In this document: positions 1-41,555 of the stretch, one piece after another | How positions within the stretch are numbered: the first letter of the stretch is position 1 | Layout: every line of letters begins with the position of its first letter | Assembly (NCBI RefSeq): GCF_000203975.2 | Contig: NZ_AFCF02000010.1 | Span: forward strand, 1 to 41,555 | From: Leisingera sp. ANG1 | GTDB lineage: Bacteria; Pseudomonadota; Alphaproteobacteria; Rhodobacterales; Rhodobacteraceae | Direction of reading: 5' to 3' | DNA: 41,555 bases | The notes under the pieces: model-generated | The model's input: the letters and a program-made list of their open reading frames with translations, nothing else | Told to the model about the DNA's origin: nothing | Databases searched by the model: none | Made by a program: the position numbers and the translations under genes

Positions 1-168
1 GAGCCACATCTGGGTCTGGCCGATCAGGTCCAGCGCGGTGTTGGCCAGCGCGATGTCCTCTTCCAGCACCGGTGCATGGCCGCACCATTCGCTGACCCGG
101 TGGCCGAGGATCAGGGTGTTGTCCCCCATCCGCAGCAGGAATTGAAAAAATGCGTCGTCGCGGGTCAT
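1..168 (-). CDS. paaC: 1,2-phenylacetyl-CoA epoxidase subunit PaaC, 5' part only
   Basis: The first 56 codons are present and the gene runs off the left edge. The N-terminus (MTRDDAFFQFLLRMGDNTLI, then a stretch with HRVSEWCGHAPVLEED) reads like PaaC, the structural partner of the catalytic subunit PaaA in the ring-1,2-phenylacetyl-CoA epoxidase. That complex turns phenylacetyl-CoA into the ring epoxide in aerobic phenylacetate catabolism. The ATG overlaps the stop of paaB by one base (TAATG), which indicates translational coupling, and the order paaA-paaB-paaC agrees with known paa operons. The identity rests on both the N-terminal sequence and the gene order; the rest of the operon would lie to the left. 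Confidence 0.9.
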   Translation of the reverse strand, partial: MTRDDAFFQFLLRMGDNTLILGHRVSEWCGHAPVLEEDIALANTALDLIGQTQMWL

Positions 169-452
169 TACATGGCCCCCACTTCTTCGGGGATGTCAAA
201 GAAGGTCGGATGGCGGTAGACCTTACTTTCCGACGGCTCATAGAGCGGGCCCTTGTCGCTGGGCGAGGAAGCCGCGATGTGGTTCGCCTCAACCACCCAG
301 ATCGATACGCCTTCGTTGCGGCGGGTATAGACGTCACGGGCGTTCTTGATCGCCATTTCGGCGTCCGGTGCGTGCAGGGAGCCGACGTGGCGGTGGCTCA
401 TGCCGTGCTGGCCGCGGATGAAGATTTCCCAGAGGGGCCATTCGTTTTTCAT
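168..452 (-). CDS. paaB: 1,2-phenylacetyl-CoA epoxidase subunit PaaB
   Basis: A 94-residue protein starting MKNEWPLWEIFIRGQHGMSH, the typical start of PaaB, with the family segments GSLHAPDAEMAIKNARDVYTRR and IWVVEANHI. PaaB is a small, non-catalytic cytoplasmic subunit thought to help the PaaA/PaaC epoxidase assemble and receive electrons from the reductase PaaE, which is not in view. Length matches the family (about 95 residues). It lies 61 nt behind paaA and overlaps paaC by one base. Both neighbours and sequence agree, so the assignment is firm. Confidence 0.95.
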   Translation of the reverse strand: MKNEWPLWEIFIRGQHGMSHRHVGSLHAPDAEMAIKNARDVYTRRNEGVSIWVVEANHIAASSPSDKGPLYEPSESKVYRHPTFFDIPEEVGAM

Positions 453-513
453 GTCTCAAATCCTCCTGGCTGAGGGGGCGCCGCCGCTGTAGCGGGCGCC
501 GGAATGCTTGGGG

Positions 514-1491
514 TTACTCGGCGGCGTGCTGGCGCGCGGCTTTCTTCTTGGCGTGGGCCAACAGGCCGTCGCGGACCCAGGCGCCATCATCCCAGGCCTT
601 GTTGCGTGCCGCGAGGCGGTCCACGTTGCAGGGGCCGTTGCCTTTGATCACGTCAAAGAATTCGCTCCAGTCCGGATCGGTGTAGTCGTAGTGGCCGCGT
701 TCCTCGTTCCATTTCAGGTCCGGATCGGGGATGGTCAGGCCGAGGTATTCGGCCTGCGGCACGGTCTGGTCGACGAACTTCTGGCGCAGCTCGTCGTTGG
801 TGTTCATCTTGATCTTCCAGGCCATAGACTGGGCGGAATGGACTGAGTCCTTGTCAGACGGGCCGAACATCATCAGCGACGGGTACCAGAGGCGGTTCAG
901 CGCGTCCTGAGCCATCTTCTTCTGCTCGGGCGTGCCCTCGGCCATCTTGCGGATCGCGTCATAGCCCTGGCGCTGGTGGAAGCTTTCCTCCTTGCAGATG
1001 CGGATCATCGCGCGGGAGTAGGGGCCGAACGAGGTGCGCTGCAGCGGCACCTGGTTCATGATCGCCGCACCGTCTACCAGCCAGCCGACCGCACCGATGT
1101 CGGCCCAGTTCAGCGTCGGGTAGTTGAAAATCGACGAGTACTTCATGCGGCCATCCAGCAGCATCTCGGTGATTTCGTCGCGCGACACGCCCAGGGTCTC
1201 CGCGGCGCAATAGAGGTACAGGCCATGGCCCGCCTCATCCTGCACCTTGGCCAGCAGGATCGCCTTGCGCTCCAGTGTCGGCGCGCGAGTGATCCAGTTG
1301 CCCTCGGGCAGCTGGCCAACGATTTCGGAATGGGCGTGCTGGCCGATCTGGCGGATCAGCGTCTTGCGGTAGCCTTCGGGCATCCAGTCCTTGGGCTCGA
1401 TTTTCTCGCCCGCGTCGATGCGCGCCTGAAAGGCGGCCAGCTTTTCCGGATCGTCCTGGGTCGCCTCGGATTTGATCATCTGAGCATACAT
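514..1491 (-). CDS. paaA: 1,2-phenylacetyl-CoA epoxidase catalytic subunit PaaA
   Basis: A 325-residue di-iron monooxygenase subunit that inserts oxygen into the ring of phenylacetyl-CoA, committing it to the aerobic hybrid pathway. Carboxylate-bridged di-iron ligand motifs are visible: EAGH (about residues 86-89) and ESFH (169-172), with a further Glu near 56 in QHAHSEIVG. The reading frame extends 24 codons further upstream, overlapping the thiolase end, but I place the start at [10 protein letters not shown] because AAGGGAGGTC sits at the right distance before it and PaaA proteins begin this way. It follows the thiolase by 23 nt and precedes paaB, so all are probably one transcript. No damage is seen. 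Confidence 0.96.
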
Positions 1492-1514
1492 GTCTGGGAC
1501 CTCCCTTAGGGTTC

Positions 1515-2717
1515 TTACACGCGTTCCAGGATCAGGGCGGTGCCCTGTCCGACGCCGACGCACATGGTGCAGAGGGCATACCGCCCGCCAGTGCGCTGCA
1601 ATTGGTAGGCGGCGGTCAGCACCAGCCGCGCACCGGACATGCCGAGCGGGTGGCCAAGCGCAATCGCACCGCCGTTGGGATTAACATGGGGCGCATCGTC
1701 CGCAACGCCAAGCTCGCGCAGGGTGGCGAGGCCCTGGGACGCAAAGGCCTCGTTCAGTTCGATGACGTCCATCTGTTCGATGGTCAGGCCGGTTCGGGCC
1801 AGCACCTTGCGGGTGGCAGGCACCGGGCCGATGCCCATGATGCGCGGCTCAACCCCCGCAGCGGCCATGCCGACGATGCGGGCCATCGGCTTCAGGCCGT
1901 TCTTCGCAGCCGCGGCCTCATTTGCCATCAGGATCGCCGCGGCGCCGTCGTTGACGCCGGAGGCATTGCCTGCGGTCACGGATTTGTCCGGGCCGTTGAC
2001 GCCCTTGAGGCTCGAAAGCTTTTCGGCCGAGGTGCCGGGGCGGGGGTGTTCGTCGGTATCCACCACCAGGTCATCGCCCTTGCGCTGCGGGATGGTGACC
2101 GGGGTGATTTCGTCCTTGAAGATGCCACCCTCATGTGCGGCGGCCCAGCGGGCCTGGCTGCGGGCGGCAAAGGCGTCCTGATCCGCGCGGGAGACGCCGT
2201 AATCCTCGGCCACGTTGTCGGCGGTCTGCGGCATCGAGTCGGTGCCGTACATGTCGTGCATCTTCTTGTTCACGAAGCGCCAGCCGATGGTGGTGTCATA
2301 AACCGCATTGGCGCGGGTGAAGGCGCTGGTGGCCTTGGGCATCACGAAGGGCGCGCGGCTCATGCTTTCGACGCCGCCTGCGATGGCCATGTCGTAATCG
2401 CCCGCCTTGATCCCGCGCGACGCCATGCCGACGGCATCCATGCCGGAGGCGCAGAGGCGGTTGATGGTGGTGCCGGGCACTGTTGTTGGCAGGCCTGCCA
2501 GCAGGGCGGCCATGCGGGCCACATTGCGGTTGCTTTCACCCGCTTGGTTGGCATCGCCAAGGATCACGTCATCCAAAGAGCCCCAGTCCACATCCGGGTT
2601 CCTTTCGACCAGCGCCGCAATCGGCAAAGAGGCCAAGTCGTCGGTACGCACCTGGCTCAGCGCGCCGCCGTAGCGGCCGATCGGGGTGCGGGTGGCATCG
2701 CAGATGAAAGCATCCAT
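1515..2717 (-). CDS. pcaF: 3-oxoadipyl-CoA/3-oxo-5,6-dehydrosuberyl-CoA thiolase (PcaF/PaaJ type)
   Basis: A 400-residue thiolase that would cleave 3-oxoadipyl-CoA, and probably 3-oxo-5,6-dehydrosuberyl-CoA, with CoA to give acetyl-CoA and a shortened acyl-CoA, the last step of phenylacetate (PaaJ) or protocatechuate (PcaF) breakdown. The nucleophile Cys89 sits in [12 protein letters not shown], the catalytic His356 in [12 protein letters not shown] and the second Cys386 in CVGVGQG. Length is standard. It is the first gene of a tight minus-strand run with paaA, paaB and paaC, so a phenylacetate role is most likely. PaaJ and PcaF cannot be told apart by reading alone. A TetR-type palindrome lies 37 nt upstream of the start. 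Confidence 0.93.
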
Positions 2718-2753
2718 GGGTGTTCGCGTCTCCTGTGGCGGCGGCAGGAAAAG

Positions 2754-2769
2754 CCGACCGTTGGGTCGG
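2754..2769. promoter_or_regulatory. TetR-type operator candidate upstream of the paa operon
   Basis: CCGACC and GGTCGG form a perfect inverted repeat with a 4-nt spacer, 37 nt upstream of the thiolase start. A compact ACCGACC/GGTCGGT palindrome is the kind of site bound by TetR-family regulators, and PaaR repressors of phenylacetate genes in several proteobacteria belong to that family. No TetR gene is in the window, so the link to PaaR is inference. Confidence 0.5.
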
Positions 2770-2957
2770 TATTACGACGGAAGATGATTCGCGGCAAGAT
2801 AAAATGTAACGCAAAAAGTGGTGGGTGTTAATTTTTGTAACGCTTTAGGGTTCGGCAACCGGCTGAGAGACTCCTGGCGGGGCGTGTATTAAGCGGCAGG
2901 ATGCCTTAAGCGGGTTCCCCCGCCCGCTGCCGGAGCATTGGAAATGCACCGTAGCGG

Positions 2958-2999
2958 TTGGGCCCGGCACCGCGCGCTGCGCGGTGCCGGGCCCAACGG
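2958..2999 (-). repeat. 3' hairpin element (GTTGGGC family), copy 1
   Basis: Perfect inverted repeat with 18-bp arms (2958-2975 and 2979-2996) and a 3-nt loop, joined to CCGTTGGGC (minus strand, 2999-2991). On the minus strand it lies about 75 nt behind the stop of the acetyltransferase gene, so it may act as a terminator or mRNA 3'-end stabiliser. The same arrangement, GTTGGGC followed by a GC hairpin, recurs at 20801-20834, 26633-26658 and 28013-28048. Between the hairpin and the stop codon lies a second small hairpin (CTTTC/GAAAG), a position also occupied by a different small hairpin in the copy at 28013. Confidence 0.75.
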
Positions 3000-3072
3000 A
3001 TGGAGGTCTTTCGCCAGAAAGGCTGACGGCCGGCGGGAGAGGCAGGCGGCCGGACGTGGTCCGCTGCTGCAG

Positions 3073-3603
3073 TCAGAGTGCAGAGTATTGCAGGATGTCG
3101 TTAGGGTAGTTCTCCTGTCCGATCCTGAAGCGGGTCAGCCCCGCATGCTCAAATCCGTTTCGAAGGTAGAACCTGCGGGCGCGGGCGTTCTCTGAATTGC
3201 TGGTGAGCCAGGGCGCATCCCAGCTGTTGCTGCGGCAGAGCTTCAGTCCGGCTTGCAGAAGGCGAGCGCCGTTGCCACGGCCGTGATGCCGGGGCTGGAC
3301 ATAGAGCGTGGAGATTTCGGTCCTAGACGGCCCGCCTGCCGGGCTGGGCCGCCCATTTGATACCCGGATGTAGCCGTCTATGCCGTCACGGTTCTGCGAA
3401 ACCAGCAAACGTTCGGCTGTGCTGTCCAATGCCTCAGCAAAATGCGCAGTGGTATATTGGCTAAGCACATAATCAGCGAAATGCCCGCTGATCCCGTTGC
3501 GCAGGTAGGTGCCTAGCCAGACTTCAATCGAAAGAGCGGCGAGGCTGGAGCAGTCCTCTGTTGTGGCGGGGCGGATAACTGTGTGGTCTGAATTTTCGGT
3601 CAT
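3073..3603 (-). CDS. GNAT-family N-acetyltransferase
   Basis: A 176-residue protein of the GCN5-related acetyltransferase fold, which moves the acetyl group of acetyl-CoA to an amine. Visible features are the N-terminal IRPATTEDCSSLAALSIEVW (strand 1 and helix 1), the beta-4 strand TEISTLYVQP, the acetyl-CoA pyrophosphate loop RHHGRGNGARLL (about residues 108-119) and the C-terminal NARARRFYLRNGFEHAG typical of the family. The open frame continues upstream to a TTG, but MTENSDH is the more natural start; an ATG three codons earlier is possible and no strong ribosome site decides it. The substrate cannot be inferred: it is a single gene facing away from its neighbours. Confidence 0.85.
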   Translation of the reverse strand: MTENSDHTVIRPATTEDCSSLAALSIEVWLGTYLRNGISGHFADYVLSQYTTAHFAEALDSTAERLLVSQNRDGIDGYIRVSNGRPSPAGGPSRTEISTLYVQPRHHGRGNGARLLQAGLKLCRSNSWDAPWLTSNSENARARRFYLRNGFEHAGLTRFRIGQENYPNDILQYSAL

Positions 3604-3729
3604 GAAAGCCATTGGGAATAAGAAAAACACACGCCATAGTCGGGCAGCGGGCGCCGAGGTCAAGAAGATCCCCTCGCCAAAATTGCTTCACTTGTTTATT
3701 AATGTGGCAACGCAACTCGGGAGGCGCCG

Positions 3730-5355
3730 ATGAACATTCTCTATATCATGTTCGACCAGCTGCGGTTCGACTATCTGAGCTGCGCCGGCCACCCGCATCT
3801 GCAGACGCCGCATATCGACGGGCTGGCCTCCAGGGGCGTGCGCTTTACCCGCGCCTATGTGCAGTCGCCGACCTGCGGATCATCGCGGATGTCGAGCTAT
3901 ACGGGGCGCTACCCCTCCAGCCACGGCGTGCAGTTCAACAGCTACCCGCTACGGGTCGGCGAGTGGACGATGGGCGACCATCTGCGCAAGGCAGGGATGG
4001 GCTGCCACCTGATCGGCAAGACCCATATGGTGGCGGATGCTGACGGCATGCAGCGGCTGGGGCTGGCGCCGGACAGCGTGATCGGGGTGCGCCAGTCGGA
4101 ATGCGGGTTCGATCCCTGGGTGCGCGATGACGGGCTGTGGGCGGAGGGGCCGGACGGGTTCTATGACAGCAAGCGCAGCCCATATAATGAGTACCTGAAG
4201 GAAAGGGGCTACCCGGGGGAGAACCCGTGCAACGACTTTGCCAACGCCGGGATAGAGGGCAATGACATTGCTTCCGGCTGGTTCATGGTCAATGCGGACA
4301 AACCCGCCAATATCGCGGAGGAAGACAGCGAAACACCCTGGCTGACCACTCAGGCGATGGAGTTTATCGCGCAGGCAGAAGGTCCCTGGTGCGCGCATCT
4401 CAGCTACATCAAGCCGCATTGGCCCTATATCGTGCCTGCGCCCTATCACGACATGTACGGGCCGGAGCACGTGCTGCCGGTGGTGCGGTCGGAGGCGGAG
4501 CGCGAGGATGCGCATCCGGTCTTTGACGGAATGATGAACAACCAGATCGGCAAGACCTTCAGCCGCGATGAGGTGCGGGAGAAGGTGATCCCGGCCTATA
4601 TGGGGCTGATCAAGCAGGCCGATGACCAGATGGGGCGGCTGTTTGCCTGGCTGGAGGAAACCGGCCGGATGCAGGACATGATGATCGTGGTGACCTCGGA
4701 CCATGGCGATTACCTGGGTGATCACTGGCTGGGAGAAAAGAACCTGTTTCACGAGCCGTCAATCAAGGTGCCGCTGATCATCTATGACCCGCGCGCGGAG
4801 GCCGACGCCACCCGCGGCACCGCTTGCGACGAACTGGTGGAGGCGATCGACCTGCTGCCCACCTTCTTGGAGTCAGCGGGCGGTGAACCTGCGCCGCACA
4901 TCCTGGAGGGGCGCTCGCTGATGCCCTTGCTGCGCGGCGAAAGCCCGGACTGGCGCGAGTATGCGATTGCAGAGTTCGACTTTTCCACCATGCCGCTGTG
5001 CGAAAAACTGGGGCTGGAGCCGAAGGATGCACGACTGTTCATGGTCACCGATAAGCGCTGGAAGTTCATGCATGCGGAAGGCGGGCTGCGGCCGATGCTG
5101 TTCGACATGGAGAATGATCCGCAGGAGCTGGTGGACCTGGCAAAGGGCGATGGTCATCGGGAGATCATCGATCTGATGTATGACCGCTTGCTGGAATGGG
5201 GGCTCAGGATGTCGCAGCGGATCACCCTGTCGGACACGCAGATCAAGGCCCGCCGCGGCAAGTCTGGGCGCAAGGGGATTCTGCTTGGGGTCTATGAAGC
5301 TGACGAGGTCGCACCCGAGCTAACGGAGAAATACCGCGGTCCCGTGCCGCAGTAG
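3730..5355 (+). CDS. sulfatase-family hydrolase, phosphonate monoester hydrolase-like
   Basis: A 541-residue alkaline-phosphatase-superfamily enzyme of the sulfatase/phosphonate monoester hydrolase branch; it would hydrolyse a sulfate, phosphate or phosphonate ester. It has no signal peptide, so it should be cytoplasmic. Expected active-site residues are visible: Asp9-Gln10 (MFDQLRFDYL; a DQ pair in place of the classical DD), Cys49 as formylglycine precursor in SPTCGSSRMSSYTGR, Lys97 and His99 in GKTHM, His230 in KPHWPY, Asp324-His325 in TSDHGDYLGDH and Lys337 in GEKN. The formylglycine motif is C-G-S-S-R, lacking the usual Pro or Ala two residues after Cys. Ribosome site GGGAGG precedes the ATG. 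The following GntR gene is a plausible regulator. The substrate is unknown. Confidence 0.85.
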   Translation: MNILYIMFDQLRFDYLSCAGHPHLQTPHIDGLASRGVRFTRAYVQSPTCGSSRMSSYTGRYPSSHGVQFNSYPLRVGEWTMGDHLRKAGMGCHLIGKTHMVADADGMQRLGLAPDSVIGVRQSECGFDPWVRDDGLWAEGPDGFYDSKRSPYNEYLKERGYPGENPCNDFANAGIEGNDIASGWFMVNADKPANIAEEDSETPWLTTQAMEFIAQAEGPWCAHLSYIKPHWPYIVPAPYHDMYGPEHVLPVVRSEAEREDAHPVFDGMMNNQIGKTFSRDEVREKVIPAYMGLIKQADDQMGRLFAWLEETGRMQDMMIVVTSDHGDYLGDHWLGEKNLFHEPSIKVPLIIYDPRAEADATRGTACDELVEAIDLLPTFLESAGGEPAPHILEGRSLMPLLRGESPDWREYAIAEFDFSTMPLCEKLGLEPKDARLFMVTDKRWKFMHAEGGLRPMLFDMENDPQELVDLAKGDGHREIIDLMYDRLLEWGLRMSQRITLSDTQIKARRGKSGRKGILLGVYEADEVAPELTEKYRGPVPQ

Positions 5356-5367
5356 CTGTCCTGCCTA

Positions 5368-5425
5368 TTCACCTTTGCGCAAGTACTTCGGGGGAGCCCG
5401 TAAGGGCGGGGGCAGCGCCCCTTAC
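5368..5425 (-). repeat. GTATTTT-type intergenic motif, copy 1 (minus orientation)
   Basis: Read on the minus strand: a GC-rich hairpin (TAAGGGGCG/CGCCCTTA arms, one bulge) then CCCCCG, AAGTACTTGCGCAAAGGTGAA. It resembles copies at 6151-6200, 17061-17092 and 33326-33372, which share a GC-rich stretch, then GTATTT, then a purine-rich AGATGAAG-like tail. It lies 13 nt behind the sulfatase stop, but in antisense orientation. Function is unknown. Confidence 0.5.
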
Positions 5426-5486
5426 CCGCGTTGCCAAGCTGCAGAGGGGCGCATAAATTGACCGGAAACGCATCAGAGGCGGCAGA

Positions 5487-6137
5487 ATGGCAGGGCAGAC
5501 GGAACAGGTTCTGAACGCAATCCTTGAGGATATCGAGGCCGGACGGCTGGTGCCCGGCGCGCCACTGGAGGAGAGCGAGCTGGTGCAGCGCCACGGGGTG
5601 TCGCGCACGCCGGTACGGGAGGCTTTCATTCAGCTGGAAGCCATTGGATTGATCAAGCGTTTGCCGCGCAAGGGGGCGGTTCTGTTCAAGCCGACGCTTG
5701 AGGAGTTCCTGGCGATCCTTGAGGTTCATGCCCGGCTGGAAGGGCAGGCAGCGGCGCTGGCCGCGCGGCGTTTGTCTCCGGCGCAGGCCGGGGAACTGGA
5801 AGCGGCGGTGGCCGCCTGCGAGAAACACGCAGCAGAGAAGGGTGACGGCGATCCGGCTGGCTATTACCAGCTGAACCTGCGGTTTCATGCCTGCGTGGCA
5901 GAAGGGTCCGGCAATCCGTTTCTTGTTGAGATGATCAAAACCAACGCGCGCAAGCTAATGGCCTATTACCGGGCGCGTTACCGGTATCCCGGCGTCATAG
6001 CGCAGTCGGCCAAGGAGCACCGGGAGATTGCCGCGCTGATCCTTGCCCATGACCGGGAGGCGGCTGAAGCTGCAATGACCGCGCATGTGCAGTTCGATCA
6101 GGTGACAGTGATGGACTTGCTGGCCGCTCTGGGCTGA
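5487..6137 (+). CDS. GntR-family transcriptional regulator with FCD domain
   Basis: A 216-residue regulator of the FadR subfamily. Residues 1-70 form the GntR winged helix (GAPLEESELVQRHGVSRTPV, then REAFIQLEAIGLIKRLPRKG); residues 75-210 form the all-helical FCD effector domain, with metal-binding-type His residues in LNLRFHACVAEGSGNPFL and AKEHREIAALILAHD. It lies 131 nt behind the sulfatase gene on the same strand, so it probably senses that enzyme's substrate or product. The ATG is preceded by only a weak purine stretch (AGAGGCGGCAGA). The effector is unknown. Confidence 0.92.
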   Translation: MAGQTEQVLNAILEDIEAGRLVPGAPLEESELVQRHGVSRTPVREAFIQLEAIGLIKRLPRKGAVLFKPTLEEFLAILEVHARLEGQAAALAARRLSPAQAGELEAAVAACEKHAAEKGDGDPAGYYQLNLRFHACVAEGSGNPFLVEMIKTNARKLMAYYRARYRYPGVIAQSAKEHREIAALILAHDREAAEAAMTAHVQFDQVTVMDLLAALG

Positions 6138-6150
6138 AGCGGAAGGGAAG

Positions 6151-6200
6151 GGGGCCTGGCGGCCCCTGCTTGCGGCGCGGGTATTTTGACCAGAAAGAAG
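6151..6200 (+). repeat. GTATTTT-type intergenic motif, copy 2, with hairpin
   Basis: Between the convergent GntR and amidotransferase genes. Hairpin GGGGCC/GGCCCC (6151-6156, 6161-6166) is followed by a GC-rich stretch and then GTATTTTGACCAGAAAGAAG. It begins 14 nt behind the GntR stop, in sense orientation. It could terminate transcription, but the T run is short. Confidence 0.5.
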
Positions 6201-6208
6201 CCGCAGGG

Positions 6209-6919
6209 TCAGGGCTGCGCAGCTTGCTCGAAGAAACGGGCGAGGGTTTCCGCAAAGGCTTGCTGATCTGACTGTTCCGCCAGGCTTTCCAGGGCGCGGG
6301 CAAAAACGGCCGGGCCAAGTGTGTCCCGCATTTCATCACTCAGCGCGAGGATGAAGCTGTGGGTCATCTCCGGATGATGCTGTGTGGTGAAGATGTGGCG
6401 GCCAAGGGTGAAGCCCGTGTTCATGCCGCCGCTTTCGCTAAGCGGTGAAGCGCCGCCCGGCAGGGTGCTGACGCATTCGCAATGGGAGCCGTAGAGTTTG
6501 ACCTCATCAGGCAGCGGGATGGCCCAATCCGGGTGGTGCAGCAGATGATTGCGGGTCAGCCCATGGACCCAGCCGTCCGGGTTGCGGTCAAGACTGCCGC
6601 CAAGGGCCTGTGCAATGGCCTGATGCCCGAAGCAGGCGCCGAACAGCGGGAATTTCCGGGCATGGGCTGTGCGGATCAGCGTTAGCAGCTGTGTGACCCA
6701 AGGCGCACCGGAGCGGACAGAGGCTGGGCTTCCAGTGATCATCGCGCCATCAAACGCAAACAGATCCTGCGGGAACTCTGCGTCCTTCACGGCAAAGACG
6801 GATGTGCGCCAGCCCGGCCTGGCCATCCGGATCAGGTCGGTGAACTTCTCACCGTCCTTGGGGTGCCTTTGGGCAAATTCGCTTTCGTCTGTGTTGGTCA
6901 TCAGAATGGCCAAGTGCAT
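6209..6919 (-). CDS. class-I glutamine amidotransferase-like protein
   Basis: A 236-residue GATase1 domain protein, a cysteine amidase fold that normally releases ammonia from glutamine or cleaves a gamma-glutamyl amide. The nucleophile elbow is FGACFGHQAIAQALGG with Cys96, and the His182/Glu184 pair sits in TTQHHPEMT; TGSPASV (about 62-68) forms the oxyanion strand. It resembles stand-alone GMP-synthase-like GATases rather than PuuD. The frame opens further upstream, but MHLAILMTNTD is the natural start. It faces away from the P450-ligase-ferredoxin genes across an 81-bp shared promoter region. A GATase-like protein also accompanies a GS-like ligase in aniline dioxygenase clusters, so a role in gamma-glutamyl amide turnover is my inference. 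Confidence 0.85.
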   Translation of the reverse strand: MHLAILMTNTDESEFAQRHPKDGEKFTDLIRMARPGWRTSVFAVKDAEFPQDLFAFDGAMITGSPASVRSGAPWVTQLLTLIRTAHARKFPLFGACFGHQAIAQALGGSLDRNPDGWVHGLTRNHLLHHPDWAIPLPDEVKLYGSHCECVSTLPGGASPLSESGGMNTGFTLGRHIFTTQHHPEMTHSFILALSDEMRDTLGPAVFARALESLAEQSDQQAFAETLARFFEQAAQP

Positions 6920-7000
6920 GGGAACGCTCGCAAGATTTTCATTTACATAATTACAGGCTCTATTAATATACATAATGCAAGTAAGTTAGGAAAGCCCGCA
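6920..7000. promoter_or_regulatory. AT-rich divergent promoter region of the amidotransferase and P450 genes
   Basis: An 81-bp, unusually AT-rich spacer between divergent start codons. TACATAAT occurs twice in the same orientation (6944-6951 and 6969-6976, 25 bp apart). The second copy is preceded by ATTAATA. The ribosome site TAGGAAAG for the P450 lies at 6987-6994. I propose overlapping promoters and a regulator site, but cannot name the regulator. Confidence 0.5.
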
Positions 7001-8260
7001 ATGACAGTTTGGACCCCCACCGACGACGGCTATGCGGATCTGAGCAGCCATGACACCTTTGCCAATGGCGCGCCGCACAACACCTTTGCCCGGCTGCGGC
7101 AGGAGGATCCGTTGCATTGGACCGAATACGACGGCGGCAGGAATTTCTGGTCGGTGACCCGCTATGAGGACATCACGGTGATGAACAAGAACACTGAGGT
7201 GTTCTCCTCTGCCCGTGGGATCCGGATGGAGGATCAGTCCTACGAGGAATACCTGGCGCGGCGTACCTTTCAGGAGACTGACCCGCCGGAGCATTCCAAG
7301 GTGCGGATGAAACTCCTGAAGGCGTTTTCCAAGACTACGATGGCGCAGTACGAGCAGGACATCCGGGACCTTTGCGCGGATATTCTGGATCAGGCGCTGG
7401 CCAAGGGGGAGTTCGACGCCACCAAAGAGATTGCCCGCCAGCTGCCGATGCGGATGCTGGGCCGGGTGGTGGGCCTGCCGGAGGCGGACTTGCCTTGGCT
7501 GGTGGAAAAGGGGGATGCGCTGATCGCCAATACCGATCCGGATTTCACCTCGCATGTGCTCGATAAGATGCAGACGGATGAGTTCCGGATGATGCCCTTC
7601 AATTCCCCCGCCGGGGCGGAGCTGTATGTCTATGCCAAGGATCTGATGGAGGAGAAAGCGCGCAAGGGCGACACCTTGGGCGTGCTGAACCTGATCCTGG
7701 AACCGGCCAAGGATGGCTCGGTCATCACTGAAACCGAGTTCCGCAACTTTTTTTGCCTCTTGGTGGCAGCGGGCAATGACACCACGCGCTATTCGATTGC
7801 CGCGGGCATTCAGGCGATGTGCCACCAGCCGGAGCTTCTGGCGCAGATGCAAGAGGGTGGAGACGTCTGGGAGACGGCAGCGGATGAGATCATCCGCTGG
7901 GCGACGCCCGCGCTCTACTTCCGCCGCACGGCGACCCGGGATGTGGAGATGCACGGCAAGACCATCCGGGAGGGCGACAAGCTGCTCTATTGGTTTGTCT
8001 CGGCCAACCGCGACGAAAAGCAGTTTGATGATCCATTTCACGTGAATCTGCACCGCAGCCCGAACCGGCATCTGTCGTTCGGCCAGTTCGGCCCGCATGT
8101 CTGCCTGGGCATGTGGTTGGCGCGGCTGGAAGTCACGGTGCTGTTCCAGGAGCTGGCCAAGCGGATCCAGCATATCGAGGCTGCGGGACCTCATAAGTTC
8201 CTGCGGTCAAATTTTGTCGGCGGCATCAAGTCACTGCCGGTGCGGGTTGAGGCCGCTTGA
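7001..8260 (+). CDS. cytochrome P450 monooxygenase
   Basis: A 419-residue soluble class-I-type P450, expected to hydroxylate a small organic substrate with electrons from a ferredoxin. The I-helix oxygen-activation motif AGNDTT is at about 257-262, the K-helix EIIR at 296-299, and the heme ligand Cys368 lies in SFGQFGPHVCLGMWLARLE, a loop one residue longer than the textbook FGxGxHxC but like that of CYP124/CYP125-type enzymes. The start MTVWTPTDDG is set by a ribosome site 7 nt upstream. Downstream come a GS-like ligase and a 2Fe-2S ferredoxin, so the ferredoxin is the likely redox partner; no ferredoxin reductase is nearby. The substrate is unknown; an amine or gamma-glutamyl amide is my inference from the neighbours. 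Confidence 0.95.
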   Translation: MTVWTPTDDGYADLSSHDTFANGAPHNTFARLRQEDPLHWTEYDGGRNFWSVTRYEDITVMNKNTEVFSSARGIRMEDQSYEEYLARRTFQETDPPEHSKVRMKLLKAFSKTTMAQYEQDIRDLCADILDQALAKGEFDATKEIARQLPMRMLGRVVGLPEADLPWLVEKGDALIANTDPDFTSHVLDKMQTDEFRMMPFNSPAGAELYVYAKDLMEEKARKGDTLGVLNLILEPAKDGSVITETEFRNFFCLLVAAGNDTTRYSIAAGIQAMCHQPELLAQMQEGGDVWETAADEIIRWATPALYFRRTATRDVEMHGKTIREGDKLLYWFVSANRDEKQFDDPFHVNLHRSPNRHLSFGQFGPHVCLGMWLARLEVTVLFQELAKRIQHIEAAGPHKFLRSNFVGGIKSLPVRVEAA

Positions 8261-8368
8261 GGATTGCGCTCTTGCAGGAAAGACTCTGCGAAAACCGCTA
8301 AATATGTTAAGTAACAAGGCACGGGAAAAAGATGCCGAAGACTGTCCAACAGGGAAGGACCTGGAGCC

Positions 8369-9658
8369 ATGAAGACCCGCTTGCGCGCGATGTTCTGCGA
8401 CCACCTCAGCATCATGCGGGGGAAATACCTGCCGAATTCCAAGATCGGTGACGGCTCGACGCGGTTCTGCCGATCGGTTTTTGGCACCCATTACGATAAG
8501 GATCTGCTGGACGCGCCGGGATCGATGGTGAAACAGGGTCTTCCGGATATGGAGCTGAAATGGCTGCATGACGATATCCGCGACAGCTGGCATGCCTCGA
8601 CCCAGGTGGTGCTGGGCGATCTCTATGACGATGAGGGGCGGCCGCTGGCGCTGTGCCCGCGCTGGGCGCTGAAGCGTGCGGTTGCGGACTGGCAGAAGCA
8701 CGGGGTGACGCCAAAAGTCGGGATCGAGCTGGAGGCCTTTGCCCTGCAGGCGGACGACAGCGGGCGGCTCATGCCCTATGATGCGCCGGGCGGGGTGGTC
8801 TATGGCACCGGGCCGTTTGCCGACCCCTTGCGGTTCAATGACCGGATCTGGGCGATGGCAGATGACATGGGCTTCTCGCTGGACATGATCACCGCCGAGT
8901 TCGACAGCCCGCAGTTCGAATACACGCTGACCTTTGATGATGCGGTGAAGGCGGTGGATGACATCGTGCTGTTCCGCCTGATGGCGCGGGAAGTGGCGCT
9001 GGAATACGGCATTGTCCTGACGTTCATGCCGAAACCGATTGCCGAGGCCGGCGGCTCTGGCATGCATATCAACTTTTCATTCGTGGACGAGGCGGGCGGC
9101 AATGCGCTGTCGTCAGGGCCGCGGGGCGGGCCGGAGCATATGAACGATCTGGCACGCGGCTGCCTGGCGGGGCTTTTGCATCATCATAAGGGGCTTGCAG
9201 GGCTGATCGCGCCGACTGCCAACAGCTATATGCGGCTGCAGCCGGGGTCTTTGTCCGGGTACTGGCAGAACTGGGGCGGCGACCATCGCAATGTGACAAC
9301 GCGCATCAGCTCTGAGGGCGGTGCCAAGGCGCGGCTGGAGCACCGGATGGCGGATGCCTCGGCCAATCCTTACACCGCGGTGGCGGCAGTCCTGCAAGCG
9401 GCGCGGCTGGGGGTTGAGAACGGCCACCAGTTGCCGCCGATGGAGACCGGCGACGGGTTTGACCGTACCGATGCGCGGGAAGGCACGGCGGTGGACCTGA
9501 AGGGCGCTGTTGGCGATCTGGAAGGGGATCGCGTGCTGGCCGCGGCAGTCGGGCCGGAGCTGGTTGCAAACCACGTCTTCATGAAACGTAAGGAAGTGCG
9601 CAAGACCCGCGACCTGGAAGGTGACGGGATGCGCGATTTCTACGTGCATTTCATCTGA
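8369..9658 (+). CDS. glutamine synthetase-like gamma-glutamyl ligase (locus A)
   Basis: A 429-residue member of the glutamine synthetase superfamily, probably an ATP-dependent ligase joining the gamma-carboxyl of glutamate to an amine other than ammonia. Metal and substrate residues typical of the fold are visible: Glu120 and Glu122 in VGIELEAF, Glu177 in ITAEFDSPQFEY, His233 in GSGMHINFSF (the second His of the usual HxH is Asn235), the nucleotide loop WGGDHRNVTTRIS and the C-terminal HRMADASANPYTAVAA. It lacks the adenylylation-loop context of housekeeping GlnA. It lies 108 nt behind the P450 gene and 20 nt before the ferredoxin gene. Substrate unknown; comparable GS-like genes adjoin CYP151 amine oxygenases and aniline dioxygenase. 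Confidence 0.85.
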   Translation: MKTRLRAMFCDHLSIMRGKYLPNSKIGDGSTRFCRSVFGTHYDKDLLDAPGSMVKQGLPDMELKWLHDDIRDSWHASTQVVLGDLYDDEGRPLALCPRWALKRAVADWQKHGVTPKVGIELEAFALQADDSGRLMPYDAPGGVVYGTGPFADPLRFNDRIWAMADDMGFSLDMITAEFDSPQFEYTLTFDDAVKAVDDIVLFRLMAREVALEYGIVLTFMPKPIAEAGGSGMHINFSFVDEAGGNALSSGPRGGPEHMNDLARGCLAGLLHHHKGLAGLIAPTANSYMRLQPGSLSGYWQNWGGDHRNVTTRISSEGGAKARLEHRMADASANPYTAVAAVLQAARLGVENGHQLPPMETGDGFDRTDAREGTAVDLKGAVGDLEGDRVLAAAVGPELVANHVFMKRKEVRKTRDLEGDGMRDFYVHFI

Positions 9659-9678
9659 TCTTCCGTAGGAGAATACCG

Positions 9679-9990
9679 ATGCAAGTAACCTGGAAACTGC
9701 CGGGCGGCGGGGCTGTCACGGCAACGGTGGACTATGGTCAGAGCCTTATGGAAGCAGCGCTGGCGCAGGATGTGCCGGGTGTGGTGGGGGAGTGCGGCGG
9801 CAGCCTCGCTTGCGCAACCTGCCATGTGTATGTGGATCCGGAGTGGGCCGCAAAATGCGGTGAGGCCGGTGAGTTCGAAGGCGCCATGCTGGATCTGGCA
9901 GAGGAGCGCCGGGAGACCAGCCGCCTCAGTTGCCAGATTGAGGCGCATCCTGATTTGGATGGTTTGGTGCTGGAGGTGCCGGCGGGCTGA
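9679..9990 (+). CDS. adrenodoxin-type 2Fe-2S ferredoxin
   Basis: A 103-residue ferredoxin with cluster ligands Cys39, Cys45, Cys48 and Cys85 (CX5CX2C in GECGGSLACATCHVYV and a last Cys in SRLSCQ), the spacing of adrenodoxin/putidaredoxin-type proteins that feed bacterial P450s. It is the last gene of the P450-ligase-ferredoxin run, starting 20 nt after the ligase stop behind the ribosome site TAGGAGA. Its job is most likely one-electron delivery to the adjacent P450. A partner reductase is not encoded here and must come from elsewhere. Confidence 0.93.
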   Translation: MQVTWKLPGGGAVTATVDYGQSLMEAALAQDVPGVVGECGGSLACATCHVYVDPEWAAKCGEAGEFEGAMLDLAEERRETSRLSCQIEAHPDLDGLVLEVPAG

Positions 9991-10020
9991 GTCTGGCGGC
10001 TCTATCGCGGAAATGCTCTC

Positions 10021-10146
10021 AGGCGCGGTTGCGATAGCTGCGCCTGTATTCTTATTGCGCCACAGAAGGTGCGGGCCCGAAGCATCTGCTTCGGGCCCGC
10101 TATGGTATCTGGTGGCGCCCGGCCCTGGCGGCCCGGGCGCGGGTTG
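10021..10146. terminator. cluster of GC-rich hairpins between convergent ferredoxin and aminotransferase genes
   Basis: Three stem-loops fill the gap between convergent genes. The clearest is 10071-10100, with perfect 14-bp arms (GCGGGCCCGAAGCA and its complement) and a 2-nt loop. Others are AGGCGC/GCGCCT (10021-10026 with 10040-10045) and a bulged GCGCCCGG/CCGGGCGC stem (about 10115-10146). None has a strong T run, so bidirectional termination or mRNA end protection is inferred from position. Confidence 0.6.
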
Positions 10147-10161
10147 CGCTGTCCGCCGGAC

Positions 10162-11517
10162 TTAGCTCACAGCCGCGAAACCTGCGTCGAGGGCGGAGAG
10201 GATGGTATCCGCCTCTGCTTCGCTCAGCACCAGCGGCGGCGACAGAATGATGTTGGGGCCAGAGACCCGCACCATTGCGCCTGCCTCATAAGCAACCTCC
10301 TGCAATTTGCCGATGGTTTTCTTGTCCACGGCTGCCTTGGTGCTGCGGTCGGAGACCAGCTCCAGCGCGCACATCAGGCCATGGCCGCCGCGGACATCGC
10401 CGATCAATTCGTACTTCTGCTGCAGCGCCAGCAGTCCCTGGTGGATCTGGGTTCCGCGGGCGGCGGCGTTTTCCGGCACGTTCAGGCGAAGCGTTTCTTC
10501 GAGGCAGGCGAGGGCGGCGGCGGCGCCGACCGGGTGGCCTGAGTAGGTGTAGCCGTGGCCGATCGCTGCCTTGCCAGTGGTGTCTTTCTCGAAGGTCTCT
10601 GTCATATGGTCCGCAATCATCACCGCGCCGAATGGGAAGTAGCCGTTGGTGATGGCCTTGGCCGTCGCCATCATGTCGGGCTGCACGCCCCAGTGGCGCG
10701 AGCCGCTCCATGATCCGCTGCGGCCGAAGGCGGTGATCACCTCGTCGGCGAGCAGCAGGATGCCGTGTTTGGTGCAGATATCCCGCACGCCGGGCATGAA
10801 GCTGGAATGCGGCGGTATCACCCCGCCCGCGCCGAGGATCGGCTCCATGATGAAGGCGGCAATGGTGCCTGCGCCCTGGAAGGCGATTTCGTCCTCCAGC
10901 GCCTGCAGGCAGAGCTGGGCGAGGCGTTCCGGGTCGGTTTCGTTGAACGGGTTGCGATAGGTGTAGGGGGCAGGGATCTGGAAACAGCCGGGCAGCAGCG
11001 GTTCGTACTGGGTGCGGAAGTTGGCATTGCCATTCACCGAGGCGCCGCCCATGTGGGTGCCGTGGTAGCCCTTCTTCAGGCTCAGGAACTTGGTGCGGCC
11101 TTCTTCGCCGCGGATCTTGTGGTACTGGCGGGCAAGCCGCAGGGCGCTTTCCACCGAATCCGAGCCGCCGGAGGTGAAGAAGGCGCGGGTGAGCCCGTCG
11201 GGTGCAAAAAACTTGCGCAGCTCCTCTGCCAGCTGGATCACCTGGTCGTTGGTGGTGCCGCGGAAGGTGGAGTAGTAGGGCAGGACGTCCAGCTGCGCGG
11301 CGATGGCGTCCTTTACCACCTGGCAGGAAAAGCCGAGGTTCACGTTCCACAGGCCGCCGACAGCATCGACCACCTCATGCCCGTCGATGTCGGTGATCTT
11401 CACCCCTTGGGCCGAGGTGATGATGGCGGGCGGGTTGGCCAGGCTGTCGCCGGGATGCGCCATCGGGTGCCAGAGGGATTTGGCATTGTGTTCTTTCAGA
11501 AAGTTGGAGTCTTTCAT
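10162..11517 (-). CDS. class-III pyridoxal-phosphate aminotransferase (omega-transaminase type)
   Basis: A 451-residue fold-type I aminotransferase that would move an amino group from a primary amine or omega-amino acid to pyruvate or 2-oxoglutarate. Visible: the entrance loop GGLWNVNLGFS (54-64), the phosphate-binding FTSGGSDSVESAL, stacking aromatic KGYHGTHMGG (Tyr151-His152), Asp258 in LLLADEVITAFGR for the pyridine nitrogen, and the Schiff-base Lys287 in ATAKAITNGYFPFGA. It looks like the putrescine/taurine/beta-alanine transaminase group. It lies 43 nt behind the IclR gene on the same strand and is likely co-transcribed with it. With the aldehyde dehydrogenase of the divergent operon it would convert an amine to an acid by way of an aldehyde. 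The exact substrate is not deducible. Confidence 0.93.
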   Translation of the reverse strand: MKDSNFLKEHNAKSLWHPMAHPGDSLANPPAIITSAQGVKITDIDGHEVVDAVGGLWNVNLGFSCQVVKDAIAAQLDVLPYYSTFRGTTNDQVIQLAEELRKFFAPDGLTRAFFTSGGSDSVESALRLARQYHKIRGEEGRTKFLSLKKGYHGTHMGGASVNGNANFRTQYEPLLPGCFQIPAPYTYRNPFNETDPERLAQLCLQALEDEIAFQGAGTIAAFIMEPILGAGGVIPPHSSFMPGVRDICTKHGILLLADEVITAFGRSGSWSGSRHWGVQPDMMATAKAITNGYFPFGAVMIADHMTETFEKDTTGKAAIGHGYTYSGHPVGAAAALACLEETLRLNVPENAAARGTQIHQGLLALQQKYELIGDVRGGHGLMCALELVSDRSTKAAVDKKTIGKLQEVAYEAGAMVRVSGPNIILSPPLVLSEAEADTILSALDAGFAAVS

Positions 11518-11560
11518 GGGGCAGCTCCTGGATGCGGCCCGGTCCGGGCCGGTGAGAGGT

Positions 11561-12340
11561 TCAGGCGGTTTCTTCCTGCGGATAGTCCGAAGGGGCAGAG
11601 CCGCCGATGCGATGGGTGAGAGTGGCGCCCGCGCGGCGCAGGGCCGCCGGGATCAGATTTTTTTGTTCTGCGGTCATCCGGGAGACTGGCGCGGCCACGG
11701 CCAATGCGCCGATCACTTTGCGGTCCGGGCCAAAGATGGGAACCGCGTGGGAATGCACATCCGCCTCAAATCCGCCGATGGACTGGGCAATGCCGGTGCT
11801 GCGGACCTCGTCCAGCTGGGCGCGGATTTCCTGGGGGTCGGTGATGGTTTCGGAGGTGCGTGCCTCAAGCGGCCGCGACAGCACCTCCTCGGCAAATCCG
11901 GGGTCGGCATAAGCCAGAACCGCCATGCCGGAACTGGTGCCGTGGAAGGTCAGAACCTCGGCGTCCTCCATCATGACTTTGGTGGCATTGCGCGGGGAAT
12001 AGGCGTGCGACAGTGAATTCAGCTGGCTGCCCTGAAGCAGCGACAGGTGGGTGGTCTCACCGGTCTCGTCGCTGAGGTCACGCAGCACCCGGCGCGAAAC
12101 GGAGAGAATCGGAACCGCTGCCTCGCGCAGGGCTGCGAGGCGCAAGACCTGCGGGCCGAGCCGGTAGGAACGATCGCTGCCGGCCTGTTCGACAAAGCCT
12201 GATTCCTGCAGTTCGCTCATCAGCCGGTAGACCGTTGCCTTGTTCATGCTCGACAAGCGCGTGAGGTCGCTGAGCCCGATCTCAGTCCGGCCATGGTTAA
12301 AATAAGTCAGTAATGACAAGGCTTTGGACACGGTTCCCAT
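11561..12340 (-). CDS. IclR-family transcriptional regulator
   Basis: A 259-residue regulator with an N-terminal winged helix (about 5-65; IGLSDLTRLSSMNKATVYRL, then MSELQESGFVEQ) and a C-terminal IclR effector domain (80-250; HAYSPRN, GTSSGMAVLAY, TGIAQSIGGFEADVHSHAVP, and AALAVAAPVSRMT-like end). The frame opens 34 codons further upstream through the intergenic promoter region, but MGTVSKALSLL is the family-like start. It is divergent from the tctC operon and upstream of the aminotransferase, so it probably controls both. The GGTTC-N7-GAACC palindrome in the shared promoter is its candidate operator. Effector unknown, likely the tct substrate or a pathway acid. Confidence 0.92.
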   Translation of the reverse strand: MGTVSKALSLLTYFNHGRTEIGLSDLTRLSSMNKATVYRLMSELQESGFVEQAGSDRSYRLGPQVLRLAALREAAVPILSVSRRVLRDLSDETGETTHLSLLQGSQLNSLSHAYSPRNATKVMMEDAEVLTFHGTSSGMAVLAYADPGFAEEVLSRPLEARTSETITDPQEIRAQLDEVRSTGIAQSIGGFEADVHSHAVPIFGPDRKVIGALAVAAPVSRMTAEQKNLIPAALRRAGATLTHRIGGSAPSDYPQEETA

Positions 12341-12415
12341 GCTCTTGCCGATGCTCCCTGTTAGGTCTTGCCAGGTGCCGTCTGCGCAAAAAGACGCACC
12401 TTTGATGCAATTTTG

Positions 12416-12476
12416 TTGACAGATAACGGGGGCGCCTGTCAATCTAAATTCAAACCAATGGTTCGAATAGTGAACC
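12416..12476. promoter_or_regulatory. divergent promoter/operator region between IclR regulator and tctC
   Basis: Two inverted repeats lie upstream of tctC. TTGACAG (12416-12422) pairs with CTGTCAA (12436-12442) across 13 nt; its left half also reads as a -35-like TTGACA. GGTTC (12460-12464) pairs with GAACC (12472-12476) across GAATAGT, a shape common for IclR-family operators, and lies about 26 nt before the tctC start, where binding could block transcription. Assignment to the adjacent IclR protein is inference. Confidence 0.5.
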
Positions 12477-12501
12477 GAATGGCCAAACTGGGAGGAAAGC
12501 C

Positions 12502-13449
12502 ATGAAACTCAAAACCCTCATGAAAGGGGCGGTCGCAGCGGCGGCGCTGGGGCTGAGCGCGGTTGCGGCGCAGGCCGAGTATCCGGAAAAACCGGTTAAC
12601 TTCATCGTGCCGTGGCCGCCGGGTGACTTGGAGGATGTGCTGACGCGGATGATCGCCGAGGATTTCCAAAACGAATACGGTGTTGCTGCAGCTGTGGTGA
12701 ATAAACCGGGCGGCGGCGGCGGGCCCTTCCCGGGGGCAATCGAGGTCGCGAATGCGCCGGCAGATGGCTACACCATCGGCTCTTTCGTGATCGGTGTGCC
12801 GGTGATGGGCCACCAGATCGACATCCCGCCGCTGACACCGGCCAAGTTCGACCCGCTGGGTATCTTCCTGACCTATCCCTTTGTGATCGCCACCTCAGGC
12901 GATGCGCCCTACAGCACGATGGAAGAGCTGGCGGCCTATGCCAAGGATAACGACGTGGCGCTGGGTCATTTCGGCGATGTTCTGACCCCGACGCAGGTGA
13001 CCAAGGCCTATGCCAAGAACGCCGGCTTTGAATGGGGCTCGGATGCGGCATTTGATGCGCTGGACTGCAACACGCTGGCCTCCGGCGATGCGGATGTGAT
13101 CAACACCACGCTGCAGCTGGTGCTGCCCTGTCTGGATCAGGTCAAGGTGCTGGTCTCTATCACTGACGAGCGTATCCCGCTGGTCCCAGATGCGCCGACC
13201 ATAGGCGAGCTGGACGAAAGCCTGAATATCGCCCTGTGGAACGGTCTGTTCGTGACCAAGGACACCCCGCAGGACGTGCGTGACAAGATCATTGCGGTTG
13301 CTGAAAAGACGGTAATGAGCGAGCGCGCCCAGAATATCGCCAAGGAAACCGGAGCGCTGGTTTACTGGCAGAGCGCGGACGACAGCGCAGCCCGCGTGGC
13401 CAATGACATCGATACCATGGCCCGCATCGGCGGCTTGCTGTCGGAATAA
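12502..13449 (+). CDS. tctC: tripartite tricarboxylate transporter substrate-binding protein (TctC family)
   Basis: A 315-residue periplasmic binding protein of the TctC/Bug family that captures a carboxylate and hands it to the TctA/TctB membrane pair. The signal peptide is residues 1-25 (MKLKTLMKGAVAAAALGLSA, then VAAQA before EYPEKPV). Family marks are YPEKPVNFIVPWPPG, the glycine-rich NKPGGGGGPFPGAIEVANA loop that contacts the ligand carboxylate, and PADGYTIG. It carries two Cys (CNTL and PCLDQ). Ribosome site GGGAGGAAAG precedes the ATG. It is the first gene of the tctC-tctB-tctA-dehydrogenase run and is followed by a stable hairpin, as expected for a binding protein made in excess. Its ligand is unknown. 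Confidence 0.93.
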   Translation: MKLKTLMKGAVAAAALGLSAVAAQAEYPEKPVNFIVPWPPGDLEDVLTRMIAEDFQNEYGVAAAVVNKPGGGGGPFPGAIEVANAPADGYTIGSFVIGVPVMGHQIDIPPLTPAKFDPLGIFLTYPFVIATSGDAPYSTMEELAAYAKDNDVALGHFGDVLTPTQVTKAYAKNAGFEWGSDAAFDALDCNTLASGDADVINTTLQLVLPCLDQVKVLVSITDERIPLVPDAPTIGELDESLNIALWNGLFVTKDTPQDVRDKIIAVAEKTVMSERAQNIAKETGALVYWQSADDSAARVANDIDTMARIGGLLSE

Positions 13450-13459
13450 TCCTCCCCCT

Positions 13460-13487
13460 GCATCGGGGCCTTGCGGGGTCCCGGTGC
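13460..13487 (+). terminator. hairpin between tctC and tctB, likely attenuating or stabilising
   Basis: GCATCGGGGCC (13460-13470) pairs with GGTCCCGGTGC (13477-13487), an 11-bp stem with two G-U pairs and a 6-nt loop, 10 nt behind the tctC stop. There is no long T run. A hairpin here would let the binding protein outnumber the membrane subunits, by partial termination or by protecting the tctC message. Confidence 0.5.
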
Positions 13488-13520
13488 CCTTTCCCTTCGC
13501 GCGGACAAAGAGCTCCTCAG

Positions 13521-14051
13521 ATGCCATCGGAACGTGAACGCCGCTTTGTAGGACCGCGGCGCGGTCAGCTTGTCTTTGCCCTGGTCATGGTGGGCGTCGC
13601 ATTGCTGCTGCTGGTCCTGATTACGGAGCAGACCACTTGGGTGCAGAAGACGAAACTGTTTGCCCAACCCCGGTTCTGGCCTGCTGTCGCCATCGGCGGC
13701 ATGGTGCTCTTGGGCGGGCTGCACCTCTACAAGCTGCCCTGGCGGCGGGTCAGCCGTTATGACCTGTGGGAGGTCAAGCGCTGGGGGCAGGTGTTTGAAT
13801 TCGCCGGCTGGTTCATGGGTTATGTCCTGCTGGTTCCCATAATCGGTTACCTCCCGGTGACGCTGGTTTTCGTTCCGCTGTTGAGCTGGCGGATGGGCTA
13901 CCGCAGCCCCTTCATGCTTTGGATCAGCGCCGGTTTTGCGGTGGCCGTGGTGGTGCTGTTCAAGGCCTTGCTGTCGGTCAAGATCCCTGGCGCGCTCATC
14001 TATGAGTACCTACCGGGATCGCTGCGCAGTTTCTTCATTCTCTATCTCTGA
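13521..14051 (+). CDS. tctB: tripartite tricarboxylate transporter small membrane subunit (TctB family)
   Basis: A 176-residue integral membrane protein with four predicted hydrophobic segments (about 18-37, 54-68, 94-116 and 128-150) and basic cytoplasmic ends. It fits the small, poorly conserved TctB subunit that completes the TctA permease. The assignment depends mostly on position: it lies between tctC and tctA and its stop abuts the tctA start. The PRFWPAVAIGGMVLLG stretch is typical of the family. Confidence 0.85.
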   Translation: MPSERERRFVGPRRGQLVFALVMVGVALLLLVLITEQTTWVQKTKLFAQPRFWPAVAIGGMVLLGGLHLYKLPWRRVSRYDLWEVKRWGQVFEFAGWFMGYVLLVPIIGYLPVTLVFVPLLSWRMGYRSPFMLWISAGFAVAVVVLFKALLSVKIPGALIYEYLPGSLRSFFILYL

Positions 14052-15680
14052 GTGCCCGTCATGGACCTGATCCTCTCTGCAATAGACATCCTGATGCGCT
14101 GGGACGTGGCGCTGGCGCTGCTGGCGGGTTCAGTCGGCGGCGTGCTGATTGGCGCCATTCCCGGTGTTGGCCCGGCAGTGGCGATTGCGATCCTGCTGCC
14201 GGCGACCTTCTCAATGGATCCGATAGTCGGCCTGACGGTGCTGCTGGGGATCTACGGGTCGTCCATGTACGGCGGCTCAATCCCGGCGATCCTGATCAAC
14301 ACGCCCGGCACCGCGGTTAATGCGCTGACAACCTATGACGGCTATCCGATGACCGCCCGCGGCGAGCCGCGGCGGGCCTTGAGCCTTGCCTATTCCGCCA
14401 GCTTCTTCGGCGGTATCTTCTCGGTCATCTGTCTGATCCTGTTTGCGCCGGTGCTGGCAAAGATTGCGCCGATGTTCGGTTCGCGCGAGATTTTCATGGC
14501 GGCGCTGCTGGGCCTCATCCTGGTGGTGGTCGCGCACCGCGGCCAGGCGTTGATTGCCGGGACGCTGGCCTGCTTCGGGATCTTCCTGCAGACCATCGGG
14601 CTGGAGCCGGTGAAATACACCCAGCGCTACACCTTCGGGCAGGATTTCCTGGGCGGCGGTATCAACCTTATCGTTGTGGTTCTGGGGCTGTTTGCGATCT
14701 CGCAGGCGTTTGTCCTGCTGACCGACGAAGACGAGAAAGTCCGGATGACCCGCCTGCGCGGCGGCATGTTCCAGGGGCTGCGCGAGCTGGTACGCCATCC
14801 GCGCGTAGCGGGGGTCTCTGCCACCTTTGGCGTCTTGATGGGGATGATCCCCGGTGTGGGCGAGTTCACCGCGCAGTTCATGTCCTATACCTATGCGCAA
14901 AAGACATCGAAACGGCCGCAGGATTTCGGCAATGGCTCCTCCGAAGGTCTGATCGCTGCAGAAACCGCCAACAACGCGGTGCCTGCTGCTGCCATGGTGC
15001 CGCTTCTGGCGCTGGGCATTCCGGGTGAGGCGCTGACGGCAATGATGCTGTCGGTGTTCTATGTGCACAACGTGGTGCCGGGGCCGGGGCTTTTCCAGAA
15101 CGACATGGACTTTGTCGTCGCACTGTATCTCGCACTGCTGGTGCTGAATGTGCTGGTGCTGCTGTTCCTGCTGTTTGCCACCCGGTCGCTGATCCAGGTG
15201 GTGCGCATCCCCAACCGCTTCCTTGGCGTCTGCATCCTGACGCTCAGCTTCGTCGGGGTCTATTCCCTGCGCAACTCCGCCACCGACTGTGTGATGGCGG
15301 CAGCGTTTGGCATCCTCGGCTATATCCTGAAGCGCCTGTCGCTGCCGTCGGTGCCGATCATCCTGGGCATGGTCCTGGGCGGCATCATGGAGGTGAAGCT
15401 GCGCGCGGGCATGGCGCGGGTGAAGGAACCCTTTGATTTCATTGACCGCCCGGTGGCGTTCATCCTGTTTTGCATCATCATCATCGTTCTGGCGGTCCAT
15501 ATCCTGCGGGTGCTGAAGGACCGGAAGGAACTGAAGGAGGCCGAATGGCAGACCAATCGCGCATCGACAAGCTTCGGCAGCTTGATGTGGCGCCGCAGAA
15601 ACTCTTTCTTGAAGGATCATGGAAAGAAGGTTCGGGCCAGACACTCGAAGTTGCTTCGCCGGTTGACGGATCTGTTCTGA
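14052..15680 (+). CDS. tctA: tripartite tricarboxylate transporter large permease (TctA family) with 3' extension into the next gene
   Basis: The large, about 12-segment permease that carries a carboxylate into the cell, driven by an ion gradient. TctA marks are GGVLIGAIPGVGPAVAIAIL (about 29-48), YGSSMYGGSIPAILINTPGT and, in the second half, GVLMGMIPGVGEFTAQFMSY plus AAAMVPLLALGIPGEALTA. The GTG at 14052 directly follows the tctB stop; an ATG three codons later is an alternative. The core ends near residue 497, where the dehydrogenase gene starts (15545), but the frame stays open for 45 more, strongly basic codons read out of frame through that gene. Usual TctA proteins are about 500 residues, so the tail looks like loss of the original stop by a small deletion or a sequencing error. 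Confidence 0.92.
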   Translation: MPVMDLILSAIDILMRWDVALALLAGSVGGVLIGAIPGVGPAVAIAILLPATFSMDPIVGLTVLLGIYGSSMYGGSIPAILINTPGTAVNALTTYDGYPMTARGEPRRALSLAYSASFFGGIFSVICLILFAPVLAKIAPMFGSREIFMAALLGLILVVVAHRGQALIAGTLACFGIFLQTIGLEPVKYTQRYTFGQDFLGGGINLIVVVLGLFAISQAFVLLTDEDEKVRMTRLRGGMFQGLRELVRHPRVAGVSATFGVLMGMIPGVGEFTAQFMSYTYAQKTSKRPQDFGNGSSEGLIAAETANNAVPAAAMVPLLALGIPGEALTAMMLSVFYVHNVVPGPGLFQNDMDFVVALYLALLVLNVLVLLFLLFATRSLIQVVRIPNRFLGVCILTLSFVGVYSLRNSATDCVMAAAFGILGYILKRLSLPSVPIILGMVLGGIMEVKLRAGMARVKEPFDFIDRPVAFILFCIIIIVLAVHILRVLKDRKELKEAEWQTNRASTSFGSLMWRRRNSFLKDHGKKVRARHSKLLRRLTDLF

Positions 15681-17029
15681 CGACGCTGGCGGGCGCCTCT
15701 GCAACCGATGTCGAAAAGGCTGTGGCTTCGGCGCGGCGGGCATATGAGGATCGCCGCTGGGCGGGGCAGAGCCCCGCCGCGCGCAAGCAGGTGCTGCACA
15801 GGATTGCGGACCGGATCGCTGCCGAGGCGGTTGAGCTGGCGGTTCTGGGCGTGCGCGACAATGGCACCGAGTTCAATATGGCTCTGAAGGCAGAGCCGGG
15901 ATCGGCAGCGGGAACTTTCCGCTATTATGCTGAGGCGCTGGACAAGGTGGCGGGTGAAGTCGCACCGACCGCACCCGACGTGCTGGGGCTGGTGCACCGG
16001 ATGCCGGTGGGCGTGGTGGGGGCAATTGTTCCCTGGAATTTTCCGCTGATGATCGGTGCCTGGAAGCTGGCGCCGGCGCTGGCGATGGGCAATTCGGTGG
16101 TGCTGAAGCCTGCCGAAACCGCTTCGCTCTCCTTGCTCCGGCTGGCCGAAATCTGTTCCGAATGCGGGCTGCCGGACGGGGTGCTGAACGTGGTAACCGG
16201 CTCCGGTGCTGAAACCGGCGCGGCGCTGGCCGCTTCAATGGATGTGGATGTGCTGGCCTTCACCGGCTCAGGCGCTACGGGGCGCAAGCTTTTGGAAGCT
16301 TCGGCGCGGTCTAACCTCAAGCGTTGTTACCTGGAGCTGGGCGGCAAGTCTCCCAACATTGTCTTTGCGGATGCGCCGGATCTGGGCAAGGCCGCGAAAG
16401 TCTCTGCGGCGGGCATCTTCCGGAACTCCGGACAGGTCTGCATTGCCGGTTCCCGCCTGCTGGTCGAGGCTTCGATTCACGACGAGTTTGTTGAGACGCT
16501 GAAAGCTGAGGCGGAGGCACTGCTGGTGGGCGACCCGCTCGAACTGAGCACGCAGGTCGGCGCTGTGAACTCTGAGGAGCAGCTTCGCCGCAACTTGTCT
16601 TTCATGGACATGGCGCGGTCCGAAGGCGGGCAGGTGGTGACCGGTGGCACGCGCATTCTGGAGGACACAGGCGGCACCTATATGTCGCCGGCCATCGTGA
16701 CCCATGTGACCCGGGATCATGCGCTGTTCCAGCGCGAGGTTTTCGGGCCGGTTCTGGCAGTAACCAAGTTCGAGACCGAACAAGAAGCGTTGAGTTTGGC
16801 CAATGGTACCGACTTCGGATTGGCCGCCGCGGTCTGGACCGAAAACCTGTCACGCGCGCACCGGATGGTCGCTGGCGTTCGTGCCGGTGTCGTGCATGTG
16901 AACACCTACGGCGGTTCGGATAATACCGTTCCGTTAGGGGGCGTCGGACAGTCGGGCAACGGGCATGACAAGTCGCTGCACGCGCTGGACAAATACACCG
17001 ATCTAAAAACCGCTTGGATCCAGCTCTGA
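15545..17029 (+). CDS. NAD(P)-dependent aldehyde dehydrogenase (locus A)
   Basis: A 494-residue aldehyde dehydrogenase oxidising an aldehyde to the acid. Conserved catalytic residues are present: Asn165 in VPWNFPL, Glu264 in LELGGKSPN and the nucleophile Cys299 in NSGQVCIAGSR; coenzyme-binding FTGSGATGR (239-247) and C-terminal GPVLAVTKF follow. It looks close to the gamma-glutamyl-gamma-aminobutyraldehyde, betaine aldehyde and related amine-derived aldehyde dehydrogenases. The start MADQSRIDKL has AAGGAGG 3 nt upstream and lies inside the extended tctA frame. With the divergent aminotransferase it would complete an amine-to-acid route. The natural aldehyde is unknown. Confidence 0.93.
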   Translation: MADQSRIDKLRQLDVAPQKLFLEGSWKEGSGQTLEVASPVDGSVLTTLAGASATDVEKAVASARRAYEDRRWAGQSPAARKQVLHRIADRIAAEAVELAVLGVRDNGTEFNMALKAEPGSAAGTFRYYAEALDKVAGEVAPTAPDVLGLVHRMPVGVVGAIVPWNFPLMIGAWKLAPALAMGNSVVLKPAETASLSLLRLAEICSECGLPDGVLNVVTGSGAETGAALAASMDVDVLAFTGSGATGRKLLEASARSNLKRCYLELGGKSPNIVFADAPDLGKAAKVSAAGIFRNSGQVCIAGSRLLVEASIHDEFVETLKAEAEALLVGDPLELSTQVGAVNSEEQLRRNLSFMDMARSEGGQVVTGGTRILEDTGGTYMSPAIVTHVTRDHALFQREVFGPVLAVTKFETEQEALSLANGTDFGLAAAVWTENLSRAHRMVAGVRAGVVHVNTYGGSDNTVPLGGVGQSGNGHDKSLHALDKYTDLKTAWIQL

Positions 17030-17060
17030 AGCAGGCTTCGCGAGAGCAAAATCTGCGGCC

Positions 17061-17092
17061 TCCGGCGGGCGTATTTTTGGTAAGATGAAAAG
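17061..17092 (+). repeat. GTATTTT-type intergenic motif, copy 3
   Basis: Starting 31 nt behind the aldehyde dehydrogenase stop in sense orientation: TCCGGCGGGC, then GTATTTTTGG, TAAGATGAAAAG. It matches the core of the copies at 6181 and 33326. The motif supplies the ATG that opens the longest frame of the next gene; I consider that ATG accidental. Confidence 0.55.
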
Positions 17093-17147
17093 CTTGGGCG
17101 TGCCGGTGACCGCCGTCCAGGCGCTGATTAAACGGGAGACAAAGCCT

Positions 17148-18380
17148 GTGGCAGACAAGACCATTCTGGTTGCCGGAACCTATGACACCAAGGACGATGA
17201 ACTGGGCTACCTGGCGGAGGTGATCCGTGGTCAGGGCGGCAAGGTGCTGACGATGGATGTGAGCGTGCTGGGGGATCCCAGCCAGCCCGCGGATATCAGC
17301 AAGCACGAGGTGGCTGAGGCTGGTGGCAGTTCGATTGAGGCGGCGATTGCTTCGGGGGACGAAAACACAGCCATGCAGATCATGGGGACAGGGTCCGCGG
17401 CCAAGTCGCTGGAGCTATACCGGGCAGGTCGCATTGACGGGGTGATCGTGCTGGGCGGCACTATGGGCACCGACCTGGCGCTGGACATGTGCGCGGCATT
17501 GCCGGTTGGAGTGCCGAAGTATATCGTCTCCACCGTCGCATTTTCGCCGCTGATGCCGCCGGAGCGGATTCCGGCGGATGTGCAGATGATCCTTTGGGCT
17601 GGCGGGCTCTATGGATTGAATTCGATCTGCAAGGCATCGCTCAGCCAGGCCGCCGGTGCGGTGCTGGGGGCGGCTCGGGCGGTGGAGCCGCCCAAACGCG
17701 ACCGGCCGCTGATCGGCATGACCTCTTTCGGCAAAACGGTGCTGCGCTACATGGCGTCGCTGAAACCGGCCTTGGAGGACCGCGGCTTTGAGGTCGCGGT
17801 TTTCCATGCCACCGGCATGGGCGGGCGGGCTTTCGAGAGCTTGGCAGCGGAGGGCGCCTTTGCGGCGGTGATGGATTTTGCCCCGCAGGAAGTGTCGAAC
17901 CACCTGTTTGGCGGGCTGTCAGCGGGGGCGGACCGGATGACCAACGCAGGTAAATCCGCGACGCCGCAGCTGGTGGCGCCGGGCTGCTATGACCTGGTGG
18001 ATTTTGTTGGGTGGCAGGACACTCCGGTACAGTTGCAAGGCCGGGAGACGCACGCCCACAACCGGCTCTTGACCTCCGCCATGCTGGAAGCGGGGGAGCG
18101 CCGCCAGGTGGCGCAGGCGATCTGCGGCAAGCTCTCCACCGCGCAGGCGCCGGTGGCGGTGCTGCTGCCCTCAGGCGGGTGCAACGAATGGGACCGGCCC
18201 GGCGCGCCGCTGCATGATGCGGAAGGGCTGGCGGCCTTTTGCGAGGAAATGCGAGAGCGCTGCCCGGAGAATGCGGAGCTGCATGAGCTGGATTGCCACA
18301 TCAATGACGCTGACTTCTGCGCCAAGACCTTGGAAATCCTCGATGGCTGGATCGCCAGCGGGGTGGTGAAAATCGGCTGA
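17148..18380 (+). CDS. Tm-1-like ATP-binding domain protein (UPF0261 family)
   Basis: A 410-residue protein of the Tm-1/UPF0261 family, named for the plant virus-resistance protein Tm-1; bacterial members are of uncertain function. Visible family segments are ILVAGTYDTKDDELGYL at the N-terminus, VLGGTMGTDLALDMCAALPV, GMTSFGKTVLRYM, VFHATGMGGRAFE, APGCYDLVDF and LPSGGCNEWDRPG. I choose the GTG start at 17148 because GGGAG lies 9 nt upstream and homologues begin near ADKTILVAGTYDTK; an ATG at 17085 lies inside an intergenic repeat. It is the last gene of the tct-dehydrogenase run. Members are often found in catabolic operons beside a TIM-barrel partner, which is absent here. Confidence 0.85.
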   Translation: MADKTILVAGTYDTKDDELGYLAEVIRGQGGKVLTMDVSVLGDPSQPADISKHEVAEAGGSSIEAAIASGDENTAMQIMGTGSAAKSLELYRAGRIDGVIVLGGTMGTDLALDMCAALPVGVPKYIVSTVAFSPLMPPERIPADVQMILWAGGLYGLNSICKASLSQAAGAVLGAARAVEPPKRDRPLIGMTSFGKTVLRYMASLKPALEDRGFEVAVFHATGMGGRAFESLAAEGAFAAVMDFAPQEVSNHLFGGLSAGADRMTNAGKSATPQLVAPGCYDLVDFVGWQDTPVQLQGRETHAHNRLLTSAMLEAGERRQVAQAICGKLSTAQAPVAVLLPSGGCNEWDRPGAPLHDAEGLAAFCEEMRERCPENAELHELDCHINDADFCAKTLEILDGWIASGVVKIG

Positions 18381-18610
18381 TACGCTTTGCGGCAGCGTTG
18401 CCGGAAAAGGTGTTTCAAAAAGGTTCCATTTTCCTCATTTTCTGTTACGTAAATTCCAGCAAAACAGGCCGCCGGAGGCTGCGAGCACCGTGATGCGGGG
18501 TTTGCGGGGCTTCTGCTGTCATTGGGGCTTGGCGCCGGTCCGGCTGCCGTGCCTAATCTGTTGGGAGCGGGGGGCAGGCACTGCCGCCGCGGAAGAGAGA
18601 GGAAGACCGG

Positions 18611-20701
18611 ATGAGTGAAGCCATTGCATATGAGCGCGTCGGCGATATTGCCGTTCTGAAGGCGCAGAACCCGCCTGTGAACGCGCTGGGCATTGATGTG
18701 CGCAAAGGGCTGCTGGCCGGGATTGAGCGTGCCGAAGAAGAGGGTGCCAAGGCAGTGCTGATTTACGGCGAGGGTAAGACCTATTTTGCGGGTGCCGATA
18801 TTCGCGAATTCGGCAAGCCGCCGCAGGACCCCTACCTGCCGGGTCTGTGCAGCCGGATCGAAGCCTCACCGCTGATCGTGGTCTCTGCCATGCACGGCAC
18901 GGCGCTGGGCGGCGGGCTGGAGGTGGCCTTGTCCTCGCACTACCGGATTGCAGTGCCTACGGCAAAGATGGGGCTGCCCGAGGTCAACCTGGGCATTCTG
19001 CCCGGTGCGGGCGGAACCCAGCGGCTGCCGCGGCTGGCCGGAACGGAGGCTGCGCTGGAGATGATCACCTCGGGCCGCCACTTTGGCGCGGCGGAGGCGC
19101 TGGACAAGGGCATCATCGACCGTATTGCAGACGGCGAACCCCATGAAATCGGCCTGGCTTATGCGCAGGAACTGCTGGATGCAGGTGTGCCGCGCCGGGC
19201 TGTAGGCGAAATGCCTGCGCCGGAAGCTGTGGAATTCGATGCCGTCTATGATGCGACGCTGAAGAAGGGCCGCGGCCAGCTTTCTCCGGCGACGGCGGTG
19301 CGGGCGGTTCAGGCAGCGGTGGAAGCAGAGAGCTTTGAGGCGGGCCTCAAACGCGAGCGTGCGCTGTTCACAGAGCTGATGGAATCAGATCAGCGGCAGG
19401 GGCTGATCCATGCCTTCTTCTCGGAACGTGCGGTCAGCAAGCTGCCGGAGCTGGACGGCGTTGAACCGCGGGACGTTTCCGCCATGGGGGTAATCGGCGG
19501 CGGCACCATGGGGGCGGGCATCGCCACAGCCGCGCTGCTGGCCGGGTTGCCGGTGGCGCTGATAGAGATGACGGATAAGGGGGTCGCCGCCGCGCGCGGC
19601 CGGATCGAAGGCAATCTGCAGGGGGCCCTGAAGCGGGGCAAGATCACCCAGATGCAATATGATCAGCTGACCGCCGGGGCGCTGACCGTGTCCACGGACT
19701 ATGCCGCGCTGGGGCAGGTGGATCTGGTGGTCGAGGCCGTGTTCGAGGACATGGGCGTCAAGCGCGAGGTTTTCGGCAAGCTGGATGCGCATTGCAAGCA
19801 GGGGGCGGTGCTGGCGACCAATACCTCCTATCTGGATGTGGATGAGATCGCCGTTGCAACTTCCCGCCCGCAGGATGTGATCGGGCTGCATTTCTTCTCC
19901 CCCGCCCACGTGATGAAGCTTTTGGAAGTTGTGGTCGCTCAGAAAACCGCGCCGGAGGTTCTGGCCACCGGCTTTGCTCTCGGAAAGCGGCTGAAGAAGG
20001 TGGCGGTCCGTTCCGGCATCTGCGACGGCTTCATCGGCAACCGGATCATGAACGCCTACCGCAAGGCGGCGGAATATGTGGTGCTGGATGGGGCTTCGCC
20101 CTATCAGGTGGATAAGGTGGTGACCACTTTCGGTTTCCCGATGGGACCGTTTGCGATGGGCGATTTGGCGGGGTTGGACATCAACTGGGCGGCCCGCAAG
20201 CGCCGCGCGCCGACGCGGAATCCGCGTGAGAGGGTGCCGCGGTTCTACGAGATGCTCTGCGAGGGCGGTGACTTCGGCCAGAAGACCGGCAAGGGCTTTT
20301 ATGTCTACGAGGCAGGCAAGCGCGGCGGCGTCCCGAACCCGGAGGTGGCGGAGCTGATTGCCCGGGACCAGGAGCAGCAGGGTGTCACCCCGCGGGAGTT
20401 TAGTGATGCCGAGGTACTGCGCCGCTACATGTGCGCCATGGTGAACGAAGCCGCCAAGGTGGTGGGCGAGGGAATCGCCCGGCGTCCGCTGGACGTGGAT
20501 ATGGTGATGCTGTTCGGCTACGGGTTCCCGCGGTTCTGGGGCGGTCCGCTGAAATGGGCCGATCTGCAGGGACTGGACGGCATCCTGGCCGATATCAAGG
20601 TCTATGCGGAAGAGGACAGTTTCTTCTGGCAGCCGGCGCCGCTGCTGGAGCGTTTGGTGGCTGAGGGCAGAACCTTCGGCGATCTGAACAAAGGCGCCTA
20701 G
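18611..20701 (+). CDS. fused enoyl-CoA hydratase/3-hydroxyacyl-CoA dehydrogenase (FadB/FadJ type)
   Basis: A 696-residue bifunctional beta-oxidation enzyme. Residues 1-190 are a crotonase domain, with the oxyanion-hole segment GKTYFAGADIREF and the two catalytic glutamates in ALGGGLEVALS and LPEVNLGILPGAGG. About 290-470 is the NAD-binding dehydrogenase domain (GVIGGGTMGAGIA), with the catalytic Ser/His in ATNTSYLDVDEI and GLHFFSPAHVMKLLEVV. Two C-terminal dehydrogenase repeats follow (FGFPMGPFAMGDLAGLD and FGYGFPRFWGGPL). It hydrates trans-2-enoyl-CoA and oxidises the 3-hydroxyacyl-CoA. No thiolase partner is adjacent, so it may serve general fatty acid breakdown. The ribosome site is GAGAGAGGAAG. 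A TTACGTAA palindrome lies in the 230-bp upstream region. Confidence 0.95.
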   Translation: MSEAIAYERVGDIAVLKAQNPPVNALGIDVRKGLLAGIERAEEEGAKAVLIYGEGKTYFAGADIREFGKPPQDPYLPGLCSRIEASPLIVVSAMHGTALGGGLEVALSSHYRIAVPTAKMGLPEVNLGILPGAGGTQRLPRLAGTEAALEMITSGRHFGAAEALDKGIIDRIADGEPHEIGLAYAQELLDAGVPRRAVGEMPAPEAVEFDAVYDATLKKGRGQLSPATAVRAVQAAVEAESFEAGLKRERALFTELMESDQRQGLIHAFFSERAVSKLPELDGVEPRDVSAMGVIGGGTMGAGIATAALLAGLPVALIEMTDKGVAAARGRIEGNLQGALKRGKITQMQYDQLTAGALTVSTDYAALGQVDLVVEAVFEDMGVKREVFGKLDAHCKQGAVLATNTSYLDVDEIAVATSRPQDVIGLHFFSPAHVMKLLEVVVAQKTAPEVLATGFALGKRLKKVAVRSGICDGFIGNRIMNAYRKAAEYVVLDGASPYQVDKVVTTFGFPMGPFAMGDLAGLDINWAARKRRAPTRNPRERVPRFYEMLCEGGDFGQKTGKGFYVYEAGKRGGVPNPEVAELIARDQEQQGVTPREFSDAEVLRRYMCAMVNEAAKVVGEGIARRPLDVDMVMLFGYGFPRFWGGPLKWADLQGLDGILADIKVYAEEDSFFWQPAPLLERLVAEGRTFGDLNKGA

Positions 20702-20711
20702 GCAAGCGGGC

Positions 20712-20765
20712 GGCGCCCCTCCGGCCCGTCGAGGGCCATCGGGGCGCGGCCCGGCGTTGCCGGGC
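20712..20765 (+). terminator. nested GC-rich hairpins behind the beta-oxidation gene
   Basis: GCGCCCC (20713-20719) pairs with GGGGCGC (20741-20747) and encloses GGCCC (20723-20727) with GGGCC (20733-20737). A second stem, GCCCGGC/GCCGGGC with a 3-nt loop, is at 20749-20765. They start 12 nt behind the stop codon. No T run follows, so intrinsic termination is doubtful; a 3'-end stabilising role is possible. Confidence 0.5.
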
Positions 20766-20800
20766 TGGGCGCGCAAACGCGGACCGTATTACGAGAAAAG

Positions 20801-20834
20801 CGCCGCGCGTAACGCGCGGCGACTGGCCCAACAA
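20801..20834 (-). repeat. rpe: 3' hairpin element (GTTGGGC family), copy 2
   Basis: On the minus strand, 50 nt behind the rpe stop: TTGTTGGGCC, then a perfect 9-bp hairpin (CGCCGCGCG and CGCGCGGCG, 3-nt loop, 20801-20821), followed by CTTTTCTC. This copy has the most terminator-like tail of the family and probably ends rpe transcription. Confidence 0.65.
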
Positions 20835-20884
20835 GAGCGGTGCATCTTTGATGCGCCTGGCGATTGGCGGGAGTTCCCTGTGCC

Positions 20885-21574
20885 TCAGGCCCAGGTGCCC
20901 TCGGTGGCGGAACGGATCTTGCGGATGTTCTCGCCGTATACTTCCGGATTGTTCACAGACCCGCCCTTGAAGACCGCGGAGCCTGCGACCAGCACATCGG
21001 CGCCGGCTTCGGCCACCAGCGGCGCGGTGGTGGGATCGACACCGCCATCGATCTCGATATGCACCGGGCGGTCGCCGATCATCGACCGCAGGCGGCGGAT
21101 CTTGGCGGTCATGTCCAGGAACTTCTGGCCGCCAAAGCCAGGGTTCACGGTCATCACGCAGACCAGATCAGTCAGGTCCAGAAGGTGCTCAACGGCCTCT
21201 GCCGGGGTGCCGGGGTTCAGTGCGACACCTGCCTTCATGCCCGCGCCGCGGATTGCCTGCAGGGTGCGGTGGATGTGCGGGCCTGCCTCAATATGGGCGG
21301 TCAGCACATCGGCACCGGCATCGGCATAGGCGTCGATATAGGGATCGACCGGCGCGATCATCAGGTGCACGTCCATCACGGTTTTCACATGCGGGCGGAA
21401 CGCTTTCACCGCCTGTGGGCCGAAAGTAAGGTTCGGCACGAAATGCCCATCCATCACATCCACATGCACCCAGTCGGCGCCTTGGGCTTCGATCGCCTGG
21501 ATCTCCTGCCCGAAATTGGCGAAATCGGCAGACAGGATGGAGGGTGCGATCTTGATCTTGCGGTCAAAGGACAT
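20885..21574 (-). CDS. rpe: ribulose-phosphate 3-epimerase
   Basis: A 229-residue TIM-barrel enzyme interconverting D-ribulose 5-phosphate and D-xylulose 5-phosphate in the pentose phosphate pathway. Signature stretches are KIAPSILSADFANFG, DWVHVDVMDGHFVPNLTFGP (metal-binding His and catalytic Asp), VHLMIAPVDPYI, VMTVNPGFGGQKF, IEIDGGVDPTTAPL and AGADVLVAGSAVFKG. The frame opens 29 codons further up, but MSFDRKIKIAPS with AAAGGAAG upstream is the proper start. It is a single gene convergent with the beta-oxidation gene and divergent from phnC. Confidence 0.96.
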   Translation of the reverse strand: MSFDRKIKIAPSILSADFANFGQEIQAIEAQGADWVHVDVMDGHFVPNLTFGPQAVKAFRPHVKTVMDVHLMIAPVDPYIDAYADAGADVLTAHIEAGPHIHRTLQAIRGAGMKAGVALNPGTPAEAVEHLLDLTDLVCVMTVNPGFGGQKFLDMTAKIRRLRSMIGDRPVHIEIDGGVDPTTAPLVAEAGADVLVAGSAVFKGGSVNNPEVYGENIRKIRSATEGTWA

Positions 21575-21717
21575 CTGGCAGCTTCCTTTTGCAAAGGGAA
21601 ATGAGGAGTCGAAGGCCGTATAGACCGTCCGGCCCGCTGTGCACAGGGGCAGATTAAGCATCGGGTCCGTTTCCTTGGGCGCTGCGCCTGCCGGTTGCGC
21701 CGGGTCGCGTTACAAAA

Positions 21718-21735
21718 CTTTCACGGCAGTGACAC
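21718..21735 (+). promoter_or_regulatory. possible Pho box upstream of phnC
   Basis: CTTTCAC, 4 nt, GTGACAC: two heptamers 11 bp apart, 55 nt before the phnC start. Against the alphaproteobacterial PhoB consensus (CTGTCAT or CTGTCAC, N4, same again) they score about 6/7 and 5/7. Phosphate-starvation control of phosphonate uptake is well known, so position and family support it, but the second half-site is imperfect. Confidence 0.4.
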
Positions 21736-21789
21736 ATGAGCTTTGAGCAGGGCCGGTAGGCAATCCCCGAACGAGAAGGGAGCGCCCCG

Positions 21790-22608
21790 GTGCTGCGCAT
21801 TGATAAACTGACCAAACGGTTCGGCGGTAAGATCGCGGTGGATACCGCTACGCTGGACATCGACAAGCCCTGCATGATCGGCATCATCGGCCGCTCCGGC
21901 GCAGGTAAATCCACTCTGCTGCGGATGCTGAACCGGCTGGAAGACGCCAGCGGCGGCCGCATCCTGTTCGAGGGGCGTGAAATTACCGGACTGAAGGGCA
22001 AGGGCAAGCGCGCCTGGCAGTCCGAGTGCGCGATGATTTTCCAGCAGTTCAACCTAGTGCCGCGGATGGACGTTGTTTCCAACGTTTTGCACGGCACATT
22101 GAACCGCCGCAATGCGATGGCGACGCTGTTCAACCTCTATCCGATGGCAGATATTCACACGGCGATCGACATCCTCGACCGGCTCGGAATTGCTGAACAT
22201 GCCGCCAAGCGGGCAGAGGCGCTGTCGGGCGGCCAGCAGCAGCGGGTGGCGATTGCCCGGGCGCTGATGCAGGACCCGAAAATCATTCTGGCGGATGAGC
22301 CGATTGCCTCGCTGGACCCGATGAACGCCCAGACCGTGATGGAGGCGCTGCGCCGTATCCACGAGGAAGACGGGCGCACCGTTATTGCCAACCTGCACAC
22401 GCTGGACACTGCGCGCCGCTATTGCGACCGGGTGGTCGGGATGCGCGACGGGCGCATCGTCTTTGACGGGCTTCCGGAGCAGCTGACCACCGGGGTGGCC
22501 CGCGAGATTTACGGCGCCGGAGAGGAATTTTCCGAGGCCGCCACCTCAACCGAGATCGAAACGCTGGAAAAGACGGACGCGATGCGCACCGCCATTCCCG
22601 CCGAATAA
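21790..22608 (+). CDS. phnC: phosphonate ABC transporter ATP-binding protein
   Basis: A 272-residue ABC ATPase that powers phosphonate import. Walker [10 protein letters not shown] (about 35-43), Q-loop [12 protein letters not shown], signature [15 protein letters not shown] and Walker [14 protein letters not shown] are all intact, followed by the switch His in [22 protein letters not shown] and the LDTA segment are PhnC-like. The start is GTG behind AGAAGGGAG. It heads the phnC-phnD-phnE-phnE-acetyltransferase run. Because no C-P lyase gene is nearby, phosphite or phosphate-ester import is a weaker alternative. Confidence 0.93.
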
Positions 22609-22672
22609 CCCCGAACCTGAATTCATCGACCCGGCGGGCTGCTCTGCTGGGACCCAACCGGAGAGACATGAG

Positions 22673-23575
22673 ATGAAGAAACTGATTGCTGCCGTTCTGG
22701 CAACCACCGCGCTGACTGCCCCTGTTGCGGCAGAAGAGATCAAGGAATTCCGCATCGGCATCCTGGGCGGCGAGAACGCTCAGGACCGTCTGAGCAAGCA
22801 GGAATGCCTGCGTGAACAGACCGAGGAATTGCTGGGCGTTGAAACCAAGCTGTTTGCGCCTGCCGACTATAACGGCGTGATCCAGGGTCTGCTGGGCGGC
22901 ACCATCGACATGGCCTGGCTGGGCGCGTCCGGTTATGCCAAGACCTACCTGTCCGACCCCGAAGCGGTTGAGCCGGTGCTGGTCAAGGTGAACACCGATG
23001 GCAGCTATGGCTATTACTCCATTGGCTTTGCCCGCAAAGACAGCGGTGTTGCATCCCTGGAAGACCTGAAAGGCAAGACTTTCGGCTTTGGCGACCCGAA
23101 CTCCACCTCCGGCTACCTGATCCCGTCGATCGAAATTCCGCAGGTGACTGGCGCGACCATGGACTCCGGCGATTATTTTGGTGAAGTGAAATTCACCGGC
23201 GGTCACGAGCAGACCATTGTGGCCGTAGCAAACGGCGACGTGGATGGCGGCGTCAGCTGGGCAGACGGCCTGGGCGAATGGGAAGACGGCTACAATTCGG
23301 GCGCGCTGCGCCGCGCCGTGGATGCCGGCCTGGTCGATATGAACGACATGGTGGAAATCTGGAAATCGGCGCCGATCCCGGAGGGCCCGTTTGTTCTGCG
23401 CACCGAACTGCCCGAAGATGTGAAGGTCAAAATGACCGGATTGCTGGCCTCGATGAACTCTATCGACCCGGACTGCATGTATAACGTGCTGGGCGGCGAA
23501 TCCAAAGGTCTGATGCCGATCACCCATGACGCTTACGAAGTGATCATCGAGGCCCGCAAGCTGAAGTCCCAGTAA
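22673..23575 (+). CDS. phnD: phosphonate ABC transporter periplasmic binding protein
   Basis: A 300-residue periplasmic protein that binds an alkyl- or aminoalkylphosphonate for the PhnCEE importer. The signal peptide is residues 1-20 (MKKLIAAVLATTALTAPVAA). PhnD-family segments are RIGILGGENAQDRL, GVETKLFAPADYNGVIQGLL, IDMAWLGASGYA, SYGYYSIGFARKDSG and FGFGDPNSTSGYLIPS, the last being the phosphonate-contacting loop. It lies 64 nt behind phnC and is followed by an 11-bp hairpin before phnE. Exact ligand preference (2-aminoethylphosphonate, methylphosphonate or other) is not readable. Confidence 0.94.
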   Translation: MKKLIAAVLATTALTAPVAAEEIKEFRIGILGGENAQDRLSKQECLREQTEELLGVETKLFAPADYNGVIQGLLGGTIDMAWLGASGYAKTYLSDPEAVEPVLVKVNTDGSYGYYSIGFARKDSGVASLEDLKGKTFGFGDPNSTSGYLIPSIEIPQVTGATMDSGDYFGEVKFTGGHEQTIVAVANGDVDGGVSWADGLGEWEDGYNSGALRRAVDAGLVDMNDMVEIWKSAPIPEGPFVLRTELPEDVKVKMTGLLASMNSIDPDCMYNVLGGESKGLMPITHDAYEVIIEARKLKSQ

Positions 23576-23605
23576 TTTCAGCCCAGCACTTATTTAGTTG
23601 TGCTC

Positions 23606-23638
23606 TGCGGGGTTCCGGGCCGGTCTTGGAGCCCCGCA
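23606..23638 (+). terminator. hairpin between phnD and the first phnE
   Basis: TGCGGGGTTCC (23606-23616) pairs with GGAGCCCCGCA (23628-23638): an 11-bp stem with one G-U pair and an 11-nt loop, 31 nt behind the phnD stop, followed by ATTT. It probably lowers read-through or protects the phnD message so that the binding protein exceeds the permease. Confidence 0.55.
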
Positions 23639-23690
23639 ATTTCCTGGATGGACCCAGTAACACCCATCCCTAGAAGATCAGGATCCCCAA

Positions 23691-24560
23691 ATGGCAGATT
23701 TGACAGCCGCCCGGCCGGGCATCGAGGACATCCGGCAGCACTACACCGCCCATACCCAGCGCAAGCGGCTCTATGGCGGTATTCTTCTGGCGGTTTTTGT
23801 GGCGCTAATGGTGTCTGGATTCCGCACAGCGGATGCCCGTAACGCAGGCTCCTTTGCTGACGGGTTCACCCGCATTTTCGACTATCCTGCCGAAGTTCTC
23901 GCGGAGGCCGCCGAAAAGGCGGCGCAACTGCCGGGCCATGTGGTGCATTTCTTTCCGGCGCTGGTGGAGACATTGAACATCGCCGCCGCTTCGACCCTGG
24001 TGGGGGCCGTGTTCGGCACACTGCTGTCGCTGCTGGCGACCCGCGGCATGGCGCCTTGGCCCGCGCTTATCCCGCTGTTCCGCCGCATCAGCGATGTCTG
24101 CCGGGCGATTCCGGAAATCGTCATTGCGCTGGTGCTGATATTTGTGCTCGGCGGCGGGCCAGTGCCTGCGATGATCGCGATTGCCATCCACACCGCCGGC
24201 GCGCTGGGCAAACTGTTTTCCGAGGTGAATGAAAACGCCTCGCTGAAACCGGTTGAAGGCCTCACCTCTGTCGGCGCCACCTGGGCCCAGCGGATGACGC
24301 TGGGGGTGATCCCGCAGGTTGGCCCGAATTATGTGAGCTACGCGCTCTTGCGCTTTGAGATCAACATCCGGGCCTCTGCCATCCTCGGCTTTGTCGGTGC
24401 GGGCGGTATCGGCTACGAGCTGAAAAACGCCATGTCCTGGGGGCAGGGGCGCTATGACGAGGCAGCCGCGATCTTCCTTCTTCTGTTTGTCACCATAGTG
24501 GCCGTTGACCAGCTGTCCGGCCTCTTGCGTGACCGCCTGACCCATGGAGCGAAGGCATGA
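23691..24560 (+). CDS. phnE: phosphonate ABC transporter permease, first copy
   Basis: A 289-residue inner-membrane permease with about six hydrophobic segments (first at 28-44, then about 95-280). The BPD-transport coupling region is seen in ISDVCRAIPEIVIALVLIF and in the EAA-type loop VEGLTSVGATWAQRMTLGVI, PQ following. LGFVGAGGIGYELKNAM is typical of PhnE. Its stop overlaps the start of the second phnE as ATGA, so the two are translationally coupled and likely form a heterodimer. Confidence 0.93.
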   Translation: MADLTAARPGIEDIRQHYTAHTQRKRLYGGILLAVFVALMVSGFRTADARNAGSFADGFTRIFDYPAEVLAEAAEKAAQLPGHVVHFFPALVETLNIAAASTLVGAVFGTLLSLLATRGMAPWPALIPLFRRISDVCRAIPEIVIALVLIFVLGGGPVPAMIAIAIHTAGALGKLFSEVNENASLKPVEGLTSVGATWAQRMTLGVIPQVGPNYVSYALLRFEINIRASAILGFVGAGGIGYELKNAMSWGQGRYDEAAAIFLLLFVTIVAVDQLSGLLRDRLTHGAKA

Positions 24561-25930
24561 CCACTTTTGACACCACCCTTACTTCGGCTGACCTGAAGTC
24601 AGACATCTCGCGGCTGTTCCTGAAGAAGCGGTTGATGAATTTTGCCCTGCCCGCCGCGGTGCTGGCCTATCTTGCCTATGTCTTTGTGATCTTCGACATG
24701 CCGGGGCTGTGGGAGCGTGCCAGCCTGGACAACGCCACGACCCTGGTCAGCGACAGCTACAGCTACAAGACCCATGTCACCCGAGACAACCGCAGCGGTG
24801 AGGTGTCGGTGGCCATCGAGGGCGAGCGCAAGGGCGCCTATCCCGACGGCATGTCACCGGACTGGGTGGCCCTGGGCGAGACCACTGTGATTGATCTGGA
24901 GGCTGGGCATAAGGTCACCTTCGGCCCGGAGACCATCGCATATGAAATCCCCGGCTATGGCACAGTGCGCGCCACGCCGAGCCGCAGCGCGGGCGTGCAA
25001 GCGGAACTGCCTGCCGGTGATGTGCCGGAGTGGATCAGTGTTTCGAAGAACCGCCTGGCCGTCACCACGGAGGCGGGCCGCCTGACCGTGACCCGCAACC
25101 GGGCGGAAGTTTTCCGCTATTTCGCGGGGTGGGAGCTGTTCTTCTTTACCCTCGACAGCCCGTACTACGGCATGGGCGCAGGGGAGCTGGTGCAGCGGGC
25201 TGCCACTGGCGAGGCTGGCGCAATCTTCCAGGAGTTCTGGACCAATAAGATGTGGCGCCACCAGGATGTGGCCTGGGCCATTGCTGAGACCCTGCTGATG
25301 GCCTTCCTCGGCAGCATCGGTGCAGGCATCATCGCGCTTCCTCTGGCCTTTCTGGCGACCCGGAATTTCATGCCCTTGCGCAGCGTCCGCTTTGCCATGC
25401 GCCGCGTGTTCGATTTCGTGCGCGGCGTCGACTCGCTGATCTGGACAGTGGTGCTGGCGCGGGCCTTTGGCCCCGGGCCGCTGACCGGCGCGCTGGCGAT
25501 TCTGGTGACGGACACTGGCACCTTCGGTAAGATCTTCTCCGAGGCGCTGGAGAACGTTGACCAGAAGCAGATCGAGGGCGTGGCTTCAACCGGAGCCAAG
25601 CCGGTGCAGCGCTACCGCTTCGGGGTGATCCCGCAGATCACGCCGGTTCTGCTGAGCCAGCTCCTTTATTTTCTCGAGTCGAACACACGGTCAGCCACCA
25701 TCATCGGCGCTATCACCGGCGGCGGCATCGGCCTGTTGCTGACCCAGGCGATCATCACCCAGAAGGACTGGGAGGAAGTGGCCTATTACATTACCTTGAT
25801 CATCCTGATGGTGATGCTGATGGACTGGTTCTCCGGCTGGCTGCGGCGCCGCCTGATCAAGGGCGAGGGCGGCAAGGCCAAGCGCAAGCCGCGGAAGCCG
25901 GAAGAGGGCGGGGCGTTCCTGCTGCCCTGA
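24557..25930 (+). CDS. phnE: phosphonate ABC transporter permease, second copy with large periplasmic insertion
   Basis: A 457-residue permease, far longer than the usual 260-290. After a first membrane segment (about 29-48) come roughly 150 soluble, strand-rich residues (50-200, including EVSVAIEGERKGAYPDG and GYGTVRATPSRSAG), then the normal permease core with DFVRGVDSLIWTVVLARAFG, the EAA-type loop IEGVASTGAKPVQRYRFGVI and AITGGGIGLLLTQAI. The extra part would lie in the periplasm and could help dock PhnD. The C-terminus is basic (KGEGGKAKRKPRKPEEGG). It forms the heteromeric channel with the first phnE. Confidence 0.92.
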   Translation: MTTFDTTLTSADLKSDISRLFLKKRLMNFALPAAVLAYLAYVFVIFDMPGLWERASLDNATTLVSDSYSYKTHVTRDNRSGEVSVAIEGERKGAYPDGMSPDWVALGETTVIDLEAGHKVTFGPETIAYEIPGYGTVRATPSRSAGVQAELPAGDVPEWISVSKNRLAVTTEAGRLTVTRNRAEVFRYFAGWELFFFTLDSPYYGMGAGELVQRAATGEAGAIFQEFWTNKMWRHQDVAWAIAETLLMAFLGSIGAGIIALPLAFLATRNFMPLRSVRFAMRRVFDFVRGVDSLIWTVVLARAFGPGPLTGALAILVTDTGTFGKIFSEALENVDQKQIEGVASTGAKPVQRYRFGVIPQITPVLLSQLLYFLESNTRSATIIGAITGGGIGLLLTQAIITQKDWEEVAYYITLIILMVMLMDWFSGWLRRRLIKGEGGKAKRKPRKPEEGGAFLLP

Positions 25931-25961
25931 CCTTGCCCCGGCTTGCTGAGGAGGACTGACA

Positions 25962-26576
25962 ATGCCCCGGTTGAAGGCCGAAGAACCGTTCATCCACCCT
26001 GATTGCACGATCACTGGCAGCCGTTTCGGTGCCTATGTCGAAATCGGCGCCGGCTGCCGGGTGGCGAACGCAGTGGTCGGCGACTACAGCTATTGCGACC
26101 GGATCTGTGACATTGCCAACGCAGAGATCGGCAGGTTTGCCAATATTGCCAGCTTTGTGCGGATCGGCGCCTCCGACCATCCGATGGAGAAAGCGTCTCT
26201 GCACCACTTCCTCTACCGGTCGGCAAGCTACTGGGATGATGCGGAGGATGACGCGGAGTGGTTTGACCGCCGCGCCGGGCGAACTGCCTGCATCGGCCAT
26301 GACACCTGGATCGGCCATGGGGCAATGATCAAGCCTGAGGTGACCATCGGGCATGGCGCTGTCGTGGCCTCAGGCGCGATTGTGACCAAGGACGTGGCAC
26401 CCTACACCATTGTTGGCGGGAATACCGCCAAAGTGATCCGCCGGCGGTACCCTGAGGCGGTTGCCGGGCAGATGCTGGACCTGGCGTGGTGGGACTGGGA
26501 CCACGAGGCCTTGCGGACCGCGCTGCCGGACTTCCGTAGCTTGAGGGCCGAAGAGTTCCTGGAGAAGTATTCCTGA
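25962..26576 (+). CDS. hexapeptide-repeat acetyltransferase of the phosphonate-associated family
   Basis: A 204-residue left-handed beta-helix acyltransferase. Hexapeptide repeats run through residues 10-60 ([20 protein letters not shown]) and 105-145 ([20 protein letters not shown]), with the end [20 protein letters not shown] and RRRY as in CatB/NodL-type enzymes; the catalytic-type His lies in [16 protein letters not shown]. Members of this group accompany phn operons and are thought to acetylate aminoalkylphosphonates or related intermediates. It starts 31 nt behind phnE with GAGGAGG as ribosome site and is the last gene before a strong terminator. The acceptor is not proven. Confidence 0.88.
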
Positions 26577-26632
26577 TTCCGCAGGCGGGCAGCTACCGCC
26601 TGTTCCAGCACATTCCCAGAACGTGCGTCACA

Positions 26633-26658
26633 GTTGGGCGTGGCGCCGCTGCGCGGCG
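26633..26658 (+). repeat. 3' hairpin element (GTTGGGC family), copy 3
   Basis: GTTGGGC (26633-26639) followed by CGCCGC/GCGGCG (26644-26649 and 26653-26658), 57 nt behind the acetyltransferase stop in sense orientation. It sits directly before the intrinsic terminator of the phn operon. The weaker CAGGCGG/CCGCCTG stem at 26582-26602 lies nearer the stop codon. Confidence 0.55.
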
Positions 26659-26660
26659 AC

Positions 26661-26704
26661 GCGCTTCAGGGGCAGGTTTGCCCTGAAGCGCTTTTTCTAT
26701 TTTT
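26661..26704 (+). terminator. intrinsic terminator of the phn operon
   Basis: GCGCTTCAGGGGCA pairs with TGCCCTGAAGCGC (one bulged G) around a GGTT loop, followed by TTTTTCTATTTTT. This is the clearest rho-independent terminator in the window, 85 nt behind the acetyltransferase stop. Confidence 0.88.
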
Positions 26705-26782
26705 GGTCTGCCAGCCCCGCCTCAAGGGTAAACGGCGCAGCGCGCCGCCGCCTTGCGATCCATGGCCCGGGGCTGTCAGGGG

Positions 26783-27853
26783 TCAGGCGGCGCCTGCGTC
26801 GACCAGTTGGGTGGCGATGTCGAGGAACACCTTGGCCTGGGGGCTGCCGGGCTTGGCTGCCACGATGGGCGTGCCGTTGTCACCAGCCAGCCGCACGTCC
26901 AGATGCAGCGGTACCTCGCCCAGCAGCGGCACGTTCAGCTTTTGCGCCTCAAGTGCGACGCCGCCGTGACCGAAGACATGTTCTTCATGCCCGCAGTTGG
27001 AGCAGATGTGGATGGACATGTTCTCGATCATGCCCAGTACAGGCACGTTCATTTTGCGGAACATGTCGATGCCCTTGCGCGCGTCGATCAGCGCCACATC
27101 CTGAGGGGTGGAGACCACGATGGCACCGTCCACATGGGTCTTCTGCGCCAGCGTCATCTGCACATCGCCGGTTCCCGGCGGCAGGTCGACGATCAGCACG
27201 TCCAACTCGCCCCATTGCACCTGCAGGAGCATCTGCTGCAGCGCGCCCATCAGCATCGGCCCGCGCCAGATCACCGCCTGGTCCTCGCCGGTCATCAGTC
27301 CCATCGACATCATTGTGACCCCATGGTTGCGCAGCGGCAGGATGGTCTTGCCGTCGGGGCTGGCGGGGCGGCCGCTGACCCCCAGCATTTTGGGCTGCGA
27401 GGGGCCATAGACGTCGGCATCCAGCAGGCCCACTTTGCGCCCTTGCATTGCCAGCGCGCAGGCGAGATTGGCGGAAACGGTGGACTTGCCAACGCCGCCC
27501 TTGCCCGAGGCCACGGCGAGGACCCGGGCCACGCCGGGCACCTTCTGCGGCGCCTGCTGCTGCGGCTGGGCTGCTTTCTTCGGTTTCAGGTCCGGCGGTG
27601 CCTTTTCCGAATGGGCGGTGAGCATCGCAGAGACCTTCTCAACCCCCGGCAGCGCCGCCACTGCCGCATCAGCCTTATCGCGCACCGGACCGTAGGCGTC
27701 AGCCTTGCCGGGATCGATTTCCAGCACAAAGCGGACGGTGCTGGCTTCGACAGTGACGGCACGGGCAATGCCTGCGCTGACGATGTCGCTGCCGCTAACG
27801 GGGTCGGTGATGGTCTTGAGCGCCTCAAGGACGGTTTCACGGGTGACGGTCAC
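26783..27853 (-). CDS. apbC: Mrp/ApbC/NBP35-type iron-sulfur carrier P-loop ATPase
   Basis: A 356-residue cytoplasmic protein that binds and passes on 4Fe-4S clusters. Residues 1-80 are an MIP18/DUF59 domain (VLEALKTITDPVSGSDIVSAG); after an Ala/Pro/Gln linker (82-105) comes the Mrp ATPase with deviant Walker A ASGKGGVGKST, LLDADVYGPSQPKMLGV, LIVDLPPGTGDVQMTLAQ and STPQDVALIDARKGIDMF. The bridging-cluster motif CSNCG is present. Length and order are normal for alphaproteobacteria. It is a single gene, convergent with the phn operon. Confidence 0.94.
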   Translation of the reverse strand: MTVTRETVLEALKTITDPVSGSDIVSAGIARAVTVEASTVRFVLEIDPGKADAYGPVRDKADAAVAALPGVEKVSAMLTAHSEKAPPDLKPKKAAQPQQQAPQKVPGVARVLAVASGKGGVGKSTVSANLACALAMQGRKVGLLDADVYGPSQPKMLGVSGRPASPDGKTILPLRNHGVTMMSMGLMTGEDQAVIWRGPMLMGALQQMLLQVQWGELDVLIVDLPPGTGDVQMTLAQKTHVDGAIVVSTPQDVALIDARKGIDMFRKMNVPVLGMIENMSIHICSNCGHEEHVFGHGGVALEAQKLNVPLLGEVPLHLDVRLAGDNGTPIVAAKPGSPQAKVFLDIATQLVDAGAA

Positions 27854-28012
27854 GCCGGTCTCCTGTAGCTGGTCATGTCTTGCGCCTGTTCTGGCGCAAT
27901 TCGGCTGGTCTTGCCAGCCATACCCGGGCAGGAGTTTGATTTAGCGCATCCTGGAGTCAGCTTTTTTGTGGGCTGGCCTTGTTCAAGACCGGACACTTGT
28001 CGGCAAACGCCG

Positions 28013-28066
28013 CAGCGCCGCGCGTCAGCGCGGCGCTGGGCCCAACGGGAGGAGGCCCATCGGGCC
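28013..28066 (-). repeat. 3' hairpin element (GTTGGGC family), copy 4
   Basis: On the minus strand, 40 nt behind the gap stop: CCGTTGGGCCC, then CAGCGCCGCGC/GCGCGGCGCTG (28013-28023 and 28028-28038, perfect 11-bp arms, 4-nt loop). A small accessory hairpin GGCCC-ATC-GGGCC (28054-28066) lies between stop and core. Flanks (GCGCGG, GGGCCCAACGG, GGAGG) closely match copy 1 at 2958 although the hairpin arms differ. Confidence 0.75.
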
Positions 28067-28088
28067 GAGGACGGGCGGGAGGATCCCG

Positions 28089-29117
28089 TCAGCTGGCTAA
28101 GGCCACCTCGGCGGCGTTCATCACCGCGCCGATGCGGCGGCCGGTGTCCACCATGCGGTTAGAGAATCCCCATTCGTTGTCATACCAGCTGACCACCCGC
28201 ACCAGCCCCTCCGCTGTGACAGCGGTTTGCGCTGCGGCAAAGCAGCTGGAATGCGGGTCGTGGTTGAAGTCGACGGAGACAAGCGGGTCATCCTCGTAGG
28301 AAAGGATGCCCTCCAGCCCATTCGTGGCAGCCGCTTTGACTGCGGCATTGACTGCTTCAACTGTGGCTGGGCGCTCCGGCACAAAGCTCAGATCCACAAC
28401 GGAAACGTTGGCAGTGGGCACCCGGATGGCAGAGCCTTCCAGGCGGCCATTCAGATGCGGCAGCACCTCCGAAATTGCCCGGGCCGCTCCGGTGGAGGTG
28501 GGGATCATTGATAACGCGGCGGCACGCGCGCGGTAGAGGTCTTTGTGGCTGGTGTCATGGGTCGGCTGGTCGCCGGTATAGGCGTGGATCGTGGTCATAT
28601 ATCCGGTCTTGATGCCAAAGGCCTCGTCGAGCACCTTGGCCAGCGGCGCCAGGCAGTTGGTGGTGCAGGAGGCGTTGGAAACGATCAAATCCTCTGCCGT
28701 CAGGTCCATGTGGTTCACACCAAAGACTACAGTCCGGTCGGCATTCTTTCCGGGGGCGGAGATCAAAACCCGCTTGGAGCCGTTTTTCAGATGCCGGGCG
28801 GCATCGTCACGAGCGGTGAACAGGCCGGTACACTCATAGGCGATGTCCACATCCTCCCAGGGAAGGTCCTCCGGGTTGCGGAAGGCGCTTAGGCGGATGC
28901 TATGAGGGCCGACGCGGATCAGATCGTCCGCCAGAAACACAGGTGTCTTCAGGCGTCCGTGCACGCTGTCGTATTTCAGCAAATGCACCAGCGTTTCCGG
29001 CGGCGACAGGTCGTTGATGGCCACGACCTCGATATCCCTGGCATCGCGTTCCAGCAGCGCCCGCAGTACCCCGCGGCCAATCCGCCCGAATCCGTTGATT
29101 GCAATTTTCAGTGTCAT
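28089..29117 (-). CDS. gap: glyceraldehyde-3-phosphate dehydrogenase
   Basis: A 342-residue enzyme that oxidises and phosphorylates glyceraldehyde 3-phosphate (NAD-type glycolytic fold). The Rossmann start IAINGFGRIGRGVLRAL, the catalytic Cys in SNASCTTNCLAPLAKV, the catalytic His in YMTTIHAYTGDQPTHD and the C-terminal WYDNEWGFSNRMVDT are intact. The frame continues upstream into the operator region, giving an Arg-Tyr repeat (RIRYRYRYRNRYRYR) that is not real protein; MTLKIAIN is the start. It is divergent from a LacI-family gene across repeated operator-like DNA, which suggests carbon-source control of this copy. A second, housekeeping gap elsewhere is likely but not visible. Confidence 0.96.
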   Translation of the reverse strand: MTLKIAINGFGRIGRGVLRALLERDARDIEVVAINDLSPPETLVHLLKYDSVHGRLKTPVFLADDLIRVGPHSIRLSAFRNPEDLPWEDVDIAYECTGLFTARDDAARHLKNGSKRVLISAPGKNADRTVVFGVNHMDLTAEDLIVSNASCTTNCLAPLAKVLDEAFGIKTGYMTTIHAYTGDQPTHDTSHKDLYRARAAALSMIPTSTGAARAISEVLPHLNGRLEGSAIRVPTANVSVVDLSFVPERPATVEAVNAAVKAAATNGLEGILSYEDDPLVSVDFNHDPHSSCFAAAQTAVTAEGLVRVVSWYDNEWGFSNRMVDTGRRIGAVMNAAEVALAS

Positions 29118-29151
29118 CTCTGATCTCCGGCTGGTGTACCGGAGTTCAATC

Positions 29152-29196
29152 CGGTAGCGATAACGGTTGCGATACCGATAGCGATAACGAATGCGA
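29152..29196. promoter_or_regulatory. direct-repeat operator region between gap and the LacI regulator
   Basis: Two 21-bp direct repeats, 24 bp apart (29152-29172 and 29176-29196), share 18 of 21 bases; the core GTAGCGATAACGG or ATAGCGATAACGA has a central CG as in LacI-family sites. A third GCGATACCG-like partial copy lies between them. They sit 35 nt upstream of gap and 65 nt upstream of the regulator, so one protein could control both. Confidence 0.6.
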
Positions 29197-29261
29197 AAAT
29201 CAAGCCCCTCGTCGGCAGAGCAGCCCTTGCGGTGGCCAGCAAACTGCAGGAGCATGGGGGG

Positions 29262-30266
29262 ATGACCAAGAAACTGCTTCTGAAAGACGTGGCCAAGCTG
29301 GCCGGTGTCAGTGAGATGACCGCGTCCCGTGCCTTGCGCGGGGCACCGGATGTATCAGCCAAGACCAAGGCGAAGATCGAGGAAATTGCCCGGACCCACG
29401 GTTATGTTCCGAACCGGATTGCCGGTTCCCTGTCCTCGCAGTCGGTCAATCTGGTGGCGGTGGTGGTGCCGTCGCTGAACAGTTTTGTTTTCCCGGAGGT
29501 GCTCTCTGGTATTTCTGCCGTCTTGAAGGACAGTCCGCTGAAGCCCGTCGTTGGCGTCTCCGGCTACGACCTTGAAGAAGAGGAAAGCGTCACCCGCGAG
29601 ATGCTCAGCTGGCGCCCTTCCGGTCTGATTGTCGCCGGGCTGGAGCACACCGAGGCAACACGCCGGATGCTGCAGCAGGCCGACTGCCCGGTGGTGGAGG
29701 TGATGGATGTTGACGGCGACCCTGTGCGCCACTGCGTCGGCATTTCGCATTTGCAGGCAGGCCGCGATATGGCAGAGCAGATCCTTGCCCGCGGCTACCG
29801 CAAGATCGGTTTCATCGGCACCAAGATGCCGCAGGATTTTCGTGCCAGGAAACGCTTTGATGGCTTCACGGACGGGCTGGCGGCGCAGGGTGTGACGCTC
29901 GGCGATACTGAGCATTACTCCGGTGAAAGCGCAATCCAAACCGGCCGCCAGCTGACGGCGCAAATGCTGGCGCGCAGACCGGATTTAGAGTGCATTTACT
30001 ATTCCAGCGATGTGATGAGCGTTGGCGGGCTGATGCATTGCCTGGCCGCGGGCCTGTCGGTGCCCGGTGATATCGCCTTGGCCGGTTTCAATAATCTTCA
30101 AATCCTGCAGGGCTTGCCGCTGCAACTGGCGACGACGGATGCCTGCCGCCATGAAATCGGTGAACGCGCGGCGCAGATCATTCTGAAATCGCGGGAGCCG
30201 GGCGGGACAGACGGGCTGGTATTCAATCGCCTGGCACCGGCAATCAGCCTGGGTGAGACGCTGTAG
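29262..30266 (+). CDS. LacI-family transcriptional regulator
   Basis: A 334-residue repressor: N-terminal LacI helix-turn-helix (about 4-26, LKDVAKLAGVSEMTASRALR), hinge helix region (NRIAGSLSSQSVNL, about 48-60) and a periplasmic-binding-protein-like sugar domain (60-334, with GLIVAGLEHT, RGYRKIGFIGTKM, IYYSSDVMSVGGL, and DIALAGFNNLQI). It most resembles gluconate-type GntR LacI proteins. I use the ATG at 29262 with GCAGGAG upstream, not the earlier GTG at 29232. It is divergent from gap and is the likely binder of the repeats between them. Effector unknown, probably a sugar acid or sugar phosphate. Confidence 0.92.
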   Translation: MTKKLLLKDVAKLAGVSEMTASRALRGAPDVSAKTKAKIEEIARTHGYVPNRIAGSLSSQSVNLVAVVVPSLNSFVFPEVLSGISAVLKDSPLKPVVGVSGYDLEEEESVTREMLSWRPSGLIVAGLEHTEATRRMLQQADCPVVEVMDVDGDPVRHCVGISHLQAGRDMAEQILARGYRKIGFIGTKMPQDFRARKRFDGFTDGLAAQGVTLGDTEHYSGESAIQTGRQLTAQMLARRPDLECIYYSSDVMSVGGLMHCLAAGLSVPGDIALAGFNNLQILQGLPLQLATTDACRHEIGERAAQIILKSREPGGTDGLVFNRLAPAISLGETL

Positions 30267-30413
30267 TCAACCGCCGGAATCATAAGCATTTCCTTCGGAA
30301 GGGTGCGGGCCTGCCGGGCCGCCCGGCGATTTTTCTAGCTTTACCGGCCGCCCCGAGGCAACCTGAGAACATGGTTCCAGTGCAGCACGGGTCAGCCCGC
30401 TAAAGGAGTGCAG

Positions 30414-30629
30414 ATGCCTAAGTACAACGACATGTTCGAGCTTTCGGTCGAAGATATGGACCTGATTGAAACCTCGTTGCGCCACACGCGGGATGCATTA
30501 TCTGAAGCGCATCCCGCAGCGGGCAGCGCAGATGCGGAAACCCTGCGCCGGGTTCATGCCCTGCTGGGGCAACTGCATAACCAAAAGATATTCTATTACC
30601 CGAAGGACAAGGTTTATGTCAGCGGGTGA
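30414..30629 (+). CDS. small hypothetical protein, conserved-looking
   Basis: A 71-residue acidic N-terminal, helical-looking protein (MPKYNDMFELSVEDMDLIET, later LRRVHALLGQLHNQKIFYYP). It has a very good ribosome site (AAAGGAG, 5 nt before the ATG), good codon use and its own 150-bp upstream region, so I believe it is real. No domain is recognised and there is no signal peptide or membrane segment. It ends just before a terminator shared with the convergent alcohol dehydrogenase. Function unknown. Confidence 0.75.
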   Translation: MPKYNDMFELSVEDMDLIETSLRHTRDALSEAHPAAGSADAETLRRVHALLGQLHNQKIFYYPKDKVYVSG

Positions 30630-30639
30630 AGCCTCTGCC

Positions 30640-30674
30640 AAAAGAAAAAGCGCTCCCCGCGGGACGGAGAGCGC
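30640..30674 (-). terminator. terminator of the locus B operon, shared gap of convergent genes
   Basis: On the minus strand GCGCTC (30674-30669) pairs with GAGCGC (30655-30650) around a GC-rich loop, followed by TTTTTCTTTT. It lies 25 nt behind the alcohol dehydrogenase stop and is a convincing intrinsic terminator for that direction. Confidence 0.8.
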
Positions 30675-30698
30675 CGTAGCCTGTGATATGGCTTAAGT

Positions 30699-31844
30699 TC
30701 ACATCGCAGCCTTGAAAAGCTGGGTAAGATTTTCCTCGGTCAGCTCAATCGGGTTGCCGCCGCAAGAGGGGTCAATGATGGCCCCCTTGACCAGCTCGGG
30801 GATGGCCGCTTCGGTTACGCCCAGGTCTGAGAGACCGCGCGGGATGCCCAAGGAGTCGTTCAGCTCCTGCACGAAGCTGCGGAACCCGTCGAAGCCGCCA
30901 TCAATGCCCAAGTAAGCCGCCGCCATTTTGAACCGGTCCGCAATCGCAGCGGCATTGAACTCCAGCACCGCGGGCATGCAGACCGCGTTGGTGGTGCCGT
31001 GGTGGGTGTTGAAATGCGCGCCGATCGGGTGGCTCATCGCGTGGATCGCGCCGAGGCCCTTCTGGAAGGCGGTGGCGCCCATTGCAGCCGCCGACATCAT
31101 CTGCGCGCGGGCCTCGATGTCGGTGCCGTCGGCATAGGCGCGCGGGAGGTAGTCCTTGACCAGGCGCATGCCCTCCAGCGCAATGCCTTGGGACATCGGG
31201 TGATAATGGGGGCTGCTGAACGCCTCGACGCAATGAGCAAATGCATCCAGCCCGGTGCCTGCAGTGATGAACTTGGGCATGCCGACGGTCAGCTCTGGAT
31301 CGCAGATCACCACCGCGGGCAGCACCTTGGGGTGGAAGATGATCTTCTTCTGGTGGGTGACGCTGTCGGTGATCACCGAGGCGCGGCCCACTTCGGAACC
31401 CGTGCCAGCGGTGGTCGGCACTGCGATGATCGGCGCAATGGCATCGGCGTCGGCGCGGGTCCACCAGTCGCCGATATCCTCAAAATCCCAAACCGGACGG
31501 GTCTGCCCTGCCATGAAGGCGACCATCTTACCCAAGTCCAGGCCGGAGCCGCCGCCAAAGGCGATCACCCCGTCATGGCCTCCCGCATTGTAGGCGGCAA
31601 CGCCGGCGTCCAGGTTCTTCTCATTCGGGTTCGGATCGACCTCGGAGAACATGGCGCGGCCCAGGCCTGCGGCCTCCAGAATGTCGAGTGTGCCTTGGGT
31701 GACCGGCAGATCGGCCAGGCCTTTGTCGGTGACCAGCAGCGGGCGCGTGATGCCGGCGGCGGCACAGGCATCCGCCAGTTCCTTGATCCGGCCTGCGCCG
31801 AACTTGATTGCGGTCGGGTAGGACCAGTTTCCAACGAGAGACAT
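30699..31844 (-). CDS. iron-containing alcohol dehydrogenase (locus B)
   Basis: A 381-residue group-III (iron-type) alcohol dehydrogenase oxidising a primary alcohol to an aldehyde with NAD. NAD-binding GGGSGLDLGKMVAF (about 97-110) and PTTAGTGSEVGRASVI are seen; metal ligands are the Asp and His in GTGLDAFAHCVEAF and the two His in GAIHAMSHPIGAHFNTHHG. It is the last gene of the seven-gene minus-strand operon, 64 nt behind the aldehyde dehydrogenase with a 10-bp hairpin in the gap. Together they would take an alcohol to an acid. Its substrate could be a gamma-glutamylated amino alcohol, which is inference from the ligase upstream. Confidence 0.93.
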   Translation of the reverse strand: MSLVGNWSYPTAIKFGAGRIKELADACAAAGITRPLLVTDKGLADLPVTQGTLDILEAAGLGRAMFSEVDPNPNEKNLDAGVAAYNAGGHDGVIAFGGGSGLDLGKMVAFMAGQTRPVWDFEDIGDWWTRADADAIAPIIAVPTTAGTGSEVGRASVITDSVTHQKKIIFHPKVLPAVVICDPELTVGMPKFITAGTGLDAFAHCVEAFSSPHYHPMSQGIALEGMRLVKDYLPRAYADGTDIEARAQMMSAAAMGATAFQKGLGAIHAMSHPIGAHFNTHHGTTNAVCMPAVLEFNAAAIADRFKMAAAYLGIDGGFDGFRSFVQELNDSLGIPRGLSDLGVTEAAIPELVKGAIIDPSCGGNPIELTEENLTQLFKAAM

Positions 31845-31867
31845 GATGTGTTCCTTTGATGCAAGTG

Positions 31868-31897
31868 GCCCGCCCCGGGAGGAGAAACGGGGCGGGC
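31868..31897 (-). terminator. hairpin between aldehyde and alcohol dehydrogenase genes
   Basis: Perfect 10-bp arms (GCCCGCCCCG and CGGGGCGGGC) with a 10-nt loop, 12 nt behind the aldehyde dehydrogenase stop. There is no T run in the minus direction, so I read it as an mRNA-processing or partial-termination hairpin that would reduce or separate expression of the last gene. Confidence 0.5.
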
Positions 31898-31908
31898 GGG
31901 GCCGTCCG

Positions 31909-33297
31909 TCAGCCGGTGACCTTTTTCAGGTGATAGGATTTCGGACGGGTCAGATTGTGATAGCCGATTACCGAGAGCCCGCCGCCGCGGCCGGTGTCCT
32001 TGCAGCCGGTCCAGCACAGGCCCGGATCCAGGTAGTCGGCGCGGTTCATGAAGACAGTGCCGGTCTCGATCCGGTCCCCCACGGCTTGCGCCCGCTCCAC
32101 ATCTCTGGTCCAGAGCGAGGCGGTGAGGCCGAAGTCGCTGTCATTCATCAGCCGGATGGCTTCCTCATCCGAGGAGACCTTCATGATGCCGACAACCGGG
32201 CCAAAGCTTTCCTCCCGCATCACCCGCATGTCGTGAGACACGTTGGTCAGGATTTGCGGCGTCAGATAGGCGCCGCCGTCATCCTCGGAAAAGGTCCCGA
32301 TATGGGCCACCGCGCCCTCCTCAACCGCCTCGGCGATCTGGCCGCGCACCTCGCTGGCAAAACGCACATTGGCCATCGGGCCGATGGTGGTCTCCGCATC
32401 AAGCGGGTTGCCCAGCTTGTAGCCCTTCACGATGGCAATCGCTTTCTCCAGGAAGGCGTCAAACAGGCTTTCGTGCACATAGATCCGCTCGATGCCGCAG
32501 CAGCATTGGCCGGAGTTGAACATGGCGCCGTCAATCAGCGTGTCCACCGCGGCGTCCAGATCGGCGTCTTCCATGACATAGCCCGGGTCCTTGCCGCCCA
32601 GCTCGGTGCCAACGCCAGTGAAGGTGCCGGCTGCCGCGCGCTCCATCGCCTGGCCGCCGCCAACCGATCCGGTAAAGTTCACGAAGTTGAAGGCCTTGGC
32701 GGCAATCAGCTCCGAGGTGGTGCCGTGATCCAAGAAGACATTCTGGAACACGTCTTCGGGGACCCCTGCGGAATGGAAGGCCTGCGCCATGCGCTCGCCA
32801 ACCAGCAGGGTCTGGGTCGCGTGCTTCAGCACCACGGTATTGCCGGCAATCAGCGAAGGCGCCACGGTGTTGATCGCGGTCATGTACGGGTAGTTCCAGG
32901 GCGCCACCACAAAGACCACGCCATGGGGGATGCGCTTGATGTAGCGTTTGAAGGTTGCGTCCTCGCCGACCTCAATATCCGCCAGCGACTCTTCGGCGAT
33001 CTTCGCCATGTGGCTGGCGCGCTCGTTGAAGCCGCCAAACTCGCCGCCGTAACGCACCGGCCGGCCCATCATATGCGCCAGTTCCGGCACGATTTCATCG
33101 TTCATCGCACCGACGGCGGCCACGCCCGCCATCACCAGTTCAATGCGCTCCTGCAAGGGCCGTTCCGCCCAGGCTGTCTGCGCTGCCCGTGCCCGTTCCG
33201 CCGCTGCAAACGCGTCCTCGCGCGACAGCACTTCGCGTTCCGCAAAGACCGATCCGTCAACCGGTGAGATGCATTTCAATACCTGGCCCATTGCCAT
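31909..33297 (-). CDS. NAD(P)-dependent aldehyde dehydrogenase (locus B)
   Basis: A 462-residue aldehyde dehydrogenase. Conserved Asn135 (VAPWNYPYM), Glu232 (TELGGKDPGYV) and the nucleophile Cys266 (FNSGQCCCGIER) are present, with coenzyme contact FTGSVGGGQ and C-terminal EESFGPVVGIMKV. Three cysteines in a row at 265-267 are notable; homologous aldehyde dehydrogenases often have two. It lies 85 nt behind the GS-like ligase and before the alcohol dehydrogenase. GGAGTGA precedes the ATG; MAMG offers two start codons. It probably oxidises the aldehyde produced by the neighbouring alcohol dehydrogenase. Confidence 0.93.
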   Translation of the reverse strand: MAMGQVLKCISPVDGSVFAEREVLSREDAFAAAERARAAQTAWAERPLQERIELVMAGVAAVGAMNDEIVPELAHMMGRPVRYGGEFGGFNERASHMAKIAEESLADIEVGEDATFKRYIKRIPHGVVFVVAPWNYPYMTAINTVAPSLIAGNTVVLKHATQTLLVGERMAQAFHSAGVPEDVFQNVFLDHGTTSELIAAKAFNFVNFTGSVGGGQAMERAAAGTFTGVGTELGGKDPGYVMEDADLDAAVDTLIDGAMFNSGQCCCGIERIYVHESLFDAFLEKAIAIVKGYKLGNPLDAETTIGPMANVRFASEVRGQIAEAVEEGAVAHIGTFSEDDGGAYLTPQILTNVSHDMRVMREESFGPVVGIMKVSSDEEAIRLMNDSDFGLTASLWTRDVERAQAVGDRIETGTVFMNRADYLDPGLCWTGCKDTGRGGGLSVIGYHNLTRPKSYHLKKVTG

Positions 33298-33325
33298 TCA
33301 CTCCATTCAGAAAGGGCAAAGCCCT

Positions 33326-33372
33326 CTTCATCTTTCCGAAAATACTCCGGGGGTCCGGGGGCTGGCCCCCGG
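33326..33372 (-). repeat. GTATTTT-type intergenic motif, copy 4, with hairpin
   Basis: On the minus strand behind the ligase stop: hairpin CCGGGGG/CCCCCGG (33372-33355, 4-nt loop), then CCCCCGGAGTATTTTCGG, AAAGATGAAG. It begins 11 nt behind the stop and is followed by a small AGGGC/GCCCT hairpin (33313-33325) before the next gene. It has the same order of parts as the copy at 6151-6200. Confidence 0.6.
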
Positions 33373-33382
33373 CGCGTCCGGA

Positions 33383-34735
33383 TCATGCCCGCTCGAACCC
33401 GCGCGCAATCTCGTAATCGGTAACCACCCGGTCAAAATCCTCGATCTCCACTTCCGCCGCGCGGACGTAGTGGTCGACCACATCATCGCCAAGGGCCTTG
33501 CGCAGCATTGCTGAGCCTTTAAGAGCCGCCGCCGCATCGCGCAGGGTGCCCGGGATCATGCCGGTATCGCCCTGGTAAACATCGCCCCGAGTGGGGGCTT
33601 GCAGCTCCAGCCCTTCTTCGATGCCGGCAATGCCGGCCGCCAGCATGCCTGCCATCGCCAGATAGGGGTTCATGTCGGAGCCCGGAATGCGGCATTCGAC
33701 GCGGATTGCCTTGGTCCCGTCGCCGCACAGCCGGTAGCCCGCGGTGCGGTTGTCCACAGACCAGATGATCCGGGTTGGCGCAAAGGTGCCCTTCATGAAG
33801 CGCTTGTAGCTGTTGATATAGGGCGCCATGAAGGCGGTGTAGTCGGGCGCGTATTTCAGCAGGCCCGCCATATAGTTCTTCATCAGCGCGGACATGCCTA
33901 GCTCGTCGCTCTCGTCAAAGAACGCAGGGCTGCCGTCCTGCCACAGCGACTGATGCACATGGGAGGAGGAGCCGACCTTGTCGTGACTCCACTTCGGAAG
34001 GAAGGTCACCGCGTGACCCTGTTGCTCGGCGATTTCCTTGATCGCGTGTTTGGCAATGGTGTGGAACTCTGCCGTGTCCATCGCCGCCGTGTATTTGATG
34101 TTCAGCTCTTCCTGGCCGGTCTCGGCCTCTCCCTTGGAGTTCTCGATCGGCAGCCCCGCATCCCACAAGTGGTTGCGGATCGGGCGCATCACATGCTCCT
34201 CGCGGGTTGTCTGCAGGATGTTGTAATCCTCGTTGTAGCCGGAGATCGGCTCGAGGTCGCGGAAACCCGAGCGGCGGATCTCGTCAAAGCTCCTGGCGAA
34301 CAGGAAAAACTCCAGCTCGGTGGCGCACATGGCGTCGTAGCCCATCGCCTTCAGCCGGTTCACCTGCTTCTTCAGGATCGCCCGGGGGGAGTGGGAGACT
34401 TCCTCGTGGGTGTGGTGGTCCAGCACGTCGCACAGCACCATCACGGTGCCCTCCAGCCACGGCACCGGGCGCAGGGTGGCGAGGTCGGGCTTCATCACAT
34501 AATCGCCGTAACCGCGTTCCCAGCTGGTCGAGGCATAGCCGTCCGGCGTCGCCATCGCCAGGTCGGTCGCCAGCAGGTAGTTGCAGCAATGGGTTTCCTC
34601 CCAGGCGCCGTTCACGAAATGCTTGGCATGGAAGCGCTTGCCCATCAGGCGGCCCTGCATGTCCACAAGGCAGACTAGAACAGTGTCTACGGTGCCATCG
34701 GCAACCTGATCCTTAAGAGTGTCGAAGGAGAGCAT
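33383..34735 (-). CDS. glutamine synthetase-like gamma-glutamyl ligase (locus B)
   Basis: A 450-residue member of the glutamine synthetase superfamily, most likely gamma-glutamylating an amine or amino alcohol. N-terminal DMQGRLMGKRFHAKHF, metal-binding Glu140 and Glu142 in TELEFFLF, GEAETGQEELNI, the HxH pair in GSSSHVHQSLW, the nucleotide segment SVDNRTAGYRLCG and ECRIPGSDMNPYLAMAG are all there. Unlike the locus A ligase it keeps the HxH pair, so the two are different subfamilies. I start at MLSFDTLKDQ; a start nine codons earlier is possible. It follows dctP across competing hairpins and precedes the two dehydrogenases. Substrate unknown. Confidence 0.87.
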   Translation of the reverse strand: MLSFDTLKDQVADGTVDTVLVCLVDMQGRLMGKRFHAKHFVNGAWEETHCCNYLLATDLAMATPDGYASTSWERGYGDYVMKPDLATLRPVPWLEGTVMVLCDVLDHHTHEEVSHSPRAILKKQVNRLKAMGYDAMCATELEFFLFARSFDEIRRSGFRDLEPISGYNEDYNILQTTREEHVMRPIRNHLWDAGLPIENSKGEAETGQEELNIKYTAAMDTAEFHTIAKHAIKEIAEQQGHAVTFLPKWSHDKVGSSSHVHQSLWQDGSPAFFDESDELGMSALMKNYMAGLLKYAPDYTAFMAPYINSYKRFMKGTFAPTRIIWSVDNRTAGYRLCGDGTKAIRVECRIPGSDMNPYLAMAGMLAAGIAGIEEGLELQAPTRGDVYQGDTGMIPGTLRDAAAALKGSAMLRKALGDDVVDHYVRAAEVEIEDFDRVVTDYEIARGFERA

Positions 34736-34759
34736 GAGCGGCCCTTTGTCTGTTGCGCG

Positions 34760-34834
34760 CAAAACTTTTCTTCAAAAGTTTTGGCAAATTCCTTGAGTAA
34801 GGAATTTGGCCCGCTTAGACGCAGGCCAAATTCC
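34760..34834 (-). promoter_or_regulatory. competing hairpins between dctP and the ligase gene
   Basis: On the transcribed minus strand, in order: GGAATTTGGCC (34834-34824), GGCCAAATTCC (34811-34801), AAGGAATTTG (34794-34785), then a perfect hairpin with 10-bp arms and a 4-nt loop (CAAAACTTTT and its complement, 34783-34760). The second segment can pair with the first (11 bp) or, extended to GGCCAAATTCCTT, with the third (10 bp), but not both. This is the layout of an attenuator or processing switch; no leader peptide is seen. Confidence 0.6.
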
Positions 34835-34851
34835 ATGTTTCAGCGCTGGCC

Positions 34852-35886
34852 TCAGCCGTAACGGTAGGGACGGCCGGCCTTCTGCATGTCAGCGTTATAC
34901 TTCTTGAAGATCTCCACAACCTTCGCCTTGGTTTCGGACTCGGCCGCGATTTCATCCCAGAATTTCACGGCCGCGTCTTCCACTTGCTGCCACTCGTTGT
35001 CCGGAATGGTGGTCAGCTTCATCTTGTCACCGTTCACGCGCAAGGATGCTTCGCCGCCCCAGTACCACCACTGGCGGTAATAATGCGACTGGTCGCAGCA
35101 GACGCGGAACAGGGTCTGCAGATCTTCCGGAAGCTCGTTCCAGCGGCCCTGGTTGGCAAAGAACGACCCCGCCCAGGCGCCGGAGATGTTGTTGGTCAGG
35201 AAGTAGTCGGTCACATCAGCCCAGCCGACGGTGTAGTCCTCGGTTATGCCGGACCAGGCGATGCCGTCCAGCTCGCCGGTCTGCACCGCAACTTCGATGT
35301 CCTCCCAGGGCAGGGTGACCGGCACCACGCCGAACTGGGCCAGGAAGCGGCCCGCGGTCGGGAAGGTGAAGACGCGCTTGCCCTTCAGGTCCGCCAGCGA
35401 GTTGATCGGGTCCTTGGTGGCAAAGTGGCATGGATCCCAGGCGCCGGCCGAGATGTGCTTGACGCCGACCTTGGAGTATTCCTCGTCCCAGATCTCGTTC
35501 AGGCCGTACTGGTTGAACAGCACCGGAACGTCCAGCGAGTAGCGGGAGGCAAAGGGGAAGTAGCCGCCGAACACGGTGACTTCGGTGGGCGAAGCCATCG
35601 AGTCGTCATCCGACTGCACCGCGTCGATGGTGCCGCGCTGCATGGCGCGGAACAGCTCGCCCGTGGGAACCAGCTGGTCGGCATAGTATAGCTCGATCTG
35701 CATCCGGTCGCCGGCGATCTTGTTGAACATATCGATGGCGGGTTTCACCACATGCTCGGCCAGCGCAGCACCTGCATAGGTCTGCATCCGCCACTTGATG
35801 GTGGACTGGGCCAGCGCCGGGGTGGCCAGCGGTGCCGCCATGGCGCCAACGCCGGCGGACTGAAGAAACTTACGTCTTGTTGTCAT
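34852..35886 (-). CDS. dctP: TRAP transporter substrate-binding protein (DctP family)
   Basis: A 344-residue periplasmic TRAP binding protein. It has a twin-arginine signal (RRKFLQSAGVGAMAAP, cleavage expected after TPALA at about 26), then IKWRMQTYAG, a ligand-domain Arg-type region GKRVFTFPTAGRFLAQFG and LDGIAWSGITEDYTVGWADV. It resembles the mannitol/lactate-like TRAP-T binding group with many aromatic residues (SHYYRQWWYWGGEAS). The start MTTRRKF has AAGGAGTGAG upstream. It lies 51 nt behind dctM. It should deliver the substrate that the operon degrades, so an amino alcohol or amine-derived acid is possible; not provable here. Confidence 0.93.
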   Translation of the reverse strand: MTTRRKFLQSAGVGAMAAPLATPALAQSTIKWRMQTYAGAALAEHVVKPAIDMFNKIAGDRMQIELYYADQLVPTGELFRAMQRGTIDAVQSDDDSMASPTEVTVFGGYFPFASRYSLDVPVLFNQYGLNEIWDEEYSKVGVKHISAGAWDPCHFATKDPINSLADLKGKRVFTFPTAGRFLAQFGVVPVTLPWEDIEVAVQTGELDGIAWSGITEDYTVGWADVTDYFLTNNISGAWAGSFFANQGRWNELPEDLQTLFRVCCDQSHYYRQWWYWGGEASLRVNGDKMKLTTIPDNEWQQVEDAAVKFWDEIAAESETKAKVVEIFKKYNADMQKAGRPYRYG

Positions 35887-35937
35887 AATTCTCACTCCTT
35901 GTTGAAACATCCGGCCCCTTGGCAGGACTCTCCTTGG

Positions 35938-37440
35938 TTATTTTCCGTAGACATATTCCGGCAGCCACAGGGCGATTTGCGGGAAGATCATGATCAGGGC
36001 GAGCGCCAGCACCATCACTGCGGCAAAGGGGATGATCGAGACATAGATGTCCTTCAGTCCGATCTCCGGCGGCGCCATGGCGCGCATCAGGAACAGGTTG
36101 TAGCCAAACGGCGGCGTCATATAGGCGATCTGGGTGGTGATGGTGTAAAGCACCCCGTACCAGATCAGGTCGAAGCCAAGCGCCCCCACCAGCGGCACAT
36201 AGAGCGGCGCCACGATCACCAGCATCGCGGTGTCATCCAGGAAGGTGCCCATCACGATAAAGCTCAGCTGCATCAGGATCAGGATCATCCAGGGGCTGAG
36301 ACCCAGTTTGGTGGTGAACAGGTCCTCGATTGCCTTGACTGCACCTAGGCCGTCAAAAATGGCGCCAAAGGCCAGGGCTGCGAGGATGATCCACATGAAC
36401 ATGCAGGAGATGCCAAGCGTCGAGCGCACTGAGTTTTCGAACACCTCTTTGGTCATCCGCCCCTTCAGCACCGCCGCGATGAAGGCGGTCATGGCGCCGA
36501 TGGCAGAGCTTTCCACCAGAGAGGTCCAGCCGTTCACAAAGGGCACCATCATCGCGGCAAAGATCGCCAGCGGCAGCACGCCGGAGAACAGCAGGCGGTA
36601 CTTCTCCTTCATGAAAACGTCCTTGTAGAACATCGCGTTCTTGCGGGTCAGGAAGGAGAGGAGGCCGAGCGCCAGTGCCACGCCAAGCGCGGACTTGGTT
36701 TCCATAGCACCGGACAGGATCAAGAGCGGAACCAGCACCAGCGCACCCAGCACGATGTAGTTCAGGCGCAGCGGATGGTCGGTGACTTGTTCGTACTCAG
36801 CCAGATCTTCAGGGTGCATTGCCGGGCCGAGGTTCGGCTGCATCCGGGCGCGGACGTAGATGTAGATGATGAACATGGTGGCCATCAGCAAGCCCGGGAT
36901 CACACCAGCCAGCCACAGCTGCCCCACGGGCTGGCGCGCGATCATCGCATAGAGCACCAGCACCACCGAAGGGGGCACCAGAATGCCGAGCGAGGAGCCC
37001 GCCTGAATGGTGCCGGTAACTAGGATCTTGTCATAACCACGGCGCAGAAGCTCCGGCAGCGCAATGGTGGCGCCGATGGCCATGCCGGCAACCGACAGGC
37101 CGTTCATCGCCGAAATCAGAACCATCAGGCCGATGGTGCCAATCGCCAAGCCGCCCTTAACCGGCCCCATCCATACGTGGAACATCCGGTAGAGGTCGTC
37201 GGCGATCTTCGACTCCGACAGCACGTAGCCCATGAAGATGAACATCGGCAGGGTCAGAAGCGGATACCATTTCATCAGCTTCATGGCGGCAGAAAACGGG
37301 ATCTCCACCCCGCCGGTGCCCCACAGAAGCATGCCCGCGACCGCGCCGACAAAGCCGATGGCGCCGAACACCCTCTGGCCGGTCATCAGCATGAGCATCA
37401 TGCCGGCAAACATCACGATGGCGATCCATTCGTAGGACAT
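35938..37440 (-). CDS. dctM: TRAP transporter large permease (DctM family)
   Basis: A 500-residue inner-membrane permease with about 12-14 hydrophobic segments, the ion-coupled channel of the TRAP system. Family stretches are FIFMGYVLSES, GTIGLMVLISAMNGLSVAGM, GTIQAGSSLGILVPPSVVLV and, near the end, FLDDTAMLVIVAPLYVPLV with TTQIAYMTPPFGYNLFLMR. Its start overlaps the dctQ stop by one base (TGATG), showing coupling. Length is somewhat above the usual 425-450, with an additional soluble stretch near residues 195-225 (RARMQPNLGPAMHPEDLAEY). Confidence 0.94.
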   Translation of the reverse strand: MSYEWIAIVMFAGMMLMLMTGQRVFGAIGFVGAVAGMLLWGTGGVEIPFSAAMKLMKWYPLLTLPMFIFMGYVLSESKIADDLYRMFHVWMGPVKGGLAIGTIGLMVLISAMNGLSVAGMAIGATIALPELLRRGYDKILVTGTIQAGSSLGILVPPSVVLVLYAMIARQPVGQLWLAGVIPGLLMATMFIIYIYVRARMQPNLGPAMHPEDLAEYEQVTDHPLRLNYIVLGALVLVPLLILSGAMETKSALGVALALGLLSFLTRKNAMFYKDVFMKEKYRLLFSGVLPLAIFAAMMVPFVNGWTSLVESSAIGAMTAFIAAVLKGRMTKEVFENSVRSTLGISCMFMWIILAALAFGAIFDGLGAVKAIEDLFTTKLGLSPWMILILMQLSFIVMGTFLDDTAMLVIVAPLYVPLVGALGFDLIWYGVLYTITTQIAYMTPPFGYNLFLMRAMAPPEIGLKDIYVSIIPFAAVMVLALALIMIFPQIALWLPEYVYGK

Positions 37441-38036
37441 CAGATTTCAACTCCGCGCAGGCGCCCGATATCCCGGAACAGTTCGGCAAGGCATTGCAGC
37501 AGCATCAGGAAGACGCCAAAGCAAAGGATGGTTTTGACGGGCCACAGGAACGGCCGCCAGGCGGTGGAGCTGCGCTCCAGATAGCCGAGCTGTTCGCCGG
37601 CAGCGGTGGGACCTTCGGTCACAAGCGTCTTCAGCAGATCCCAGAAGAACTGCAGCGGTTCCAGCCCGAAATAGCCAAGGGAATAGGCGGTTGAGCTGAG
37701 AGCGCCGTACATCAGGATCACCAGATAGGCGATCAGGAAAAGCACGGTGAAAGCATCGACCATCGCCTTGGTCTTCGTGGACCATGCCCCGTAGAACAGG
37801 TCCATCCGCACATTTGACCCGAGTTGCATGGAGTAGGGGCCGCCCAGAACGTAATAGGCGACCATCACGAACTGCGCGGTCTCCAGCGTCCAGAGCGACG
37901 GGTTGAAAAACGTCTTGGAGACCGAGGACCACAGAAGCACCCCGATCAGAGCAAAGATCAGATACATGGCAAAGCGGCCAATGGCGCGGTTCATCGCGTC
38001 GATGCCGCGGACGTAAGCCCGGATAATTCTAGGCAT
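37440..38036 (-). CDS. dctQ: TRAP transporter small permease (DctQ family)
   Basis: A 198-residue membrane protein with four hydrophobic segments (about 22-40, 55-68, 92-112 and 168-186), the small subunit that pairs with DctM. RSV-type DctQ features include SLWTLETAQFVMVAYYVLGG and SNVRMDLFYGAWS. It overlaps the amidohydrolase gene upstream by 8 nt and dctM downstream by 1 nt, so the operon is tightly coupled. Confidence 0.9.
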   Translation of the reverse strand: MPRIIRAYVRGIDAMNRAIGRFAMYLIFALIGVLLWSSVSKTFFNPSLWTLETAQFVMVAYYVLGGPYSMQLGSNVRMDLFYGAWSTKTKAMVDAFTVLFLIAYLVILMYGALSSTAYSLGYFGLEPLQFFWDLLKTLVTEGPTAAGEQLGYLERSSTAWRPFLWPVKTILCFGVFLMLLQCLAELFRDIGRLRGVEI

Positions 38037-38814
38037 CTGGCCCTCCCTCTGCCGTCAGCGCGGCCAGGGCTGGGCGCAGCAATGTCAGCATTTCTTCTGC
38101 CATGGCCTCTTCTTCTTCTGGTGACGCCACCAGATCATTGCGGATCTCGATCATTACATTGGCCAGCCCATGCGCCAGCCCGTGGATTTTCAATGAATGG
38201 GTGACGCCGTCAGCCGGGCCATAGGGCTCGTTTCGTTCAACCCGGCGGTGCGGCAGGGCAGGGGCCTCTGCCAGCATCGCGTCTGCCAGGCGGCTGTCGT
38301 CATCGTGCAGGATGCCGATCTCCACCGCGCGCTGCTTGCCGAAATAGACTGGCGTAAAGCTGTGCATCGTGACCAGAACAGTCTGCAGCCCGGATTCTTT
38401 GCGGGCCTTGATCACCTCAGAAACGGCAGCGCAGAAGGGGTCATAAACCGTTTCAACCCGTTCCAGGCGCTGTTCTGCGGTCAGTCCCTTGTTGCCGGGA
38501 ATTTCCACCAGTTCGGATTTCCCCGGCATTGCGCTGGAGGCCTCTGGCGGGCGGTTGCAGTCGTAGACCAGCCGCGACACGGTGCTGGCAACCATCGGGG
38601 CATCCAGCACTTTGGACATATGCAGGGCCACGGCCCGCGCGCCTGGGTCCCATGCGGCATGGCTCAGCCGGTCGGCCTCGCGCAGGCCCAGCCCGTCATA
38701 ACGGGCGGGGATATTGCTGGAGGCATGCTCGCACAGAAGCAGGACCGGGCTGGTGCCGTTACGGTTCACCACCTCCACCGCGTCCTTCTGAGTGTGAGAA
38801 TCACTCTCGTGCAT
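38029..38814 (-). CDS. N-formylglutamate amidohydrolase-family protein
   Basis: A 261-residue zinc-amidase-type protein of the N-formylglutamate amidohydrolase (FGase) family, which cleaves an acyl amide from glutamate or related compounds. Recognisable stretches are VLLLCEHASSNIPARYDGLG, AWDPGARAVALHMSK, SRLVYDCNRPP, VTMHSFTPVYFGKQRAVEIG and the end VMIEIRNDLV. It is the first gene of the locus B operon, starting at MHESDSH with GGGAGG upstream; the longer frame to 38850 is less likely. Given a glutamate-joining ligase in the same operon, release of a gamma-glutamyl product is my inference for its role; hydrolysis of formylglutamate in histidine breakdown is the alternative, but no hut genes are nearby. 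Confidence 0.87.
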   Translation of the reverse strand: MHESDSHTQKDAVEVVNRNGTSPVLLLCEHASSNIPARYDGLGLREADRLSHAAWDPGARAVALHMSKVLDAPMVASTVSRLVYDCNRPPEASSAMPGKSELVEIPGNKGLTAEQRLERVETVYDPFCAAVSEVIKARKESGLQTVLVTMHSFTPVYFGKQRAVEIGILHDDDSRLADAMLAEAPALPHRRVERNEPYGPADGVTHSLKIHGLAHGLANVMIEIRNDLVASPEEEEAMAEEMLTLLRPALAALTAEGGPDA

Positions 38815-38833
38815 GCGCCGCCTCCCTGCGAAT

Positions 38834-38920
38834 TGGAAAAATGTTTCCATGAAGAGATATTTGTGTCAATATCTTTTCATGATCGGTTCCGGACAGAGAT
38901 TCCTGAAACTTTCTTTTCAG
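38834..38920. promoter_or_regulatory. divergent operator region of the RpiR regulator and locus B operon
   Basis: Three inverted repeats with GAAA/TTTC-like halves: TGGAAA-N4-TTTCCA (38834-38849); CATGAAGAGATATT and AATATCTTTTCATG around 6 nt (38848-38881, 13 of 14 pairs); CTGAAA-N6-TTTCAG (38903-38920). CGGTTCCGG also occurs twice (38884-38892, 38923-38931). Phased palindromes between a regulator and its target operon are good operator candidates for the SIS-domain regulator. Confidence 0.65.
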
Positions 38921-38967
38921 GCCGGTTCCGGGGTAGAAAGTGTCTGTTCAAAAACAGGATTGCGCCG

Positions 38968-39840
38968 TTGTCGAAACCTCCTGCCACCGTTCGCGAGTTG
39001 ATCCGCGAAAACTATTCCTCGCTCACTCAATCCGAACGAAAGTTCGCGAACTTGCTGCTGGAAAACTATCCTGCGGCCGGGCTGGCCTCGATCACCATCG
39101 TCGCCGGGAATGCTGAAGTGTCCACGCCGACGGTGGCCAGGATGGTGCAGAAACTGGGGTTCAAAGGGTATCCGCAGTTTCATCAGGCCCTGCTGAAGGA
39201 GCTGGAGGCCAAGGTTTCCGGACCCACCAAGCGGCGCGACAACTGGGCGTCTGAAGCGCCCGAAGGCCACCTGCTGAACAGATTTGCACAGGCGGTGACG
39301 GACAACCTGCAGCAGACTTTTTCCAATATCGACTCGGCCCATTTCGACGCCGCGGTGCATCAGCTAGCCAACACCGAGGGGCGGCTTTATGTGGTGGGCG
39401 GGCGCATCACACGGGCGCTGGCGGATTATGCCTTCACCCACTTCCAGGCGATCCGGCAGCGGGTCACCCATATGACGTCCTCATCCGCCACCTGGCCGCA
39501 TTACGTTCTGGACATGGTTGAGGGCGATACGCTCCTGATGTTCGACGTGCGCCGGTATGAGACCAACCTGCAAAGACTGGCCGAGCTGGCCTCGGAGCGC
39601 GGGGTGAAGATCGTGCTGATCACCGATCAATGGGCCAGCCCGATTGCGTCGGTAGCCGAGCACACCTTCAACTGCTGGGTCGAAATCCCCTCGGCCTGGG
39701 ACTCCAACATCTCCACCATGATGCTGCTGGAGGCGATGATCGCCGCCACCCAGGAGGAGAGCTGGGACAAGACCAAGGACCGCTATGACCGGCTGGATGA
39801 GCTGTTCGATATGACCCGGCTGTTCCGCAAGTTCTCCTGA
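38968..39840 (+). CDS. RpiR/MurR-family transcriptional regulator (HTH plus SIS domain)
   Basis: A 290-residue regulator. Residues 1-80 form the HTH_6 domain (SLTQSERKFANLLLENYP, then STPTVARMVQKLGFKGYPQF); about 120-265 form a SIS domain that binds a phosphosugar-like effector (GRLYVVGGRITRALADYAFT, GDTLLMFDVRRYETN, VKIVLITDQWASPIA). No ATG suits the N-terminus; the in-frame TTG at 38968, with CAGGA 8 nt upstream, gives the family-like start MSKPPATVRELIRENYSSL. The longer frame to 38197 runs antisense through the amidohydrolase gene and is not real. It is divergent from the locus B operon and probably controls it. Confidence 0.9.
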   Translation: MSKPPATVRELIRENYSSLTQSERKFANLLLENYPAAGLASITIVAGNAEVSTPTVARMVQKLGFKGYPQFHQALLKELEAKVSGPTKRRDNWASEAPEGHLLNRFAQAVTDNLQQTFSNIDSAHFDAAVHQLANTEGRLYVVGGRITRALADYAFTHFQAIRQRVTHMTSSSATWPHYVLDMVEGDTLLMFDVRRYETNLQRLAELASERGVKIVLITDQWASPIASVAEHTFNCWVEIPSAWDSNISTMMLLEAMIAATQEESWDKTKDRYDRLDELFDMTRLFRKFS

Positions 39841-39935
39841 TCCGGCCAGGTTCTTCTGATCCGCCGCATGGACATTGCTCGCCGGTTGCGCCTTACTGAT
39901 GGTATAGCCGGTTTCATTCAGGCAGGAGTATTCAC

Positions 39936-40280
39936 ATGCGTTTTTCCGGAATTCTGACAGCTGCCGCGGTGGCAGCAGTGATTGCCTCGCCCGCAGCTGC
40001 CAATCCGCTCAGCCGTATCCTGGCCAAGTCCGGGCTGACACCGCAGGACACCAACATCATGCGGCAGGCGGAGCAATCCCTGCTGGCTGAGGCACAGGGC
40101 GGTAAACGGGCCAAGTGGAGCAACCCGGACAGCGGCGCGCACGGCGAGGTTCAGGTGGCGGGCAAGGAAGGCGACTGCGTTCTTTTGCAGCACCAGGCCT
40201 TTGTCAAAGACGATCAGACGCCAAAGCAGGCCCGCCGGAAATTCTGCCTTTCCGAAGGCAAGTGGCTGCTGTCCCAGTAA
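39936..40280 (+). CDS. small secreted protein, 17-kDa surface antigen-like
   Basis: A 114-residue protein with a clear signal peptide (MRFSGILTAAAVAAVIASPA, cleavage after about 22). The mature part has WSNPDSGAHGEVQV and two cysteines (GDCVLL and KFCLSEG) spaced as in 17-kDa surface-antigen/RT0821-like domains, where they may form a disulfide. No lipobox Cys follows the signal, so it should be soluble in the periplasm or released. CAGGAG precedes the ATG. It lies 95 nt behind the RpiR gene and 46 nt before the RidA-family gene. Function unknown. Confidence 0.75.
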   Translation: MRFSGILTAAAVAAVIASPAAANPLSRILAKSGLTPQDTNIMRQAEQSLLAEAQGGKRAKWSNPDSGAHGEVQVAGKEGDCVLLQHQAFVKDDQTPKQARRKFCLSEGKWLLSQ

Positions 40281-40326
40281 GGCCGCAGTGCCCCCCCCCA
40301 GCAGCAGTTATTCCGAGGAAAAAGAG

Positions 40327-40677
40327 ATGTCTGAAATTACCCGCAGCCACACCACCCAGCGCATGAGCCAGATCGTGACCCATGGCGATACCATCTATCT
40401 TGCAGGGCAGGTCGGCACCGCAGGCGCCAGTGTGGCGCAGCAGACCCAGGATTGCCTGGACAAGATCGACGCGCTGCTGGCGGAGGCGGGCAGTGACAAG
40501 ACCAGAATCCTTCAGACGGTTATCTGGCTGTCTGACATGAGGGATTTTGCTGAGATGAACGCGGTCTGGGATGCCTGGGTGGCAGAGGGCCATGCCCCGG
40601 CGCGCGCCTGCGGCGAAGCGAAGCTGGCCCGCGAGGATTTCCTGGTGGAACTGATCGTAACCGCGGCCAAAGCCTAA
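40327..40677 (+). CDS. RidA-family (YjgF/YER057c) enamine/imine deaminase-like protein
   Basis: A 116-residue RidA-fold protein; the family clears reactive enamine/imine intermediates of pyridoxal-phosphate enzymes. Family stretches are IVTHGDTIYLAGQVG, QTQDCLDKIDALLAEAGSDK and TRILQTVIWLSDMRDFAEMN, with the key Arg in HAPARACGEAKLA. The last segment has CGEAKL in place of the more common VEVxxLP, so it is a variant subgroup. The open frame starts earlier, but MSEITRSHTTQR with GAGGAAAAAGAG upstream is the proper start. A C9 run lies 28 nt before the ATG. It ends at an intrinsic terminator. Confidence 0.9.
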   Translation: MSEITRSHTTQRMSQIVTHGDTIYLAGQVGTAGASVAQQTQDCLDKIDALLAEAGSDKTRILQTVIWLSDMRDFAEMNAVWDAWVAEGHAPARACGEAKLAREDFLVELIVTAAKA

Positions 40678-40701
40678 GTTAGCCTTGGCTGGTATGGGAA
40701 A

Positions 40702-40724
40702 GGCGGGCAGGCAGCCCGCCTTTT
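40702..40724. terminator. intrinsic terminator between RidA-family gene and the aminotransferase remnant
   Basis: GGCGGGC (40702-40708) pairs with GCCCGCC (40714-40720) around AGGCA, followed by TTTT and preceded by AAA, so it can work in both directions between the convergent gene and gene remnant. Confidence 0.85.
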
Positions 40725-40732
40725 CCTGATAT

Positions 40733-41191
40733 TTAGTCCAGAGCCGCGGCAGCCTTCCTAATGGCCGCTTCGGTCTGTTCCAGATCCTCGTCTGTCAGCG
40801 CCAGGCTGGGGTAGGTCTTGCCCGGCGATTTGAAGATGCCTTCCTGGCGCAGCACCTCGTTTTGGCGCTTGGTGCGTTCGGCTTTTCCGGCCTGGGTGTC
40901 CCGGTAATCGCATACTTTGGAATCTGTGAAAACGACCTCGTACACTGCTGGTTCACCTGCGATCTGGAACGGGACCCCGGCTTCTTCCAATGCTGCAACG
41001 GTCATCTGCATCAGCCTTTGGCCGATGCGGTTCAGCTGGTCATAGGTACCTTCGCCGCGCAAAACTTCCATGGTTTTCAGGCTCGCAACCGCCGCCACCT
41101 GATTGCCTTACAGCGTGCCCAGCTGCATCAGCCCGCCTTCAGCGCCCACTTCCGCCTTGTCGAAATGCCGCATGATGTCGGTGCGCCCCAC
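40733..41191 (-). pseudogene. 3' remnant of a class-III aminotransferase gene
   Basis: The frame encodes only the last third of a fold-type I, class-III aminotransferase (glutamate-1-semialdehyde-aminomutase-like): GRTDIMRHFDKAEVG, then GGLMQLGTL, an in-frame TAA (41110-41108), then GNQVAAVASLKTMEVLRGEG and a normal C-terminus with KTYPSLALTDEDLEQTEAAI. The stop stands where the family has the Ser of GTLSGNPVA. The N-terminal two thirds, including the pyridoxal-phosphate Lys, are missing, and at about 41191-41207 similarity gives way to an unrelated, oppositely oriented fragment. It is therefore a decayed gene with both a nonsense change and a truncation. Confidence 0.85.
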
Positions 41192-41206
41192 GGTAGTTCC
41201 GCAAGC

Positions 41207-41379
41207 GAGGACATCTTTGGTCCCGTTCTCTCGGTCCTTAAGTTACAGTCCGAAGCCAAGGCGATCGGTATTGCCAGCTTCGCTGGATACAGGCCGGCTC
41301 GCGGTGTCTTTACCTGCGACCGGAGCTTGCCACCTGCTGTATCCGCCAGATCTGCGCTGGCCTGGTTTTAATGAGCAAT
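41207..41379 (+). pseudogene. fragment of an aldehyde dehydrogenase gene, frameshifted
   Basis: EDIFGPVLSVLKLQSEAKAI, then GIASFAGYRPARGVFTCD, matches the C-terminal part of NAD-dependent aldehyde dehydrogenases (usually EDIFGPVLSV..F.SEAEAIGIAN..YGLAAGVFTRD). Near 41330 the similarity moves to another frame, IRQICAGLV, like the IRQIxAGxVW of betaine-aldehyde-type enzymes. The start and the catalytic Cys are absent and a stop follows. It begins where the aminotransferase remnant ends, on the opposite strand, so a rearrangement joined the two. Confidence 0.75.
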
Positions 41380-41555
41380 GGGGCCGCTCGTGGCGTCTAG
41401 GCCGTCTTGGCAACTGCGAAACTCCGGCTGCGGCTGCGGAAAGGGCAGCGGAGCGCTTCCGGTTGGGGCTTCCGGGCTGGACTGGCCGAAGTGAAGCAGT
41501 GCGGAAGAGGGGCTTCGGCTCTGAACTTTCGATTCCTGGTTTTGGTTTTGTGGAT
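41380..41555. other. right-edge region without recognisable gene
   Basis: I see no credible coding frame, hairpin with T run, or repeat here. It may be further remnants of the rearranged region or the upstream region of a gene outside the window. Confidence 0.5.

Follow-up and report, generated by a model that had tools for sequence, protein, structure and literature searches.

The window analysed here, a 41,555-nt stretch of the Leisingera sp. ANG1 genome, carries an eight-gene locus. ORF listing and Pfam searches place seven genes on the minus strand and an RpiR-family regulator gene divergently beside them, bearing out a preliminary description of a seven-gene operon with 1–8-nt overlaps at its start and a divergent RpiR gene. 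No Rfam family and no tRNA was found in the window. The same eight genes occur in the same order and on the same strands in Roseobacter (Phaeobacter) sp. MED193 (L026), with proteins 66–94% identical. The features are as follows, identities being to MED193.

30649..30675, minus strand: terminator-like hairpin at the operon end; 12 pairs, 8 of them G-C, with a T-rich tail
30699..31844, minus strand: iron-type alcohol dehydrogenase (putative GETADH); PF00465 and PF25137; 92.7% identity
31909..33297, minus strand: aldehyde dehydrogenase (putative GAADDH); PF00171, 387.5 bits; 84.2% identity
33383..34762, minus strand: GS-like ligase, putative ethanolamine gamma-glutamylase (ETAGA); 5dm3, 784.9 bits, and 11zs, 580 bits; 84.0% identity
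34852..35910, minus strand: DctP TRAP binding protein (EtoX); 4uab/4xf5, 650.7 bits, next match 67.7; 93.8% identity
35938..37440, minus strand: DctM large TRAP permease (EtoW); PF06808; 88.2% identity
37440..38036, minus strand: DctQ small TRAP permease (EtoV); PF04290; 80.3% identity
38029..38814 (listed ORF to 38850), minus strand: FGase-family amidohydrolase, orthologue of MED193 GGAH; PF05013, 140.8 bits
38834..38849, no strand assigned: candidate RpiR operator site 1, TGGAAAAATGTTTCCA; sole match in the 4.59-Mb genome
38864..38879, no strand assigned: candidate operator site 2, with a TTGACA box on the minus strand; 30 bp from site 1
38968..39840 (start approximate), plus strand: RpiR-family regulator (HTH_6 and SIS); 88.6% identity

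The FGase and DctQ genes overlap by 8 nt and the DctQ and DctM genes by 1 nt; the gaps as listed are 27 nt (DctM–DctP), 89 nt (DctP–ligase), 85 nt (ligase–aldehyde dehydrogenase) and 64 nt (aldehyde dehydrogenase–alcohol dehydrogenase). The hairpin lies directly after the last of these genes, but is weak evidence alone, as its stretch holds two terminator-like sites against 0.9 expected from shuffles. The approximate start of the RpiR gene, TTG 38968, was read from the sequence.

Enzymes and substrate

The GS-like ligase, for which ATG 34735 is the probable start, is orthologous to the MED193 and Chromohalobacter ligases, and its best solved relative is 5dm3. It is not GlnA, scoring 251.9 bits against a model cut-off of 429.15. 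For the aldehyde dehydrogenase, none of the 25 NCBIfam models listed reached its cut-off, and the best NCBIfam model for the iron-type enzyme was 4-hydroxybutyrate dehydrogenase (362.4 bits; cut-off 500).

We narrow the substrate to ethanolamine because the nearest binding protein of solved structure, Csal_0678 (4UAB), was crystallised with ethanolamine, held by Glu220 (PMC12410723), and the 93.8%-identical MED193 EtoX binds it at 7.9 uM (PMC10132767). Glu220 corresponds to Glu224 in the window, a residue invariant in all 56 full DctP sequences (the window included) from a set of 57 loci with a DctP match over more than 80% of the query, L019 and L032 being excluded as partial. Structures 4xf5 and 4uab have identical protein sequences, and the ligand of the former, which we take to be (S)-2-amino-1-propanol (L-alaninol), would fit another small amino alcohol as main substrate, L-alaninol for example being converted through gamma-glutamyl-L-alanine to alanine. 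We consider this very unlikely, given the affinity of the MED193 orthologue for ethanolamine and the rise of five MED193 operon proteins on phosphoethanolamine; EtoX is also raised under P starvation, and the available text describes no test of alaninol (PMC10132767). For ethanolamine, the canonical EutB(C) ammonia-lyase route is rejected in this genome, because no match to EutB (PF06751) was found there, an E. coli control being detected.

The FGase-family hydrolase

The FGase-family protein probably starts at ATG 38814 and not at 38850, because GGGAGG lies just upstream of the former and the candidate operator and promoter would span the longer start. It matches 2odf at 261.1 bits. The predicted structure (pLDDT 91.4) aligned best with 2odf and 2q7s (N-formylglutamate amidohydrolase), followed by two poly-gamma-glutamate hydrolases tied with carboxypeptidases, a fold match that shows no substrate; no gamma-glutamyl hydrolase was among the 50 Foldseek matches listed.

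A sequence alignment of the family comprised 77 rows (the window, 2odf and 75 loci), leaving out five of the 80 loci collected, which gave short pieces only (L017, L022, L025, L042 and L073). Invariant His, Asn-Arg and Glu positions are common to the window protein and HutG, and these, with its membership of PF05013, would be compatible with a second N-formylglutamate deformylase acting outside the pathway. That alternative is scarcely credible: the protein scores 21.8 bits against the HutG model TIGR02017 (cut-off 278.75) and is only 22% identical to the genome's own HutG, which scores 366.7 bits and is encoded at L091 between hutH (644 bits; cut-off 539.15) and hutU (769.3 bits; cut-off 375). 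With that score, its position away from the hut genes and a separate HutG present, we also reject its identification as the histidine-pathway deformylase itself.

Linkage to the ligase argues against a deformylase as well. Across 120 genomes of the family, 51 of 73 ligase copies have a co-oriented FGase gene no more than 8 kb upstream, a count that used the 60 FGase rows of at least 165.9 bits; in genomes with both genes, lower-scoring rows are on a different contig or distant from the ligase. The remaining 22 copies have no linked FGase gene, at least four of them possibly through contig breaks (G069, G114, G118 and G119). Nine of these 22 loci were fetched, and four of the nine hold only the ligase and iron-type dehydrogenase of the eight genes. 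ORFs were listed at three of the loci, and Pfam searches of ten neighbouring proteins gave no amidohydrolase as a replacement and no family for three of the ten.

The pathway may therefore not always need the FGase-family protein, which might instead serve at an earlier step or as a safety valve, for instance on gamma-glutamylethanolamide, leaving gamma-glutamylglycine to other peptidases. We think this improbable, as the carboxypeptidase-like fold would suit a free carboxylate beside an amide, as in gamma-glutamylglycine.

The locus is thus very probably an operon for ethanolamine catabolism by the published gamma-glutamylation pathway. Ethanolamine would enter through the TRAP system EtoVWX, and the GS-like ligase would join it, with ATP, to the gamma-carboxyl of glutamate. 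The iron-dependent dehydrogenase (GETADH) would then oxidize gamma-glutamylethanolamide to the aldehyde, and the aldehyde dehydrogenase (GAADDH) would convert this gamma-glutamyl aldehyde to gamma-glutamylglycine. The FGase-family hydrolase, with its zinc-carboxypeptidase-like fold and presumably zinc, would finally yield glycine and glutamate; because glutamate would be released, the carrier would be recycled. This chain of uptake, gamma-glutamylation, oxidation of alcohol to aldehyde to acid, and FGase hydrolysis had been proposed from the gene order, and it agrees with published readings of MED193 (PMC10132767) and Chromohalobacter (PMC9397018). The accompanying suggestion that release by an FGase-family enzyme would be a novelty did not hold: Westermann 2023 (PMC10132767) calls the enzyme gamma-glutamylglycine amidohydrolase, and earlier proposals of the step appear in Krysenko 2019 (PMC6529630) and Table 2 of PMC9397018. 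The operon itself is already known and brings no new biochemistry.

Conservation, candidate operator and phosphatase-linked variants

The gene arrangement is not due to chance. Among 80 loci picked by similarity to the window FGase, many of them from close relatives, all eight genes are matched in 55, of which a few (for example L013) are truncated at contig boundaries; another 16 carry the four enzymes but no TRAP match. The other nine lack at least one core enzyme: seven are located at a contig end, and L043 and L058 have no linked aldehyde dehydrogenase match.

In 68 intergenic regions from loci with both RpiR and FGase matches, the strict operator motif, which was derived from the same regions, is present in 35 and absent in 33; two sites spaced 30–31 bp apart occur in 27 of the 68, and ATTGAC[AG] in 57. 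Leisingera intergenic regions also contain a longer inverted repeat, which was set aside for this shorter, more widely shared motif. A simple promoter scan gave none at the operon start. RpiR is probably a repressor of the operon, acting at the palindrome that overlies the promoter. Among papers retrieved from an open-licence subset of the literature, Westermann 2023 aside, none has a title or abstract opening that describes an RpiR regulator of this operon, and the word 'operator' is absent from that paper (PMC10132767).

In 11 of the 80 loci a phosphatase gene precedes the FGase gene, and TRAP matches are missing. The phosphatase belongs to the inositol-monophosphatase family and is joined, in place of TRAP, to the core of FGase, ligase, aldehyde dehydrogenase and iron-type dehydrogenase. 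A Na/Pi-cotransporter–PhoU protein accompanies it in five variant loci, and one has an ABC transporter similar to importers of 2-aminoethylphosphonate. The rhizobial permease at L079 reached the cut-off of no NCBIfam model. Leisingera sp. ANG1 has a phosphatase–Na/Pi pair too, at a separate place in its genome. The arrangement suggests an intracellular phosphoethanolamine route, in which, on a reading we hold tentatively, the intact head group would be imported and dephosphorylated inside, with phosphate exported, before gamma-glutamylation. Among papers retrieved from the open-licence subset, Westermann 2023 aside, no title or abstract opening describes the variant, and 'inositol' does not occur in that paper (PMC10132767).

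Comparison with known systems

Ethanolamine, which is built into cell membranes and released from their lipids, is a widespread marine source of nitrogen and carbon, and the trait can therefore be read from a genome once the operon is recognized. To the published pathway we add a predicted RpiR operator, a later start that is probable for the FGase gene, and the variants linked to a phosphatase. The variants offer a candidate, at the level of genes, for a question left unanswered by Westermann et al.: whether the lipid head group can enter the cell intact, before breakdown (PMC10132767).

The MED193 operon was published by Westermann et al. 2023 (PMC10132767) as an ethanolamine pathway with the FGase member as GGAH; its pathway figure carries the heading 'Predicted', and the available text describes no GGAH assay. 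The only difference seen from the window is sequence divergence, with FGase the most divergent (65.8% identity). For the gamma-glutamylethanolamide route of Streptomyces coelicolor GlnA4, the same chemistry was proposed, FGase-family hydrolase included (Krysenko 2019, PMC6529630), but the legend to its cluster mentions no TRAP; its entries include a putative ethanolamine transporter, a short-chain dehydrogenase and a glutamine amidotransferase. The ethanolamine pathway of Chromohalobacter salexigens Csal_0678 combines PF00120, PF00465, PF00171 and PF05013, as in the window (PMC9397018). Three Chromohalobacter loci (L047, L051 and L059) likewise match all eight genes, C. israelensis proteins being 60–86% identical to those of the window. 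The intergenic regions of these three loci, unlike that of the window, are without the strict operator form. In the E. coli Puu putrescine pathway, a gamma-glutamyl group protects the amine during oxidation. With model NF045547 for gamma-glutamylputrescine synthetase, the window ligase reaches 193.6 bits, below the cut-off of 650, but gamma-glutamyl protection is common to both systems.

Operon layout and its candidate operator

ORF and Pfam analysis delineates a minus-strand run of seven genes, encoding an FGase-family hydrolase, the three-part TRAP transporter DctQ/DctM/DctP, a GS-like ligase, an aldehyde dehydrogenase (ALDH) and an iron-type alcohol dehydrogenase (Fe-ADH), with an RpiR regulator gene divergent from it.

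30699–38850, minus strand: seven-gene operon
38834–38849: palindrome TGRAAA-N4-TTTYCA
to 39840, plus strand: RpiR regulator gene

The overlaps at the operon start recorded in the preliminary description (8 and 1 nt) are both real, and a terminator-like hairpin lies 3′ of the last gene, Fe-ADH. The window is a complete contig (41,555 bases) of a 4.59-Mb genome, and its FGase protein shares 96% identity with the Leisingera sp. ANG-M7 protein.

Of 68 RpiR–FGase intergenic regions, 35 contain the palindrome TGRAAA-N4-TTTYCA, which was derived from this very set of regions, many of them closely related, and has no further match in the 1,281,099 bases of the loci. Of 119 permuted control palindromes, the best reached 18 regions (TRGAAA, an overlapping variant) and the next 8; others match as many as 25 times across the loci, though never inside these regions. 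The window's own genome holds a single site, against three matches to the reversed pattern, and the 12 loci that lack both TRAP and RpiR matches contain none. A second, half-similar site with a TTGAC box lies 30–31 bp away in 27 of the 68 regions; the strict form is missing from 33, three Chromohalobacter loci among them. Judged from sequence, the palindrome is a good, if unproven, candidate for an operator.

Binding protein and ligase

The top solved relative of the window DctP is 4uab/4xf5 (650.7 bits; runner-up, 67.7). According to the accessible text of PMC12410723, 4UAB is Csal_0678 of Chromohalobacter salexigens, in which bound ethanolamine is held by Glu220. Counting from the start codon in three Chromohalobacter proteins, residue 220 is the glutamate of an ITED motif, equivalent to Glu224 of the window protein, which is invariant in all 56 full DctP sequences.

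A second DctP type (roughly 62–66% identity; loci L027, L028, L029, L052, L055, L061, L065, L071, L073, L075 and L076) retains Glu224 and has fixed differences including Y124H, W158Q, H162N and W202Y; its ligand may be different.

The nearest solved relatives of the ligase, 5dm3 (784.9 bits) and 11zs (580), each carry the deposited name glutamine synthetase, and no other solved relative exceeds 176.2 bits; the window ligase falls under the cut-offs of both the curated GlnA and gamma-glutamylputrescine synthetase models. Elsewhere in the window (6863–9658), a cytochrome P450 gene adjoins a second GS-like ligase gene, a pair that we take to resemble an isopropylamine (Ipu) type pathway.

Linkage and modularity of the core

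Among 120 genomes drawn from the family rather than picked by FGase, the ligase (E ≤ 1e-140) is present in 72, in 73 copies. FGase lies within 8 kb upstream on the same strand for 51 copies, and 56 of 60 FGase matches of at least 165 bits fall in ligase-bearing genomes. Counting against linkage, however, 22 copies have no linked FGase; three of these have FGase on another contig, and in one ligase-bearing genome without linked FGase (G119) the contig stops beside DctP. Four of nine fetched FGase-less ligase loci (L095, L096, L097 and L099) retain, of the eight genes, ligase and Fe-ADH only, with no ALDH, FGase or TRAP match near the pair. A Pfam search for an amidohydrolase in ten proteins neighbouring FGase-less ligases found none.

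Among 80 loci selected by FGase similarity, 55 match the core (FGase, ligase, ALDH and Fe-ADH), TRAP and RpiR, and 20 lack a TRAP match, including L042, where absence is undecidable because the contig stops just after FGase. In 11 of these 20 (L036, L042, L043, L046, L049, L056, L063, L067, L068, L069 and L070), FGase is preceded on its own strand by an inositol-monophosphatase-like gene, assigned by Pfam in L049 and L056 and by similarity to L049 in the other nine; in L056 an RpiR gene stands between the two. Five of the 11 also have a Na/Pi-cotransporter-PhoU gene, and L070 adds an ABC transporter whose top models are 2-aminoethylphosphonate importers, at scores below their cut-offs. In five rhizobial loci (L079 and L081–L084), FGase and ligase are separated by an amino-acid-permease-type gene.

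In Leisingera daeponensis DP1N14-2, the core is found on two contigs, L013 (with TRAP) and L068, both breaking off inside Fe-ADH; L068 also carries the phosphatase, together with genes for a choline-like ABC transporter and a dimethylglycine-dehydrogenase-like protein.

The simplest reading of the phosphatase-linked loci is that a phosphorylated amino alcohol would be imported, its phosphate removed inside the cell and the product passed to the same core. Against this, the L049 phosphatase scores highest with the NCBIfam histidinol-phosphatase model (235.5 versus a cut-off of 275.15), other ABC transporters lie near the core in L049 and L036, and the L068 permease passes a choline transporter cut-off (389.4 versus 363), so the substrate of that cluster may be choline-like. 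The window's genome has a phosphatase and Na/Pi-cotransporter-PhoU pair with 78–79% identity to that of L049, on a separate contig (L104:7684–10288) unlinked to the operon. The top phosphatase match in Roseobacter (Phaeobacter) sp. MED193 has just 37% identity, and intracellular dephosphorylation would thus not explain MED193 growth without PhoX; in the text available, Westermann et al. 2023 (PMC10132767) leave open the entry of intact head groups into the cell.

The published counterpart

All eight genes occur in MED193.

Identity between window and MED193 proteins
RpiR: 88.6%
FGase: 65.8%
DctQ: 80.3%
DctM: 88.2%
DctP: 93.8%
Ligase: 84.0%
ALDH: 84.2%
Fe-ADH: 92.7%

In the accessible parts of Westermann et al. 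2023 (PMC10132767), the MED193 operon is described as an ethanolamine pathway, five of its proteins are raised by phosphoethanolamine, EtoX (DctP) binds ethanolamine with a Kd of 7.9 µM, and Vetting et al. 2015 is cited for C. salexigens and Agrobacterium. The preliminary description had thought an FGase-family releasing enzyme new; the step is already in print, since the accessible text of that study names the protein gamma-glutamylglycine amidohydrolase, and the step is likewise proposed in available portions of Krysenko 2019 (PMC6529630) and a 2022 review (PMC9397018).

The operon itself is of low interest, and a moderate lead lies in its relatives. Its type is already published through MED193, which it matches in gene set, order and orientation, and we conclude that it is an ordinary representative of a known operon, now well placed.
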